DNA of 64,000 bases, taken from the IMG/VR virus record IMGVR_UViG_3300037245_001419, positions 1-64,000 of that record; one strand, given 5' to 3'. The notes under the pieces are model-generated. The model did not search any database. It saw nothing but the letters and a program-made list of their open reading frames with translations, and was not told the origin of the DNA. Shown here piece after piece: positions 1-64,000 of this stretch (the stretch's first letter is position 1; every line of letters starts with the position of its first letter). The DNA comes from a virus. Position numbers and translations under genes: made by a program.

Positions 1-44
1 AATTAAATGAATAATGTATTATTTTTTACATAAAAAGGATTAAC

Positions 45-848
45 ATGAGTAATAAAAATAACATATGGAGTATTGAGGCTTGTGTTGGGTGTGCGGTTGT
101 TGCAGTAATAGTCGGAGCTATAGTGTTAATGGTTGCGTTTTGTTCTTGCAATGAAAACAAACCATGTCCAGATCCTCAGGGTCAAACTAAAGTAACTACT
201 GTAGATTTAAAGCCTGTACAATCAGAGATCCATGAAGTTAAAGTTGCATTAGCCGTTATGGATATGACACAAACTAAGACTGCAGCATATATTGTAGATA
301 AGATAGTGTCTTTAGATAGTAATATGCAAAAACAGCATAATGCAGAGTCCGATGGTTTTAATCTGGGAGTGATCCTGTTAATAATACTCGGATCAGTTAT
401 GACGTTGTGTGCTATTTTTGCTATGTTAGCTCTATTCAGGAAGGAGCCTATCATAGGTAATCCACCAATGTTATTAGCAGAACTAAGTATAATAGAGAAA
501 GAAGTGGTAGATCGATTGCTTGCTATGCATGAGGCTTATGTAGTAGTTGTCGATAAAAAGAGAAAAATTGAGGCATCTCTATCCAAGGCTGATAGGAATG
601 ATCAGATTTTGACTGGTTCATTAGTAGCACTAGACCAAGTGTATGAGACTTCAGTTGATGCCTATATAATGGCTAACGACAAGCTCTGCAGGTTTATATT
701 ATCGAGTTCTTACTTAACCAGGACTATGAGAAATCGTTACGAGAGACAGATTGATAAGCTTATAGAGGAGTATCCAGATAAAGCAGCTGGAATAGTTACT
801 CCTTATACTAGTATACTTAAGTTAAAAAGGAATTGGAGGGGGTTTTGA
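45..848 (+). CDS. Two-helix membrane protein, unknown function
   Basis: 267 aa. A hydrophobic segment at about residues 12-33 ends in a Cys-rich stretch (CSC). A second helix spans about 105-130, and a charged helical C-terminal half follows. The start is an ATG after an AAGGA site. Its stop codon overlaps the start of the K+ channel gene, so the two are probably co-translated. No family was recognised. Confidence 0.7.
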   Translation: MSNKNNIWSIEACVGCAVVAVIVGAIVLMVAFCSCNENKPCPDPQGQTKVTTVDLKPVQSEIHEVKVALAVMDMTQTKTAAYIVDKIVSLDSNMQKQHNAESDGFNLGVILLIILGSVMTLCAIFAMLALFRKEPIIGNPPMLLAELSIIEKEVVDRLLAMHEAYVVVVDKKRKIEASLSKADRNDQILTGSLVALDQVYETSVDAYIMANDKLCRFILSSSYLTRTMRNRYERQIDKLIEEYPDKAAGIVTPYTSILKLKRNWRGF

Positions 849-1525
849 ATAAAAAATTAGTTATGTACTCTCTAGACCGTGGAAAGCTCAGTGAAATAAC
901 TCAGTTTTTAATCTGGGTATTCCTAGTGATATTTACATTTGAAACTATCCCTGAGATGGCCCCGTATTATGGATTCTTATCATTAATAAATGTCACTATT
1001 ACTATTGTGTTTTGTGTAGAGTACATATTAAGAGTGTGGGCTGCTCCTGACAGAGCCAATTATATATTCAGTATTATGGGTATGGTTGACTTCATATCTA
1101 TCTTCCCAGGTATAATGCTTGGCTTCGATCTAAAGGAATTACGAATAATCAGAGTAGTTCGTTTAGGTAAATTGTACAGAAACAGCGCTCTTCAGAAAGC
1201 AAATGTACGATTTGTAAAAGTTTATCACAAAATTAAGAGTGACTTCACTATATTCTCTTTATTAGCATTTGTGTTCTTGTACATATCTAGTGTAGGTGTA
1301 TATCTATTTGAACATCAAATACAACCGGAATCATTTGGCTCAATACCGAAATGTTTTTGGTGGGCGGTTGTAACATTAACTACTGTAGGTTACGGAGATA
1401 GTTATCCGATGACTGTAGGTGGTAAAATCTTCACTACGGTTGTAGTGATTATAGGAATAGCAGTAATAGCAATACCAACAGGTTTAATTGCTGCCGGATT
1501 AACTTCAGTTCAGTCGGAGGACTAA
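845..1525 (+). CDS. Voltage-gated-type potassium channel
   Basis: About 226 aa, the size of a minimal six-helix K+ channel. The selectivity filter TVGYGD lies near residue 180, between the last two hydrophobic helices. An S4-like segment with regularly spaced arginines (RIIRVVRLGKLYR) lies near 100-112. I chose a TTG start at 845 because GGAGG sits 5 nt upstream and TTGA overlaps the previous stop; an in-frame TTG at 833 is the alternative. It should place a K+-selective pore in the host inner membrane. K+ channels are known mainly from eukaryotic algal viruses and are unusual in tailed phages. Confidence 0.88.
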   Translation: MNKKLVMYSLDRGKLSEITQFLIWVFLVIFTFETIPEMAPYYGFLSLINVTITIVFCVEYILRVWAAPDRANYIFSIMGMVDFISIFPGIMLGFDLKELRIIRVVRLGKLYRNSALQKANVRFVKVYHKIKSDFTIFSLLAFVFLYISSVGVYLFEHQIQPESFGSIPKCFWWAVVTLTTVGYGDSYPMTVGGKIFTTVVVIIGIAVIAIPTGLIAAGLTSVQSED

Positions 1526-1526
1526 C

Positions 1527-4345
<2,819 letters not shown>

Positions 4346-4352
4346 AGGAAAT

Positions 4353-4637
4353 ATGAAAGATAAGATTTTAATGCCAGTTAAATTAACTCAAGAAGTATTA
4401 GAGTGTAATTTTATAAATGTTGTGGAAGTTGAATGTGTGATATGTGCAGGGATTGGAATAGATCCATTTAATGATAAGTGCGATATGTGTAAAGGTGATG
4501 GGAAATACAAGATTGAAGCTAAAGTAACTAGTGCTGTTATTACAGCGATATATTCAAAAGCAATTGAAGTACTTGGAACTGAAGTTGATGAACCCATTAA
4601 AAAGAAGGGTCGTGGATCACCTAAAGGGAATAAGTAA
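4353..4637 (+). CDS. Small DnaJ-type zinc-binding protein
   Basis: 94 aa. The motif CVICAGIGIDPFNDKCDMCKGDG resembles one CxxCxGxG zinc half-site of DnaJ-like proteins. The C terminus is basic. It starts 7 nt after ligA and overlaps the next gene by TAATG. Function unknown. Confidence 0.65.
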   Translation: MKDKILMPVKLTQEVLECNFINVVEVECVICAGIGIDPFNDKCDMCKGDGKYKIEAKVTSAVITAIYSKAIEVLGTEVDEPIKKKGRGSPKGNK

Positions 4638-4957
4638 TGTGCGATCAAATTGACGAAGAGAGATTTTTTGAAACAATAGCAAAACATAATATTAACCCTG
4701 ACTACCCATTGCTTGAAGGGTTTATTCCTGCAGCTATCGAATCTATGGCAGATAGAATTCATGCGTTAGAAGACGAGCTAAAGCAGACTATGATGGATGT
4801 TCATTACGTAAAGACTATGGCATTAAAACACTATGGTAAGTCTCTTGAGTGTACGTCTGTAGTTCTGGATCTAGGTATAATTGTTGGAAGTTGTGATAAG
4901 ATTGAAAGTCGTTTAAGGGGACATAATGAATCACCGAAAACTAGTATTGAAACATAA
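4637..4957 (+). CDS. Helical protein, unknown
   Basis: 106 aa, charged, with a predicted coiled-coil-like middle (about residues 35-60). Its ATG overlaps the preceding stop. Its end overlaps the small membrane gene at 4926. No family recognised. Confidence 0.6.
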   Translation: MCDQIDEERFFETIAKHNINPDYPLLEGFIPAAIESMADRIHALEDELKQTMMDVHYVKTMALKHYGKSLECTSVVLDLGIIVGSCDKIESRLRGHNESPKTSIET

Positions 4958-5060
4958 GTTTGGCAAGCGTCCAACTAACTGGGAGTTTGTCCAGGTAATG
5001 ATATTATTCCTGGGTACATCTGCAGTTATAGTTGTCTTTGTATTGTTGTCGTTATTATGA
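4926..5060 (+). CDS. Small single-pass membrane protein
   Basis: 44 aa. It has a basic N terminus (HRKLVLKHKFGKR) and one hydrophobic helix to the C terminus. The reading frame fills the gap between two real genes. Its stop overlaps the next start as ATGA, which supports real translation. Function unknown. Confidence 0.5.
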   Translation: MNHRKLVLKHKFGKRPTNWEFVQVMILFLGTSAVIVVFVLLSLL

Positions 5061-5485
5061 ATCAGCTAAAGCAACCTAAGTCCCATCTAAAGGTTCGTTG
5101 TTTTGTAAAGCCTCGTAACATGTACATGCCATTACAATCTATTGAACTAGATGGTAATGGCGAAGTTACTTCAGTTATAGTTCTTAAAATAAATGAAAAA
5201 TCTAACATACGTTTTAGAGAGTCGTATTCTGGTGATGATGTTATCATAGAGCAATCTATGAACATGACTGACTGTGAAGAGGTAGAGATGTACGAGGGTG
5301 ATGTTATAGATGATCCTGAAGAGCTGTTGCATGATGGATCTATCGAGTTCTACAACGGTTGTTATGGGGTTGAAATAATGTACGAGATGATATTTACTCC
5401 TCTCGAAGGATGGACTGATGAATGGACATCTAAAGTAAAAGTTATTGGTAACATTCACTTCCTTGAAGTTAAGGATAATGGATGA
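5057..5485 (+). CDS. Hypothetical protein
   Basis: 142 aa, acidic, probably mostly beta. The start is coupled to the preceding small membrane gene by ATGA. No recognisable domain. Confidence 0.6.
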   Translation: MNQLKQPKSHLKVRCFVKPRNMYMPLQSIELDGNGEVTSVIVLKINEKSNIRFRESYSGDDVIIEQSMNMTDCEEVEMYEGDVIDDPEELLHDGSIEFYNGCYGVEIMYEMIFTPLEGWTDEWTSKVKVIGNIHFLEVKDNG

Positions 5486-5538
5486 TTACTGCAGTAAACT
5501 AAAGTATATTAAGAAACCAATAAAATTATAGAGAAAAT

Positions 5539-5946
5539 ATGTACAACGATTTATTTAGTGAAGAAGAAGGTGATGACGATTCAATCTGTTTAGATGAAGA
5601 GATTAAAGAGGAGCGTCCGGCTATTGAGAAGGGTGGTAACGTCGAAGTATTCTATGAGGAGATGGTCGGAGAGACTGACAAGGCATACATGTTTACTATT
5701 GATAGTATTAATATGTGGTTCCCTAAAAAGATGATAGGGCAGGTAATTAAGTCTCGCAAGTCTTTCGTCATACCGAAATGGTTATACGATCAAAAACTTG
5801 AAGAGTTCGAAGATTTAGTTCTGAAATGTTTCCATCGAGACATGACACACTTCCTGGAACATACATGTGCAAAGATTGAAGATCACGAAGGTACTTTAGT
5901 TTTTAAAATTGGAGAATTAACTATTCCTGTGGAGGATTACAAATGA
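5539..5946 (+). CDS. Acidic hypothetical protein
   Basis: 135 aa. The N terminus is strongly acidic, followed by a compact domain with aromatic residues. It overlaps the next gene by 4 nt (ATGA). Unknown function. Confidence 0.6.
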   Translation: MYNDLFSEEEGDDDSICLDEEIKEERPAIEKGGNVEVFYEEMVGETDKAYMFTIDSINMWFPKKMIGQVIKSRKSFVIPKWLYDQKLEEFEDLVLKCFHRDMTHFLEHTCAKIEDHEGTLVFKIGELTIPVEDYK

Positions 5947-6146
5947 TACAATATATTTTTATTAGTATGATGGGGTTAGCAATGGGTTCTGCAAGTTGGT
6001 ATGGATTTAGTACTGGTGAAACAGTTGGTGGGTATATTACTGCAGTAGCAACAGTAATAATAACAATACTATTAGTGATTGCTAAAAAAGCAGTTGATGA
6101 ACGTGATAGGTATTATAGTGAGTGGAGAAAAAAACATGAATCTTAA
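5943..6146 (+). CDS. Small two-helix membrane protein
   Basis: 67 aa. Two hydrophobic segments (about residues 4-18 and 27-47) flank a short glycine-rich turn, with a charged tail. Its size and topology resemble phage holin-like proteins, but that is only a guess. It overlaps neighbours on both sides. Confidence 0.5.
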   Translation: MIQYIFISMMGLAMGSASWYGFSTGETVGGYITAVATVIITILLVIAKKAVDERDRYYSEWRKKHES

Positions 6147-6291
6147 AGAAGAAATAATGGTAATTATGGAAGAAATGGATGAGGCTTATGGTGGTACAGG
6201 TAGCATGGCCGGAAAATATATTTTTGCAGTATCGAGAAAAGATTATCCTGTGTTAGCTGATAAGATAGTAAACTTAATTGAGGAAAAATAA
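6136..6291 (+). CDS. Small acidic protein
   Basis: 51 aa from the ATG at 6136, which has a GGAG site upstream. The longer in-frame reading would overlap the membrane gene. It looks helical and acidic. Unknown. Confidence 0.45.
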   Translation: MNLKEEIMVIMEEMDEAYGGTGSMAGKYIFAVSRKDYPVLADKIVNLIEEK

Positions 6292-6292
6292 C

Positions 6293-6706
6293 ATGGGTGG
6301 TATATATGAATGTAAATGTGATGATATTGTTGCAATAGATATCTCTGTTGATTTTGATGGGACTTGTGTAATGCACGAGTATCCACGAGTAGGCCGTGAT
6401 GTACCTTATGCAGAGTCTGTATTGAAGATGTTAAGAGCTAAGGGCCACAGGTTAATATTATTTACTATGAGAAGTGGTAAAGAACTTGCAGACGCTGTGG
6501 AATGGTTCGAGGATCGAGATATAGAATTGTTTGGTGTCCAGGAGAATCCAGAGCAGAGTAGTTGGACATCTAGCCCCAAAGCATATGCGCAAGCATACAT
6601 AGGGGATGATGCAATAGGTTGTCCATTAATAATAGGCGCACATGCCAGGAATTATGTTAATTGGTTAACAATTAAAGATCTTTTAGTAAAACAAGATATA
6701 CTTTAG
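6293..6706 (+). CDS. HAD-superfamily hydrolase
   Basis: 137 aa from the ATG at 6293, which follows GAGGA. It carries the HAD motif I (VDFDGT) near residue 20, motif II in LILFTMRSG, and a late aspartate motif (YIGDDAIG). It is short, with no cap domain. It probably acts on a small phosphorylated substrate that cannot be identified. It ends tail-to-tail with the - strand block. Confidence 0.75.
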   Translation: MGGIYECKCDDIVAIDISVDFDGTCVMHEYPRVGRDVPYAESVLKMLRAKGHRLILFTMRSGKELADAVEWFEDRDIELFGVQENPEQSSWTSSPKAYAQAYIGDDAIGCPLIIGAHARNYVNWLTIKDLLVKQDIL

Positions 6707-6898
6707 TTAATCCCCTTCCAACATGCCGCCAGGGGCATTATACCTGGCTCTAACTTCAGCAACAACGCCTGGAAATACTGATTCAATTTTAGCTAGTTCA
6801 ACGTCACCAGCTTTTCTTATTGTAGCCATTAATAGTGCATAGAATGATGGGCTTGTTTCTTCCAGGCCAACTGCAGTTTTGTAATCATATAAACTCAT
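6707..6898 (-). CDS. Small hypothetical protein
   Basis: 63 aa, soluble and mostly helical. The start overlaps the stop of the gene at 6895 by 4 nt. Unknown. Confidence 0.5.
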   Translation of the reverse strand: MSLYDYKTAVGLEETSPSFYALLMATIRKAGDVELAKIESVFPGVVAEVRARYNAPGGMLEGD

Positions 6899-7122
6899 AA
6901 TTCTTCCTCAATTATTATTCCAACATTTTGTGGTTGACCTGTATCCCCAAAACAACCTTGACGAAATTTTTCAGCTTCTTTAACTGTGTATATTCCATTT
7001 ACTTTACCTGTACATTTAATTTGTTGTCCTATGCAATTTTCATAACCCTCGAATATCTCACCAGTCAATACAGTACCTCGTCCTGTTATGTTAAAAGAAT
7101 CCTGCACATGAAATGTTTTCAT
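6895..7122 (-). CDS. Small hypothetical protein
   Basis: 75 aa, beta-rich with several glycines. It is translationally coupled to both neighbours: the upstream HAD gene ends at its first base. Unknown. Confidence 0.5.
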   Translation of the reverse strand: MKTFHVQDSFNITGRGTVLTGEIFEGYENCIGQQIKCTGKVNGIYTVKEAEKFRQGCFGDTGQPQNVGIIIEEEL

Positions 7123-7598
7123 TAAAAATCACCTCTTATCGGATTGATCTGTCCTTCGAGTACCTGGATACAAGGTAGGCCGAGTTCATTCCATTTGTTA
7201 ACAACTTTATTTCTATCTTCCAATATCAGTGCGATGTTCTCATGTTTAATTCCGGCTTTTTCAAGAAGCTCAGGTTTAGCTATGGTATCGCATCTACGGT
7301 CATTTTCTTCTTTCATTAGAAGTTGGAATCCTGAAATTTTGATGTGATTTGTAATCCATTCTACGGTAGCCAATTCACACTCTTTACTTCTTCCGGTACA
7401 GAAGATTATGTTGTGATACGGGGCAAGCATCTCGACAAGTTGAATTATCTCAGGGATTGGGGTATCCAGATTACATTCTTCAAAAAACTTTCGATAATTC
7501 TTGCGCCCGTTAGGCTTTTCTATGTGGTGTACTCGATGTTGTATGTCTGCCACTGTCCCGTCGAGGTCTACTATTACGTCTTTCATCCTTTTGTCCAT
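7122..7598 (-). CDS. Stand-alone polynucleotide 3'-phosphatase-like HAD protein
   Basis: 158 aa. It has HAD motif I (VDLDGT near residue 10), FCTGRS in motif II, and the ENDRRCDT segment plus EDRNKVV near the end. These resemble the phosphatase half of T4 polynucleotide kinase-phosphatase (Pnkp/PseT). That domain removes 3'-phosphates or 2',3'-cyclic phosphates from cleaved tRNAs. The kinase half is absent here. A sigma70-like promoter lies just upstream. It could equally be a nucleotide phosphatase; the RNA-end role is inferred from similarity and from the RNA-rich context. Confidence 0.75.
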   Translation of the reverse strand: MDKRMKDVIVDLDGTVADIQHRVHHIEKPNGRKNYRKFFEECNLDTPIPEIIQLVEMLAPYHNIIFCTGRSKECELATVEWITNHIKISGFQLLMKEENDRRCDTIAKPELLEKAGIKHENIALILEDRNKVVNKWNELGLPCIQVLEGQINPIRGDF

Positions 7599-7618
7599 AA
7601 ATTATATGTATAGTACAT

Positions 7619-7647
7619 ATTATACTATAATAGTTAATAAATGGCAA
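7619..7647 (-). promoter_or_regulatory. sigma70-type promoter
   Basis: On the - strand, -35 TTGCCA and -10 TATAAT are separated by 17 bp. It lies just upstream of the HAD phosphatase gene at 7598, giving a very short leader. Confidence 0.65.
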
Positions 7648-7655
7648 TATAATTA

Positions 7656-7967
7656 TTAACTATTTTTACTTAGTACATAATCTATGATGGTATTGATCTC
7701 GTCTAACTGTTTGGGATTTGCTTTTTTTATCTTGTCTGCTATGATATCATGTTCCCGTATTTTACCCATATCAGAGCCTGTGAGGTCATGTAAATCACAC
7801 GCCAATGCTATGCTTAACTTGAGTAGCATTGCATTTGTAGGAGTTCTCTCCCCTGTTTCCAGCTGTGATATAGCTGCTTGTGATACTTTACTAATTGATG
7901 ATAATTTTGTTTGGTTGAGGCCGCTTTGTACTCTTATGAATTTTAAATTTTCTGAAAATATTGACAT
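7656..7967 (-). CDS. XRE-family HTH transcription regulator
   Basis: 103 aa. The N-terminal helix-turn-helix (about residues 10-62) has the typical sequence LNQTKLSSISKVSQAAISQLETGERTPT. A short C-terminal extension may dimerise. Probably a repressor. Together with the second HTH gene at 8467 it forms a regulatory cluster beside divergent genes. Operator candidates are the palindromes at 8421 and 13169. Confidence 0.85.
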   Translation of the reverse strand: MSIFSENLKFIRVQSGLNQTKLSSISKVSQAAISQLETGERTPTNAMLLKLSIALACDLHDLTGSDMGKIREHDIIADKIKKANPKQLDEINTIIDYVLSKNS

Positions 7968-7973
7968 TTCTCT

Positions 7974-8399
7974 CTACATTACCCTTGCTAATATAAACAT
8001 ACCTACCGTTAATGCAATTATTACTTTTGCAATTCTCATTCTATAGTGGTATATACTTTCTGCTATGTTAAATAATAATCTAACAATAAATGATAAACCT
8101 TTCAGTAATATTATCCAACCTAGTGCATAAAATACCATACTTGATATAGATGCCGGAACGATAGAAATGCTTCCCAAAGAGTCAAAATAAGGGATTACGT
8201 ATGTATAGATATAAGCTATTGGTAATAACGACAGTACGCCAAATACAATATAAGAGAAGAAGTTGCCTTCATCTTTTTTAGGTGATGGACTAGTATTTTG
8301 ATAATAAGGCTGTTGATTAGTAGTCGGAACATTATTTACACAGTAAGTGTTTAGTTCACGTTCTTCGTGTGGGATTGAAGTAACTTCATACTGATTCAT
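7974..8399 (-). CDS. Membrane protein with three hydrophobic segments
   Basis: 141 aa. A polar, proline/glutamine-rich N terminus (about 50 aa) is followed by three hydrophobic stretches (about 49-70, 78-105, 120-141). A perfect 17-bp palindrome lies upstream at 8421. Function unknown. Confidence 0.6.
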   Translation of the reverse strand: MNQYEVTSIPHEERELNTYCVNNVPTTNQQPYYQNTSPSPKKDEGNFFSYIVFGVLSLLPIAYIYTYVIPYFDSLGSISIVPASISSMVFYALGWIILLKGLSFIVRLLFNIAESIYHYRMRIAKVIIALTVGMFILARVM

Positions 8400-8420
8400 A
8401 TAAAAACCTGATTAATACCT

Positions 8421-8437
8421 TTGTTATAATATAACAA
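8421..8437. repeat. Operator-like perfect palindrome
   Basis: TTGTTATAATATAACAA is a perfect inverted repeat just upstream of the membrane gene at 8399. A 13-bp core (GTTATAATATAAC) recurs at 13169 and a related sequence lies in the promoter at 9068-9096. It is probably the binding site of one of the two local HTH proteins. Confidence 0.55.
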
Positions 8438-8466
8438 AAATATCCCTCAGGTGTTATAAAAAGTGT

Positions 8467-8775
8467 TTATTTATTATTGTATAGTGTTTTATTTCTTTTA
8501 TCCATATATGTTGATAGATCCGTGAGGAGTCTTAGTATTACATCTGGTGGTATTTCAATCTTAAGGCATATTTTTGAGAATAGATATATTGATGGTAGAT
8601 GGTCGCCATTAGTAATTCTATTCGTAGTTGGTGGGTGAAGTCCAAGTTTTCGGGCCAAGTCACTATTGGTCATATCAAAAGATCTACGATATTCTTCCAG
8701 GTATAATTGGATTGGATTGTCTATAAATGCACGGGAAGCTACTGGTTCAGGTTGTTCAACAACCGAAGCTCCCAT
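8467..8775 (-). CDS. Cro/C1-type HTH regulator
   Basis: 102 aa from the ATG at 8775, whose TAATG overlap with the upstream gene decides the start. The HTH lies near residues 35-80 (NSDLARKLGLHPPTTNRITNGDHLPS). Probably DNA-binding and possibly paired with the XRE gene at 7656. Confidence 0.75.
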   Translation of the reverse strand: MGASVVEQPEPVASRAFIDNPIQLYLEEYRRSFDMTNSDLARKLGLHPPTTNRITNGDHLPSIYLFSKICLKIEIPPDVILRLLTDLSTYMDKRNKTLYNNK

Positions 8776-9017
8776 TAGTGTGCGCCAACTTGTGCTGTAA
8801 TCATAGCTGCTGAGTACGGGACTTCTGAACAAGTCACATGCTCTTTTGATATAGCTAGTCCCAAGTGTTCCAAATTATCTTCACAGCGCTCACAGTCTGC
8901 AGATGCGACCATAATTACTTTTCTGCCACATTTTTTACCGTGTGGACATGGTGTTATAGATTCATCATTGTCATTCAATTCAAAATCAATTTTTGCGGTG
9001 TAAATTTTACTTTTCAT
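8775..9017 (-). CDS. Small cysteine-containing protein
   Basis: 80 aa. Cysteine pairs (CPHGKKC, CERC) could bind zinc. It is the first gene of the two-gene unit with the HTH regulator, with AAGGA upstream. Unknown. Confidence 0.5.
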   Translation of the reverse strand: MKSKIYTAKIDFELNDNDESITPCPHGKKCGRKVIMVASADCERCEDNLEHLGLAISKEHVTCSEVPYSAAMITAQVGAH

Positions 9018-9067
9018 TTATATCCTTATAAAGTACTTTAGTACGTATATGTTTTACATAATAATAT

Positions 9068-9096
9068 AATATAACGACTTATAACAAATCAGTCAA
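9068..9096 (-). promoter_or_regulatory. sigma70-type promoter
   Basis: -35 TTGACT, 17 bp, -10 TATATT on the - strand, driving 9017-8467. The spacer and -10 contain the TTGTTATAA and GTTATATTATA sequences related to the palindrome at 8421, which suggests autoregulation. Confidence 0.7.
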
Positions 9097-9227
9097 TATA
9101 ATAACCTCTTTATTTTTATTTTTTGATAGTTATGTAAAATATTTGCACACACAAATAGATTTGTTTATTACATTCAATACGGGGATCAAATAAAACAAAT
9201 AATATGTAAAATCGGAGTAATATTCTA

Positions 9228-9635
9228 ATGAATAATCAACACGCTGTAGCAAGCACCATAGCATACGAGTTATTACACCCAGAAAACTTTGTGCGCAAGC
9301 ACCCAGAACTATTAGACTCGTTTCATATTAACGTCGAGCATACAGTATCTATCTATGATGATGTTAATCAACAACTGAAGTACTTTTTGAACATACATAA
9401 TAAATTCTTAACCGAGAGTATTGCGTTTCTTAATGAGTGTAACATGTTAAATCATGAGACATACCAGGTTGAATATTGTGAGAAATTGGTAATGTATAAT
9501 CACCCTTACTATCAAGAAGATGACTTCTGCACTCTTCTAAGTAACATTCTAAAAGAAAATCACAGAGAGAAGATTTTATGGAAGATATGTGAACGGAAGA
9601 TAGATGAGATTGTAACTTTATTCAAAACACAATAA
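9228..9635 (+). CDS. Hypothetical protein
   Basis: 135 aa, helical, with many His and Tyr residues. It is an isolated + strand gene among - strand genes, with CGGAG upstream of its ATG and a terminator hairpin immediately downstream. Unknown. Confidence 0.6.
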   Translation: MNNQHAVASTIAYELLHPENFVRKHPELLDSFHINVEHTVSIYDDVNQQLKYFLNIHNKFLTESIAFLNECNMLNHETYQVEYCEKLVMYNHPYYQEDDFCTLLSNILKENHREKILWKICERKIDEIVTLFKTQ

Positions 9636-9672
9636 ATAAAAAAAGAGGAGCTATTCAGCTCCTCTTTTTTTT
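9636..9672. terminator. Bidirectional rho-independent terminator
   Basis: A 9-bp stem (AGAGGAGCT / AGCTCCTCT) with a 4-nt loop is flanked by an A-run on the left and a T-run on the right. It separates two convergent genes and can terminate both strands. Confidence 0.85.
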
Positions 9673-9875
9673 GTTCCAATATAATTATTACACCATTCAG
9701 TTTTCCAGCAAGGATCAAAGTTAAATGGATAAAAGAACCACCCACTCTTTTTTCCATGAGGTTCACCATCCATCTCAGGGTCTGGTGTTGCGCATTGAGA
9801 GTGACAGTCACCAGCAACAGATCGTCGTCCCTGGCAAGAATAACACTCGTTACCTATTGTTCTTTCTTCAGCCAT
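9651..9875 (-). CDS. Small cysteine-rich protein
   Basis: 74 aa with CxxC (CYSC) and further cysteines. It resembles a common type of small phage hypothetical protein. Its start overlaps the RlaP gene stop (TAATG) and its end runs into the terminator hairpin. Unknown function. Confidence 0.55.
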   Translation of the reverse strand: MAEERTIGNECYSCQGRRSVAGDCHSQCATPDPEMDGEPHGKKSGWFFYPFNFDPCWKTEWCNNYIGTKKRGAE

Positions 9876-10813
9876 TATGATTTTTCCCTATAAAAATATT
9901 CTTCCATAACACCTACAAGTAGTTTCTCTACTTTATGTCTATCTGGGGTCTCAGGAAATTGAGATGTTAAATAGAGGGTGTCGATATCACTCTGCAGGTC
10001 ACGAGCAAGTTCTATGATGGTTTCATACTTCCATTTGCCCTGACGTATTTCAAGAAGTTCGTCAGCATCAATACCAGTTCGATTTACTATAACTTCACCA
10101 GTCTCAAAGATTTCTTTAGATTGCTTTAACAATCTAATGATATGCATTGCGTGTTTAGTATCGTACCCTACAATCATTTCAGTTTTAAGACGTTCGGGAT
10201 TACGTTTCTCCATGTGATCATTGTAAGCTTTGTAATCAGCTAATTCTTTCTGATAAGTTTTCTCTGCCTTGACTTGTTCGTGCAGACCAGTGGTGAGAAA
10301 CTTTTCCGGTATCGAGAGAATTGCTTTGCTGAACTGTTTAGTATTGTCAGTACTCTCAGGTTTCTCAGGTTTAGCAGGTTTCTTTGTAAGCCAGGACTTG
10401 TGTGACTCCATGCGCTTTAGCTGTTGTGCTGCATAGCTTGTAAAGGTTCTCTTAACTTGATTGGATAAGAACATATATCTGACATCATAAATGTTGTTCC
10501 AGATAGGATCACTTATATCCCAGAAATCTTTAGGTGCAAACAACATGTCCATCATATTGGGGTTATTGTTTACCATAAGCCCGACAGCTTTTTTAATGTT
10601 ATAAATTACGTTATCGGTTTCTCTATCTTCGAACTGCTCGAACTTACGCAGACCGAAGAAATATTCTTTAGGTGGAATTGCTACGCCTTTATAGTCATAG
10701 TCTGAGTCTTCCATGAACGTTCCATACAGTCGTGAACCTGTAAGGGTTCTAAAGATACAATGCTCTTTAGCAATCAGTTTTTCTTTTTCATAAGTTGTTT
10801 CAATCAGATCCAT
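9875..10813 (-). CDS. RlaP-type nucleotidyltransferase (pol beta fold)
   Basis: 312 aa. The N-terminal motif GSRLYGTFMEDSDYDYKG has the GS...DxD signature of the polymerase-beta nucleotidyltransferase family known as RlaP, named for its link to RNA repair operons. A helical C-terminal domain follows. It could add nucleotides to RNA or small molecules; the substrate is not readable. The presence of tRNA-like RNAs, Ro60 and a 3'-phosphatase-like protein in the same window makes an RNA role plausible but unproven. Confidence 0.8.
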   Translation of the reverse strand: MDLIETTYEKEKLIAKEHCIFRTLTGSRLYGTFMEDSDYDYKGVAIPPKEYFFGLRKFEQFEDRETDNVIYNIKKAVGLMVNNNPNMMDMLFAPKDFWDISDPIWNNIYDVRYMFLSNQVKRTFTSYAAQQLKRMESHKSWLTKKPAKPEKPESTDNTKQFSKAILSIPEKFLTTGLHEQVKAEKTYQKELADYKAYNDHMEKRNPERLKTEMIVGYDTKHAMHIIRLLKQSKEIFETGEVIVNRTGIDADELLEIRQGKWKYETIIELARDLQSDIDTLYLTSQFPETPDRHKVEKLLVGVMEEYFYREKS

Positions 10814-11105
10814 TTAAGGCTAACTCCCCTGTTCGTACGAACTGTTCTAAGTGTGGTAATAAAGATTTTACTTGCTCTCGTGTTAAGTGCATTTTTGTAT
10901 TTGCATCATAATGATCAGATGCTGACACGTCAAGGTTAACATCTTTCCATCCTTCTCCTGGTGCAAATTTTTTAAGACCTATACTCTCGGCCCCGAAAGT
11001 TATAGATCTTCCACTCGAATGTGATTCTTGCAGAGTGCATGCGACAAAGTTTTGATCTCTAAATGGTATAACTGCTAATCCGTTGGGGGTCTTTTCAATC
11101 TTCAT
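10800..11105 (-). CDS. Conserved phage hypothetical protein
   Basis: 101 aa. It has the look of a widespread small phage protein with motifs CTLQESHSSGRSI and MHLTREQVKSLLPHL. It overlaps the RlaP gene by 14 nt. Function unknown. Confidence 0.55.
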   Translation of the reverse strand: MKIEKTPNGLAVIPFRDQNFVACTLQESHSSGRSITFGAESIGLKKFAPGEGWKDVNLDVSASDHYDANTKMHLTREQVKSLLPHLEQFVRTGELALNGSD

Positions 11106-11109
11106 GATT

Positions 11110-11298
11110 TTATCTCTCGATTTCTATTTTGCATGCTTGTAAAGTGGTATAGGTGTCGGATTTTTCAAACCCGTTGAATTTATATTGGTATCCGTCATTC
11201 AAACATTTAATATGTCCTATCTTTTCAGCACCTCTGACAATGACAATAGATGTGTTAGTATAGATATATTTGATCTTGGCTAATTTTCTTTTCTTCAT
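11110..11298 (-). CDS. Small basic protein
   Basis: 62 aa, basic, predicted beta. It sits 3 nt from the exported nuclease-like gene. Unknown. Confidence 0.45.
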   Translation of the reverse strand: MKKRKLAKIKYIYTNTSIVIVRGAEKIGHIKCLNDGYQYKFNGFEKSDTYTTLQACKIEIER

Positions 11299-11301
11299 GA
11301 A

Positions 11302-11847
11302 TTACTCAACGCAGTGTTTTTTTCTAAGGTCTATGATACATTTGAATTCTTTATCGTCAAAGATTAGATCCCAATCGGTTTTAATCTTAATCCATATATC
11401 AAGGTATGCACATTTGTTAATAGGTGGCATATACTTGCATGGATCTCTAGCGCCCTTCCTTCGGTTCTCAGAAGCTTTAACAGCGATTAAATGTGAAGGG
11501 TCTTTTAAATAGTTGGCATACTGTTTCTTTTTCTTCTTAGGCCAGTCTGCAGCTCCTGATACGAACGCTTCTTTCAGTGGGACTACATGATCAACATCGA
11601 GTTTGGATGCTTTAAGAATTGTATCACCGGAAAAGAAGCACACCCACTTACCGTACAACACACGTTTACCATTCTCAGTCATTCTCAACATTAAGGGAGT
11701 TAAATTTTCTTCTATTAATACTTCGTGACGAGTATTAATTTTATCTTTATCTGCATCGATCCACCCACCAAAGTCTTTGCGATTATACTTCAGTTGAGCT
11801 GAAGCAAAACTAAAGTAGCAGGTTATCAGTATTAGTATTATTTTCAT
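11302..11847 (-). CDS. Exported HNH-type endonuclease-like protein
   Basis: 181 aa from the ATG at 11847, which has GGAG 6 nt upstream. A signal peptide (about 18 aa, hydrophobic, ending FASA) is followed by a domain with LDVDHVVPLKEA near residue 90 and a late asparagine/arginine segment (ASENRRKG). This is the DHxxP-type catalytic core of secreted HNH/DUF1524-like nucleases. Conserved cysteines suggest disulfides. It would act outside the cytoplasm, for example on incoming foreign DNA. See its degenerate paralog at 12117. Confidence 0.75.
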   Translation of the reverse strand: MKIILILITCYFSFASAQLKYNRKDFGGWIDADKDKINTRHEVLIEENLTPLMLRMTENGKRVLYGKWVCFFSGDTILKASKLDVDHVVPLKEAFVSGAADWPKKKKKQYANYLKDPSHLIAVKASENRRKGARDPCKYMPPINKCAYLDIWIKIKTDWDLIFDDKEFKCIIDLRKKHCVE

Positions 11848-12112
11848 TGTTGTCTCCATATTTCATATTCATTATTGTTTTTCTCAAAAATTCAAATCTT
11901 TTAGGATCTTGTATTCTCATACAATCAAGTTTTTCAATAAGATGAACCATTTCTCCGGTTCTTCCCCATCCACTACTACATGTAATATTTTCATCACCTG
12001 ACATTTTCTCCACTGCATCTTTTACCGCTGTACGCATTGGAAAGTCTCCACCCAATGGAATCTTGCTCTTTTCAACAGGGCCTATGGTACAAAACCAGTA
12101 TTCATATTTCAT
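11810..12112 (-). CDS. Small hypothetical protein between nuclease paralogs
   Basis: 100 aa, cytoplasmic. It belongs to a recurring phage hypothetical type (YWFCTIGPVEKSKIPLGGDFPMR). The sequence CSSGWGRTG looks like a CX5R phosphatase loop, but the protein is too short and lacks the rest. It lies between the two exported nuclease-like genes and overlaps the second. Confidence 0.5.
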   Translation of the reverse strand: MKYEYWFCTIGPVEKSKIPLGGDFPMRTAVKDAVEKMSGDENITCSSGWGRTGEMVHLIEKLDCMRIQDPKRFEFLRKTIMNMKYGDNNENNTNTDNLLL

Positions 12113-12116
12113 ATAA

Positions 12117-12647
12117 TTACCTACAATATTTACGCTTAAGAGCTTTTATTTTCACCTTTTCATATACGTCCATCGTAAGGCCCCATGCGTTTTTGATTTT
12201 AGTCCAGTTAATAATATAATCACATTTGTTTAAGGATGGAAGCCACTCAGACGGCTCCCTACTCTTTCTTCTATATGACATACTTTTCTTAACTACTACC
12301 AGGTGATATGACGGTTCTAAGTAGTTTGAGAAATCTCGTTTTTTGATTTTAGACCATTTATTACCACCGGATTTCCATGCTTCCATAACTGGAACTAATG
12401 TTATAACATCTAACAAATAAGGGTTTGATATTGTGTCGCCACTGAATGCGCAAACCCACATCCCATCCAATATTACCTTACGGTCATCTGAAAATGTAAC
12501 AGGTTGAATGCTTCTTTCAACGAGAACAAGATCTCTAATTGTTCTTCCGTATGTACTGTCGTACTTTAGTTTCCATTCTGACCATCTGAATGCAGATCCA
12601 GCTAAAGCACTACTTGCCAAAATAAGTATTATTATTAAGTATTTCAT
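12117..12647 (-). CDS. Exported HNH-like protein with lost catalytic motif
   Basis: 176 aa with a signal peptide (about 16 aa). It aligns along its length with the protein at 11302: WVCAFSGDTI, LVPVMEAW, RRKSREP and NKCDYI all have counterparts. The catalytic DVDHVVP has become DVITLVP, so the Asp-His pair is gone. It is therefore probably inactive as a nuclease and may regulate, inhibit or partner the active paralog. Confidence 0.65.
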   Translation of the reverse strand: MKYLIIILILASSALAGSAFRWSEWKLKYDSTYGRTIRDLVLVERSIQPVTFSDDRKVILDGMWVCAFSGDTISNPYLLDVITLVPVMEAWKSGGNKWSKIKKRDFSNYLEPSYHLVVVKKSMSYRRKSREPSEWLPSLNKCDYIINWTKIKNAWGLTMDVYEKVKIKALKRKYCR

Positions 12648-12669
12648 GATAATCCGTTTTAAAGAAGTC

Positions 12670-12718
12670 CAGTAGGTAACAAGGTGAAGTGGAGTGAAGT
12701 GGGGACTGTTACCTACTG
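12670..12718. repeat. Large stem-loop, 12-bp stem
   Basis: CAGTAGGTAACA pairs with TGTTACCTACTG around a 25-nt purine-rich loop. It lies between the genes at 12647 and 12732. There is no clear U-tract, so it may be an RNA-stability or processing structure rather than a terminator. Confidence 0.5.
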
Positions 12719-12731
12719 AACTGGGTGGGTA

Positions 12732-13139
12732 TTATTTTGTTTCTGTTAGTTCGGCTATTTCTTCTTTTACTTTAGTTAACTGAAGTTCATCAAATCCTTC
12801 TATGAATTTGTTGATATTATGAAGTTTTTTGATTGCTGTAAACGCAATCTCTTTGTAGTACAATGAAGGCTTGATAGAGCCGTTGACCTGTTTTTCCATC
12901 ATGTCTATTATTTCTGGATTATCTCTAATCATTTGCATTGGAACCATTGCTTCAGCTCCATTGTCAAGTTTAACATTGTCGCTAAAATCTGGGTTAGAAA
13001 CATTCTCACGTATTTTACAAAAAATATCTGCGTGAATCTGCATAGCTTTCTGTCGATCTTCCATAGTCTCACGCCATGCTTCAATTGAGTCTTCAATCAT
13101 TTTAAGTTCTTTGGAATTGATCACTAGTTCGTTTTTCAT
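12732..13139 (-). CDS. Hypothetical helical protein
   Basis: 135 aa from the ATG at 13139, preceded by AAAGGA. It is charged and helical throughout. Upstream at 13169 is a copy of the palindrome found at 8421, so it may share the same regulator. Unknown function. Confidence 0.6.
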   Translation of the reverse strand: MKNELVINSKELKMIEDSIEAWRETMEDRQKAMQIHADIFCKIRENVSNPDFSDNVKLDNGAEAMVPMQMIRDNPEIIDMMEKQVNGSIKPSLYYKEIAFTAIKKLHNINKFIEGFDELQLTKVKEEIAELTETK

Positions 13140-13168
13140 ATGTATTCCTTTCATTTATTTACCTTGTG

Positions 13169-13181
13169 GTTATAATATAAC
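13169..13181. promoter_or_regulatory. Second copy of operator-like palindrome
   Basis: GTTATAATATAAC, the core of the 17-bp palindrome at 8421, with the same CAAAAAT continuation on the right. It lies about 30 bp upstream of the gene starting at 13139. Confidence 0.5.
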
Positions 13182-13211
13182 AAAAATAATAGTAACTGTA
13201 TACATATTTTA

Positions 13212-13448
13212 TCATAAACGCAATAAATAATTTAAAGTCTTGGATTCATCTTCATCAACTAGCTGTTTTTCACCTAAAGGGGCAAGTTTGATCTGTTCTT
13301 GAAGATATGATACAGATGAAGAGCTGCTACCAAATACTTCCATGCATACCTTTAAGTATAAACCAAGAGTCTTATTTTGTTTGTTTCCGTACTTTTTTAG
13401 AGATCTTGGAATTGTTATTTCTGGGTTTCGATGGTTTACGTCGATCAT
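13212..13448 (-). CDS. Small hypothetical protein
   Basis: 78 aa with AAGGATAAAG before the ATG. It overlaps the end of the gene at 13372 by 77 nt in another frame, so one of the two may be shorter than drawn. Unknown. Confidence 0.4.
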   Translation of the reverse strand: MIDVNHRNPEITIPRSLKKYGNKQNKTLGLYLKVCMEVFGSSSSSVSYLQEQIKLAPLGEKQLVDEDESKTLNYLLRL

Positions 13449-13686
13449 CTTTATCCTTTATCTCTGGTGCTATAACAATATATTTTTTATTTTTGATTGT
13501 GTAAATCATTTTTAGTTTATTCTTAAATTTATATACTAATACTTTTTCATACTTAACAACTAAAGTCTTCAGTTCCTTCAGTATATAATTTTTCTTAATA
13601 TCGGTTATGTCTGTGTCTTTACACAGTTGGTCGTTTAGATCATTGATAATGATCCACAGGGTTCTTTCTGATAGGTATTTGATCAT
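13372..13686 (-). CDS. Basic hypothetical protein
   Basis: 104 aa with a helical N terminus and a very basic C-terminal tail. It is coupled by ATGA to the upstream gene at 13683. Unknown. Confidence 0.5.
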   Translation of the reverse strand: MIKYLSERTLWIIINDLNDQLCKDTDITDIKKNYILKELKTLVVKYEKVLVYKFKNKLKMIYTIKNKKYIVIAPEIKDKDDRRKPSKPRNNNSKISKKVRKQTK

Positions 13687-13946
13687 GAATATAGTTCGTA
13701 CTCTAGAGGGTCTATGCCATTCTCAATGAGATCCATATGTACACGGTACTTTAGTTTATGTTCTTCATCGAGGTTTAGTTCTAGAATATTTATCAAACGA
13801 GTGTTTGTGAGTTGATCTTTAGAAGTGGAAAGGTCTACTACAACCTCTCCACATTCTTTAATGATAACCACTCTCCATCCATCTTCGGGATCGTGGCCGA
13901 AGTACACTGCCTTATTATTAGGTGTACGGCCTTCATATACGGACAT
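13683..13946 (-). CDS. Small hypothetical protein
   Basis: 87 aa, mixed alpha/beta. It starts directly after the exchanger stop codon with no gap. Unknown. Confidence 0.5.
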   Translation of the reverse strand: MSVYEGRTPNNKAVYFGHDPEDGWRVVIIKECGEVVVDLSTSKDQLTNTRLINILELNLDEEHKLKYRVHMDLIENGIDPLEYELYS

Positions 13947-15002
13947 CTAGTTAAGTATGCCCAGGATAACTGTTCCTACTTCATTTGCCCATGCAACACC
14001 TTTGCCACGAGATAACGTGTAGAATGCATAAAGTGCATAGAGTGAAAGAAGGACAACTGCAGTTTTATAACCTAACTTTTTTAACGAAAGAAATATGAAT
14101 AATAAAACTGCAGTCATACCTAGTAAAAGTATGCGTAACTCTGTGACACCTACATCAATTTTAATAACTGGCTCGTAAACTAAAGTATACACTAACAATG
14201 GTACTCCAAGACATATACATATGTCAAAGATATTTGATCCAACAGCATTACTTACAGCATCATCATAATTTCCTTTCTTAGCATCCTTCATGCTGATTAT
14301 AGTGTCAGGTACACTTGTTGCAGCTGCAGCAATTATAACGGCTATAAAGAACGTAGAGATCTCCCAAATTTTAGCTATTTCGACTACCGAGTATGACATA
14401 ATAAAACATCCAATACCTATTAATACTGTAGATAAGCAAAGGGTTAGCCATGCTTTACTTGTAGTCATGCCATCAAAATCTTCTTCATCTTCATCATCTA
14501 CTTCAGTTTTAGATATTTTATTATGGACAAACAATGTTATTGCGTACATGAAGTATATACCGATTAGTATTGCTCCCATCCACCACTTTAGTTCACCGTC
14601 TTTAAGGAGAAGAATAAGGGCTAGTTCTGCGAGTAAGAAAAAGAATCCATCTCTTATTATAACGGTTTTACTAATTGATATACCTTTGAGGGTAGGTAGC
14701 ATTTTTAATGCTGTAATAATAACTAGACCAGGGATAATAAATGCATTAAACACTGCTGAACCTGCAGTTGTTGCAATACCTGCTGAAAATTCACTACTAC
14801 CATCAGTAGTTGTAAAATAGAATAAGAATAGACATGCAGTCCATAATTCAGGCATAGAGCTGCCTATAGCGTTGATTGATGCCCCTTTAATACCTGGGCC
14901 GAGGTTTCTTCCAAGATAGCTTGAAGCCTCTTCAAATGGGTCGCATGACTTCATTATCCAGATACATCCGACTACTACTAAACTTAACCATAAAAATATC
15001 AT
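13947..15002 (-). CDS. Ca2+/cation antiporter (CaCA family, YrbG-like)
   Basis: 351 aa, about ten membrane helices. Two homologous halves each carry an alpha-repeat: GASINAIGSSMPEL near residue 40 and AAATSVPDTIISM near 225, plus AVGSNIFDI. An acidic cytoplasmic loop (DDEDEEDFDG) separates the halves. It should exchange Ca2+ or another cation for Na+ or K+ across the inner membrane. Transporters of this kind are rare in phages. The Ter genes downstream on the map, which are linked to metal and stress responses, may be functionally related. Confidence 0.88.
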   Translation of the reverse strand: MIFLWLSLVVVGCIWIMKSCDPFEEASSYLGRNLGPGIKGASINAIGSSMPELWTACLFLFYFTTTDGSSEFSAGIATTAGSAVFNAFIIPGLVIITALKMLPTLKGISISKTVIIRDGFFFLLAELALILLLKDGELKWWMGAILIGIYFMYAITLFVHNKISKTEVDDEDEEDFDGMTTSKAWLTLCLSTVLIGIGCFIMSYSVVEIAKIWEISTFFIAVIIAAAATSVPDTIISMKDAKKGNYDDAVSNAVGSNIFDICICLGVPLLVYTLVYEPVIKIDVGVTELRILLLGMTAVLLFIFLSLKKLGYKTAVVLLSLYALYAFYTLSRGKGVAWANEVGTVILGILN

Positions 15003-15658
15003 TAATCGTTTTCCTTATTGTAAAAATCTTTTAGTTGTTGAGTTGATAATGAGGTAATTGTGTATTCATCTGTTGTACTGTCAAACTCTATTTTGCATGA
15101 TAATTTAGGTTTGATTTGCCATTCGTCAACGAGTCCGTATGTTCTATTACCATCTTGTATAACTACGTCTTTAGATACTGTGTCTAATGCATGTAGTTGT
15201 TTTACTAATTCAAAAATACATATTGCATATGTTTCATAGTCATGAATACTTTCTTCTAAATGATCACACTCTTCATAAAATCCTAACATGCTGTTATTAA
15301 TATAAATTTCCCAAACGTTTGGGAATGCCATGTGTACTCGCCAACCTAGTTGCTTGGCGATTGCAGTTATCCTTATAAAGGATTGCATTGTGCTTGGATT
15401 ATTAGGTGTGTGAAGCATGACATAACATTTTTTAGTCGAATGCGATTTAGGTTCTTCACCTTCTTTTGGTTCGTATGAAAATCCACAACATGAAAACTTA
15501 GTTTGAAGACCTAATCTGTGTAGTTCGTATATCAATGGCTTTAATGGTCTGTCTATAGAGTCCCATACTGTTTTTTCTTCGCAGTGATTATTTAATTTTT
15601 TAAGACGTGCTATGTATCGAGCATTTTCAACATTCTCTTTGGTAACAGGTACTGACAT
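15002..15658 (-). CDS. Hypothetical protein with Cys pair
   Basis: 218 aa. The motif KFSCCGFSYEPKEGEEPKSHS near residue 55 is distinctive. The protein looks globular. The TAATG overlap with the exchanger gene suggests coupling. I do not recognise a function. Confidence 0.6.
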   Translation of the reverse strand: MSVPVTKENVENARYIARLKKLNNHCEEKTVWDSIDRPLKPLIYELHRLGLQTKFSCCGFSYEPKEGEEPKSHSTKKCYVMLHTPNNPSTMQSFIRITAIAKQLGWRVHMAFPNVWEIYINNSMLGFYEECDHLEESIHDYETYAICIFELVKQLHALDTVSKDVVIQDGNRTYGLVDEWQIKPKLSCKIEFDSTTDEYTITSLSTQQLKDFYNKEND

Positions 15659-15671
15659 GGGTTTCCTTTGT

Positions 15672-15706
15672 TAAAAAAGGTGTAGTGGTAAGGCCACCAC
15701 TACACC
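15672..15706 (-). terminator. Rho-independent terminator
   Basis: An 11-bp stem (GGTGTAGTGGT / ACCACTACACC) followed on the - strand by six Ts, directly after the TerD gene at 15714. It ends the Ter transcription unit. Confidence 0.9.
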
Positions 15707-15713
15707 AGATCAA

Positions 15714-16295
15714 TTAAGCTGCATCAAGACCGAAATCGCTGCAGATTGCACCGAGATCTTTATCGCTTGACTGTCCTTGAGGATTGAATTTCCAATCACC
15801 ATTATGACGATAGAGTTCACAAACAAGAAGTGAAATTCCAACTGAGTGATCTTCTGAAAGATCAAATTTGAATTTTTCTTCACCGTTTGATTTGTTAACG
15901 AGACGAACATACGCATCACTAACTTGACCGAAGTTCTGACTACGAGAAGCTGCTTCATGAATTGTAGTAATGAAAGCAATTTTTTCGATATTTGCAGGAA
16001 CTTTAGTAAGGTCTACAGTGATAACTTCATCATCACCATCACCATCACCAGTAAGGTTGTCGCCTGAATGAACAACAGACTCACATAATGATTTGAGGTT
16101 TCCGTAGTAAACGAAGCTTTCGTTAGGTACTACTTTGCCGTCAGACCCAATCATGTATGCAGATACGTCGAGATCGAAGTCTACACCAGGTTGCTCTGAA
16201 GGGTTCCATCCAAGAGCTACTTGAAATTCTGTCATTTCAGGAGCATCTTTAGTAAGATTAATTTTTTGTCCTTTGGACAATTTGATAACAGCCAT
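15714..16295 (-). CDS. TerD-family protein
   Basis: 193 aa. The N terminus MAVIKLSKGQKINLTK and the acidic Ca2+-binding motifs (DFDLDVSAYM, SVVHSGDNLTGDGDGDDE) are typical of TerD/TerZ/CABP. The protein is cytoplasmic and likely binds Ca2+. It is the last gene of TerD-TerB-like-TerD, with the exchanger following. The family is tied to tellurite resistance, phage resistance and stress in bacteria; the exact biochemical role is not known. Confidence 0.95.
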   Translation of the reverse strand: MAVIKLSKGQKINLTKDAPEMTEFQVALGWNPSEQPGVDFDLDVSAYMIGSDGKVVPNESFVYYGNLKSLCESVVHSGDNLTGDGDGDDEVITVDLTKVPANIEKIAFITTIHEAASRSQNFGQVSDAYVRLVNKSNGEEKFKFDLSEDHSVGISLLVCELYRHNGDWKFNPQGQSSDKDLGAICSDFGLDAA

Positions 16296-16314
16296 ACTGT
16301 TCCTTTTAAAAGAT

Positions 16315-16345
16315 ATTCGGGATTTACATTTTGCAAATCCCGAAT
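16315..16345 (-). repeat. Intercistronic hairpin
   Basis: An 11-bp perfect stem (ATTCGGGATTT / AAATCCCGAAT) between the TerB-like and TerD genes. The - strand has a modest T-run after it, so it may be a partial terminator or mRNA-stabilising structure. Confidence 0.6.
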
Positions 16346-16379
16346 AATGGTTTATTTAATTAGTTAAGTAACTTAATTA

Positions 16380-16910
16380 TTAAGCTTCTGCTTCAGGAGC
16401 TGGTGTTTCTGCTACAGGAGTCACTTCAGTTTCAGCTACAGGTGCTACTTCAGTTTCAGCTACAGGAGTCACTTCAGTTTCTGCTACTACAGGAGCTGCT
16501 TCTGTTGCTGCTGCTACTTCTTCAACAGGAAGAAGGCTATAAAGTTCGTCAAGAGCTGAATCAATTGAAGTTGCTTTAGCTTTGATGTTCTTAAGAAGAA
16601 GTTGTTCGTTTTCATCCATAGCACCATCACCAGAGATCTGGTCTACAAGGTACTTAGCTTCGATTGCATCAACAACACCAGGTGTTGCTTCGTCAGCGAG
16701 AACGTAGTCAGAAATAGCTTCTACGAAAAGAGTTGTAAAAGTTGGGTCAAATGAACCGCTTACAGAAACTGCATCATTCAATGCGAACAACAAGTCAGCT
16801 TCTTCTTTGTCAATTTTTCCATCTTCATAAATAGCAGTTCTGAGTTGTACTACTTCATCAGCGTCAATTTTGCCATCTGCAAGAATATCTGTTTTTAATT
16901 TTTGTAACAT
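16380..16910 (-). CDS. TerB-like protein with repeat tail
   Basis: 176 aa. Residues 1-125 are helical with DGKID..E repeats (LADGKIDADE, YEDGKIDKEE, SGDGAMDENE) like TerB/TerB-like metal-binding domains. The C-terminal 45 residues are imperfect TEVTPVAE repeats, probably a flexible linker or tail. It lies between two TerD genes. The TerB assignment rests on motif type and context. Confidence 0.65.
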   Translation of the reverse strand: MLQKLKTDILADGKIDADEVVQLRTAIYEDGKIDKEEADLLFALNDAVSVSGSFDPTFTTLFVEAISDYVLADEATPGVVDAIEAKYLVDQISGDGAMDENEQLLLKNIKAKATSIDSALDELYSLLPVEEVAAATEAAPVVAETEVTPVAETEVAPVAETEVTPVAETPAPEAEA

Positions 16911-16978
16911 TATGTTAATCCTTTTCTTTCGTTATGGGACATATTAAACCCTGCCCCGTGTAGGTTATAAAATTTTGA

Positions 16979-17629
16979 TTAGCTTATGAGACCACGAAGT
17001 CTACCGAGGAATCCTGTACCACCGCCAGTAGATTGTGCTGTACGTGGTCTTTCAGAAACAGGAGATCCCCAGTTGTTTTTAACATCAGCTATTGATTTGT
17101 CATATGTTGCCTGACCGAGAGAGTTAAATTTCCACTCACCGTTATGGCGGTAAACTTCACCAATGATCATTGCAGTTTTGTCAGAAAGCTGATCATCAGT
17201 ATCGAGTTTGAAACGAGCAAGTTCTACTTTAGTGTCTGCATCGTATAATGCAACCCAAGAGTTTTTAAGATTGCCGAAAGTCTGCTTGCTACTTGCACAT
17301 CCGTAGATGTTTAAAATGAAACCAAGTTTGTCGATATCCGAAGAAACTTTAGCTAGTGTAACGTCGATGATCTCATTAGGTTTGTTTGCACTGCCACCAC
17401 CTGTCAGATCATCACCATGGTGATGTATAGACCCGTCTCTACTATTAAGGTTACTAAAAGAAACTACTTCTTTAACGGTGTTTCCGGCAAACATTATAAC
17501 TGAAGTATCAAGGTCTATTGAAGAACCTTTACTTTCCTGCCAGCCCATTCCGACTTCAAGTTTTTTAAGTGATGCATGGTCTTTAGATAGGTTAATCTTT
17601 TGACCTTTTGTAAGATTGATAACTGCCAT
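16979..17629 (-). CDS. TerD-family protein
   Basis: 216 aa, first gene of the Ter unit. The N terminus MAVINLTKGQKINLSK and the SIDLDTSVIMF and HHGDDLTGGG acidic sites match the family. A Gly/Arg-rich tail (TGGGTGFLGRLRG) may interact with membrane or nucleic acid. The promoter is at 17672. Confidence 0.95.
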   Translation of the reverse strand: MAVINLTKGQKINLSKDHASLKKLEVGMGWQESKGSSIDLDTSVIMFAGNTVKEVVSFSNLNSRDGSIHHHGDDLTGGGSANKPNEIIDVTLAKVSSDIDKLGFILNIYGCASSKQTFGNLKNSWVALYDADTKVELARFKLDTDDQLSDKTAMIIGEVYRHNGEWKFNSLGQATYDKSIADVKNNWGSPVSERPRTAQSTGGGTGFLGRLRGLIS

Positions 17630-17671
17630 TGTAACTCCTGTTAATTATTATTTTGTCCGATTGATGTATAC

Positions 17672-17700
17672 ATAATAAGTATTAAAATAATATCAGTCAA
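17672..17700 (-). promoter_or_regulatory. sigma70-type promoter of Ter unit
   Basis: -35 TTGACT, 17 bp, -10 TATTAT on the - strand, upstream of the TerD gene at 17629. Confidence 0.7.
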
Positions 17701-17760
17701 TACTTTTTTAAATAATATAACAATTTATATTACTTTAGTTTAAATGTATAAAATGGGGAA

Positions 17761-17787
17761 ATAAAAATGGCTCCCCATTAGGGAGCC
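17761..17787 (-). terminator. Terminator of the closed tRNA-like RNA array
   Basis: The stem GGCTCCC / GGGGAGCC with a 4-nt loop is followed on the - strand by an ATTTTTATTT run. It lies 2 nt beyond the sixth RNA of the array and so closes a stable-RNA transcription unit that begins at the promoter at 18744. Confidence 0.85.
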
Positions 17788-17789
17788 TA

Positions 17790-17903
17790 TAATCAGACGA
17801 GAGACATACGCAAAGATTTGTTTTTATTTAGGGTTTGAACCTAATAAATTCCGCTTGCTGCTGAATTATTATCCGAAGTATTTGCGTACTGCAGTGCTGA
17901 TTA
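17790..17903 (-). ncRNA. Closed tRNA-like RNA R6 (T arm only)
   Basis: The 7-bp outer helix (TAATCAG / CTGATTA) closes the RNA. UGCA, the 8-mer GUACGCAA and AUACUUCG follow. The 8-mer pairs 8/8 (one G-U) with UUGCGUAU near the 3' end, which is followed by a 9-nt GN8 element as in the other members. The inside has a T-arm hairpin (UUAGG, loop UUCAAAC, CCUAA) but no recognisable acceptor stem or D arm, so it cannot be a tRNA precursor. Confidence 0.65.
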
Positions 17904-17908
17904 ATATC

Positions 17909-17968
17909 AAAACCTGGGAGCAGTTAGTCTTAACGGCTAGAGAAGATTTCACTGCAAGCCAGGATTTT
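17909..17968 (-). ncRNA. Possible small stem-loop between R5 and R6
   Basis: Outer helix (AAAACCTGG / CCAGG-A-TTTT) with an inner GCAGU/ACUGC helix. It contains UUGCA but lacks the conserved UACUUCG, so it may be a degenerate member of the family or a spacer hairpin. Confidence 0.35.
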
Positions 17969-17976
17969 CAATCAAA

Positions 17977-18118
17977 AAATATGGGCAAGAAACAAAAAGA
18001 GTATCTATTACGGAGTCCTATCCAGTTAGACGAACCCCCCTATTTAGGAGCGCACGGGATTCGAACCCGTATTTCCGGCTTGGCATGCGAAGTAACTCTT
18101 ATCTGCAGCGCCATATTT
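17977..18118 (-). ncRNA. Closed tRNA-like RNA R5, permuted tRNA-Gly(GCC)-like
   Basis: Outer helix 17977-17984 / 18111-18118. The 8-mer at 18096-18103 pairs 7/8 with 17994-18001. Inside, in transcript order: anticodon region, T arm, 3' acceptor strand (18047-18053), a loop with U73, 5' acceptor strand (18034-18040, one G-G mismatch) and D arm. Joining ...UCCG to GCAUGCC... would rebuild a perfect CCGGC/GCCGG anticodon stem with loop AUGCCAA, anticodon GCC. U73 is the expected discriminator for tRNA-Gly. This is the best case for a genuinely permuted tRNA. Confidence 0.75.
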
Positions 18119-18124
18119 AAGAAC

Positions 18125-18279
18125 AAAAAAACTGTGGGTAAAAATCAGTTAGAGAGATTTACGTGCTCTTCCAGCTGAGCTAACTCCCTTTGGTTAGTTA
18201 TACAGGGAGTGAATGATTCGAACATCCGACCACGTCGTTAATAGCGAAGTAACTTTAACTTGCAACACCACAGTTTTTT
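18125..18279 (-). ncRNA. Closed tRNA-like RNA R4, permuted tRNA
   Basis: 12-bp outer helix (AAAAAACTGTGG type). The 8-mer at 18253-18260 pairs 7/8 with 18147-18154. The acceptor strands 18183-18189 and 18204-18210 form 7 perfect pairs closed by a short loop. D arm (GCUC/GAGC) and T arm (loop UUCGAAU) are intact. Joining ..ACGU to CGCUAUUAACG.. would give a perfect anticodon stem CGUCG/CGACG with loop CUAUUAA. The A1-U72 pair and G73 resemble tRNA-Trp, but the reconstructed anticodon (AUU) does not agree, so identity is open. Confidence 0.75.
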
Positions 18280-18286
18280 AAAGTGT

Positions 18287-18441
18287 AAAAAATAAGTAGG
18301 AAAGAACCATTTATAGTGAATCTTTCTTCTGCTCTACCAAACTGAGCTACCCCTCGTCGTTATCGAGGGAGGAGGATTCGAACCACCGACCCGAAGCACC
18401 TATTGCGAAGTAACTATTAATTGCATCACTACTTATTTTTT
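18287..18441 (-). ncRNA. Closed tRNA-like RNA R3, permuted tRNA-Pro-like
   Basis: 13-bp outer helix (AAAAAATAAGTAG type). The 8-mer at 18414-18421 pairs 7/8 with 18309-18316. Acceptor strands 18350-18356 / 18364-18370 pair in all 7 positions around a 7-nt loop. The D and T arms (GUAGCUCAGUUUGGUAGAGC, GGGUCGGUGG) resemble tRNA-Pro, and AGG occurs where the anticodon would be, but the loop is shifted by one nucleotide. Confidence 0.72.
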
Positions 18442-18456
18442 TAATTTTTTAAAATC

Positions 18457-25216: not shown

Positions 25217-25381
25217 TTAATGACTGATCTTCCAGGTATCTCTAAATGTTTTGGCATGTAACTTGATCCACGTTGACGCTGCAGACGTGCCTAAGTCGTA
25301 ACCAATTTTTTCACTTTCAATCCACTTGTATATTTCAATCTCGTGAGCCTGGGCGAACATGAATTCTTTAAAGTTACTCAT
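25217..25381 (-). CDS. Small hypothetical protein
   Basis: 54 aa, ATG at 25381 with GGAGG upstream. Mixed helical, with several aromatic residues. Unknown. Confidence 0.5.
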   Translation of the reverse strand: MSNFKEFMFAQAHEIEIYKWIESEKIGYDLGTSAASTWIKLHAKTFRDTWKISH

Positions 25382-25429
25382 ATTGTACCCTCCTAAGTCA
25401 TTAACTATTTATATAGGTCGGAATCATTT

Positions 25430-25615
25430 CTAGTTTTTTTGTACCTGCTCTAAAATGCCCATAGAGGTCGTTAATCCACTAACATATGCCTCTCTCTTCA
25501 CTTTTTCGGCCTTTACAGAAAAACCTTTTAATTCCTTATCATATGGTAATTTTCCAACATCCCTGATTCGTTGGTTGATTAATCTCTTTGCTTCTTCTAT
25601 TTCTTGACTTTTCAT
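25430..25615 (-). CDS. Small coiled-coil protein
   Basis: 61 aa, mostly one charged helix. It follows the VWA gene by 9 nt and probably belongs to the MoxR-VWA operon. Confidence 0.5.
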   Translation of the reverse strand: MKSQEIEEAKRLINQRIRDVGKLPYDKELKGFSVKAEKVKREAYVSGLTTSMGILEQVQKN

Positions 25616-25624
25616 TTATTGCTC

Positions 25625-27007
25625 CTAATAATGGGATTCATACATATCTAATTTTGCTACGAAACCCCAATCCACTGGTGGATGTTGATCTTTCGCTGTG
25701 CATAACCATAGCACTTTTGTATTTCTTGGTTTAGGGGGTGGACTGAAGTACATATCAGAGAACACCACCAGGCCATCGTATTTATGTTCATCGATCCATT
25801 GGATGACAGGCTCAACTATTGTACCACCTCTACCGAGTACTTTGAATGCTTTAGCTTTCTTGTACTTAGTTTCGACTTGTTTAATCTCTGTATCAAATGT
25901 GCCATATGTTATTTCAGCATGTTTGCAGACAGCATTAATTACTGCGAAGCCTTCTTGAAGCATCTTGTCAGACATTGATCCACTGATATCAACAAAGATT
26001 GCAATCTTACATTGATATTCTCTGATGCTACCAGGACTATCTAAATCGTATCGTCTATTCACCTTCATTCTGGATGAGCGAGTAGTTGTTGTCATAACAG
26101 AGTTCTTAAATCTTCTAACAATTTCTTTCCATGATATTTTAGGCTCATTAGCTGCTACAATTTCCGCTAAGAAATCGCCAGTATGAGAACCCCATTTTTT
26201 CATAGAACCTTTATTGTCAGCAACCATATTTTGAACGTCTGCATCGAATAGATTGTTAGGCCCCCATTGTTCGTTAGAAGTACCATTAGGATCAAAGTGA
26301 TCTTTAAGTGCTGAGTTCGGGCTGTTGTATTCTTGATAGCCATCACCATCTTTGCCCTCACCACATCCACCACCTTCACCTTCACCCTCTCCTTCACCTT
26401 CCTCATCGCCTTCGCCAGGGCCTTTACCTTTTTCGTCACCTTTTTCGTCACCTTCTTCTTCACCTTCACCGCTGTCTTCTTTGTTCTTGTCAAGCATTTT
26501 TTGAATTGCTTCATCTTGCTCTTCTTTAGACATTGAATCCCAGATCTCTTTTATCTTATCTTCGGTGTCAGTTTTTTGATCCATTAGATTACGAAAGTAT
26601 TCTTCATAGAACTTATTGGCTTCTAAACCGTAGTGACTTGGTAAAGGGTATGCTTCATCAAGGTCTTCAAATCCTGTAGCATTCATCATTTGATTAATGG
26701 TAACAGTAGAAGACAAACTCGATATATGCTTTGGATGCATTAGCCTGGTCGTAGGGTGGCGCAGAAGCATTTTAAAGCCTTCTGCAGCCATTACACCTTC
26801 GAGTTGTTCTGGATGTATAGCGTTAACAAAGTTGGGATTATACTTGATTATAGGGGGATTAACACGAGTGTCAATCCCCATAGTCTTCTGGTGTTTATCC
26901 GCAATCTTATCAACCAAGCACCATGCGCCTAGCATCATTGCATCTTGATGGAACCAGTTAATTAAAACTCGGTCTATCTTTTCTCGTGCTTCTCTTTCAT
27001 TTGCCAT
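25625..27007 (-). CDS. VWA-domain protein, MoxR partner
   Basis: 460 aa from the ATG at 27007. The N-terminal half resembles DUF2201/metallopeptidase-like partner proteins. A glycine/glutamate-rich low-complexity linker (about 175-225) follows, then a C-terminal VWA domain with MIDAS DISGSMSD near 345. It starts 1 bp after the AAA+ gene. MoxR-VWA pairs act as chaperones that insert metals or remodel complexes; the client here is unknown. Confidence 0.85.
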   Translation of the reverse strand: MANEREAREKIDRVLINWFHQDAMMLGAWCLVDKIADKHQKTMGIDTRVNPPIIKYNPNFVNAIHPEQLEGVMAAEGFKMLLRHPTTRLMHPKHISSLSSTVTINQMMNATGFEDLDEAYPLPSHYGLEANKFYEEYFRNLMDQKTDTEDKIKEIWDSMSKEEQDEAIQKMLDKNKEDSGEGEEEGDEKGDEKGKGPGEGDEEGEGEGEGEGGGCGEGKDGDGYQEYNSPNSALKDHFDPNGTSNEQWGPNNLFDADVQNMVADNKGSMKKWGSHTGDFLAEIVAANEPKISWKEIVRRFKNSVMTTTTRSSRMKVNRRYDLDSPGSIREYQCKIAIFVDISGSMSDKMLQEGFAVINAVCKHAEITYGTFDTEIKQVETKYKKAKAFKVLGRGGTIVEPVIQWIDEHKYDGLVVFSDMYFSPPPKPRNTKVLWLCTAKDQHPPVDWGFVAKLDMYESHY

Positions 27008-27008
27008 A

Positions 27009-28160
27009 TTAGTCCCATTCCAATTCTTCTTCTTGATCACCATTAAGAATGTCAACAAATTTATCTGCTATTTGATCGTTCAATCTCATGATTTTATCAG
27101 GCCATAGTTTTCCGTCTGTAGTATTCTGTGCACAAATGTCGAAGAACTGAGCCATACATTCAGGTGGAATGAAGTTAAGGTATTGTTCTAAGTTGTTTGC
27201 GTACTTAGCACCAATTCTATCAGACGCTGTTAAAGTTGTCTGGTTCTCGTCAAACCAAATAGCGAGCTGAGAGTTTAAGTGGATAACTTCTTGAACATTC
27301 ATTTTGTCGATGGCTTTTTCTATCTTCTTACCCCATCCGGTGATGACTGCTCCTGCAGATACTCCATTGTCAACTTCTTTCAGATACTTTAAGAATGCTG
27401 ATGTAGATCTCTCACCAATAACTCCGAGAAGAATAGTACCGAGCAATTGGTGTTGAATTCTTGTGTTGTTGTTAATGATGTTTGACACCTTTTCCCAACT
27501 CCGTCTACTAGGGTAGACTTTGGTGGCAACACACTGTTTTGAATCTGGTGGGTCAAGATGGTCAGAGTGTTTTGCGATAAATCCTAATACATTAGCGTGA
27601 ATCTTTTTCTTCACACCCCAATCCATCCATTCTTCAATAGCTGGTTTGAATTGGTAGATATTCCATCTATCCATAAAGGCCGGATCTAGTTCGTCTACTT
27701 GATAGTAACCATCATCTAAAGGGTTCATGGCCCCGATGATTCTAGCGTTCTCTGGTAGGTCTAAACCATTAAGTTTTCTATTAAGAATCATGTCCATTAA
27801 ACATTGCATGATCTCTTGTTTACCACGATTGATTTCATCCAGGAAGATAATGACTTTTTCTCCCAGGTCGAGAGGCCACCATTTAGGAGGGCAAAACTCT
27901 GTTATTTTGGTAGTACCTTTTCTAACTGTTCCGTCTTTATCGATCATTTCGATTTCAACTTCAGTTCTGTCGGGCAGTCCGATCATGTCACCAGCATCAG
28001 CCATTTGACCAACAAATAGTGTGATCATTCTATAGCCTTGTGCTACGAAGTGATCTCTGAGCGATTCTGATTTACCTATACCGTGAATACCCTCTAAGAG
28101 GATAGGTTGATTGTGGGGTGTTGCTTCAATTATTTTCTGTAGTTCTTTAACAGATGGCAT
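27009..28160 (-). CDS. MoxR-type AAA+ ATPase
   Basis: 383 aa. Walker A GIHGIGKS near residue 25, Walker B VIIFLDEINR near 105, and sensor motifs in ENARIIGAMNP. It forms an operon with the VWA protein downstream. It probably remodels proteins using ATP, and may work with the Ter/Ro60 VWA proteins elsewhere in the window. Confidence 0.9.
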   Translation of the reverse strand: MPSVKELQKIIEATPHNQPILLEGIHGIGKSESLRDHFVAQGYRMITLFVGQMADAGDMIGLPDRTEVEIEMIDKDGTVRKGTTKITEFCPPKWWPLDLGEKVIIFLDEINRGKQEIMQCLMDMILNRKLNGLDLPENARIIGAMNPLDDGYYQVDELDPAFMDRWNIYQFKPAIEEWMDWGVKKKIHANVLGFIAKHSDHLDPPDSKQCVATKVYPSRRSWEKVSNIINNNTRIQHQLLGTILLGVIGERSTSAFLKYLKEVDNGVSAGAVITGWGKKIEKAIDKMNVQEVIHLNSQLAIWFDENQTTLTASDRIGAKYANNLEQYLNFIPPECMAQFFDICAQNTTDGKLWPDKIMRLNDQIADKFVDILNGDQEEELEWD

Positions 28161-28228
28161 AATTTATTTCCTTAGACTATTTCATATATCTCGTTTTGCT
28201 ATTAGCGGTTGTATTTATTGTGTATTTT

Positions 28229-28426
28229 TTATGCGTCGTAATCGTTGTTGTATGGATTGTTTTGTGTTTCCATGGTTTCTTTAAGTTCATTATTAGAATT
28301 TAGCAGAGCTACTGTTGAATACTTTAGTTCTTCAATGACTGCAGATACAGCCTTTAGTAATGCGAATATTAGTCCTATCAATACTGTTAAAAGTCCCATG
28401 ATTATATAGCCGTTTATTACTTCCAT
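28229..28426 (-). CDS. Small single-pass membrane protein
   Basis: 65 aa. A hydrophobic N-terminal helix (about 5-30) and a polar tail. Holin-like in size only. Unknown. Confidence 0.45.
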   Translation of the reverse strand: MEVINGYIIMGLLTVLIGLIFALLKAVSAVIEELKYSTVALLNSNNELKETMETQNNPYNNDYDA

Positions 28427-28473
28427 TCGTCCTTCCTCGTTGTTCGGTTCAACTAAAGTAAACCTGTTGATTG

Positions 28474-28971
28474 TTATGATTTCTTGTCTGTACTATCGTA
28501 TGTGAAATTTTCAAATACATCTGAACAATTTTTACATACTGTTTTAATCCAGTATTCTGAATAACCTTTTAGTGCCGGAGCCTTCCCACAAATTTCACAT
28601 GTGGTGACTGAGTTATTATATGCTTCAGCTGTAATTTTGTGAACTACTTTCCATAGTGTATTACGCTCGGTTTTTACATTAAAACCTTTAGCCCAGTAAT
28701 ACAGTCTCTTAAAAATGTTATCGTTAAACTTTAGTTCGAAATCTTTACTAATATCGAAGTAGATGCGAAGAGTACCGTATTTCTCTTTGATCTGCACGAT
28801 CTCGATAAATTCCGCATACTCTATCTCATCTAATTGTTCTAAGGCTGTAACTATAAGTGGATACCACCCGACATCACAACAAAATCCATACTTCATATTA
28901 GATTTTGTTTTGTCTGCCCTGTTTGGGAAGAAGTCGGAATATTGTTCAATAATTTCTCTATCAGTTTTCAT
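28474..28971 (-). CDS. Zinc-finger hypothetical protein
   Basis: 165 aa. Two Cys pairs (CEICGKA...CKNC) near the C terminus. The N-terminal part has GFCCDVGWYPLI, a pattern seen in several phage hypothetical proteins. Unknown. Confidence 0.6.
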   Translation of the reverse strand: MKTDREIIEQYSDFFPNRADKTKSNMKYGFCCDVGWYPLIVTALEQLDEIEYAEFIEIVQIKEKYGTLRIYFDISKDFELKFNDNIFKRLYYWAKGFNVKTERNTLWKVVHKITAEAYNNSVTTCEICGKAPALKGYSEYWIKTVCKNCSDVFENFTYDSTDKKS

Positions 28972-29000
28972 ATTTTTTATTAACTAAGAATTATATAGTT

Positions 29001-29029
29001 ATTATAAAATATATACTGGTAAAAGTCAA
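29001..29029 (-). promoter_or_regulatory. sigma70-type promoter
   Basis: -35 TTGACT, 17 bp, -10 TATAAT on the - strand, upstream of 28971. It lies between the end of the HNH gene and that start. Confidence 0.8.
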
Positions 29030-29572
29030 TCATTTATTCCAATAAATATAATTTTCCCAAGTTATTTCTTTTGACGGGCCAATCAGATGGTTTATTCTGT
29101 TTATGATAATAGCATAAACTGATGAAGACTCGTACGGAGCTTCAGGGGTACACTTTAGTTTCATTCCAGATTTGTCCAGAGATTTGTTCTCTTTCTTCTG
29201 ATTACATTTGAGGCAGCAAGCTACAATGTTGGTGTAGTTAGTTGGCCCACCTTGCTCACGAGGAATAACATGATCCCAGTGCATGGTTTTATGGTCAATC
29301 AACTTACTGCAGTATTGACACCTGTAGTTATCACGTTCTAGTACGTTTCTACGGTTAAACTCTTTATAGATCTTACGAGTCTTACCCATTTTAATAGTAT
29401 GTCTTAGGCGAACTACAGATGGATTTTTAGGGAAGCCGTTATGATAGTATTCATTATTGTATACTTCGATGACATCAAGTTTCTCCTGGGCAATCATTTT
29501 GATTACTTTCTTGTGAGTAGTGATGTTGATTGGCATATATGATTCGTTTAATATTAGGATTTTCTTTTTCAT
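29030..29572 (-). CDS. HNH endonuclease
   Basis: 180 aa. The HNH core has CQYCSKLIDHKTMHWDHVIPREQGG near residue 95, then NIVACCLKCNQKK, so a full zinc-bound ββα-metal site. The N-terminal half is a common accessory domain of this phage/bacterial HNH family. It may cut DNA; free-standing HNH genes often home. Confidence 0.85.
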   Translation of the reverse strand: MKKKILILNESYMPINITTHKKVIKMIAQEKLDVIEVYNNEYYHNGFPKNPSVVRLRHTIKMGKTRKIYKEFNRRNVLERDNYRCQYCSKLIDHKTMHWDHVIPREQGGPTNYTNIVACCLKCNQKKENKSLDKSGMKLKCTPEAPYESSSVYAIIINRINHLIGPSKEITWENYIYWNK

Positions 29573-29591
29573 AATCCTTTCCCTACTTTTA

Positions 29592-29629
29592 CTGGAACGT
29601 GCTGATCGATAGTGGTCAGCACGTTCCAG
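29592..29629. repeat. Strong 14-bp hairpin without U-tract
   Basis: CTGGAACGTGCTGA / TCAGCACGTTCCAG with a 10-nt loop between the genes at 29633 and 29572. There is no T-run on either side, so it may be a processing or stability element. Confidence 0.6.
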
Positions 29630-29632
29630 GTG

Positions 29633-29956
29633 TTATTCTTGTTTGTTTTCCAATGCTTTTTTACGTTTTGTCTGTTCCTTCTCTATTCCTGTAATATGAG
29701 CAAGAACTTGTGTGTATAAAATTATTCTGTACTTCTTACCGTCAATTTGGAAGAAGAACCCTGTGTTTTTATCGACTAATATAATGTCGCCCTTTTTAAC
29801 TCCGGCAACATTATCGTTATGACAATCGAGTACCTGGTTAAACGCTTCAACTGAAGTATCATTATCACCACCAGCTAAATAAATTGCAGATTTCTCTTTT
29901 GAGGTATAATCATATGCTTCAATTAATAATGTGTCTTTGTTAGGTTGGATATTCAT
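29633..29956 (-). CDS. Small hypothetical protein
   Basis: 107 aa, beta-rich, with a VKKGDIILVDKNTG segment like GroES-type barrel proteins, and a basic tail. The GroES resemblance is weak. It starts 8 nt after the exonuclease gene. Confidence 0.45.
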   Translation of the reverse strand: MNIQPNKDTLLIEAYDYTSKEKSAIYLAGGDNDTSVEAFNQVLDCHNDNVAGVKKGDIILVDKNTGFFFQIDGKKYRIILYTQVLAHITGIEKEQTKRKKALENKQE

Positions 29957-29964
29957 TGGTGCTC

Positions 29965-30483
29965 CTACAACTTAATGTCGAGTTTATATTTTTGTTTCAT
30001 TGTCAATAGTGCTTCAGCATTACCCATAGCGTCATCGACTGGATTGTGGGTATGTTTGGTTTTTCTTAAATGTTTAAAATTTCTGTAAGTATTTTTTATC
30101 ATTCCTTTCCAGAGAGATCCAAGGTTCGTGCTTGAATGTCCGAAGGGGTCTTTTCCAAGGAAGTGAATAAAGTACCAATGCATGAACATATAATCATATC
30201 CGTTGTTATCTGATATGAATAAAGGTCTGCCGATAGAGTGTTCTTCTATCCAGTCTTTAAAGCTTTCCATGACTCCTGCAGGGTCATTATGTTGCTCGTG
30301 TTGTTCTCGTGAAATGTTAGATATTGAGAGGGCTTCAGGTATCCATTTATCAGAGATAGGCTTTGTTGCTCCGTAGAAGAACTTGTCAAGATCATTATCT
30401 ACTATTACTGCACCAAAACTTACCATTGAGTAATCACCTGGTATAGGGCCATCGCTCTCTACGTCGATCATTATCCAGCTCAT
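29965..30483 (-). CDS. DEDD 3'-5' exonuclease
   Basis: 172 aa. Exo I MIDVESDGP near residue 5, Exo II FISDNNGYDYMF near 90, Exo III HNPVDDAMGNAEAL near 148: the full DEDD set of DnaQ/RNase T-type exonucleases. It trims DNA or RNA 3' ends. With so many stable RNAs in the window, an RNA role is possible. Confidence 0.85.
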   Translation of the reverse strand: MSWIMIDVESDGPIPGDYSMVSFGAVIVDNDLDKFFYGATKPISDKWIPEALSISNISREQHEQHNDPAGVMESFKDWIEEHSIGRPLFISDNNGYDYMFMHWYFIHFLGKDPFGHSSTNLGSLWKGMIKNTYRNFKHLRKTKHTHNPVDDAMGNAEALLTMKQKYKLDIKL

Positions 30484-30491
30484 ACGGCCTC

Positions 30492-30629
30492 CTAGTTAGG
30501 TATTACACCATCACACCAAGATTTCTTGTAAACTAGGATGAACCCTAATAGATAATATTTATGTGTTGTGATCAACGCAAAATTATTATCAGATACTAAT
30601 CTTTTTTCTACTTCAACTGTAATTCTCAT
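30492..30629 (-). CDS. Micro-protein
   Basis: 45 aa with AGGAG before the ATG at 30629. One mildly hydrophobic stretch. Unknown. Confidence 0.4.
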   Translation of the reverse strand: MRITVEVEKRLVSDNNFALITTHKYYLLGFILVYKKSWCDGVIPN

Positions 30630-30637
30630 GTGTACTC

Positions 30638-30874
30638 CTACTCTATCATATTCATACTTATTCCGTATTGATTTAGAGTGTCGTAGAAATCTTCTGACAT
30701 TGCTTCTATCTTATTATAAGTAGCTTGGTCAAGATCTCCATATTTTAATTGTTTTCTAAAGAGTTGTGAGATATCCCACAACGCAAGAAATGCGTCTGTT
30801 GCTTTAACTGATTTCTGATGATCAGCACGATCGTCAGGATCAGATAAATCGAATTCAAGTATCGCTTTCGCCAT
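30638..30874 (-). CDS. Small helical acidic protein
   Basis: 78 aa, helical and acidic. It heads the unit driven by the promoter at 30930. It resembles small phage proteins that accompany exonucleases, but no function is known. Confidence 0.55.
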   Translation of the reverse strand: MAKAILEFDLSDPDDRADHQKSVKATDAFLALWDISQLFRKQLKYGDLDQATYNKIEAMSEDFYDTLNQYGISMNMIE

Positions 30875-30929
30875 ATTTGTTTCCTTCTATTGTATATATT
30901 GTTTTAGAATACTATAGCATTTTAACTAA

Positions 30930-30958
30930 AGTATATGAACTTTATTAACTAAAGTCAA
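30930..30958 (-). promoter_or_regulatory. sigma70-type promoter with two ACTTTAGT motifs
   Basis: -35 TTGACT, 17 bp, -10 TATACT on the - strand. Both hexamers run into TTAGT, so each forms a copy of the ACTTTAGT motif. Confidence 0.8.
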
Positions 30959-30978
30959 GAAGTAATTAATAAAATTTA

Positions 30979-31188
30979 TTAATCAAAGAGATCTGGGATT
31001 ACTTCCAGAAGTATCTCTGCAACATTGACGAATATAAATCCGACAGAGCGGAATATCCAATAAACATAAAACCCGATTGGGATGATGTACATGAATGCTT
31101 TAAATGATCCGTAGCGTTTCAAGTTAATGAGAGCTGCGTATTGTATAATTAATAAAAAGGCTCCTAGGCCACCTAGTAAAACTGTCAT
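30979..31188 (-). CDS. Small two-helix membrane protein
   Basis: 69 aa from the ATG at 31188 (GGAGG upstream). The upstream extension would overlap tRNA-Ser and is rejected. Unknown. Confidence 0.5.
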   Translation of the reverse strand: MTVLLGGLGAFLLIIQYAALINLKRYGSFKAFMYIIPIGFYVYWIFRSVGFIFVNVAEILLEVIPDLFD

Positions 31189-31211
31189 ACTGTCCTCCGA
31201 CTGCACAAATA

Positions 31212-31297
31212 AGGAAGATACTGGATTTGAACCAGTGCTGGTTTCACCCAGGCTTGGTCTTAGCAAGACCACACATTACCGCTCTGTCAATCTTCCC
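31212..31297 (-). tRNA. tRNA-Ser(GCU)
   Basis: Class II tRNA with a long variable arm, acceptor GGGAAGA, and anticodon stem-loop GGUCU UGCUAAG. Its 5' end overlaps the phosphoesterase stop codon by about 10 nt. Confidence 0.88.
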
Positions 31298-32156
31298 AAC
31301 AGTGTTTTTCATAATTTCTAATCTTTCTACCAAAGCTTTCTTTAGGATAACCTAAAGGGTTGACTAAAAGATCTGTGTTATTAACTGAATAATCATATTG
31401 TCCGTGTACATGACCAAAGACCCAAACTTTAGGGGCTGCTTCAGCTTGCAAATACTTCATTCCGTCAAAATAAAAATACCTTAGATAAGTCATATCAAAT
31501 TTTGCTGGTATTCTTTTAGGAAGAGCAGGGCCGACATGACTGATATAAACATCAGCTTTGTCAATATTCTTTTCCAGTTTCTTTACTTCAGTTTCAAAGA
31601 ACTGATCGTAACGTTCCATACCGTATATATGATTACAGTCATTCATGTAATCTAACCATAGGTTCTGCAGATCGTCTTCTGTTAGATCTGCATGAGTAAT
31701 AATCTTCTTATTTATATCGTACATAAGATTATTGTTGCTAAGTACTCCATCGTACCACATATCAGTTCCAGAGTATTTTACTCCGTTGTGTTCGTACAGG
31801 TCTCCATCGAGGTCATAGACGTTCTCGATGTCAAGTGTCATTTTCTTCATCTCAGCGAGACGGTTCATTCCGGTGCCATATTTGTGGTACATAGATTTAG
31901 TAACTAAGTACAAATCATGGTTTCCGAATACTATGAACACCTTCTTATAAATTTTGCCCAGCTTGGCTAGTAGGAGGTTGTTTTGGAGGTTGCTGTGACC
32001 TATGTCTCCGGCAATAAGTAAAACCTCGTCAGGGTTCTCTGGGACGATATTCTCAATAAAGCTTTCTATATGAAAGTCTAACTTGTGAGAGATAGTATGC
32101 ATAGGAACGTAGAAGTCCAAATGTATGTCTGATATAAAGTCAAAGTGAATTACCAT
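31287..32156 (-). CDS. Calcineurin-like metallophosphoesterase
   Basis: 289 aa from the ATG at 32156. Metal motifs in order: SDIHLDF (residue 8), AGDIGH (about 50), FGNHDLY (about 77), and a late VFGHVHGQYDY. It is a cytosolic binuclear phosphatase; the substrate (nucleotide or nucleic-acid ends) is not known. Confidence 0.88.
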   Translation of the reverse strand: MVIHFDFISDIHLDFYVPMHTISHKLDFHIESFIENIVPENPDEVLLIAGDIGHSNLQNNLLLAKLGKIYKKVFIVFGNHDLYLVTKSMYHKYGTGMNRLAEMKKMTLDIENVYDLDGDLYEHNGVKYSGTDMWYDGVLSNNNLMYDINKKIITHADLTEDDLQNLWLDYMNDCNHIYGMERYDQFFETEVKKLEKNIDKADVYISHVGPALPKRIPAKFDMTYLRYFYFDGMKYLQAEAAPKVWVFGHVHGQYDYSVNNTDLLVNPLGYPKESFGRKIRNYEKHCWED

Positions 32157-32168
32157 TTTCTTGCCTAT

Positions 32169-32206
32169 AAAAAAGTGCAGGTGGCCTAGTAACCTAAGGC
32201 CCCTGC
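32169..32206 (-). terminator. Rho-independent terminator
   Basis: On the - strand GCAGGGGCC...GGCCACCUGC forms a strong stem followed by TTTTTT. It lies after R8 and may end the R7-R8 transcript before the phosphoesterase gene. Confidence 0.7.
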
Positions 32207-32248
32207 GAGTCATATTGTATATCCCATTAATTGGGATTCCATTACGGG

Positions 32249-32415
32249 TTGGTATATACTATTGATATTTGTAGACCGTTGGCGTAGTTTAAAGACCCTG
32301 CTCTTCCGCTGAGCTACACCTTCACCAAGAACTCATTAAGTGCTTGGTGAAGGTGAAGAGATTCGAACTCTCGCATGGGTGTAGAATGCCTAGTCACAAT
32401 CAATATGCGTACCAA
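32249..32415 (-). ncRNA. Closed tRNA-like RNA R8, permuted tRNA with extended acceptor
   Basis: Outer helix TTGGTA / TACCAA. The 8-mer at 32398-32405 pairs 7/8 with 32260-32267. Acceptor strands 32317-32323 / 32349-32355 pair in all 7 positions, and the helix continues past A73-CC into a capped hairpin (ACCAAG/CUUGGU). D and T arms are complete. The anticodon stem GGGU/ACCC would be rebuilt by joining the two halves, and UCU (Arg) lies in the loop. The conserved UACUUCG is replaced by GUGACUAG. Confidence 0.68.
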
Positions 32416-32425
32416 AATCAATCTG

Positions 32426-32586
32426 TGGTGTCAAAAATTTAAATTTAAATCTAAATTTAAGTGTACAATATGTGGGTGTCGCCAATTGCACCACACGGGC
32501 TAGTGTTGTATTAAATGCCCGTGGCTGAGATTCGAACTCACATTTCCCAAAAGGAACTCACTGTACGTCAGATTAAGTTTGCACCA
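32426..32586 (-). ncRNA. Closed tRNA-like RNA R7, permuted tRNA-Leu-like
   Basis: Outer helix TGGTG / CACCA. Acceptor strands 32494-32500 / 32517-32523 pair in all 7 positions and A73 is present. The D arm (UGGUGCAAUUGGCGACAC) and a long variable arm (UUCC/GGAA) are those of a class II tRNA-Leu. The 8-mer pairing is weak (6/8) and CUGACGUA replaces UACUUCG. An AAATTTAAATTT run near the 3' side makes alternative pairings likely. Confidence 0.6.
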
Positions 32587-32591
32587 TTTTA

Positions 32592-33338
32592 TTATTCGAT
32601 ATTATTAATATATTCGAATAAACTCTTACCGATCTTAACATCTTTCAAATCCATGTCATTGGCTCTTGTTCTAGCTTTAACAACTGCACGAATGAGATTA
32701 TCAATACGTTTAAGATACTTATGCTTATCCTTAGTGGATAAGCAACCACTCTTTTGAATGTTACTCCAATGCCCCGTAACAATGTCTTCAGAACCCATTT
32801 GAACCTGTTCAGGATGAAACTCAGTAGCAGCAGCTAAAGAAACAGGTTTGTTGATCTTTTTTGTTCTCTGGGTTGTATGAGGTGCTGTAACATAAACATC
32901 ATCTTCATTTTCATCTTTCTTCCAAGCTTGAGCAGGGTCTAATGTAGGGGCTGCATCATAAGCTTTACGGACTTCTTTAAGTTGTGTTTCAAGGTTAAGA
33001 AGAACAACTGCAGGTACTTCTGAAGCGATAGTTTCACCATCAAGTACAATGTCAGCTGAAGCAATCGTATTTGTTGCTTCTTTCTGATACATACAGTCTG
33101 TAGTTTCAATAACAGATTCCTGGATGTACTTCAGTTTAGACTGGACATTATCAACTAAATGCTTGAGTTCTGGTTCAAGTTTTTCGCTGTCAGATTCATT
33201 AAGAGCCGTGTATGTCTTTGCATGACCTGTATAAAGATGTTGCTTGTCTTTAAATGATTTGGCTGCTTCTTCAAGCATTTTTTCGGCTGTCTTTTTAAGT
33301 GAACCGTGCACAGCTAAAGCTTCGTGTAACTTTCCCAT
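32592..33338 (-). CDS. Conserved protein, unknown function
   Basis: 248 aa, highly helical. It begins MGKLHEALAVHGSLKKTAEKML, a start shared by a family found in actinobacteria and phages that has no known role. The reading direction leads into R7. Promoter-like TTGACA/TATAAG lies near 33370-33395. It may be a virion or chaperone-type protein, but that is not supported by motif. Confidence 0.65.
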   Translation of the reverse strand: MGKLHEALAVHGSLKKTAEKMLEEAAKSFKDKQHLYTGHAKTYTALNESDSEKLEPELKHLVDNVQSKLKYIQESVIETTDCMYQKEATNTIASADIVLDGETIASEVPAVVLLNLETQLKEVRKAYDAAPTLDPAQAWKKDENEDDVYVTAPHTTQRTKKINKPVSLAAATEFHPEQVQMGSEDIVTGHWSNIQKSGCLSTKDKHKYLKRIDNLIRAVVKARTRANDMDLKDVKIGKSLFEYINNIE

Positions 33339-33406
33339 GTTATTCCTTTTTCAATTTCTTTTAATTAAACTTATATTAATATTATTAACTTGTCAATATA
33401 CTTTAG

Positions 33407-33691
33407 TTAATCTTCAGATTCTTTTTTATTTTGTAATGGTTCCATGCAAAACATTCTCTTTGCTGCGTATGAGCATGACTTTACTACTGCGTGATATGGT
33501 GTGGACACAGATTTTCCATATTGGTCTACCACTGGGATATTAATAAATGGTTTACCTTTATCCAGGCAAGCTAAAGCAAATTCGTTCATGAGGATCTTAG
33601 AGTCTTCATTACACAGGAAAAAATCTTCTTCTCGTTCATTGTTGTTGCACCCAACTAAAGTAATTATTAATATTAATAAAAGGTATTTCAT
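33407..33691 (-). CDS. Small lipoprotein A
   Basis: 94 aa. Lipobox signal MKYLLLILIITLVGC, then four more cysteines. Related to the next gene: shared N-terminus, NEFALACLDKG versus KEFVEKCIENG, and a C-terminal MFCMEP/IFCSEP. Exported and membrane-anchored; possibly an exclusion or lysis-type factor. Confidence 0.65.
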   Translation of the reverse strand: MKYLLLILIITLVGCNNNEREEDFFLCNEDSKILMNEFALACLDKGKPFINIPVVDQYGKSVSTPYHAVVKSCSYAAKRMFCMEPLQNKKESED

Positions 33692-33692
33692 G

Positions 33693-33926
33693 CTAGTCCT
33701 TTAGGTGTTTAGGTTCGCTACAAAAGATCTTCTTTGCGTTTATAGTGCAGGTTTCAACTACATCTTCGTAATATCTATTTCCTGATGTGCATCGTATACC
33801 GTTTTCAATGCATTTTTCGACAAATTCTTTCATGAGTATTCTGTTAGCATCTTTGCAATTATAATAAGCGGTTTCGTCTTCACAACCCATAGTTAGTATA
33901 ACTAAAGTAAGTAATAAATATTTCAT
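33693..33926 (-). CDS. Small lipoprotein B
   Basis: 77 aa with lipobox MKYLLLTLVILTMGC and conserved cysteines. Tandem paralog of lipoprotein A. Coupled by ATGA to the membrane gene at 33923. Confidence 0.65.
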   Translation of the reverse strand: MKYLLLTLVILTMGCEDETAYYNCKDANRILMKEFVEKCIENGIRCTSGNRYYEDVVETCTINAKKIFCSEPKHLKD

Positions 33927-34186
33927 TCTTTTTCATCTCCAACAGTTTTAGCCATCTCGTTATCTAGAACTTCTTGAAGTCTTTTTATCTCTTTAAGAGT
34001 TTCTATATCTTCCATTCTGTCGAATATTAATCTAAAGTAAAATATTGCCATCGCTGTATCAAGCAACATAATAAATACGCTGCCTCCGATTGCATTCATG
34101 CATGCAAAAAATGTTAGTATTATACATGCTACAATATTTATGTATTTAAATATCTTCGAGTTTCTTATTGCTTTATCTATATCCAT
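33923..34186 (-). CDS. Two-helix membrane protein with helical tail
   Basis: 87 aa. Two hydrophobic helices (about 15-35, 38-55) and a charged coiled-coil tail. First gene of a unit with the two lipoproteins; the three may form an envelope complex comparable to spanin or superinfection-exclusion sets. That role is speculative. Confidence 0.55.
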   Translation of the reverse strand: MDIDKAIRNSKIFKYINIVACIILTFFACMNAIGGSVFIMLLDTAMAIFYFRLIFDRMEDIETLKEIKRLQEVLDNEMAKTVGDEKE

Positions 34187-34192
34187 AAAACC

Positions 34193-34221
34193 ATTATAAC
34201 AATAATATTATTAATAGTCAA
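34193..34221 (-). promoter_or_regulatory. sigma70-type promoter
   Basis: -35 TTGACT, 17 bp, -10 TATAAT on the - strand; drives the membrane/lipoprotein unit. Confidence 0.8.
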
Positions 34222-34275
34222 TAAAAAAGATGTACTTTAGTTATATTTTTTACGCTAGAATTGCCAGAACCTGGC

Positions 34276-34307
34276 AAAAACAGGGGTCGAATTGATAGTC
34301 CGACCCC
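34276..34307 (-). terminator. Rho-independent terminator after tRNAs
   Basis: GGGGTCG / CGACCCC stem with an 11-nt loop, followed on the - strand by TGTTTTTG. It lies just beyond the three tRNAs at 34331-34575. Confidence 0.75.
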
Positions 34308-34340
34308 AGAAACTCCTTCTACACATGGCAGACGAGATAA

Positions 34341-34413
34341 TAGTCCTAGTGAGATTCGAACTCACACTGTATTGCTTCTAAGGCAACTGCCTCTGCCGTT
34401 GGGCTACAGGACC
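34341..34413 (-). tRNA. tRNA with anticodon UAG (Leu codon CUA), class I
   Basis: Cloverleaf with acceptor GGUCCUG / UAGGACU and anticodon stem-loop GUUGC CUUAGAA GCAAU. The variable loop is short, unlike bacterial tRNA-Leu. The body is closely related to the neighbour with UAA. Confidence 0.75.
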
Positions 34414-34420
34414 AGTAAGT

Positions 34421-34492
34421 AGACGTAGTGAGATTCGAACTCACGCTGTACGCAGTTTAAGTGCGCTGCCTCTGCCAGTTGGGCTACACGTC
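34421..34492 (-). tRNA. tRNA with anticodon UAA (Leu codon UUA), class I
   Basis: Acceptor GGACGUG / UACGUCU, anticodon stem-loop GCGCA CUUAAAC UGCGU. Short variable loop. Tandem relative of the UAG tRNA; both share GUAGCCCAAC..GGCAGAGGCA. Confidence 0.75.
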
Positions 34493-34501
34493 CATAAAAA
34501 A

Positions 34502-34575
34502 TCGGTATGGGAGGATTTGAACCTCCGATTTCCTGACCCCAAATCAGGCGACTTACCAGACTAGCCTACACACCG
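34502..34575 (-). tRNA. tRNA-Pro(UGG)
   Basis: Anticodon stem-loop CCUGA UUUGGGG UCAGG, acceptor CGGUGUG / CAUACCG (one G-A-like mismatch), A73. Confidence 0.9.
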
Positions 34576-34581
34576 ATTGTG

Positions 34582-35040
34582 CTATTTGGTAGTACTACCT
34601 ATACCACCAGTTCTTTTCCCACCTACAGTTTGTTCGTCATCGTCTGTAGTCAGGTATGAAGTGAAGATCGCTTGTGCCATTGCCTCACCAGGTTTGATTA
34701 CTAGCCTTTTGCTGGGTGACTGATTATGAAACTTTAAAAAGATCTCACCTTCATTGTCAGCTAAAGCATAGTCAGAATCAATAATTCCTACCGAGTTAGC
34801 AAGCTTAAGAGAGTATTTAAATCCATGAGAACTTCGGGGATATATTTGAAGGACTTCACTTTCAGGAAAGATTGCTCGTAGTTTAGTTGTAATCGCTACG
34901 CTCATCTGTCCAGGGATCAATACTATTTCTTCACCTGTGTTATTGAAGATGTCATATCCGGCAGATGCTTTGGTTGATCTGCATGGCATTTTGAAATCTT
35001 CAATTCCAATGTATTTATTCAATAATTCAAATTTTCTCAT
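34582..35040 (-). CDS. dut: dUTPase (trimeric)
   Basis: 152 aa from the ATG at 35040, which follows AAGGA. Motifs in order: AGYDIFN, PRSSHGF, SVGIIDSDYA, a QAIF-type fourth region, and the C-terminal GKRTGGIGST. It hydrolyses dUTP to dUMP, lowering uracil incorporation and supplying dTMP synthesis. Own promoter at 35059. Confidence 0.95.
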   Translation of the reverse strand: MRKFELLNKYIGIEDFKMPCRSTKASAGYDIFNNTGEEIVLIPGQMSVAITTKLRAIFPESEVLQIYPRSSHGFKYSLKLANSVGIIDSDYALADNEGEIFLKFHNQSPSKRLVIKPGEAMAQAIFTSYLTTDDDEQTVGGKRTGGIGSTTK

Positions 35041-35058
35041 TAACACTTCCTTTTATAT

Positions 35059-35087
35059 ATTATATATAAAATTTAGTAATTAGTCAA
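35059..35087 (-). promoter_or_regulatory. sigma70-type promoter of dut
   Basis: -35 TTGACT, 17 bp, -10 TATAAT on the - strand. Confidence 0.82.
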
Positions 35088-35102
35088 TAGAAAAGTTAAT
35101 AT

Positions 35103-35291
35103 TTAATATATACTTTCAGTTAATAAAGTTTGCCACAAATGTGGGGCAGACTCTTTCTTAATTTTTACTTTCTTTCCATTTTGGTCGATCGCTTCAATCA
35201 TAACGGGTGTCCGCATAACTAAAGTAAGATTTGAATTCTGGAACATGAACTCGTGACCTTCTTTAATAATATATGCCATAAGATTCTCCAA
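35103..35291 (-). CDS. Small hypothetical protein
   Basis: 62 aa, beta-rich. Lies between dut and the NAD salvage operon terminator. Unknown. Confidence 0.5.
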   Translation of the reverse strand: MENLMAYIIKEGHEFMFQNSNLTLVMRTPVMIEAIDQNGKKVKIKKESAPHLWQTLLTESIY

Positions 35292-35323
35292 TGAGCTTGT
35301 GTTTTTATTATTTATAAAAGTAA

Positions 35324-35354
35324 CGAAAAAACACCTGCCGGATGACAGGTGTTT
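35324..35354 (-). terminator. Terminator of NAD salvage operon
   Basis: AACACCTG / CAGGTGTT stem; the - strand continues TTTTTTCG. Directly after the NAMPT gene. Confidence 0.8.
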
Positions 35355-35381
35355 AATAATTTACTTCAGTTGTGATGTAGA

Positions 35382-36791
35382 TTAAGCTGCTATGTCCTTG
35401 TAATCGTATTCTTTAACCATATCACCGTCCAGAAAAACCGTCTTGAGCTGATCATCTAAGGTCGGCACATTCGTGGTTTGGTAGTTCCCTTCTGGGTCAA
35501 GAGTTAGGTATTGAATACCTTTCTTGGACTTTTTTGTTGAATCCAATGGATCTTTTTGAATATCATACCATTTACCATCTCTGCACTGGGCTGAGCATTT
35601 AAATGCGCTTCTCTGAGTATCACGATCAATTCCTTTTTGAATCAATCCTCCACCCATTCCGAAGCATAGATTTTCACCAGAGAAACCAAGATCTTTTACG
35701 AGTTTGAGGATAATATTGATATCTTTACGATTCAATCCATCTCCCCATATCACACCGATCTTAGGGTTCAATACTTTATACCCTTTCGAGTTTAATTTAG
35801 TACCATAACTCTTTTCGAGTGATAATAATATGTAAGGAATTACCTCATTATAATCACCCGAATCTGGCCGTACAACAACTTTACCGTCTCGTTTGAGAAT
35901 CAGTTGTTTGTATGTTTGACCTATAATTACGTCAACAAATTTTTTGTAATTATAGCTGTCACATACTAATGATAATATACCCTTATCATATTTGGTAATA
36001 ATTTTACCTGTACGTCTACTCTCACCTTCTCTACCTTCAGAAGTCGCTACGCTGTGCTCTGTAGCGTGTACAGAGTATGCGTTGACGTGCTTAGTGTTAT
36101 AGTAATCCCGTATGGTCTTAATAGCACTAAGGTTGTCTGTACCCCAGAAATTGATTAAGTGAGCTGCACCACCCCAGCTAGAGGAGTAGTGGTTAGTTCC
36201 ACCTCTATATTCAAATCCATGCAACATGAATTTAATTACAGAGTCGATTTTGTCATCATCACAAGTTTCTTCAAGATGCTTTTGGTAGTCTTGTTTAACC
36301 ATGTAACTCAATGTTGCTACCGTTGTGGTGTGCCAAACGTGAGTCAATATATCTTCTACGTGGCCCACGAGCCATGCGCAATTAGGGTCAGTATTAATAA
36401 CATCAAACAATACGTTCGATGCTGGTACTAAAGATCCCTCCGCTACAGCTTTAATTCTAATGGGTAGTCTACCGTCATATTTGTCTAATATATATTCCCA
36501 TCTTTCAATGTCAACGTGAGTTAACCCGTCAATAAAGTGAAACTCCAATATTTCTTTAGCTTCCTCAATGTGTTCTCTCGTTACGACAGAGCCAGTTAAG
36601 AAGCGCTTAATGAATATCTGCAATCCGAAAAATTTAGATACAGGAAATTGAGCACCATCACGGTTCTCAAAATAACTGTAAGCATATTCGGTATTATCGG
36701 GATACATCCCGTGGTGAGTCATTTTATATGAGTCCGATGCTAATATCGGATTGAAGTCTGGGTCATAAAATTTCTTTCTAATTGCAACCAT
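35382..36791 (-). CDS. nadV: Nicotinamide phosphoribosyltransferase
   Basis: 469 aa, the normal NAMPT length. N-terminal DSYKMTHHGMYP, central GFEYRGGTNHYSSSWGG, ATEHSVATSEGREGESR with the active-site histidine, and C-terminal GIGRDT-like and RSAFKCSAQ. It converts nicotinamide and PRPP to NMN. With the adjacent NadM-Nudix gene it can rebuild NAD+ from nicotinamide released by NAD-degrading defences. Confidence 0.95.
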   Translation of the reverse strand: MVAIRKKFYDPDFNPILASDSYKMTHHGMYPDNTEYAYSYFENRDGAQFPVSKFFGLQIFIKRFLTGSVVTREHIEEAKEILEFHFIDGLTHVDIERWEYILDKYDGRLPIRIKAVAEGSLVPASNVLFDVINTDPNCAWLVGHVEDILTHVWHTTTVATLSYMVKQDYQKHLEETCDDDKIDSVIKFMLHGFEYRGGTNHYSSSWGGAAHLINFWGTDNLSAIKTIRDYYNTKHVNAYSVHATEHSVATSEGREGESRRTGKIITKYDKGILSLVCDSYNYKKFVDVIIGQTYKQLILKRDGKVVVRPDSGDYNEVIPYILLSLEKSYGTKLNSKGYKVLNPKIGVIWGDGLNRKDINIILKLVKDLGFSGENLCFGMGGGLIQKGIDRDTQRSAFKCSAQCRDGKWYDIQKDPLDSTKKSKKGIQYLTLDPEGNYQTTNVPTLDDQLKTVFLDGDMVKEYDYKDIAA

Positions 36792-36800
36792 ATTTTCCTC

Positions 36801-37730
36801 CTAACTCTTTAACGAATTTAATAGGGTTTTTATTAAATATTTGTGTTCTTCAACAACGTCCGATTCTTTAATAGTGTCAATGTCAAACCAACGAAGTTCA
36901 TCAATATCGTCTCTAGCGTCAGGACGACCAAAAGTATAATCAGCTACGAATAGCGTTGAATATATTTTGTCCCGTTCATTCCGGTATCGCCAGTCGTTTA
37001 TTAAAAAACTTGCAAGATACTTTAGATTGCCAACTTCAAGAGTTGTCTCTTCCTTCACTTCTCGTCTTGCATTGATTTCAAGGAAATCACCTTCAAGAGC
37101 GTTGGTATCAGGATCGAGGAACCCACCGACAAATCTAAATTTACTTTGATGTGGTTTTCTGCCAAGTAGCAAGCGGTTGTGTTTTCTATCTATGATAGCA
37201 ACATCAACTGCGCCAAATGCAGTAGGGAATCTGTTGTTGGCATTCCATATAGCACCAGCTCTCCAATCTGAAGAGTTAATGACTTTATAGGATGCGTTTC
37301 TTCTTTCACTCGTACCGGATGTATAAGACTCCTGTATTAGCTCTACCACTGGGAATAATCCCAAATAGTAAGGTTTAAAAGATTCTCTACTTCCATAGAG
37401 AGTTACTTCTGCTAACGGTGGTGTGTTATACTTAATCAAACTATCTAATTTCTTTGACCAACCTTTGTTAGTAGGTTGATCATCATTATATAGAATTTGA
37501 ATATCTGGATAAGCTTGAGATATCATTTGTCGTCTGCTCTCAATATCTAGAGGGTTTTCAGATCCTCCCGACACTGGTGCAGCACCTAGAACACAAATGA
37601 CTTTTTCATGACGGCCAATAACTGTTTCAATTATATCACGGTGTCCTTGAGTAAGATCCTTGACCTGGAATCTCCCAATGATAACACCTATACCTTTTAT
37701 TTCGATTGTCTCTTCTTTACTGAGTAACAT
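36801..37730 (-). CDS. nadM: Bifunctional NMN adenylyltransferase/Nudix (NadM-type)
   Basis: 309 aa. N-terminal nucleotidyltransferase with GRFQVKDLTQGH near residue 19 (HxGH-type site in the form QGH) and SGTSERRN near 165. C-terminal Nudix box GGFLDP...REVKEETTLEVG near 210-240. It adenylates NMN to NAD+ and the Nudix domain may hydrolyse ADP-ribose. First gene of the two-gene NAD+ salvage operon, with GGAGG upstream. Confidence 0.92.
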   Translation of the reverse strand: MLLSKEETIEIKGIGVIIGRFQVKDLTQGHRDIIETVIGRHEKVICVLGAAPVSGGSENPLDIESRRQMISQAYPDIQILYNDDQPTNKGWSKKLDSLIKYNTPPLAEVTLYGSRESFKPYYLGLFPVVELIQESYTSGTSERRNASYKVINSSDWRAGAIWNANNRFPTAFGAVDVAIIDRKHNRLLLGRKPHQSKFRFVGGFLDPDTNALEGDFLEINARREVKEETTLEVGNLKYLASFLINDWRYRNERDKIYSTLFVADYTFGRPDARDDIDELRWFDIDTIKESDVVEEHKYLIKTLLNSLKS

Positions 37731-37830
37731 AATAACCTCCGTACCTGTTGAAGTGAATATAAGGTATTAACTAAAGTAATTACTTTATATACAGGTGTCA
37801 ATAGATTTTATGTACTGTAGTAAATAAATT

Positions 37831-38052
37831 TTATGTATGTATTTCCCAATACATTTTTCCTCTATCTGTATGCGAGAAATCATTATCATCTCGTAGCATG
37901 AGTGTAATACAACCATTATCCAAGCCGTTTAATATAGACTTTTCGATGGATTTAATAAATACCTCATCAATATCTAATTTAGTGTAATTGAGTGATGTAT
38001 TATCTTCTACTCTTATTGCGTGGTTCCCCACTTTGATTAAAAAATTTTTCAT
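37831..38052 (-). CDS. Small hypothetical protein
   Basis: 73 aa from the ATG at 38052. The in-frame extension would cross tRNA-Cys and is rejected. Unknown. Confidence 0.5.
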   Translation of the reverse strand: MKNFLIKVGNHAIRVEDNTSLNYTKLDIDEVFIKSIEKSILNGLDNGCITLMLRDDNDFSHTDRGKMYWEIHT

Positions 38053-38068
38053 AATATATCCTTTTAAA

Positions 38069-38142
38069 ACGTCCCAGTGGGATTCGAACTCACGATGACT
38101 GCGTTGCAAACAGTTGCCTTAGCCGGACTTGGCTATGGGACG
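38069..38142 (-). tRNA. tRNA-Cys(GCA)
   Basis: Acceptor CGUCCCA / UGGGACG with U73, anticodon stem-loop ACUGU UUGCAAC GCAGU. Confidence 0.92.
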
Positions 38143-38221
38143 GATTGACTAAACTTTAGTTGATGAGGACTAATCTTTAGTTGATGATTATAAGGCTGGA
38201 TGATTATTTATTATAAAAAAA

Positions 38222-38294
38222 TGGGTGTGGTGAGGATTGAACACACGGCTCCTAAATTAAAAGTTTAGTACTCTACCAACTGAGTTACACACCC
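38222..38294 (-). tRNA. tRNA-Lys(UUU)
   Basis: Acceptor GGGUGUG / CACACCC, anticodon stem-loop CUAAA CUUUUAA UUUAG, A73. Confidence 0.93.
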
Positions 38295-38299
38295 ATTGT

Positions 38300-39076
38300 T
38301 TATAATGTTATGATAGCTCCCTTGCGGACAAATCCCATGAAGCCATCACAATTTGCTTCTTTGCTTTTGTTCTCAAAATCTTCGATAATATTATCTTGAT
38401 AATGATACAAGTGCATTTTATTTTTAACTTCTTCCGGTAATTGCTTTAGCTGATTATAATGAGCGTGAACACCAGATTCATATGGTGCAGTTTCACAGTC
38501 ATGGAAGATATAATCAGCTTCTTTGTAGAATGCCATCATTGAAGATTCGGGAGCGTACTGACAATCAGTTGTAAAGTAAGCTCGTTTGTCTTCTTCGGTT
38601 GACCACATTAAACCATAGCTTGGTACATGCTTATACTTGTTTGTTATGTGCAGTGTTTGTACTGCATCAAAGCTGATACCATTCCAATTAAATGGATGGT
38701 TGACTTCGATGGGCATAACTTCAAAGTATGTATCAAGTGTAGCTATCTTACCTTGTAGGCTTTCCATTCCACCTTTAAGAGATAACCACAAGTCTGATAT
38801 TAATGCCTTCTCAATAAAGAGTTTTGGTCTATCAACATTTGGTGTGAAATAGGTAGTAAATCCTAACCATTCAAGTCCACCTATATGATCACCGTGAAGG
38901 TGAGATACATAAACCGCATCAATATCAGAGAATGTAAAGCCACACTTATCAGCGCTGAATCGTGTATCACTACCACAATCAATAAGAAAGTTCTTATCAT
39001 TATGAGTTAACATTGCTGCAGACTGATAGTTTAGTAATGTGAAAGCGTTTCCAGAACCTAAAAATTGTAATTTCAT
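38300..39076 (-). CDS. MBL-fold hydrolase, RNase Z-like
   Basis: 258 aa. FLGSGNAF start, metal motif SHLHGDHIGG near residue 58, then TTDCQYAP and FHDCE for further ligands, and the C-terminal HLYHYQD. This layout matches the RNase Z/phosphodiesterase branch of the metallo-beta-lactamase fold. RNase Z trims tRNA 3' ends. It lies 5 nt from tRNA-Lys within the tRNA region, which supports but does not prove an RNA role; the exosite arm is not obvious. Confidence 0.78.
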   Translation of the reverse strand: MKLQFLGSGNAFTLLNYQSAAMLTHNDKNFLIDCGSDTRFSADKCGFTFSDIDAVYVSHLHGDHIGGLEWLGFTTYFTPNVDRPKLFIEKALISDLWLSLKGGMESLQGKIATLDTYFEVMPIEVNHPFNWNGISFDAVQTLHITNKYKHVPSYGLMWSTEEDKRAYFTTDCQYAPESSMMAFYKEADYIFHDCETAPYESGVHAHYNQLKQLPEEVKNKMHLYHYQDNIIEDFENKSKEANCDGFMGFVRKGAIITL

Positions 39077-39161
39077 AATAAAACCATATTTAATTTATAT
39101 AATATAAGATACAAATTAATATTATATAGGCAGTGATGTTAATCACATTTTACGATTGTTA

Positions 39162-39428
39162 TTAAATTATCCATTCGTAGATGGAATTCTCAGTTTTAAA
39201 CTTGACATAATCTTCCCTTTCTTCAAGTACTTCAGTTACTACGGTAGTTAACCAGTAATCTTGACCGCTGTAACTACGGGCTGTGAGAGAGCCTACAAGC
39301 ATCGAACAACCAACGACTGGTCTACGCCCTACAATCTCATCAAGCGTGCCGTCAGCATTCCATTTGATGGCTTCAGAGCGTGCTCCTGAGTCGCCTATCC
39401 CGTCAGGGATTCTTCTTAGTTGTGGCAT
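39162..39428 (-). CDS. Small hypothetical protein
   Basis: 88 aa, beta-rich (GCSMLVGSLTARSYSGQDYWLTTVVTEVLEE). It looks like a recurring phage protein. Unknown. Confidence 0.5.
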   Translation of the reverse strand: MPQLRRIPDGIGDSGARSEAIKWNADGTLDEIVGRRPVVGCSMLVGSLTARSYSGQDYWLTTVVTEVLEEREDYVKFKTENSIYEWII

Positions 39429-39445
39429 AAGCCCTCCTCAATATA

Positions 39446-39520
39446 AATGCAACCGACCGGAATTGAACCAGTGACACAGAAATTTTCAGTTTCCTGCTCT
39501 ACCTGCTGAGCTACGGCTGC
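39446..39520 (-). tRNA. tRNA-Phe(GAA)
   Basis: Acceptor GCAGCCG / CGGUUGC, anticodon stem-loop GGAAA CUGAAAA UUUCU, A73. Confidence 0.92.
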
Positions 39521-39526
39521 AATAAT

Positions 39527-39736
39527 TTACCATGCATGAAACTTATCATGTTTTTCAATCTCTCTGTTTATGTTTTCGAGAGATTGAATTATTTTGTTAT
39601 ACTTTTCAATTTGTTCATCATAGAATTTGATCATTGACGGTGTTTCATTTTTATTTTTCTCATGTTCCGCTATGACTTCTTTCATGTCTTTTATGCCTTC
39701 ATTACTGGCATTGTAAGCTTCTTTTAATGGGTGCAT
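39527..39736 (-). CDS. Small coiled-coil protein
   Basis: 69 aa, almost entirely charged helix. Between tRNA-Val and tRNA-Phe. Unknown. Confidence 0.5.
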   Translation of the reverse strand: MHPLKEAYNASNEGIKDMKEVIAEHEKNKNETPSMIKFYDEQIEKYNKIIQSLENINREIEKHDKFHAW

Positions 39737-39751
39737 GTTATTCCTTGTTAA

Positions 39752-39826
39752 TAGCCGAGGGGAGAGTCGAACTCCCGACCTTCACTTTGTAAGAGTGCTG
39801 CTCTAGACCAACTGAGCTACACGGCT
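39752..39826 (-). tRNA. tRNA-Val(UAC)
   Basis: Acceptor AGCCGUG / CUCGGCU, anticodon loop CUUACAA. Confidence 0.9.
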
Positions 39827-39838
39827 GTGATTATATTA

Positions 39839-39912
39839 TGGGCTTCCTGGGGATCGAACCCAGTACCTGCAGATTATGAGACTGCTGCTCTAACCAATTG
39901 AGCTAGAAACCC
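39839..39912 (-). tRNA. tRNA-Met/Ile(CAU)
   Basis: Acceptor GGGUUUC / GAAGCCC with A73, anticodon stem-loop GCAGU CUCAUAA UCUGC. Elongator Met or lysidine-modified Ile cannot be separated by eye. Confidence 0.9.
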
Positions 39913-39916
39913 GTTA

Positions 39917-40049
39917 AGCTATATATGGGAGTCGAACCCATGTCCTACCTTGTATTACCGAAGATATGTCTTGCCGAAAGCATGAAACTCCGTCCCCAGA
40001 GTAACCGATACATTTCTGTATCCTCCATCCTGCTTCAGACCAATATAGC
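39917..40049 (-). ncRNA. 133-nt tRNA-like RNA with tetraloop hairpins
   Basis: The 5' GCUAUAU and 3' AUAUAGC form a perfect 7-bp acceptor-like stem and a normal T arm (AUGGG, UUCGACU, CCCAU) precedes the 3' strand. The D arm is replaced by a chain of hairpins, including GAUACA-GAAA-UGUAUC, an ACUC/GAGU hairpin and two UUCG-tetraloop hairpins. It is not permuted. The -10 TATACT of an upstream promoter ends about 8 nt before its 5' end, so transcription probably starts at G1. It resembles a tmRNA-like scaffold without a tag frame; function unknown. Confidence 0.65.
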
Positions 40050-40088
40050 AAACTAAAGTATATTGAATTGTATATTTAAACTAAAGTA

Positions 40089-40652
40089 TTAAATAAATTG
40101 TTTCTGATTTCTATGTGCTTCCCTTGCTATTCCAGGAAGATGTTTCTTAACTGCAAAGTCTGCAGTAATCATTCTGATGGGTATTTTTTCTTTGCCATAC
40201 TTTAGTTTAAAATCTGCAATTACATTTGCCATCACTGTAGTTTTCTTTGCAGTTCTTTTCTTCATAACTGCTTTAGCTGTATTGTTACAAAGTTCAATCA
40301 TTTCTCGTACTGACCGTTCTGTCTTATATTCCATTGACCAGAATATAATGGGTTGAGATAAGATGCTTCCAATGTCGAGTAAAAGGTAGCAATGATATTT
40401 AGGTTTTTCTGCGAATCGTCTGTAATGTGTTTCATCAGCTGGAAGGTCTGAACATTGGACGACCTTATGTTTGATAGTATGATTGTGTGTGTATATGGTG
40501 TCATTATAGTTGGTCTCAATAGTGCTCTTGCCTTTCCACTCGGTCTTATAAGTGTGTTCGAATACAAAGTCTTGTTTGAGTATTGCCACACCTAAAAAAT
40601 TAATCTTCAAACTATCTTTAAATTTTACATCATTTCCTTTTATCTCTTCCAT
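40089..40652 (-). CDS. Hypothetical protein
   Basis: 187 aa, globular, with a basic C terminus. GAAGGACG before the ATG. The + strand readings over this region are shadows. Unknown. Confidence 0.6.
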   Translation of the reverse strand: MEEIKGNDVKFKDSLKINFLGVAILKQDFVFEHTYKTEWKGKSTIETNYNDTIYTHNHTIKHKVVQCSDLPADETHYRRFAEKPKYHCYLLLDIGSILSQPIIFWSMEYKTERSVREMIELCNNTAKAVMKKRTAKKTTVMANVIADFKLKYGKEKIPIRMITADFAVKKHLPGIAREAHRNQKQFI

Positions 40653-40676
40653 CTCTCGTCCTTCTTTTATAATAAG

Positions 40677-40750
40677 TAGGTGTGGCTGGGATCGAACCAG
40701 CGTCCTTTACCTTATCAGAGTATTGCCCCAACCAACTGGGCCACACACCT
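40677..40750 (-). tRNA. tRNA-Ile(GAU)
   Basis: Acceptor AGGUGUG / CACACCU, anticodon stem-loop AUACU CUGAUAA GGUAA, A73. Its 5' end touches the stop of the gene at 40749. Confidence 0.9.
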
Positions 40751-40979
40751 ATAGTACATGTACCTTTGAGCACATATCACATTTTATTGTTGTTACTTTC
40801 TTTTTTCCAATTTTATCTTGTCTCATCCAAATCTTTCTTTTAGATACATTAACTGAAGTACAATCGTGTTGTCCTTTCCAGATCAATACTTTTATTGCTT
40901 GTTCAGATGATAGTACTATAGAGTATGACGGATTCTCTTCCACTTCTTTCTTTTTTGATTTCATAAAGGGCCAAAACAT
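40749..40979 (-). CDS. Small basic protein with CxxC
   Basis: 76 aa, basic, with a C-terminal CDMC. Coupled to the gene at 40981. Unknown. Confidence 0.5.
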   Translation of the reverse strand: MFWPFMKSKKKEVEENPSYSIVLSSEQAIKVLIWKGQHDCTSVNVSKRKIWMRQDKIGKKKVTTIKCDMCSKVHVL

Positions 40980-40980
40980 A

Positions 40981-41211
40981 TTACTTCCTCATTGCTTTAT
41001 CGTAATCATCACTAAGGTGACTTATATATGAGCCACCATATCCCCACATCCAATCACTTTTATGTTTATGGTATTCCTTGTGAATTAGATCTATTCGTTC
41101 TGACACGATGAGATTTTTCATGTGTAAACGGTATGACTTATTGACGTGTTTCAGTTCTTTGAAATCATTGTGTTTACTATAGAACGGTCTGTATTTAAAA
41201 CTTCTACTCAT
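40981..41211 (-). CDS. Small basic protein
   Basis: 76 aa, rich in His, Lys and Tyr. Unknown. Confidence 0.5.
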   Translation of the reverse strand: MSRSFKYRPFYSKHNDFKELKHVNKSYRLHMKNLIVSERIDLIHKEYHKHKSDWMWGYGGSYISHLSDDYDKAMRK

Positions 41212-41224
41212 AAATCCTCCAAAG

Positions 41225-41297
41225 TCCAGTGACTCGGAATCGAGCCGAGATTACCGGCTTCACAGGCCGAGGTTCTAACCAGTTGAACTATCACGGG
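41225..41297 (-). tRNA. tRNA-His(GUG)
   Basis: Anticodon stem-loop UCGGC CUGUGAA GCCGG. Acceptor CCCGUGA / UCACUGG has one C-U mismatch. Confidence 0.88.
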
Positions 41298-41347
41298 GGC
41301 GAAAACTAAAGTATAACATTTATTGACAACTGCTATACTTTAGTTGA

Positions 41348-42025
41348 TTATTTATTCATCGATTTTGTGTATATGGTGTCCATGCTATAATTTACAGTTC
41401 CTGCAGATCTTGTCCGTTCACCAGAGTCATCAATACTAAAGCCTCTTTCATTGGTTACAGCGGTTGACATAGAATCAAATACTGCGGTAGTGCCTTTGCT
41501 TGATTGATCGTACATGGCAAATTTACCTGCTTTGAAACCATAGTCTGCAGCATATTGATCCACATCTATATTAGCTCCAAGGAATATGAATTCCCACGAG
41601 TAAGTATTTTGTTGCTTATCAATCATCTCTTTGATTTGAGATGTTCTGTATTCTCTTGAGCTGTTTTCTTGACCGTCAGTGATGATGAGAACTATTACCT
41701 TGCTTGGTCTTTCATGTTCTTCCATCTTTGCTAGACGAGCACCAGCTGTTGTGATTGCAGTACCAATGGCATCGTTCATAGCTGTCATACCATGAGCCAT
41801 ATAGATTTGTTTCTTTAGTTTTTTAACTTTCTTAATTGGTACATTATCATAAATGTATTCATGAGTATGGTTAAATAGAACTAAGGATATATTTGTTTCA
41901 TCTTCGATTTCTTTTTGTTCTTTAAGAAATGAGTTGTATCCAGAAATAGTTTCTGGTGTTAGCGACTGCATAGATCCTGATCTATCAATGATTGCTATTA
42001 TTTCGGTAAAATTTGGTCTTGTCAT
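41348..42025 (-). CDS. VWA-domain protein
   Basis: 225 aa, essentially one VWA domain. MIDAS DRSGSM at residues 13-18, a Thr in HGMTAMNDA, and the late ITDGQEN. It resembles small VWA proteins linked to Ter/stress gene sets. It may bind a partner through Mg2+. Confidence 0.88.
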   Translation of the reverse strand: MTRPNFTEIIAIIDRSGSMQSLTPETISGYNSFLKEQKEIEDETNISLVLFNHTHEYIYDNVPIKKVKKLKKQIYMAHGMTAMNDAIGTAITTAGARLAKMEEHERPSKVIVLIITDGQENSSREYRTSQIKEMIDKQQNTYSWEFIFLGANIDVDQYAADYGFKAGKFAMYDQSSKGTTAVFDSMSTAVTNERGFSIDDSGERTRSAGTVNYSMDTIYTKSMNK

Positions 42026-42061
42026 ATATTTTCCTTTTTCAATTTATTATTAACGGAATAA

Positions 42062-42136
42062 AGCACCAGGGGAGATTCGAACTCCCGACCACCTGATTGG
42101 AAATCAGGGACTCTGACCGGACTGAGTTACTGGTGC
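42062..42136 (-). tRNA. tRNA-Gly(UCC)
   Basis: Acceptor GCACCAG / CUGGUGC with U73, anticodon stem-loop CCUGA UUUCCAA UCAGG. Confidence 0.92.
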
Positions 42137-42243
42137 TGGCATAGTCTTCTTACAAAGCGGTTCCCAATTAAAACAGTAATGTTCCTTCAGGTTCACAATA
42201 AGCTTTGGGTGTAACAGTCTTTTGCAACTACGGCTGTTAAAAG

Positions 42244-42315
42244 TGGATCGTATCGGAATCGAACCGATCAGGCAAAAATCTTGCAAAGATTTTCCGCTTA
42301 CCCTGAGCACAACCC
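42244..42315 (-). tRNA. tRNA-Ala(UGC)
   Basis: Anticodon stem-loop AAAUC UUUGCAA GAUUU, acceptor GGGUUGU / ACGAUCC, A73. Position 8 is G rather than U. Confidence 0.85.
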
Positions 42316-42316
42316 A

Positions 42317-42796
42317 TTAAATGTATTGATTAGCTTCATTAATTTCCCATTTTTCATAGAGTGAATCGTAAGTGAGGTCAGCATCTTCTTCAATCAGCCA
42401 TTCTCGTCTTAAAACATTCATTCCTGTTCCAGATCTTTCATTACCTTCTCTTAGCCAGGCAATGTCTTGATCTGAATTCATGGTCATTACGAAATCTCGT
42501 CTTGTATCAGAATCTAAAATAAAAGTATTGCTAATATGTTTATTTTCATCTGAGTCGAACCAATAGTTAACTCCGGCAAAGCCAGGGTTGTTCATTGGTC
42601 GCAACCCGATATAATATACTGTCGCTTTTCGATGACCTTTTTCCCATAAATAGTTAAGGGTCATTTCGTCAACGCCAGGACAATCACCTACAACAACATG
42701 TTCGTTGTTTTCGATTATCATATCGAGTGTTGGAATATAATGTTCTTCAAATTCTTTTGTGGTTATATCTCTATGACCGCTAACAAAAAATGTCAT
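42317..42796 (-). CDS. SLOG-fold (YpsA/DprA-like) nucleotide-binding protein
   Basis: 159 aa from the ATG at 42796, which has GAGGA upstream. FFVSGHRDIT near the start and VVVGDCPGVDEMTLNYLW are the two conserved SLOG motifs (GxR, GxxxGxD). These proteins bind nucleotides or NAD-derived ligands and often work in defence or stress systems. The ligand is unknown. Confidence 0.8.
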   Translation of the reverse strand: MTFFVSGHRDITTKEFEEHYIPTLDMIIENNEHVVVGDCPGVDEMTLNYLWEKGHRKATVYYIGLRPMNNPGFAGVNYWFDSDENKHISNTFILDSDTRRDFVMTMNSDQDIAWLREGNERSGTGMNVLRREWLIEEDADLTYDSLYEKWEINEANQYI

Positions 42797-42816
42797 ACTA
42801 TTCCTCAATTAAAAAA

Positions 42817-42903
42817 TGGGCATGAAGGGATTCGAACCCCCGTAGGAGATTAAGCCACGAGGGTTACAGCCTCGCTACACTTACCAACAGTGCGCACATA
42901 CCC
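42817..42903 (-). tRNA. tRNA-Tyr(GUA)
   Basis: Class II tRNA; acceptor GGGUAUG / CAUGCCC, A73, anticodon stem-loop CGAGG CUGUAAC CCUCG. Confidence 0.9.
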
Positions 42904-42908
42904 GTGCT

Positions 42909-42980
42909 TTACTTGTATTTATTGTATTCCACATAGAGGCTATATACAATAAAAAATATTATTATTATTATTTCAGACAT
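42909..42980 (-). CDS. Possible 23-aa membrane micro-protein
   Basis: ATG at 42980 after TAGGAAT; one Ile-rich hydrophobic helix. Very short, so support is weak. Confidence 0.3.
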   Translation of the reverse strand: MSEIIIIIFFIVYSLYVEYNKYK

Positions 42981-42984
42981 ATTC

Positions 42985-43191
42985 CTACCATGTGTCGATA
43001 TCTGTAATATCATATTCAGTATCACAGAAACCACATTTAATTTTTAAAGTTTTTCCGACATCTACATCGGATGTTTTGTTAAACCATATCGGTTTATTAT
43101 TATCAGCTGATATACAAATGTGATGATTAGTCCAGTCATCAATTAATTTTATTTGTTTATCTGTTAAAGATATGTAATCCTCTACACCCAT
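42985..43191 (-). CDS. Small zinc-binding protein
   Basis: 68 aa with CGFC near residue 54. Overlaps the upstream gene by 10 nt. Unknown. Confidence 0.5.
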   Translation of the reverse strand: MGVEDYISLTDKQIKLIDDWTNHHICISADNNKPIWFNKTSDVDVGKTLKIKCGFCDTEYDITDIDTW

Positions 43192-43493
43192 AAATGCTCC
43201 AATAGTGTACTAAGAAATTGAATAAATGTATAATCATCTTTTATTTTAGATAGCCCTATCCATATTGGTCTAGGGTAACTCGTGTCTGCTTTAGCTATTG
43301 CTTTAACATACTTACGAAGTTGGCCTATCTGAAATTTTGTTACTTCAGATGGGTTGCCAGTAGTCTCTAGAATAATGGCGCTCAATTTCTTTCTTACTTC
43401 TTCTGCGTTAATGCTGTCATCATCATTATAATCAATCTCAAACCAGTCTACTAATTCTCCCCAGTCTGCTATCCTACAATGCAAATATTTCAT
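43182..43493 (-). CDS. Hypothetical protein
   Basis: 103 aa, globular. Its start shares the last base of the gene at 43493. Unknown. Confidence 0.55.
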   Translation of the reverse strand: MKYLHCRIADWGELVDWFEIDYNDDDSINAEEVRKKLSAIILETTGNPSEVTKFQIGQLRKYVKAIAKADTSYPRPIWIGLSKIKDDYTFIQFLSTLLEHLWV

Positions 43494-43744
43494 TAGTAAA
43501 TTCTCCTGTCCAGTACATATCTAAGATCCATCTCACATTTAAATTTAACATTGAAATCTAAAGAGTTCATAAAATCTTTGTTTGTTAGTTTTCTTCCATC
43601 TTTAAGAGTGATGTTATATTCACGAAGACCAATTGATATTACTCGATTGCAATCTTTAATTTCGTTATAATAAAACTCTAGTCTAAGCCGTTCGTCAAAT
43701 AATCGTTCGCTTAGATTTCTAAATGTGTCTAACTTCATTGACAT
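43493..43744 (-). CDS. Hypothetical protein
   Basis: 83 aa. I prefer the ATG at 43744 (GAGG upstream) to the one at 43768. It overlaps the end of the HNH gene either way. Unknown. Confidence 0.5.
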   Translation of the reverse strand: MSMKLDTFRNLSERLFDERLRLEFYYNEIKDCNRVISIGLREYNITLKDGRKLTNKDFMNSLDFNVKFKCEMDLRYVLDRRIY

Positions 43745-44330
43745 TGCAAACCTCTTTTTGTTTGTCATAATTTCTTTTTACTGTATCCCATCCACAGCCC
43801 AGTGAACGGGATAACTCAGATATGGTTTGAGTTTTTAGTTCATTAATCAAATCAATGTCTTTCCATTTTAAATTAGTTTTGCTGTGCGATATTTTTATGC
43901 CTCTAATAACTCTAGTACATTTTTCAGAACATGTTTGTTTCCATATTTCTTTTTTATTTCCACAAACGCATTTATCGGAATGTTTATCTTCAACCCAATA
44001 CAAAGAATATAGTTCATCAAACTGGATAGCGTTCCTTGGTACTTTAGTTATCCCTTGATGTATCTCAGCGTGGCAGTTATGACAAACTAAAATACATTTT
44101 CTTAATTCTTTAACCAGGCGAGGCCATATTTTTTTTGTCATTAATTTTGATGCAAATGAGGTTTCTTTTTCACCAGGATTGATATGGTGAAACGCTAAAA
44201 CCGCAGGACTTTTATTATATCCACATACAGTGCAACAATTTCCGAAAGCATTTATAATATGTTCCTTTGTGCATCTAGCACCTAAGGCTTGTCTATCTGC
44301 TATGCTTAATTCTTTGTTAATTTTACTCAT
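43719..44330 (-). CDS. HNH endonuclease with HTH tail
   Basis: 203 aa. N-terminal HNH zinc core CCTVCGYNKS...LAFHHINPGEK...CILVCHNCHAEIHQG. A second Cys cluster (CVCGN, CSEKC) and a C-terminal HTH-like NELKTQTISELSRSLGCGWDTVKR follow. This matches free-standing homing HNH nucleases. It sits among tRNA genes. Confidence 0.85.
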   Translation of the reverse strand: MSKINKELSIADRQALGARCTKEHIINAFGNCCTVCGYNKSPAVLAFHHINPGEKETSFASKLMTKKIWPRLVKELRKCILVCHNCHAEIHQGITKVPRNAIQFDELYSLYWVEDKHSDKCVCGNKKEIWKQTCSEKCTRVIRGIKISHSKTNLKWKDIDLINELKTQTISELSRSLGCGWDTVKRNYDKQKEVCNVNEVRHI

Positions 44331-44376
44331 ATCAATGTTACCAATAAACTATATGAGTATGTATAAATGTTAAAAA

Positions 44377-44461
44377 CTGGCAAAGTAGGACTCGAACCTA
44401 CGGTGGGATTTCTCCAACGCATTAACAGTGCGCCTCCTGCTACCAACTCGGATATTCGCCA
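44377..44461 (-). tRNA. tRNA-Asn(GUU) with long variable arm
   Basis: Acceptor UGGCGAA / UUUGCCA, G73, anticodon stem-loop GCGCA CUGUUAA UGCGU. An extra arm of about 15 nt gives class II shape, which is unusual for Asn. Confidence 0.8.
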
Positions 44462-44475
44462 TTGATTTTCCTTTA

Positions 44476-44510
44476 TTAAAAAGGTCAGTTACTGCAAGCA
44501 GCAACTGACC
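44476..44510 (-). terminator. Rho-independent terminator
   Basis: GGTCAGTT / AACTGACC stem followed on the - strand by TTTTTAAT, after the gene at 44629. Confidence 0.8.
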
Positions 44511-44628
44511 ATCATTTATAACGAAAGGAGAACAAGTTTTTTATAATGGAGAGGCTTGTAATCTCATCCACTCAATTTTTTGAAAAGTAATATGAGTAAC
44601 TTTTTGGAGGATAGGTACTGTGAGTACC

Positions 44629-44997
44629 TTAAGCTAATTGTGAAACAGCGTCTTCAAGGCTGAATCTGCTACCTACCAACTGAGCTAATTCAACTGCAGT
44701 TTTGGTGATGTCGTCTTTATCCATCTTCTCGGTTCTGAGAGATTTTGCACTTCTACTGATACCTTCAGCTCGTACTCTTCCATAACTTTTGCTATAAGTA
44801 TCTGATAGAGCGCATTTAGCAACACCAAAGAATAGATTATCTCCACTCTCTCTTACAGCGATTGTAACTCCACCATTACTGTGTGGGTTTTTTATAGGTG
44901 TAAACTGAAGTACAGGTTCGAGCTTATTAGCACCAACCGCTAGTTTTCCAAAAGGCCCTGCGTATCTAAAATGATAGTAAATTGTATGTTCGTTCAT
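44629..44997 (-). CDS. Hypothetical protein
   Basis: 122 aa with a Gly-rich N-terminal half and a helical end. Driven by or near the promoter at 45027. Unknown. Confidence 0.55.
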   Translation of the reverse strand: MNEHTIYYHFRYAGPFGKLAVGANKLEPVLQFTPIKNPHSNGGVTIAVRESGDNLFFGVAKCALSDTYSKSYGRVRAEGISRSAKSLRTEKMDKDDITKTAVELAQLVGSRFSLEDAVSQLA

Positions 44998-45026
44998 AAT
45001 ATTATTCCGTTTGATAGTATATAAAT

Positions 45027-45055
45027 ATTATATACTATTTTTCAGTTATAGTCAA
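45027..45055 (-). promoter_or_regulatory. sigma70-type promoter
   Basis: -35 TTGACT, 17 bp, -10 TATAAT on the - strand; drives 44997-44629. Confidence 0.8.
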
Positions 45056-45310
45056 GTATTTAGTTAATAATTTTTCTGTATTTTCATCTATGATATATTC
45101 TTCCATATCATAATGATGACTAACTGTTCTGTTCCATTTTAGTAATCCTATTATAAGGAGTGACATAAATGTATTCATGTTTACTTCAGTTTTAGATTTA
45201 TGTAAAAAAGCTTTATGTTCTGCTACATACCATATTACTTTTTTAGCAGATTTTATATTTTCATACGCTCTCTGCTGGGTCTGCGATAATAAAATATTGT
45301 ACTCTCTCAT
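45035..45310 (-). CDS. Hypothetical protein
   Basis: 91 aa, helical. Its end overlaps the promoter at 45027. Unknown. Confidence 0.5.
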   Translation of the reverse strand: MREYNILLSQTQQRAYENIKSAKKVIWYVAEHKAFLHKSKTEVNMNTFMSLLIIGLLKWNRTVSHHYDMEEYIIDENTEKLLTKYLTITEK

Positions 45311-45323
45311 GTTGTTCCTTTAA

Positions 45324-45399
45324 AACGAGGACAGACGGACTCGAACCGACGATCTCTTGCGTGACAGGCAAGTGCTTTAGCCAACTAAGCTATGACCCC
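45324..45399 (-). tRNA. tRNA-Asp(GUC)
   Basis: Anticodon stem-loop CUUGC CUGUCAC GCAAG, G73; acceptor GGGGUCA / UGUCCUC with one U-U mismatch. Confidence 0.9.
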
Positions 45400-45404
45400 T
45401 ATAG

Positions 45405-45481
45405 TACCGGATACTGGATTTGAACCAGTGACAGACAAACCGTATGAAGGTTCCGCTCTAACCAGGCTGAGCTAATCCGGC
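45405..45481 (-). tRNA. tRNA-Met/Ile(CAU)
   Basis: Acceptor GCCGGAU / AUCCGGU, anticodon stem-loop GAACC UUCAUAC GGUUU. Confidence 0.9.
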
Positions 45482-45531
45482 TCGTGACCCCAATTTTTAT
45501 AGATGAGGGGTCTTATTCTTGTACATCTGTA

Positions 45532-45616
45532 AGGAAAGTAGAGGAATCGAACCCCCGTGGTTTCACCCACGCCACAGCGTTCAAAACTGCTTGACCACCA
45601 TTGGTCAGTACCTTCC
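45532..45616 (-). tRNA. tRNA-Ser(UGA)
   Basis: Class II with variable arm; acceptor GGAAGGU / ACUUUCC, anticodon stem-loop GCAGU UUUGAAC GCUGU. Confidence 0.9.
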
Positions 45617-45619
45617 AGA

Positions 45620-45692
45620 ATGGCGTGGTCAGACTCGAACTGACAACCTTCACCGTCAAAGGGTGGTGCACTTCCAGTTGTGCTACACGCCA
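45620..45692 (-). tRNA. tRNA-Gln(UUG)
   Basis: Acceptor UGGCGUG / CACGCCA (U1-A72, typical of Gln), anticodon loop CUUUGAC. Confidence 0.88.
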
Positions 45693-45702
45693 ATAAAAAA
45701 AT

Positions 45703-45775
45703 AGCAGGAGGTGGATTTGAACCACCGTCTATAATGGTTATGAGCCATTTGAACGTCCAGACTGTTCGATCCTGC
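45703..45775 (-). tRNA. tRNA-Met/Ile(CAU)
   Basis: Acceptor GCAGGAU / CUCCUGC (last pair mismatched), anticodon loop CUCAUAA. Confidence 0.85.
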
Positions 45776-45794
45776 AAAGTTTTATTAATATAAT

Positions 45795-45867
45795 AGCGGA
45801 GGGTAGGATTTGAACCTACGGACTCTGGCTTATGAGGCCAGCAAGCGACCGGACTGCTCTTCCTCGC
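45795..45867 (-). tRNA. tRNA(CAU), possibly initiator-like
   Basis: Anticodon stem-loop CUGGC CUCAUAA GCCAG. The D-arm sequence GAGCAGUCCGGUCGCU resembles bacterial initiator tRNA. The acceptor stem pairs imperfectly. Confidence 0.75.
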
Positions 45868-45871
45868 ATAA

Positions 45872-45943
45872 TAGTCGTACGGAGAATTGAACTCCGGTTT
45901 TCAGCTTGAAAAGCTGCTGTCCTAACCACTGGACGATACGACC
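45872..45943 (-). tRNA. tRNA-Glu(UUC)
   Basis: Acceptor GGUCGUA / UACGACU, anticodon stem-loop GCAGC UUUUCAA GCUG, Glu-like D arm. Confidence 0.9.
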
Positions 45944-45950
45944 AATAATT

Positions 45951-46105
45951 AAAAATGTGGTAAAGGGTAACATGACTGATTTATTTTAAACCGCCACCAA
46001 ATAGACATTATCCACTTAGTGGCGGTTCCTGGATTTGAACCAAGATATTAACATTAGAATTGTTTTTTTTATCCGAAGTAAGTCAAATTTGCAACACACA
46101 TTTTT
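45951..46105 (-). ncRNA. Closed tRNA-like RNA R10, D arm missing
   Basis: 9-bp outer helix (AAAAATGTG type). The 8-mer at 46082-46089 pairs 7/8 (one G-U) with 45969-45976. UUACUUCG present. Acceptor strands 45989-45995 / 46021-46027 pair in all 7 positions and continue as a 10-bp capped helix. The T arm is good, but no D arm follows the 5' acceptor strand, so it cannot give a normal tRNA. Confidence 0.7.
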
Positions 46106-46120
46106 AAAAATGTTTAAAAT

Positions 46121-46290
46121 AAAAAATATGGTAAAAATCATCATAACTGAATTTGAATTGCCTCTACCAATTGGGCTATTTCCCCACCGGATAGACAGAA
46201 TCTACCAGGTGGGGAAACAAGGAATTGAACCTTGATTTCTTTCATGTTAATGAAAAACGAAGTAAGTCACAATTGCAACGCACATTTTTT
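46121..46290 (-). ncRNA. Closed tRNA-like RNA R9, permuted tRNA with extended acceptor
   Basis: 10-bp outer helix (one G-U). The 8-mer at 46266-46273 pairs 8/8 (three G-U) with 46140-46147. UUACUUCG and a 9-nt GAUUUUUAC element present. Acceptor strands 46179-46185 / 46211-46217 pair in all 7 positions and extend into a long capped hairpin. D and T arms present, plus a UUUCA/UGAAA hairpin before the T arm. Its 5' strand overlaps the last codons of the HNH gene. Confidence 0.7.
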
Positions 46291-46908
46291 ATAATATTTT
46301 TTTCTTTGTTTTCTACCGTTTTTATTTCTGGATTTATATGTTAGTGTTAATGAATGACAATTAGGGCATAATAATCTTAAATTATCTTCATTATTATTAT
46401 TATAATCACCGTCAATATGATCTATATCTAATGGTATTTTTCCATCAGAAGGGTGTTTTTCATCCCATCCACATTGACAGCATTTACTATCATATTTTTC
46501 AAATATGTATCTTCTTATATGGGCAGATAGATTATATTCACCTCTAAGCCCGTTATGATTTCCACATTTCCATTGTAATAAAAACTGTTGGTGATAATAA
46601 TCATTTTTACAATCAATATCACAAAACTTTTTTTGGGTTGTCAATTTTGTATTGCAGTGTAGACAGAATTCCAATATATTTTCATACCCATGCCTTCTAA
46701 CGCCCTTATTATTAAATGACGCTGAACAACTATGAGAGCAAAATTTATTGGATCTCTTTTCGAATGGTAGTTTACAACTACACTGTTTACATAAATTGGG
46801 AGTCTCCAAATAATTTAATTTAAATAATCTTGTTTTTTCTTTGCAAGTTACTTTAGTTTTTATTTGAGCGGCTTTCCACCCATCAGTTTTAGTGCAATCT
46901 GTTTTCAT
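46267..46908 (-). CDS. HNH endonuclease with zinc fingers
   Basis: 213 aa. Two N-terminal Cys clusters (CKQCSC..FCSHSC, CLHC..FCDIDC) then the HNH core CCQCGWDEKHPSDGKIPLDIDHIDGDYNNN..NLRLLCPNCHS. A typical free-standing homing nuclease. Its 3' end overlaps R9 by 24 nt, which suggests insertion next to, or homing at, the RNA gene. Confidence 0.88.
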   Translation of the reverse strand: MKTDCTKTDGWKAAQIKTKVTCKEKTRLFKLNYLETPNLCKQCSCKLPFEKRSNKFCSHSCSASFNNKGVRRHGYENILEFCLHCNTKLTTQKKFCDIDCKNDYYHQQFLLQWKCGNHNGLRGEYNLSAHIRRYIFEKYDSKCCQCGWDEKHPSDGKIPLDIDHIDGDYNNNNEDNLRLLCPNCHSLTLTYKSRNKNGRKQRKKYYKKCALQL

Positions 46909-46967
46909 AAATATCTCTTATTTATGAGTATTTATAAAAGCAACAGATTGCTATCGAACTGATATTA

Positions 46968-47040
46968 AGCTACCGACAGGCATCGAACCCGTGACATCCA
47001 TAATACAAATATGGCGCTCTGCCAACTGAGCTACGGTAGC
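46968..47040 (-). tRNA. tRNA-Thr(UGU)
   Basis: Acceptor GCUACCG / CGGUAGC, anticodon stem-loop CCAUA UUUGUAU UAUGG. First tRNA of the transcript from the promoter at 47314. Confidence 0.92.
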
Positions 47041-47307
47041 GTATTTTTTCCAACCTTGTCAAATAGCAATAATCGTTCTAGACGAATATTCATTTTTTTG
47101 ATTTTGTGGAGATGCTTGTGTGCAACTCCGGTGATCACCGAGTCGCACAATGGGGACTGGTAGATCTAAGTAGGTATAACTTCTGTGATTAGATTCTTGG
47201 CATAGTACGAGCCGTGATCAAATTGATCGTTGGTCATGCATTTAATAAAATTTATCTGTGCCAAAATGTGTCCTAATCTTTTAGTATGTTGTACCGTCTA
47301 AACTAAT
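47041..47307 (-). ncRNA. Structured non-coding leader or ncRNA
   Basis: About 265 nt without a credible reading frame between the promoter at 47314 and tRNA-Thr. It contains a UUGGCA...UGCCAA closing helix and a long hairpin (UUGUG..ACUC, loop with GGUGAUCACC, GAGU..CACAA). It may be an unrecognised stable RNA or an antitermination leader. Confidence 0.45.
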
Positions 47308-47313
47308 AACTAA

Positions 47314-47342
47314 AGTATACAATAAATATGTACTGATGTCAA
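47314..47342 (-). promoter_or_regulatory. sigma70-type promoter, consensus -35
   Basis: -35 TTGACA, 17 bp, -10 TATACT on the - strand, followed by TTAGT. The strongest-looking promoter in the tRNA region; it should drive the leader RNA, tRNA-Thr and possibly the HNH gene and R9-R10. Confidence 0.85.
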
Positions 47343-47421
47343 TAGAAAAGTTAATAAAAGTGAAAATAAAGTTAATAAAATTAATAAACTCGTTTTCTCT
47401 TATAGTATATATATAATAATG

Positions 47422-47452
47422 AAAAAAAAAGGGAGTTACTGCTCCCTTTTTA
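47422..47452. terminator. Bidirectional terminator
   Basis: GGGAG / CTCCC stem with A-run left and T-run right, 14 nt after the Hsp20 stop. Confidence 0.85.
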
Positions 47453-47465
47453 ATAAATTATCTCC

Positions 47466-47825
47466 CTATTTGATTTCAATTGTACGTTTCCTGATGACAT
47501 GTTCTTCTTTGAAGGGAAGATCTATTATCAGTATTCCTAAGTCCATAGAGCAGGTGATTTTGGGTGAATCAATAGTAGGTGTGATACCTATAGATTTAAC
47601 GGTCTCCTTTTTATCTGAAACGGTAACTGTAATCTGATCCTTTTCTAATTGGACTTTTACTTGATCTTTTGTGATGCCAGGTAATTGTAGATGTACGTGA
47701 TACCCAGCTTCGTCTTTAGTGACCTCCGTTGGTATGGTAAATTCAGGGGATGGATTGAATCGTTCAAATGTTTGGTTAAAGGTATGGTTAAATAGTTCAT
47801 CCATTAAAGTATGGTAATATGACAT
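47466..47825 (-). CDS. Small heat-shock protein (Hsp20)
   Basis: 119 aa, one alpha-crystallin domain (about residues 28-112) with GYHVHLQLPGITKDQVKV and a C-terminal LGILIIDLPF. T4-like and cyanophages often carry Hsp20. It probably holds unfolded proteins during infection. Confidence 0.93.
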   Translation of the reverse strand: MSYYHTLMDELFNHTFNQTFERFNPSPEFTIPTEVTKDEAGYHVHLQLPGITKDQVKVQLEKDQITVTVSDKKETVKSIGITPTIDSPKITCSMDLGILIIDLPFKEEHVIRKRTIEIK

Positions 47826-47968
47826 GTAATTTGTGTTCCTTTAGGTTGTGATTTCTAAAAGTATTTATTAAAAGGGTGCCAAATTACAGGCCCCAAATCG
47901 AGTCATTATAAAACGAAATGGTGTATTAAATTGAAAAAACGTTGTCCTATTTTGAAAAAAATGATTAT

Positions 47969-48529
47969 TTAGTAAAATTCGTCTTCATCGTCATCGTCAT
48001 CATCGACTATTCCTAGTTCCTGTTTGACTGCTTTGATAACATTGGCGGTGTCATTTTCAGACCCGTCATATTGAAAGTCTGTATCATCTTTATTAGTATA
48101 GTGGAATAATATCTTATCACACCAGTCACAGTGTAAGTTTTCTTCGGGGATGTCTTCTGGCTCATGGAATCCATAAAAGTTGCCACAGTAGCAGCTAACG
48201 TGGAAAAAATAGTCTAGTACATCGGGGTTGTGGTCTGGATGGTTCTCTCGAACAAGAAGACTTTCTTGCTCATCTAATATCGAGGTTTTAACGTGGTCTT
48301 TAAACTCACTCCTCGACATGTTGCCAATTCTTCTACCATCCGGTAATATGTCGTTGAATCGTTCTGATCCAAGGGATGGGTTGAGTTCTTCGTATATTTG
48401 CAAAGCAATCATTGCTGATTCCATACCTGTAAGAAAACCTAATAGATAATCTTTGTTTTTAATTACTACGGGAACCCAGTAAAACTTCCCGTTCTCATCT
48501 GTTGGTGGTATGTAGATTGCTTTGTTCAT
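47969..48529 (-). CDS. Acidic zinc-binding protein
   Basis: 186 aa. Cys pairs (CYCGNF..CDWC) suggest a zinc site; the C terminus ends in an acidic run. It follows the gp62-like gene by 1 nt. Unknown. Confidence 0.6.
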   Translation of the reverse strand: MNKAIYIPPTDENGKFYWVPVVIKNKDYLLGFLTGMESAMIALQIYEELNPSLGSERFNDILPDGRRIGNMSRSEFKDHVKTSILDEQESLLVRENHPDHNPDVLDYFFHVSCYCGNFYGFHEPEDIPEENLHCDWCDKILFHYTNKDDTDFQYDGSENDTANVIKAVKQELGIVDDDDDDEDEFY

Positions 48530-48530
48530 A

Positions 48531-48935
48531 TTAAATTCTTGTTTTGTATAGCGCCTTTATTGTTTTAATTTGATCTTTAGTAAGTATTTCCATATGCGAC
48601 AGGGCTTCTCTATTGCTACAACTGTAATACTCCGATACAAATTTGACATTATCTGCATTAACGTTCTTCTTACCTTTAACATAATCAATTTTATAGTACT
48701 GCTTTTTTAACGCTGAATGTAGATACCTATAGTGCATTTCTTTTGGCATACTTGCACATGACATCTTGTTTATCTTCATTAACTGAGGATATGTTCGAAA
48801 GTTCATTGATAAAATCTTATTGATTACAACGGGTTCATAGTCCTTTAGATAGTCTTCTGATACATCAGGGTATTTCTTTTTGTTAACCGTTAAATCTTTA
48901 ATATATTCAAATGGTGACTTTTTCTTCTTATTCAT
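48531..48935 (-). CDS. 62: Clamp-loader small subunit, gp62-like
   Basis: 134 aa. SPFEYIKDLTVNKKKYPD near the start, YEPVVINKILSMNF, and the C-terminal VSEYYSCSNREALSHMEILTKDQIKTI match the phage clamp-loader A subunit family. It should pair with gp44 at 50514 to load the sliding clamp. It lies four genes from gp44 rather than next to it as in T4. Confidence 0.82.
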   Translation of the reverse strand: MNKKKKSPFEYIKDLTVNKKKYPDVSEDYLKDYEPVVINKILSMNFRTYPQLMKINKMSCASMPKEMHYRYLHSALKKQYYKIDYVKGKKNVNADNVKFVSEYYSCSNREALSHMEILTKDQIKTIKALYKTRI

Positions 48936-48943
48936 GTTATTCC

Positions 48944-49378
48944 TTAATATTTAACCCATCGGTTATCGATTAGTCTACTTTCAAGTTCTAAGTGTGGCAC
49001 GTCTATAAATGTATGATCTTTGCTATAAAAATCACCATCCCAATCAGCACCAGTCCTAATAATAATACCTTTTGCGTATGCTATGCCTTTAATAAAGAAG
49101 ACTACTTTAAGAAATCTATCCATATTATTCCAATCTATTCCAATACCGGAAACCCAGGGAGCTATGTCCACTGCCAATGATGGGTAGGTATTGTGTTTTG
49201 AATAGGGATACTTTAGTTTGGACTTTCCCAGATCGAAGTACTTATTCTGTTCTTCTTCACCACGAGCACCTTGAATGACACTAAAATCAACGTACTGTAT
49301 GGCAGTGTCAAGAATGTCTTGCCAATCTGCGTGTAGAGTTTCTTTTTCTTTGTTTGATCTTCTTCCGAATCGAGGCAT
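48944..49378 (-). CDS. Endolysin, M15-type peptidase
   Basis: 144 aa. SKHNTYPSLAVDIAPW and VPHLEL give the HxxxxxxD..HxE/H zinc pattern of D-Ala-D-Ala/L-Ala-D-Glu peptidases. It cleaves the peptidoglycan peptide at lysis. No signal peptide, so a holin is expected. Confidence 0.88.
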   Translation of the reverse strand: MPRFGRRSNKEKETLHADWQDILDTAIQYVDFSVIQGARGEEEQNKYFDLGKSKLKYPYSKHNTYPSLAVDIAPWVSGIGIDWNNMDRFLKVVFFIKGIAYAKGIIIRTGADWDGDFYSKDHTFIDVPHLELESRLIDNRWVKY

Positions 49379-49415
49379 AATTACATCCTAAAAGTACTCT
49401 TAATATTATTTATAA

Positions 49416-50210
49416 TTATGCCGAAACTCCTGGTGATTTTGTGTCGGTTTTCGGTTCTGGAAAGTAACTGTTTAAATTACGCAAAGTTCTATGTCTGTTT
49501 AAGTTTTCTGATGTTAAAGGGAATTCCAACCCCATCCCTGTATACTCTTTTAAGAGCTTCTGACCACTGTTAAACCAATCTTCTGACAGAGGCCCCTCTG
49601 ACTCATGTTGTATAAAAATGTCAACCACAGCTACCTTAAACTCAGTTCTAAGGAGTGTATCGATACAGTAGGAGTTCTCGTACTGATGATAACCATCCAT
49701 ATTAGTTCTAAACTGAAGTGACTTAGCTAATGATCCTCTAATAGCCATGAAACAACCATCCACGACCACCATATTATCAAAAAAACCGATTCTGTCTGAC
49801 ATATGGTAAGTGCTGCCGTCCAGACCTTGTTGAATATGTCCCCTAGCGTATTTTTCTCTATCATTTAACCACCATCCAAATTGTTCATTAAATTGTGTTG
49901 TGCCATATACACCAATTATACCTACTTCAGTTTTATACTCGAAGGTTAGACGTAATTTGTCTTCCAGGCTTTGGTCTAATATGGTTATGTCCGAGTGAGC
50001 AAATACAATTATATCATCATCGGTAAGTTTTCTTTTTCTTATGAGTTTCTGGATACCGTTGTTATACTTCTCATATATGGATTCACCTTCTGAATTGTCC
50101 ATGCAATATGTATTCTTTTTCCATCTAGGCAGTAAAGATGGGGCGAGATATGTGTCAAACTCGTGATCTATGAAGTCTACTGTAGGTACTATGAAGAATA
50201 GTCTATTCAT
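49416..50210 (-). CDS. GT-A-type glycosyltransferase
   Basis: 264 aa from the ATG at 50210, which overlaps the preceding stop (TAATG); the 40-residue extension is rejected. FFIVPTVD start, DDDIIVFAHSDITIL acceptor/metal region, and VVDGCFMAIRGS. It resembles StrF-like glycosyltransferases. It may glycosylate DNA, host surface sugars or virion proteins. Confidence 0.7.
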   Translation of the reverse strand: MNRLFFIVPTVDFIDHEFDTYLAPSLLPRWKKNTYCMDNSEGESIYEKYNNGIQKLIRKRKLTDDDIIVFAHSDITILDQSLEDKLRLTFEYKTEVGIIGVYGTTQFNEQFGWWLNDREKYARGHIQQGLDGSTYHMSDRIGFFDNMVVVDGCFMAIRGSLAKSLQFRTNMDGYHQYENSYCIDTLLRTEFKVAVVDIFIQHESEGPLSEDWFNSGQKLLKEYTGMGLEFPLTSENLNRHRTLRNLNSYFPEPKTDTKSPGVSA

Positions 50211-50514
50211 TAAGTATATCCAATTGTATATTAAGTTCTTTAATTTGTCTGTTAAAGAACAGATTGTTCTTATGCCAGATAAGTTTATTATGTTTGTATA
50301 CTGCAGTGTGTGGAACACCTTGGATATCAAATCTTTTCTCTAGCCATTCAACTTCTTCATCTGTTTCCAGGTAAATGATGCAAAAGTCTAATATATTGTG
50401 ATTGTATAGTGACTGTATGTGCATTTTACATAAAGGACATTTGCTCTCATAAATGAAAACAAACATCCCGTGTAAAGTTTCGAACTCTACAAACTCATCT
50501 CTAGAATACATCAT
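50203..50514 (-). CDS. Thioredoxin/glutaredoxin-like protein
   Basis: 103 aa. Active-site CPLC near residue 26 and the cis-Pro segment GVPHTAVY near 66: a thioredoxin fold. It may reduce the ribonucleotide reductase encoded at 54662. It overlaps the next gene by 8 nt. Confidence 0.8.
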   Translation of the reverse strand: MMYSRDEFVEFETLHGMFVFIYESKCPLCKMHIQSLYNHNILDFCIIYLETDEEVEWLEKRFDIQGVPHTAVYKHNKLIWHKNNLFFNRQIKELNIQLDILNE

Positions 50515-51473
50515 TACTTTACCATCATCATTATTTCAGCTAATAGAGCCATAAAGGTTATTTCTGGATCAATTGCTCGTGTATGCCTATCCATATACTC
50601 AGCGATCAATATAATTGCTTCAGCTTGGTATTTAGGCTCCAACATTGGTACGAGTTCTTTATAGAGGCGAACATATATCTCATCAAAGCTATAGCCGTTC
50701 TCAAGAAAATACTTCCTGGACTGATTTATCTTTTTAGATAAGATAAGGTTAATGAAATCTTCATCCTTGGTGTCATTAGTCAGGACTGATTCGTTCAGCT
50801 TACCGTACATATTATTGCACTTTTGAATAGAGCTAATCATCTTTCTGATATTAGGATAACAATTATCTATTAACTTATTAACAATACGGTCTTCATAATC
50901 AATCTCTTCTTTATCGAGTATTGCTAGAAGACGGTCTTTAATCTTTGGCTTCATCTCTTTAGAATATTCTTCCTTCATCATGTCGAAGTTAAATAACTGA
51001 GTTCTACCCTCTCTTAAAGGCTCAATAATCTTGTTTATGAAGTTAGTAGTGAATACAAATCTACAGTTCTTGTGGAATTGTTCAACAAAACCTTTCATGC
51101 CTTTCTGAAGTTGATAGGATGCCCCATCAAATTCATCCAGGATGATTACCTTTTGTCTACCATCAATAGATTTGTTGGTAGCAAATCGTTCGATTGTTGT
51201 TCTTAATGTATTAATACCACTATCGGTAGAGATATTAATGTACAAGAACCGAGCATTAATGTCTTTACAAAGAGCTTTAGCGATAGATGTTTTACCAGAT
51301 CCTGGATTAGAGCTGTACAACAGTAAGTTTGGGATGTTCTTTGTATCCACAATCTTATTGAAATATGTTCTGTAGGCTTCTGGCAGTATCATACTTCTAA
51401 CTGAAGGTGGCCGATATTTCTCAGTCATCAGATAATTATTTAACTTTTTACTGGTATTCTCTTCTACACTCAT
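50514..51473 (-). CDS. 44: Clamp-loader large subunit, gp44
   Basis: 319 aa from the ATG at 51473 (AAAGG upstream). AAA+ ATPase with Walker A SSNPGSGKTS near residue 52, Walker B VIILDEFDGA near 110, and an RFC-type arginine finger region (PLREGRTQ). It loads the sliding clamp with gp62. Confidence 0.93.
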   Translation of the reverse strand: MSVEENTSKKLNNYLMTEKYRPPSVRSMILPEAYRTYFNKIVDTKNIPNLLLYSSNPGSGKTSIAKALCKDINARFLYINISTDSGINTLRTTIERFATNKSIDGRQKVIILDEFDGASYQLQKGMKGFVEQFHKNCRFVFTTNFINKIIEPLREGRTQLFNFDMMKEEYSKEMKPKIKDRLLAILDKEEIDYEDRIVNKLIDNCYPNIRKMISSIQKCNNMYGKLNESVLTNDTKDEDFINLILSKKINQSRKYFLENGYSFDEIYVRLYKELVPMLEPKYQAEAIILIAEYMDRHTRAIDPEITFMALLAEIMMMVK

Positions 51474-51475
51474 TA

Positions 51476-51877
51476 TCAACCTTTCTTTTTCATTAGTTTT
51501 TCTTTTTCACGTCTCTGTTTTCTATTCATGTATTTAATACTTTGGATGTGTTGTGCCGAGTCTCGCTGAATCTTCTCATCTACAGTTGTAGGTTTAGGGT
51601 AGATACATGGACATGGTACTGGTATTTCAGTTGCTTTATTGGTTACAGGATCAACTCTGATTCCAAGATACCCACGCCCATTACATTTTCTGCAATTAGG
51701 CTTAGGATCTAGAATCTTAAGGTCATACGAAGCAGCGGAGTGTTTAATTCTTTCGAATGGTGTCTCTGGTGTCTGTTCGTATGCACTGGTGATCTGATCG
51801 CTGTCAACGAGGTCATGACTCTTAGTATCAAAATAGACCTCTTCGACTTCTGGTAAATCGTATTCTTCTTTCTCCAT
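51476..51877 (-). CDS. Zinc-binding hypothetical protein
   Basis: 133 aa. CRKCNGRGYLG...CPCIYP in the middle looks like a DnaJ-type zinc half-site; the C terminus is basic and helical. It lies between gp44 and gp45, with TAATG overlap to the clamp gene. Unknown. Confidence 0.6.
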   Translation of the reverse strand: MEKEEYDLPEVEEVYFDTKSHDLVDSDQITSAYEQTPETPFERIKHSAASYDLKILDPKPNCRKCNGRGYLGIRVDPVTNKATEIPVPCPCIYPKPTTVDEKIQRDSAQHIQSIKYMNRKQRREKEKLMKKKG

Positions 51878-52590
51878 TAGATATCCTCTTCCATTTGACC
51901 AGTGTAGATATCAAGACTGATACCTTCAGATAACATTTTAAATCTAACAAGGCCGTTCTCATCGAACTCGATGGTATAGTTAGCTAGGGGGATTCTATCA
52001 AAGATCTCAGTAGAGATTAAGAAAGTGTAAGCATCGATATTTTCAGTGTCATTAGCGAACGAATCTTCACAAGTGTTTTCACTCTCTTTATTAAAGAAAG
52101 TAAACTTGATGTCGTTCTTAACAATATCAATAGTGATAGAGTTAGCTTTGATTGAAGACTTTAGTTTGTTAATCTTTTTAAGGTCGTCAAAGCCAATAGT
52201 AAAAGACCCAACGGTCTCGCTCCATTCAACCCCATCAAATTCATTATCACCATCGCCTGTGATTAACTCAGGTTCGGATGTTAGGTATTTGATCTTCGTA
52301 TTACCCGAAACTAAAGTAAGTATATCACCTTTCTGAAAGATATCGCAGTCTTCAAGGATAGACATTAAATCATGAAAGTCAGGGAATTCGTAGAACGCAC
52401 ATTGTTCACCGTTGAATCCAAAATGACTGAGTGGCGCTTCAAGGCGATAGACTATCATTGCAGATAGATCCCCTGAGTTCACTAAAATCTTTTTACCTTC
52501 TTCTGCCTTTTCGAATATGATTGCTTTACTTAAGCAAGATAAACTTTTGATTATGTCTAGAGTATCCTTATTATATTCTAGTTTTTCCAT
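51877..52590 (-). CDS. 45: Sliding clamp, gp45-like
   Basis: 237 aa from the ATG at 52590, which follows CAGGAG; the 30-residue basic extension is rejected. Two-domain PCNA-like composition: acidic, beta-rich, with GDNEFDGVEW in the linker. Position next to gp44 supports the assignment. It confers processivity on the polymerase and, in T4, activates late transcription. Confidence 0.8.
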   Translation of the reverse strand: MEKLEYNKDTLDIIKSLSCLSKAIIFEKAEEGKKILVNSGDLSAMIVYRLEAPLSHFGFNGEQCAFYEFPDFHDLMSILEDCDIFQKGDILTLVSGNTKIKYLTSEPELITGDGDNEFDGVEWSETVGSFTIGFDDLKKINKLKSSIKANSITIDIVKNDIKFTFFNKESENTCEDSFANDTENIDAYTFLISTEIFDRIPLANYTIEFDENGLVRFKMLSEGISLDIYTGQMEEDI

Positions 52591-52612
52591 TACACACTCC
52601 TGATGCGATCCA

Positions 52613-52918
52613 TCACGTTTTGTTTTTTTTAGCTTTCGACATAAACTTTTGACAAAATTTACGTACAATTTCTTCTTCATCTCTTGAATTTAGTACTGCA
52701 GAAACATTGTCGTTAATGGCAAGACACTTCTCGATAACTTTAGTTTCAACGAGTTCGTTGATTTGTGTGTCGAGGTGTTCGTCTAGAAAATCTATAAGGC
52801 TTTCAGTGAGATCATCTTCAACTCTACTGACTGCCATGTTAACCTGCTCAACGATATAATTCTCTACATTGAGATTTGGTTGTTTATCTTCTGGGTTTCC
52901 TTCCATTAACGCCCCCAT
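52613..52918 (-). CDS. Acidic helical protein
   Basis: 101 aa, acidic, with a lysine-rich end. TAATG overlap with the upstream gene. Unknown; it directly precedes the clamp gene. Confidence 0.55.
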   Translation of the reverse strand: MGALMEGNPEDKQPNLNVENYIVEQVNMAVSRVEDDLTESLIDFLDEHLDTQINELVETKVIEKCLAINDNVSAVLNSRDEEEIVRKFCQKFMSKAKKNKT

Positions 52919-53457
52919 TATTCTACCTGCTTTGGTTTTCTGAACTTAAGGTTCAACTCGTATACCGATCCTTTTGCTATGGCTTTACCAGTACTAAACG
53001 GGATAGTAGAAAAGTTAAGTTTGTTATCTACATAGAACTTGTTAGCTTCATTTATGAATGCATGGAAGTTCTTATTATTGTATAGGAGATAACTAAAGTC
53101 TTTGTTTTCTTTCAGAGTATTGTAATTGAAGGTATTGAATATTTGATTACCCGTAGACCACATGTAAATATACTTCATACCAGATCTGACTGGGAACACT
53201 TTAGTTAGCGAGTCGCTGATCTTAATCTTCTGAATATTTATGATGTAATATGGGTTGGTCTGGTTTCTGTTTGATATAAACTTATCGAATATATCCAAGT
53301 CCTTTGCTACTATAGTTTTCGCTTTTCTAACATCTTTAAGTACTCTGTTAGTCATCGGATCTATGAGATAAGCGGAGAATGCTTGCAGACCAGAATCTGC
53401 TTTTGAAATTTGATCTATTATGAAATCTTTATCAAAACTTGCAATAATCTGATTCAT
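52918..53457 (-). CDS. Hypothetical protein in replication operon
   Basis: 179 aa, mixed alpha/beta with a basic tail. First gene of the clamp unit, behind the promoter at 53496. Unknown. Confidence 0.6.
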   Translation of the reverse strand: MNQIIASFDKDFIIDQISKADSGLQAFSAYLIDPMTNRVLKDVRKAKTIVAKDLDIFDKFISNRNQTNPYYIINIQKIKISDSLTKVFPVRSGMKYIYMWSTGNQIFNTFNYNTLKENKDFSYLLYNNKNFHAFINEANKFYVDNKLNFSTIPFSTGKAIAKGSVYELNLKFRKPKQVE

Positions 53458-53495
53458 GATACCTCAGTTAATATTTTTTATGTACTACTATCATT

Positions 53496-53524
53496 AGTAT
53501 ATTAATTTATAGCGATAAAGTCAA
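53496..53524 (-). promoter_or_regulatory. sigma70-type promoter of clamp operon
   Basis: -35 TTGACT, 17 bp, -10 TATACT on the - strand; drives 53457 through the clamp and loader genes. Confidence 0.82.
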
Positions 53525-53555
53525 GTTAAATATTAACTGAAGTATATATTTATTA

Positions 53556-54362
53556 TTAAATAAATTCCATTTCGTGTTCTTTTACCATAGAACTCTCAAC
53601 AGTAAGTATACGTTTTTTGAACAGCTTGTCAACATCTTCAGATAGATCATGTACCTTATAGTGCTTAAAAGTCTCATTTTTCTCATGAAACCACAGAACG
53701 AAGCAGCTTCCAATCTTGATATTGGTCATCTTTTCGATTATGTACTTGTAGCATGATAGCTGTAGACTGTATTTTACTAACTCGCAGTTATCCAAGTGGT
53801 TAAGCTCAGTTAATAATTTTTGGTTATTAAATGGCTCTGTACGTATCTGTTTGTTGGTTTTCCAATCAAATATCTGGAACTCATTATGTTTTTTGTTGAA
53901 GTAAAGTTGATCCAGCATTCCGCAGGTTCTTGACTCTTCATCACCGATAACGAGTTCTGAAGCGATAGGAATAAGAGAGTTTTTTGTCTTCTCGTAGAAT
54001 GCATGGAAGAGTACTTCGAGTCTATCGAGAGCGAAGTTCATTTTGTCATCAAGACCTATTGGGCGTTCGAATACTCTGTTGGCAATGTAGTTCTCTGCAT
54101 ATGCATGAAAGAGTGTTCCTTTCTCTCGTGAGAACTTACCATTGGCTTCCCATAAATTGATGATTTCTTGTGGTGAAACACCTTGTTGTTTGGCTTTCTT
54201 TTCAGCCCAGAATTTCTTATTGAATGGAGGTTCAAATTCTTTAAAGAGAGTTGTAACTGACGAAGCGTGATTTCCATCTTTGAGGACGTACTTGTGTCCT
54301 TCGTCAAAAAATTTTATATCATTAAATTTATTTAGTTCTTCGTGTATCTCGATGCTGTTCAT
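53556..54362 (-). CDS. PD-(D/E)XK (RecB/Cas4-like) nuclease
   Basis: 268 aa. GTLFHAYAEN near residue 80, then SELVIGDEES, GMLDQLYF and FQIFDWKTNK, and a QLSCYKYI helix: the H..E..D..DxK..QxxxY order of RecB-family nucleases. It processes DNA ends, perhaps in recombination-dependent replication. Confidence 0.87.
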   Translation of the reverse strand: MNSIEIHEELNKFNDIKFFDEGHKYVLKDGNHASSVTTLFKEFEPPFNKKFWAEKKAKQQGVSPQEIINLWEANGKFSREKGTLFHAYAENYIANRVFERPIGLDDKMNFALDRLEVLFHAFYEKTKNSLIPIASELVIGDEESRTCGMLDQLYFNKKHNEFQIFDWKTNKQIRTEPFNNQKLLTELNHLDNCELVKYSLQLSCYKYIIEKMTNIKIGSCFVLWFHEKNETFKHYKVHDLSEDVDKLFKKRILTVESSMVKEHEMEFI

Positions 54363-54648
54363 TGTGTATATTCTCCAAAATGCTATTAATATATTCGTGT
54401 ACGTTTTCTTTCTTGTATATTGTTATTTTATTTTCTTTAGGTGTTTTCAGTTCTAATCTTGCAAATTCTTTAAATGGTGAGCCATCAGAATAAGACCCTA
54501 TTACTAGGGTCGAATCTGTTAGACTATTGAATAGTTGAGTATTTAAGAATGGTTGTATATCGTCTGTGAGTTTATTATCCTTGACTCTTATTCGTATTAA
54601 CACGGAGTCTTCTGCTCTAAACAATATTGTATCATAATTTTCATTCAT
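54328..54648 (-). CDS. Hypothetical protein
   Basis: 106 aa from the ATG at 54648 (AAAGG upstream). It overlaps the nuclease gene by 35 nt. Unknown. Confidence 0.5.
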   Translation of the reverse strand: MNENYDTILFRAEDSVLIRIRVKDNKLTDDIQPFLNTQLFNSLTDSTLVIGSYSDGSPFKEFARLELKTPKENKITIYKKENVHEYINSILENIHNEQHRDTRRTK

Positions 54649-54661
54649 AGTCAACCTTTTT

Positions 54662-57600
54662 TTAAATATGTGTCAATGTACATGATCCACCGGAGCAAGC
54701 TACATCTTCACTAATTTTTGTGTTATCTTTATCTTCATTGAACTCATCCCATGGGACTTCAACATATTCTCTACCAACGTCACACCAGGTTTTCCAGGCA
54801 TCTACATCTTTTAAGCAAAATGTCATTTGTCTTTTGTCACCATTGAAATAGTTGTTAGCAAACTTGTCGGCTCTCTTAACCCACATTTGTTTTTCAAGTA
54901 TCTTGGTTAGTTTATCGATAGAATCAGGAATCTCACTGTTTTGAATGTCGGGGATTTCTAGTTTCTCACCGATACCGAGATACGAGTCACAGGCTGCATA
55001 TAAGTTTTTATCAAATGCGTTCTGTGCATGGATAATTAATCCTGATGCAAATACCGAAGCATCACCGTACATGTCTACGAGTTCTTTAGGAGTGTATACG
55101 GTTTGGAAAGGAGCTTGAGGATAAATCTTATCCCCTTCCTGAGGAAGAAGAGAAATACCTGCAAAAAACTTACGGTTGTAGTAGATGTATTCAGCTACCG
55201 TTTCCCATTCACCTTCGAGAATATTGATTGTATTAGATACATTGTGAGAAAGAGACGGATGAGCACATAGCTCTTGGTTCTTCCCTTCATCTACCCAGTT
55301 AACCCAAGTTGATTTGACATTTTCTAATAGGCTAAGAGCGTTAATATCGTTCTTGGTTCTTGCCTGAGATGGAACTTCACATAGGAATGAGATTACATCG
55401 GTTACTCCGTTAGTATCCCAAACAGACTTTTCTATAGCCCTGGGGTTATACTTCTTGAAAAACTGAAGTGGCTCTTCCTGGTTATTACATTGAACCCTTC
55501 TAATATATCTCTTGGCATGGTTTGGGTGAATACCAGATGCACCAGTAGATAGGATAATAGAAGATGTGCCAGATGGTTTAACAGTGGTTGTTCTTGCTGC
55601 TTGATTGATACCGATCTTAGCTGCGATCTCTTTATTAGTATTCTTAACTACCTGAGCAGCGAGACGCTGATTTGTAGGGTCTAAAACAATATCAGGGTTG
55701 TCTTGCATGCCTGTGATAGATACACCTAATAGAGCCTCCTTAGCAACGATCTTTTCGGTGATCTCGCCAAGGTATGGGAAGGATGAGTAAGATGCCTGGA
55801 ACGTACCTAATATGGCTGCTGCTTTAGCTGAATCCATGAAGTCTTCAAGAGTTTTACATTTTTTTGCGTTGATCTCAGATAGGTTGCAAAACTCAACACC
55901 TGACTTACCAGATTCAACGTCTACAGGGTATAAGCCAATTTCAGCGCAAGGATTGTACCCAATCTCAGTAGAGTCGCTGAATATAAATCCGGGTTCACCA
56001 TATTCTTTAACTGAAGTAATTATTTCTCTAAATTCTTCTTCTGTCGTTTCATCTCTGATTAATAAGACTGAGTTGTTGGCTCTACCTCTTTGTGGGTTCT
56101 CGATAAACCATTTGCCAGTTTTACAGTTTCTCATTTCCATGTCATCTTTTGAGAATAAGCTGATAAGTGCTGCTCTTCTAATTCCACCTGAAACTACAGC
56201 GTCTGCAATGTGACAAATAATATCATGAACTTGGAGCGTTGATAGTTTTTTACTTCCATCATTAAGAGCTGTATAAAATATCTTTTTAATATGGTCTATA
56301 GTTCGTCTGAGACCGTCTGGGCCTGGTGCTTTTGATCCGCTTGATTTTATAATGGCTCCGGCAGGTCTTATGTCTGAGTAATCAAATAAAACATTGTATC
56401 CTGACCATTCTGATTTGCACACGAAGAAAGATTCTACTAATACACCAATTGCATCTGCCCACCCTTCGATAGAGTCTGGAATGGTATATGTTATGTTCTC
56501 GCCTTTTCTTTCATGTTGAATCTTCGGTAATTTTTTAATGTGATGTTTCTGTACGCTATAACCAACACCACAACCACATAAAGCCATATACATGGTTTCT
56601 TGGAATGTTCTTATTCTATCTGCATAATGAAATGCACAATTTCCAGTGACTATACCGTTTGGCATAACAAAAGATTTATTATCATCGACTTCCAGGCACC
56701 ATACTGTTTCAGAGCAAATATTTTCCTCAATATCTGTCACTGACCATGAAGGTGAAAATTTATTAATATCAGTATTTATGCTGAATTTTTTAGCATATAA
56801 TTTGCCGTAATTAGTGTCTTTTATGATGTCAGATTCTGAGTTTATATATACGCCAACAACAGGGAAAACTTTTCTAATAAATTCTTGAGCTTTATCATCG
56901 GAATTTTGTATGGTCTTGAATATAGATCCAGTGCCGTCTTTAGAATAATTTCTATTCTTTTCACCGTCAGCATCTAAAAACCCTCTAACAAACGCTCTTA
57001 AAATATTTATGTCATCAATATTAGGATCTGGCAGTGTTTTTAAGTATGTTCCTGTGTATGCCATATAGTCACCATTCAAGCTATTGCTAGTGCTAGTTTT
57101 AAAGTTTAATTCTTCAAACCGATATTTGTATTTTATTTTTTCTGCACATAGTCTTACCATTGAATAAGTGTGGTTGCCATCTTTATTTTTTAGTGTTGTA
57201 CCATCACCGTATATAAAGCCATATGACCAATATAGTCTCTCATCTGGTGTTGCATCGTCATAATTCCAGTCATTAAAAATATTTGGCCGTTTATATAACT
57301 TATCTTCTATTTTCAAATTTTCTGTCCTACTGCCATCATTTAGTATCCATGTATGATTTTCAGTAGCGTATACTCGTTTAGAACCTCTTCCATTTTTTAA
57401 GGTTATTTGATTTATGTTTTGTTTACCGTAGCTTTTAACTATGGCATTTTTCCATTCACCTGTATGTGTTAATACTTTTGTTTTATCACCATGACTAAAA
57501 TCATAAAATGATTTTACACCATTTATTGTTATGAATTCAGTATCGATCCTGAAGCAGTTGTATATACGTGCATTGTGTTTCAGTGTCGCATCACCACCAA

Positions 57601-57829
57601 ACTGAAGTGCTCGTTGCGAGCCAAGTACTCGTTTTTTCATAAGCATATCTTTAGCAAATGCCCACTCATCTTTAACATTTTCGAAAACTTCCAAGCTCTC
57701 TAAATGCGTCTTGTGCATATCCATCATTCGATCAACCTGTTCTTTCCAGGATTCCCTTCTCTGTTTCTCTGGTAAGTATCTTGAATACTTTGATATACGT
57801 GTAAATTCTGATAATTCCTTTATGCTCAT
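54662..57829 (-). CDS. nrdJ: Class II ribonucleotide reductase with intein
   Basis: 1055 aa: an N-extein of 91 aa, an intein of about 306 aa (residues 92-397) and a C-extein of 658 aa. The spliced product (about 749 aa) matches B12-dependent reductases: NCAFHYADRIRTFQETMY, CGCGVGYSVQKHH, NPCAEIGL, VKPSGTSSIILSTGASGIHP and a C-terminal Cys pair region (CSGGSC). It makes deoxynucleotides from ribonucleotides without oxygen, so replication could run aerobically or anaerobically if cobalamin is available. Confidence 0.92.
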   Translation of the reverse strand: MSIKELSEFTRISKYSRYLPEKQRRESWKEQVDRMMDMHKTHLESLEVFENVKDEWAFAKDMLMKKRVLGSQRALQFGGDATLKHNARIYNCFRIDTEFITINGVKSFYDFSHGDKTKVLTHTGEWKNAIVKSYGKQNINQITLKNGRGSKRVYATENHTWILNDGSRTENLKIEDKLYKRPNIFNDWNYDDATPDERLYWSYGFIYGDGTTLKNKDGNHTYSMVRLCAEKIKYKYRFEELNFKTSTSNSLNGDYMAYTGTYLKTLPDPNIDDINILRAFVRGFLDADGEKNRNYSKDGTGSIFKTIQNSDDKAQEFIRKVFPVVGVYINSESDIIKDTNYGKLYAKKFSINTDINKFSPSWSVTDIEENICSETVWCLEVDDNKSFVMPNGIVTGNCAFHYADRIRTFQETMYMALCGCGVGYSVQKHHIKKLPKIQHERKGENITYTIPDSIEGWADAIGVLVESFFVCKSEWSGYNVLFDYSDIRPAGAIIKSSGSKAPGPDGLRRTIDHIKKIFYTALNDGSKKLSTLQVHDIICHIADAVVSGGIRRAALISLFSKDDMEMRNCKTGKWFIENPQRGRANNSVLLIRDETTEEEFREIITSVKEYGEPGFIFSDSTEIGYNPCAEIGLYPVDVESGKSGVEFCNLSEINAKKCKTLEDFMDSAKAAAILGTFQASYSSFPYLGEITEKIVAKEALLGVSITGMQDNPDIVLDPTNQRLAAQVVKNTNKEIAAKIGINQAARTTTVKPSGTSSIILSTGASGIHPNHAKRYIRRVQCNNQEEPLQFFKKYNPRAIEKSVWDTNGVTDVISFLCEVPSQARTKNDINALSLLENVKSTWVNWVDEGKNQELCAHPSLSHNVSNTINILEGEWETVAEYIYYNRKFFAGISLLPQEGDKIYPQAPFQTVYTPKELVDMYGDASVFASGLIIHAQNAFDKNLYAACDSYLGIGEKLEIPDIQNSEIPDSIDKLTKILEKQMWVKRADKFANNYFNGDKRQMTFCLKDVDAWKTWCDVGREYVEVPWDEFNEDKDNTKISEDVACSGGSCTLTHI
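56639..57556 (-). mobile_element. Intein with LAGLIDADG homing endonuclease
   Basis: Starts at Cys92 after ARIYN and ends at GN before Cys398. Block B TENHTW, block F/G SETVWCLEV...MPNGIVTGN with Cys+1. Two dodecapeptide motifs YGFIYGDGT and VRGFLDADGE near residues 202-210 and 281-290. All residues for splicing appear present. It disrupts the nucleotide-binding N-terminal region, so activity depends on splicing. Confidence 0.92.
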
Positions 57830-57837
57830 GCATACTC

Positions 57838-58290
57838 CTATGAAAATAATTCGTGTTCCGTTATAATTTTAAACTCATACCCGTTGTGCTTGCAATACTG
57901 CTCTGCTGCAGTCCACTTACACTTATTTTTTTCTACCATTAAGTAACGGTTCCTGTAGTTCTTCAATGACTTCTGAGTCCTCTTTTTGGGCATCTTAGGG
58001 TATTCACACTGGTCTGAAGGTTTAACTTCAATCAGTATCTTAATAATTTTATTACCTTTAGATTTTGCTTCAGCATAAAAATCTACTATGTACTTGTGGA
58101 CTTTGTTGTCTACAGTGTAGAAGTAAGGGATTGTGATTATCTCACTGCCCCATCGAATAATATTTTCGTTATTATCCAACCACCACATTGCTCTCTTTTC
58201 CCAACTTGACCTATAGATTGGTGCACTGTTGCCCATATATTTCTTCTTATTCTGAACGTCATAAACGCCTTGATACCATTTACCTGCCAT
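57838..58290 (-). CDS. 4: Head-completion nuclease, gp4-like
   Basis: 150 aa. YRSSWEKRAMWWLDNNENIIRWGSE, then YIVDFYAEAK and ILIEVKP give the E..D..ExK nuclease pattern of T4 gp4/TnsA-like proteins. It completes packaged heads in T4. It is the only clear virion-assembly gene in this window. Confidence 0.85.
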   Translation of the reverse strand: MAGKWYQGVYDVQNKKKYMGNSAPIYRSSWEKRAMWWLDNNENIIRWGSEIITIPYFYTVDNKVHKYIVDFYAEAKSKGNKIIKILIEVKPSDQCEYPKMPKKRTQKSLKNYRNRYLMVEKNKCKWTAAEQYCKHNGYEFKIITEHELFS

Positions 58291-58323
58291 AATAATTACG
58301 TGTTAAAGACATGCAACTATTTA

Positions 58324-59166
58324 TCATCCTATGTTATCGAGTGTTCCCCAGATCTCTTGCATTTCATCAAACATAACTCCAAGGCCATGTTTCGTAAAAA
58401 ACGAAATTATGTCACGAGACTTAGGTGGTTTAACATCATAATTATTGTATTCATTCATGATCTTGATTTTGTATTCCTCTGGTATCAGATTAAGATCTAT
58501 GAGAGTTTTATTTCTTTCATACTCATCGTTAAGATTATTGTCGTCAAGAAACTTTGTCAGATCTGCCATAGCTGCAGTTGCAGAAACTATTCCAAATCTA
58601 GACTTGACTGCTGGGATATTGTCATTCTTGTCACCCACCAGTATTTTAATTTGTAAGTCGAATTTTGGATTAAGAGATTCAACCATTTCTCTTTTCATAG
58701 GATTGTATTGACGATAGTGAGGATGTTCGTTTAATTGATTCATATCCTTATCAGATGATATCGCAATAATGTTATCCTTAAGTTTTTTAGTAAGTACTCC
58801 GATGATATCATCGCCTTCACATTTATCAACATCAAGGAACATGAAGTTTGTAAATGTCTTCTTGAAATCAGCATAAAACTCTTCCGCAATAGGAAAGAAT
58901 TTATCAAAGTCAACTGTGCTTTTTTGTCTTGCTTTTGCTCTCTTATGTTTGTAGTCTGGATATATAGCCTTACGCCAGTTATGCTTAGAGTCAATAGCAA
59001 ACACAAGGCGTGTAGGTTTAAACTTCTTAATAGAGTAGAAGGTCTCACGCATTATAAGGGTCTTGAATAACTCATACTTCATATCTAATGGTTTATCTCT
59101 ATTAGCAGAAAAAACCTTTCTGAATAGGAGGTTATGACTGTCAATAATAAGCATGTCTTTTAGCAT
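58324..59166 (-). CDS. rnh: RNase H / 5'-3' exonuclease (FEN-like)
   Basis: 280 aa. LIIDSHNLLFR at the start, FAIDSKHNWRK, DKCEGDDIIGVL, SSDKDMNQL and GDKNDNIP are the metal-binding motifs of T4 RNase H. It removes RNA primers from Okazaki fragments. 1 nt after the GIY-YIG-like gene. Confidence 0.93.
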   Translation of the reverse strand: MLKDMLIIDSHNLLFRKVFSANRDKPLDMKYELFKTLIMRETFYSIKKFKPTRLVFAIDSKHNWRKAIYPDYKHKRAKARQKSTVDFDKFFPIAEEFYADFKKTFTNFMFLDVDKCEGDDIIGVLTKKLKDNIIAISSDKDMNQLNEHPHYRQYNPMKREMVESLNPKFDLQIKILVGDKNDNIPAVKSRFGIVSATAAMADLTKFLDDNNLNDEYERNKTLIDLNLIPEEYKIKIMNEYNNYDVKPPKSRDIISFFTKHGLGVMFDEMQEIWGTLDNIG

Positions 59167-59167
59167 T

Positions 59168-59593
59168 TTATACCTGCTTCCTCGGTGGGAAGAATTTATT
59201 CAATATGTTTTCATTGTAATAAACACGTTCACCTTTTTTATCTTTCTTTAGGAGTACTTGTCTTTTAAATTGTTCTGCAGCTTCATAGTAAGTTAGTTCC
59301 CATTTAGTCTTACATATTTTTATCATGGTTCGATCAAACTTATCTAATCCATCTTTATCAAGGTCTTCACGAAGATGTTTGCTAGATCCGTGATATTTCT
59401 TCCAGTCAGATTCTTTTATGACTAGCTTTCTGTTCTTTTTACCTTTTTGTTTTATTTTACGATAGCTATGAAACTGTTTTTTACCTATGTACAGTTTCCC
59501 TGTAGTTATATTAGTGATCAGATAGATGAAGCCAAAGTTTTCTTTGATCATTTCTGATGTAAATTCTTTCTTTTTGTATGTCCAATTGTTCAT
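59168..59593 (-). CDS. GIY-YIG-like endonuclease
   Basis: 141 aa. GFIYLITN...KLYIGKKQF near residues 21-41 is a GIY-YIG signature, followed by a basic region and TYYEAAEQF. It may be a homing nuclease or a repair nuclease inside the replication operon. Confidence 0.7.
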   Translation of the reverse strand: MNNWTYKKKEFTSEMIKENFGFIYLITNITTGKLYIGKKQFHSYRKIKQKGKKNRKLVIKESDWKKYHGSSKHLREDLDKDGLDKFDRTMIKICKTKWELTYYEAAEQFKRQVLLKKDKKGERVYYNENILNKFFPPRKQV

Positions 59594-60015
59594 TTAGTCT
59601 TACGCTTTGGAGGAGGGATAGGTGCTTGTGGGTGTGTATTTGAAATTGGTGCATGAACTCCGTGAGAACTAGTCCATACAGCGTTTGAAATATTAGTTTT
59701 TGGCGAATACGAGTAGTAGTCTTCTTCAGATAGCCTGTCAACAACAGGAATAGATTTGTTGGGAAAATTCTTAATTTTAAATAAGCTCAGATTTTTAAGT
59801 TTATCATTCTGCATATGAATTACAGCCATGCCTTTGTTGTCACATAAGCTTCTAACATTATCAATGTCAGCGATCTTTAGATGGTAAATCTCAAACACCA
59901 TAAATTCTTTATCATAATAATCAAACATCACACTTGCAGTGACACCATTCTTTACTGACATCTCAACTCTTATGCTTTTGATTAGTTCGTTATTTTCGTG
60001 CTTCTCAAGATTCAT
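59590..60015 (-). CDS. Hypothetical protein in replication operon
   Basis: 141 aa with a beta-rich N-terminal half and a proline-rich basic tail (QAPIPPPKRKTK). ATGA overlap downstream and shared base upstream with the primase. Unknown. Confidence 0.6.
   Translation of the reverse strand: MNLEKHENNELIKSIRVEMSVKNGVTASVMFDYYDKEFMVFEIYHLKIADIDNVRSLCDNKGMAVIHMQNDKLKNLSLFKIKNFPNKSIPVVDRLSEEDYYSYSPKTNISNAVWTSSHGVHAPISNTHPQAPIPPPKRKTK

Positions 60016-64000: not shown

Follow-up and report, generated by a model that had tools for sequence, protein, structure and literature searches.

The R5 unit of this virus genome is, with a probability that we place at about 0.88, a YrlA-like Y RNA of phage origin, one of an array of such units that would have a transcript of its own and would be bound by the phage Ro60 (Rsr) homologue encoded next to it. 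The window, that is, the whole stretch of DNA analyzed here (64,000 bases), corresponds to bases 1-64000 of a 211,777-base IMG/VR virus record. The Ro60 gene, the array, its motif and closing stems, the covariation of the tRNA-like module and of the broken anticodon stem, and the genomic linkage among them were obtained by computation; the coordinates are given in Table 1.

Table 1. Ro60 gene, Y RNA-like units, and associated signal-like sites in the window.
Feature	Coordinates	Strand	Description
Ro60/Rsr homologue, 567 aa	18804..20507	-	TROVE + vWA_Ro60; immediately upstream of the array, same strand
Promoter-like site TTGACT-17-TATAAT	18744..18772	-	Just upstream of R1; 11/12 consensus matches, TG before the -10
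R1	18632..18723	-	Y RNA-like, without tRNA module; 15-bp closing stem; motif 18686-18705
R2	18451..18614	-	Permuted T-arm/acceptor/D-arm module with GCAA acceptor cap; 21-bp closing stem
R3	18287..18441	-	Classic YrlA arrangement: outer helix CUUC/GAAG, without anticodon loop; 13-bp closing stem
R4	18126..18279	-	Complete anticodon arm CGUCG-CUAUUAA-CGACG (anticodon AUU); 12-bp closing stem
R5 (the finding)	17977..18118	-	Y RNA-like, complete anticodon arm CCGGC-AUGCCAA-GCCGG (anticodon GCC); 8-bp closing stem
R6	17910..17968	-	Degenerate unit; CCTGG/CCAGG stem, TGCA without TACTTCG; from sequence only, low confidence
R7	17790..17903	-	Y RNA-like, T-arm only (TTAGG-TTCAAAC-CCTAA); motif exact 17874-17893; 7-bp closing stem
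Intrinsic-terminator-like hairpin	17769..17787	-	GGCTCCC..GGGAGCC + ATTTTTATTT, array end; 8 pairs, 6 GC
Second site, unit 1	46119..46292	-	Permuted module; motif exact 46258-46277; 12-bp closing stem
Second site, unit 2	45949..46107	-	T-arm + acceptor stem, without D-arm; motif exact 46074-46093; 11-bp closing stem

The protein encoded upstream of the array matches the Pfam families TROVE (E = 1.8e-25) and vWA_Ro60 (E = 3.7e-9), the residues of its intact metal site (D385, S387, S389, T457, and D481) are invariant in 15 relatives, and its best PDB matches are the solved TROVE chains 9l5y and 9kop (E = 2e-15), for which reasons we regard it as a Ro60/Rsr homologue; a match to DUF7788 (E = 2e-7) was also obtained. 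The gene is followed by about 1 kb without any minus-strand gene, and this interval is the array, with at least 6 Y RNA-like units and one degenerate unit. The motif TGCA-N9-TACTTCG occurs exactly 8 times in the window, always on the minus strand (6 copies in the array and 2 at 46.1-46.3 kb), and no copies beyond those eight were found with zero mismatches in the whole 211.8-kb record. All eight clear units have perfect closing stems of 7-21 bp around the motif, and these stems set the unit boundaries. The array looks like a separate transcript, since a promoter-like site lies at one end and a terminator-like hairpin at the other; because the counts of promoter-like and terminator-like sites in the region are not above those in shuffled sequence, the promoter argument is one of position and score.

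On the minus strand, a perfect 8-bp stem (AAATATGG/CCATATTT) closes R5; the exact ends of this stem (17977 and 18118) had already been given as the limits of the unit by the sequence-only reading, and R5 carries an exact copy of the motif at 18088-18107. Inside the closing stem, the elements of a tRNA follow one another in permuted order: TTCGC-ATGCCAA-GCCGG comes first, then V (AAAT), the T-arm (ACGGG-TTCGAAT-CCCGT), the acceptor 3' strand (GCGCTCC), a short acceptor loop (TAAATA) whose initial U is position 73, the acceptor 5' strand (GGGGGGT), TC, the D-arm (GTCT..GGAC), and finally T-CCG. The acceptor stem contains one G-G pair. The sequence-only reading had proposed that R5 would become a proper tRNA-Gly(GCC) if its halves were joined, and the anticodon arm that it described is there: CCG joined to GC yields CCGGC/GCCGG, a perfect 5-bp stem around AUGCCAA, with A32, U33, the anticodon GCC, A37, and A38 in the loop, and R4 likewise yields a perfect stem, CGUCG/CGACG around CUAUUAA. 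The joining by splicing, in contrast, is not needed, as the unspliced R5 RNA forms that 5-bp stem too when the fold is constrained. With only the T-arm, acceptor stem, and D-arm imposed (ViennaRNA), the hairpin GC[AUGCCAA]GC abuts the module-closing helix CGGA/UCCG, so that pairs 26-44, 27-43, 28-42, and 29-41 come from the D side, which thereby supplies bases 27-29 of the anticodon stem, and pairs 30-40 and 31-39 from the side of the Y motif. On this model, the anticodon stem of R5 is complete without joining, its 5' strand being broken. The unconstrained minimum free energy (MFE) fold of R5 differs and lies 3.7 kcal/mol below the closed-module fold; across the five window units, closed-module folds are 0-3.7 kcal/mol from the MFE, and within 0-1.6 kcal/mol for the four besides R5.

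Because shuffled flanks permit such an arm in 3%-6% of trials, the arm of R5 is weak evidence when taken singly, and its weight comes from the family. Our test took k bases after base 26 (D side), completed them with 17-k bases of the strand that precedes the T-arm, and called an arm when 5 pairs closed a 7-base loop with U33 and a purine in position 37. R5 passes at k = 3 and R4 at k = 2 or 3 (bases 27-28 coming from the D side), whereas R2, which has no canonical anticodon loop, R3, and the 46.2-kb unit fail. At k = 2, an arm was obtained for 24 of the 57 units that carry the motif and come from Ro60 loci, compared with 0.1 when letters are shuffled and 6.7 when flanks are dealt among units; after clustering at 80%, 17 of 48 non-redundant units have the arm (mean 3.7 and maximum 10 in 2000 deals). 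Both break-spanning pairs are present in 17 of the 20 units with an inner hairpin versus 6.2 in dealt sets, and they occur as CG, UA, UG, GC, and AU; because these pairs covary, the two strands are expected to meet in the folded RNA. When the loop was left unfiltered, 25 units had five pairs at k = 2, and these show U33 in 24 cases and A37 and A38 in 22 cases each. A second search, with the pattern TTACTTCGANTNNNAATCGAG and the anticodon positions left free, gave 46 matches in viral contigs and 38 in bacterial genomes, of which 29 and 26, respectively, precede a full permuted module, with Ro60 inside the fetched flank in 24 viral and 19 bacterial-genome cases; the bacterial carriers include Bradyrhizobium, Streptomyces, planctomycetes, and others. 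The arm is thus far above chance family-wide, and the earlier remark that it is hard to explain as a pure decoy holds insofar as a chance decoy is concerned. It is non-obligatory, since it occurs in 2 of the 5 full modules of the window and in about one-third of the family.

The anticodons are diverse (GUU, GAU, GCU, UGU, UCU, AUU, UUU, and others). U36 is in excess, being found in 13 of 22 loops of the unselected set and 43 of 55 of the pattern set, compared with a fraction of 0.37 in the ordinary tRNAs of the same loci. Across loci L005-L210, the Y RNA anticodon loops show a strong bias toward U36-A37-A38, that is, toward anticodons for ANN codons (t6A class).

Circularly permuted tRNA genes exist in red algae and archaea, and R5 resembles them in the order of its parts (3' half, intervening sequence, 5' half) and in its complete anticodon arm; it differs in that splicing is unneeded, in its Ro60 linkage and Y stems, and in the acceptor stems of its relatives, which are often capped by a tetraloop. 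Were R5 a genuine gene of this kind, its transcript would be cut at the anticodon-stem break, ligated to a circular or a joined molecule, and provided with ends made in the acceptor loop, giving a functional tRNA-Gly(GCC). Rotation of R4 and R5 to linear order does rebuild all four tRNA arms, ARAGORN calls a tRNA in 75 of 77 arm-bearing units rotated in the same way, and a few caps read NCCAT, as though a CCA end had been retained. The agreement between U73 and tRNA-Gly(GCC), which the sequence-only reading had pointed out, is true of R5 but is a single case; across the family, 39 of 76 units have a base 73 that suits the isotype of their anticodon, versus 25.6 with shuffled bases, related units being non-independent. 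Yet the arm forms unspliced, the conserved lower stems and motif would have no use in a tRNA gene, and other units of the array have no module or no anticodon loop. The acceptor ends, moreover, are often capped by UUCG or GNRA-like tetraloops (UNCG or GNRA caps in 13 of 77 units), which would be a poor substrate for tRNA end-making, and the conserved Y RNA motif, the closing stems, and the Ro60 neighbor recur in R5 and its relatives. Fragments of Salmonella YrlA went undetected under tRNA-cleaving conditions (PMC7790460). Neither RtcB nor an RNA ligase of family PF09414 was found in the 211.8-kb record; the PF09511 search was uninformative, its control having stayed silent. A spliced permuted tRNA gene was accordingly rejected as the main reading, on the grounds of the unspliced arm, the Y motif and stems, and the Ro60 linkage, and we consider it highly improbable; what stands of the permuted-tRNA proposal is a circularly permuted tRNA-like structure with a real anticodon arm.

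That the units are decaying debris of tRNA genes in a tRNA-rich phage region could be suggested by R6 and R7, which are partial, and by module remnants of varying completeness. This account is scarcely credible in view of the covariation, the perfect closing stems, the exact motif, and the Ro60 linkage in dozens of contigs.

The assignment of R5 and its siblings to the YrlA type of Y RNA was assessed with Rfam and with a model of our own. At the gathering threshold, Rfam gave no YrlA match in the window. A permissive search placed YrlA (RF02553, Y RNA-like) on R2-R5, all below the gathering score of 69, in alignments that comprise the T-arm, acceptor 3' strand, short loop, acceptor 5' strand, and D-arm within an outer helix. 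R3 is the best unit (35.8 bits, E = 7e-6), and its outer helix runs straight into the Y stem, as that of the Rfam consensus does; R2 and R4 score 29.3 and 28.3 bits, respectively. The match of R5 (16.2 bits, E = 3.2) is non-significant alone, so its family membership rests on its neighbors, motif, and stems. Phage relatives reach 47.9 bits, also sub-threshold. Because all scores stay under 69 bits, we file the units, from sequence, as a divergent YrlA type and not as members of the Rfam family. They share with YrlA an adjacent Ro60 gene, a permuted module with covariation (R2-R5 and the 46.2-kb unit), and a long end-joining stem.

In an alignment of 19 units, 85.6% of the pairs of the permuted module are standard versus 59.0% in shuffled controls, all seven acceptor pairs change on both sides, and the covariation score was reached by 0 of 500 shuffles. 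Covariance model R1 was trained on these units, including R2-R5 and the 46.2-kb unit; the scores of R2 (79.5 bits), R3 (99.5 bits), R5 (73.2 bits), and the unit at 46119..46292 (61.1 bits) are non-independent because the model was built with them. The second unit of that site scores 32.3 bits (E = 1.4e-4). Modules of at least 50 bits were found with model R1 in 38 of 79 viral loci fetched solely for their Ro60 gene, a few of which overlap contigs used for the model, and 46 of the 47 module matches lie on the strand of the Ro60 gene. A module detector run without the motif gave 29 spurious matches in 20 random 64-kb sequences, for which reason all later module counts demand the motif or the covariance model. 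Matches of model R1 at 34446, 39865, 45373, and 45667 were discarded as ordinary tRNAs in tandem, the T-arm of one being joined to the D-arm of the next. An exact scan of viral contigs for GTTGCAA-N8-TTACTTCG returned 22 matches without Ro60 or module, which is the chance level, and was likewise set aside.

Two further minus-strand stretches of the window, 32278-32409 and 32440-32565, contain permuted T-arm/acceptor/D-arm modules without TACTTCG (38.6 and 21.6 bits) and are possibly divergent Y RNAs; in the former, ACCA/UGGU lengthens the acceptor stem.

In related phages, YrlA-like units adjoin TROVE genes in Rhizobium phage RHph_Y65 and Streptomyces phage pSt2308 and DUF2828 genes in Vibrio phage BUCT194, Enterococcus phage EfsSzw-1, and Klebsiella phage KP2025. 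The phage DUF2828/DUF7788 proteins (L015 4383-5825, L016 3340-4872, and L017 1259-2689), which adjoin YrlA-like modules, align with Ro60 over 421 columns (hhalign, E = 1.7e-18), and by sequence comparison DUF2828 looks like a Ro60 relative with Y RNAs of its own. In the RHph_Y65 locus (L011), Y-type flanks at about 3930-4060 surround a tRNA in the ordinary, non-permuted order D-arm/anticodon/T-arm (Rfam tRNA, 33.8 bits at 3980-4043). Some acceptor caps (L182, L183, L196, L201, L209, and others) read N-CCA-T or N-CCA-C, as if the modules had arisen by trimming of tandem tRNA copies within the anticodon stem.

YrlA, which acts together with Rsr and polynucleotide phosphorylase (PNPase), has a stem and a tRNA-like domain similar to the D, T, and acceptor arms (PMC8394870); its crystal structure, 6CU1, can be superposed on tRNA by circular permutation (PMC11472068). 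The R units are like YrlA (RF02553) in the adjacency of the Ro60/Rsr gene and in the permuted T-arm/acceptor/D-arm module, with an outer helix above the Y stem. Where the Rfam consensus has a 3-nt spacer, however, R4, R5, and about one-third of the relatives have an anticodon loop, and the phage array, unlike YrlA, has about 7 units, module-less and T-arm-only forms included, with scores below gathering. Listeria phage CKA15 encodes a putative Rsr beside highly transcribed RNAs that were proposed as Y RNAs (PMC12282133). The window resembles it in that a phage Ro60-like gene adjoins small RNAs, which are abundant in CKA15; the CKA15 RNAs are Y RNAs by proposal, whereas in the units of the window the tRNA-like module was identified by sequence and covariation. 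The rsr-yrlBA-rtcBA RNA repair operon of Salmonella (PMC7790460) also has Ro60 with several Y RNAs downstream, one of them a tRNA mimic; in place of the RtcB of that operon, the window has a nucleotidyltransferase of the RlaP family.

We infer that the array is transcribed, is bound by Ro60, and acts as a decoy or handle. The lower part of R5 (closing stem, UGCA-N9-UACUUCG, and second stem) would be the Ro60-binding part, and the upper part would fold, unspliced, as a circularly permuted tRNA in which a loop caps the acceptor stem. The 5' strand of the anticodon stem would be interrupted where the Y stem enters; most relatives have this break after base 28, R5 after base 29. Bases 26-29 of the D-side strand and bases 30-31 of the Y-motif strand would together pair with 39-44, so that a normal anticodon loop of 7 bases is displayed. 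The most likely role of such a Ro60-Y RNA particle may be that of a near-complete tRNA mimic that serves as handle or decoy for proteins binding the tRNA elbow and anticodon loop, with tRNA-modifying enzymes, tRNA-decay RNases, and host anticodon nucleases as candidate targets. Ro60 and the stem would gate or tether RNA quality control, and the phage Ro60 particle would present a set of different tRNA mimics, of which some have an anticodon loop.

Two roles of the tRNA-like part have to be weighed within the Y RNA reading. The part may serve purely as an elbow-shaped handle or tether, e.g., for PNPase or modification enzymes, with the anticodon arm inherited from a source tRNA and unused. Classic YrlA works without an anticodon loop and, per review, is a modification substrate of DusA and TruB with a link to PNPase (PMC8394870), and R2, R3, and many relatives have no loop; the retention of the loop in unrelated phages and bacteria, with covarying pairs across the break, and the bias of positions 36-38 to UAA speak against a pure handle, which we nevertheless consider a realistic option, if short of an even chance. 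The loop is kept in unrelated lineages together with covarying break-spanning pairs, and we therefore suppose some selection on it. The units may instead be baits, either competing for host anticodon nucleases or being cut by them, and so spare phage and host tRNAs. Full arms with diverse anticodons, the 23 tRNA genes, tmRNA, and RlaP (RNA repair class) of the window, and the suggestion that YrlA competitively inhibits an anticodon nuclease (PMC7790460) fit such a role. The proposal is nonetheless pure inference, and Salmonella YrlA, although of a type without the loop, was no substrate of the nuclease (PMC7790460); we consider this role less likely than not. A broader conjecture is that whole-tRNA mimicry, with a functional anticodon loop on a broken anticodon stem from which the Ro60-binding stem departs, marks a widespread subclass of Y RNAs in phages and bacteria, and that the phage arrays, with their different anticodons, are multi-target baits for anticodon nucleases; this strikes us as rather unlikely.

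Phage Ro60 and phage Y RNAs are already known (PMC7824862, PMC12282133), and mycobacteriophage-encoded Y RNAs are on record as well (cited in PMC12282133). Neither the Rfam consensus nor the accessible literature other than the primary YrlA papers shows a Y RNA with a complete anticodon arm; in that literature, YrlA is described as mimicking the D, T, and acceptor arms alone (PMC8394870). Within that scope, Y RNAs with an anticodon arm are an apparently undescribed variant. If many bacterial Y RNAs do carry a true anticodon loop on a conserved broken stem, the candidate partners narrow to readers of the anticodon arm, and single-base changes in the loop would be a direct test of the purpose of the tRNA-like part. 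Mimics of this kind would, if true, give tRNA-rich phages an unexplored means against tRNA-targeting defences. A caution also follows for annotation, as tRNA finders miss such RNAs or misread them as permuted tRNA genes.

Several other features of the window were recorded. The tmRNA (22846-23195, minus; tag ANNTFAVAA) adjoins tRNA-Arg(UCU), and a tRNA with an apparent CAU anticodon at 45795-45867 (minus; Rfam, 46 bits) was missed by ARAGORN. The RNA repair pathway nucleotidyltransferase of the RlaP family is encoded at 9875-10813 (minus; E = 5e-22). The minus-strand stretches 35382-37730 and 38300-39076 encode a NAMPT/NAPRTase and NUDIX pair (NAD salvage) and an Apyc1-like anti-Pycsar protein (E = 9e-29), and the ribonucleotide reductase at 54662-57829 (minus) has a weak intein-splicing match under the Pfam cut-off. 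Beside the Ro60 locus, at 13947-17629 (minus), lie a sodium/calcium exchanger gene and two genes with a TerD domain; one of the latter, at 16979-17629, shows a TTGACT-type promoter-like site (17700-17672) like that at the array.
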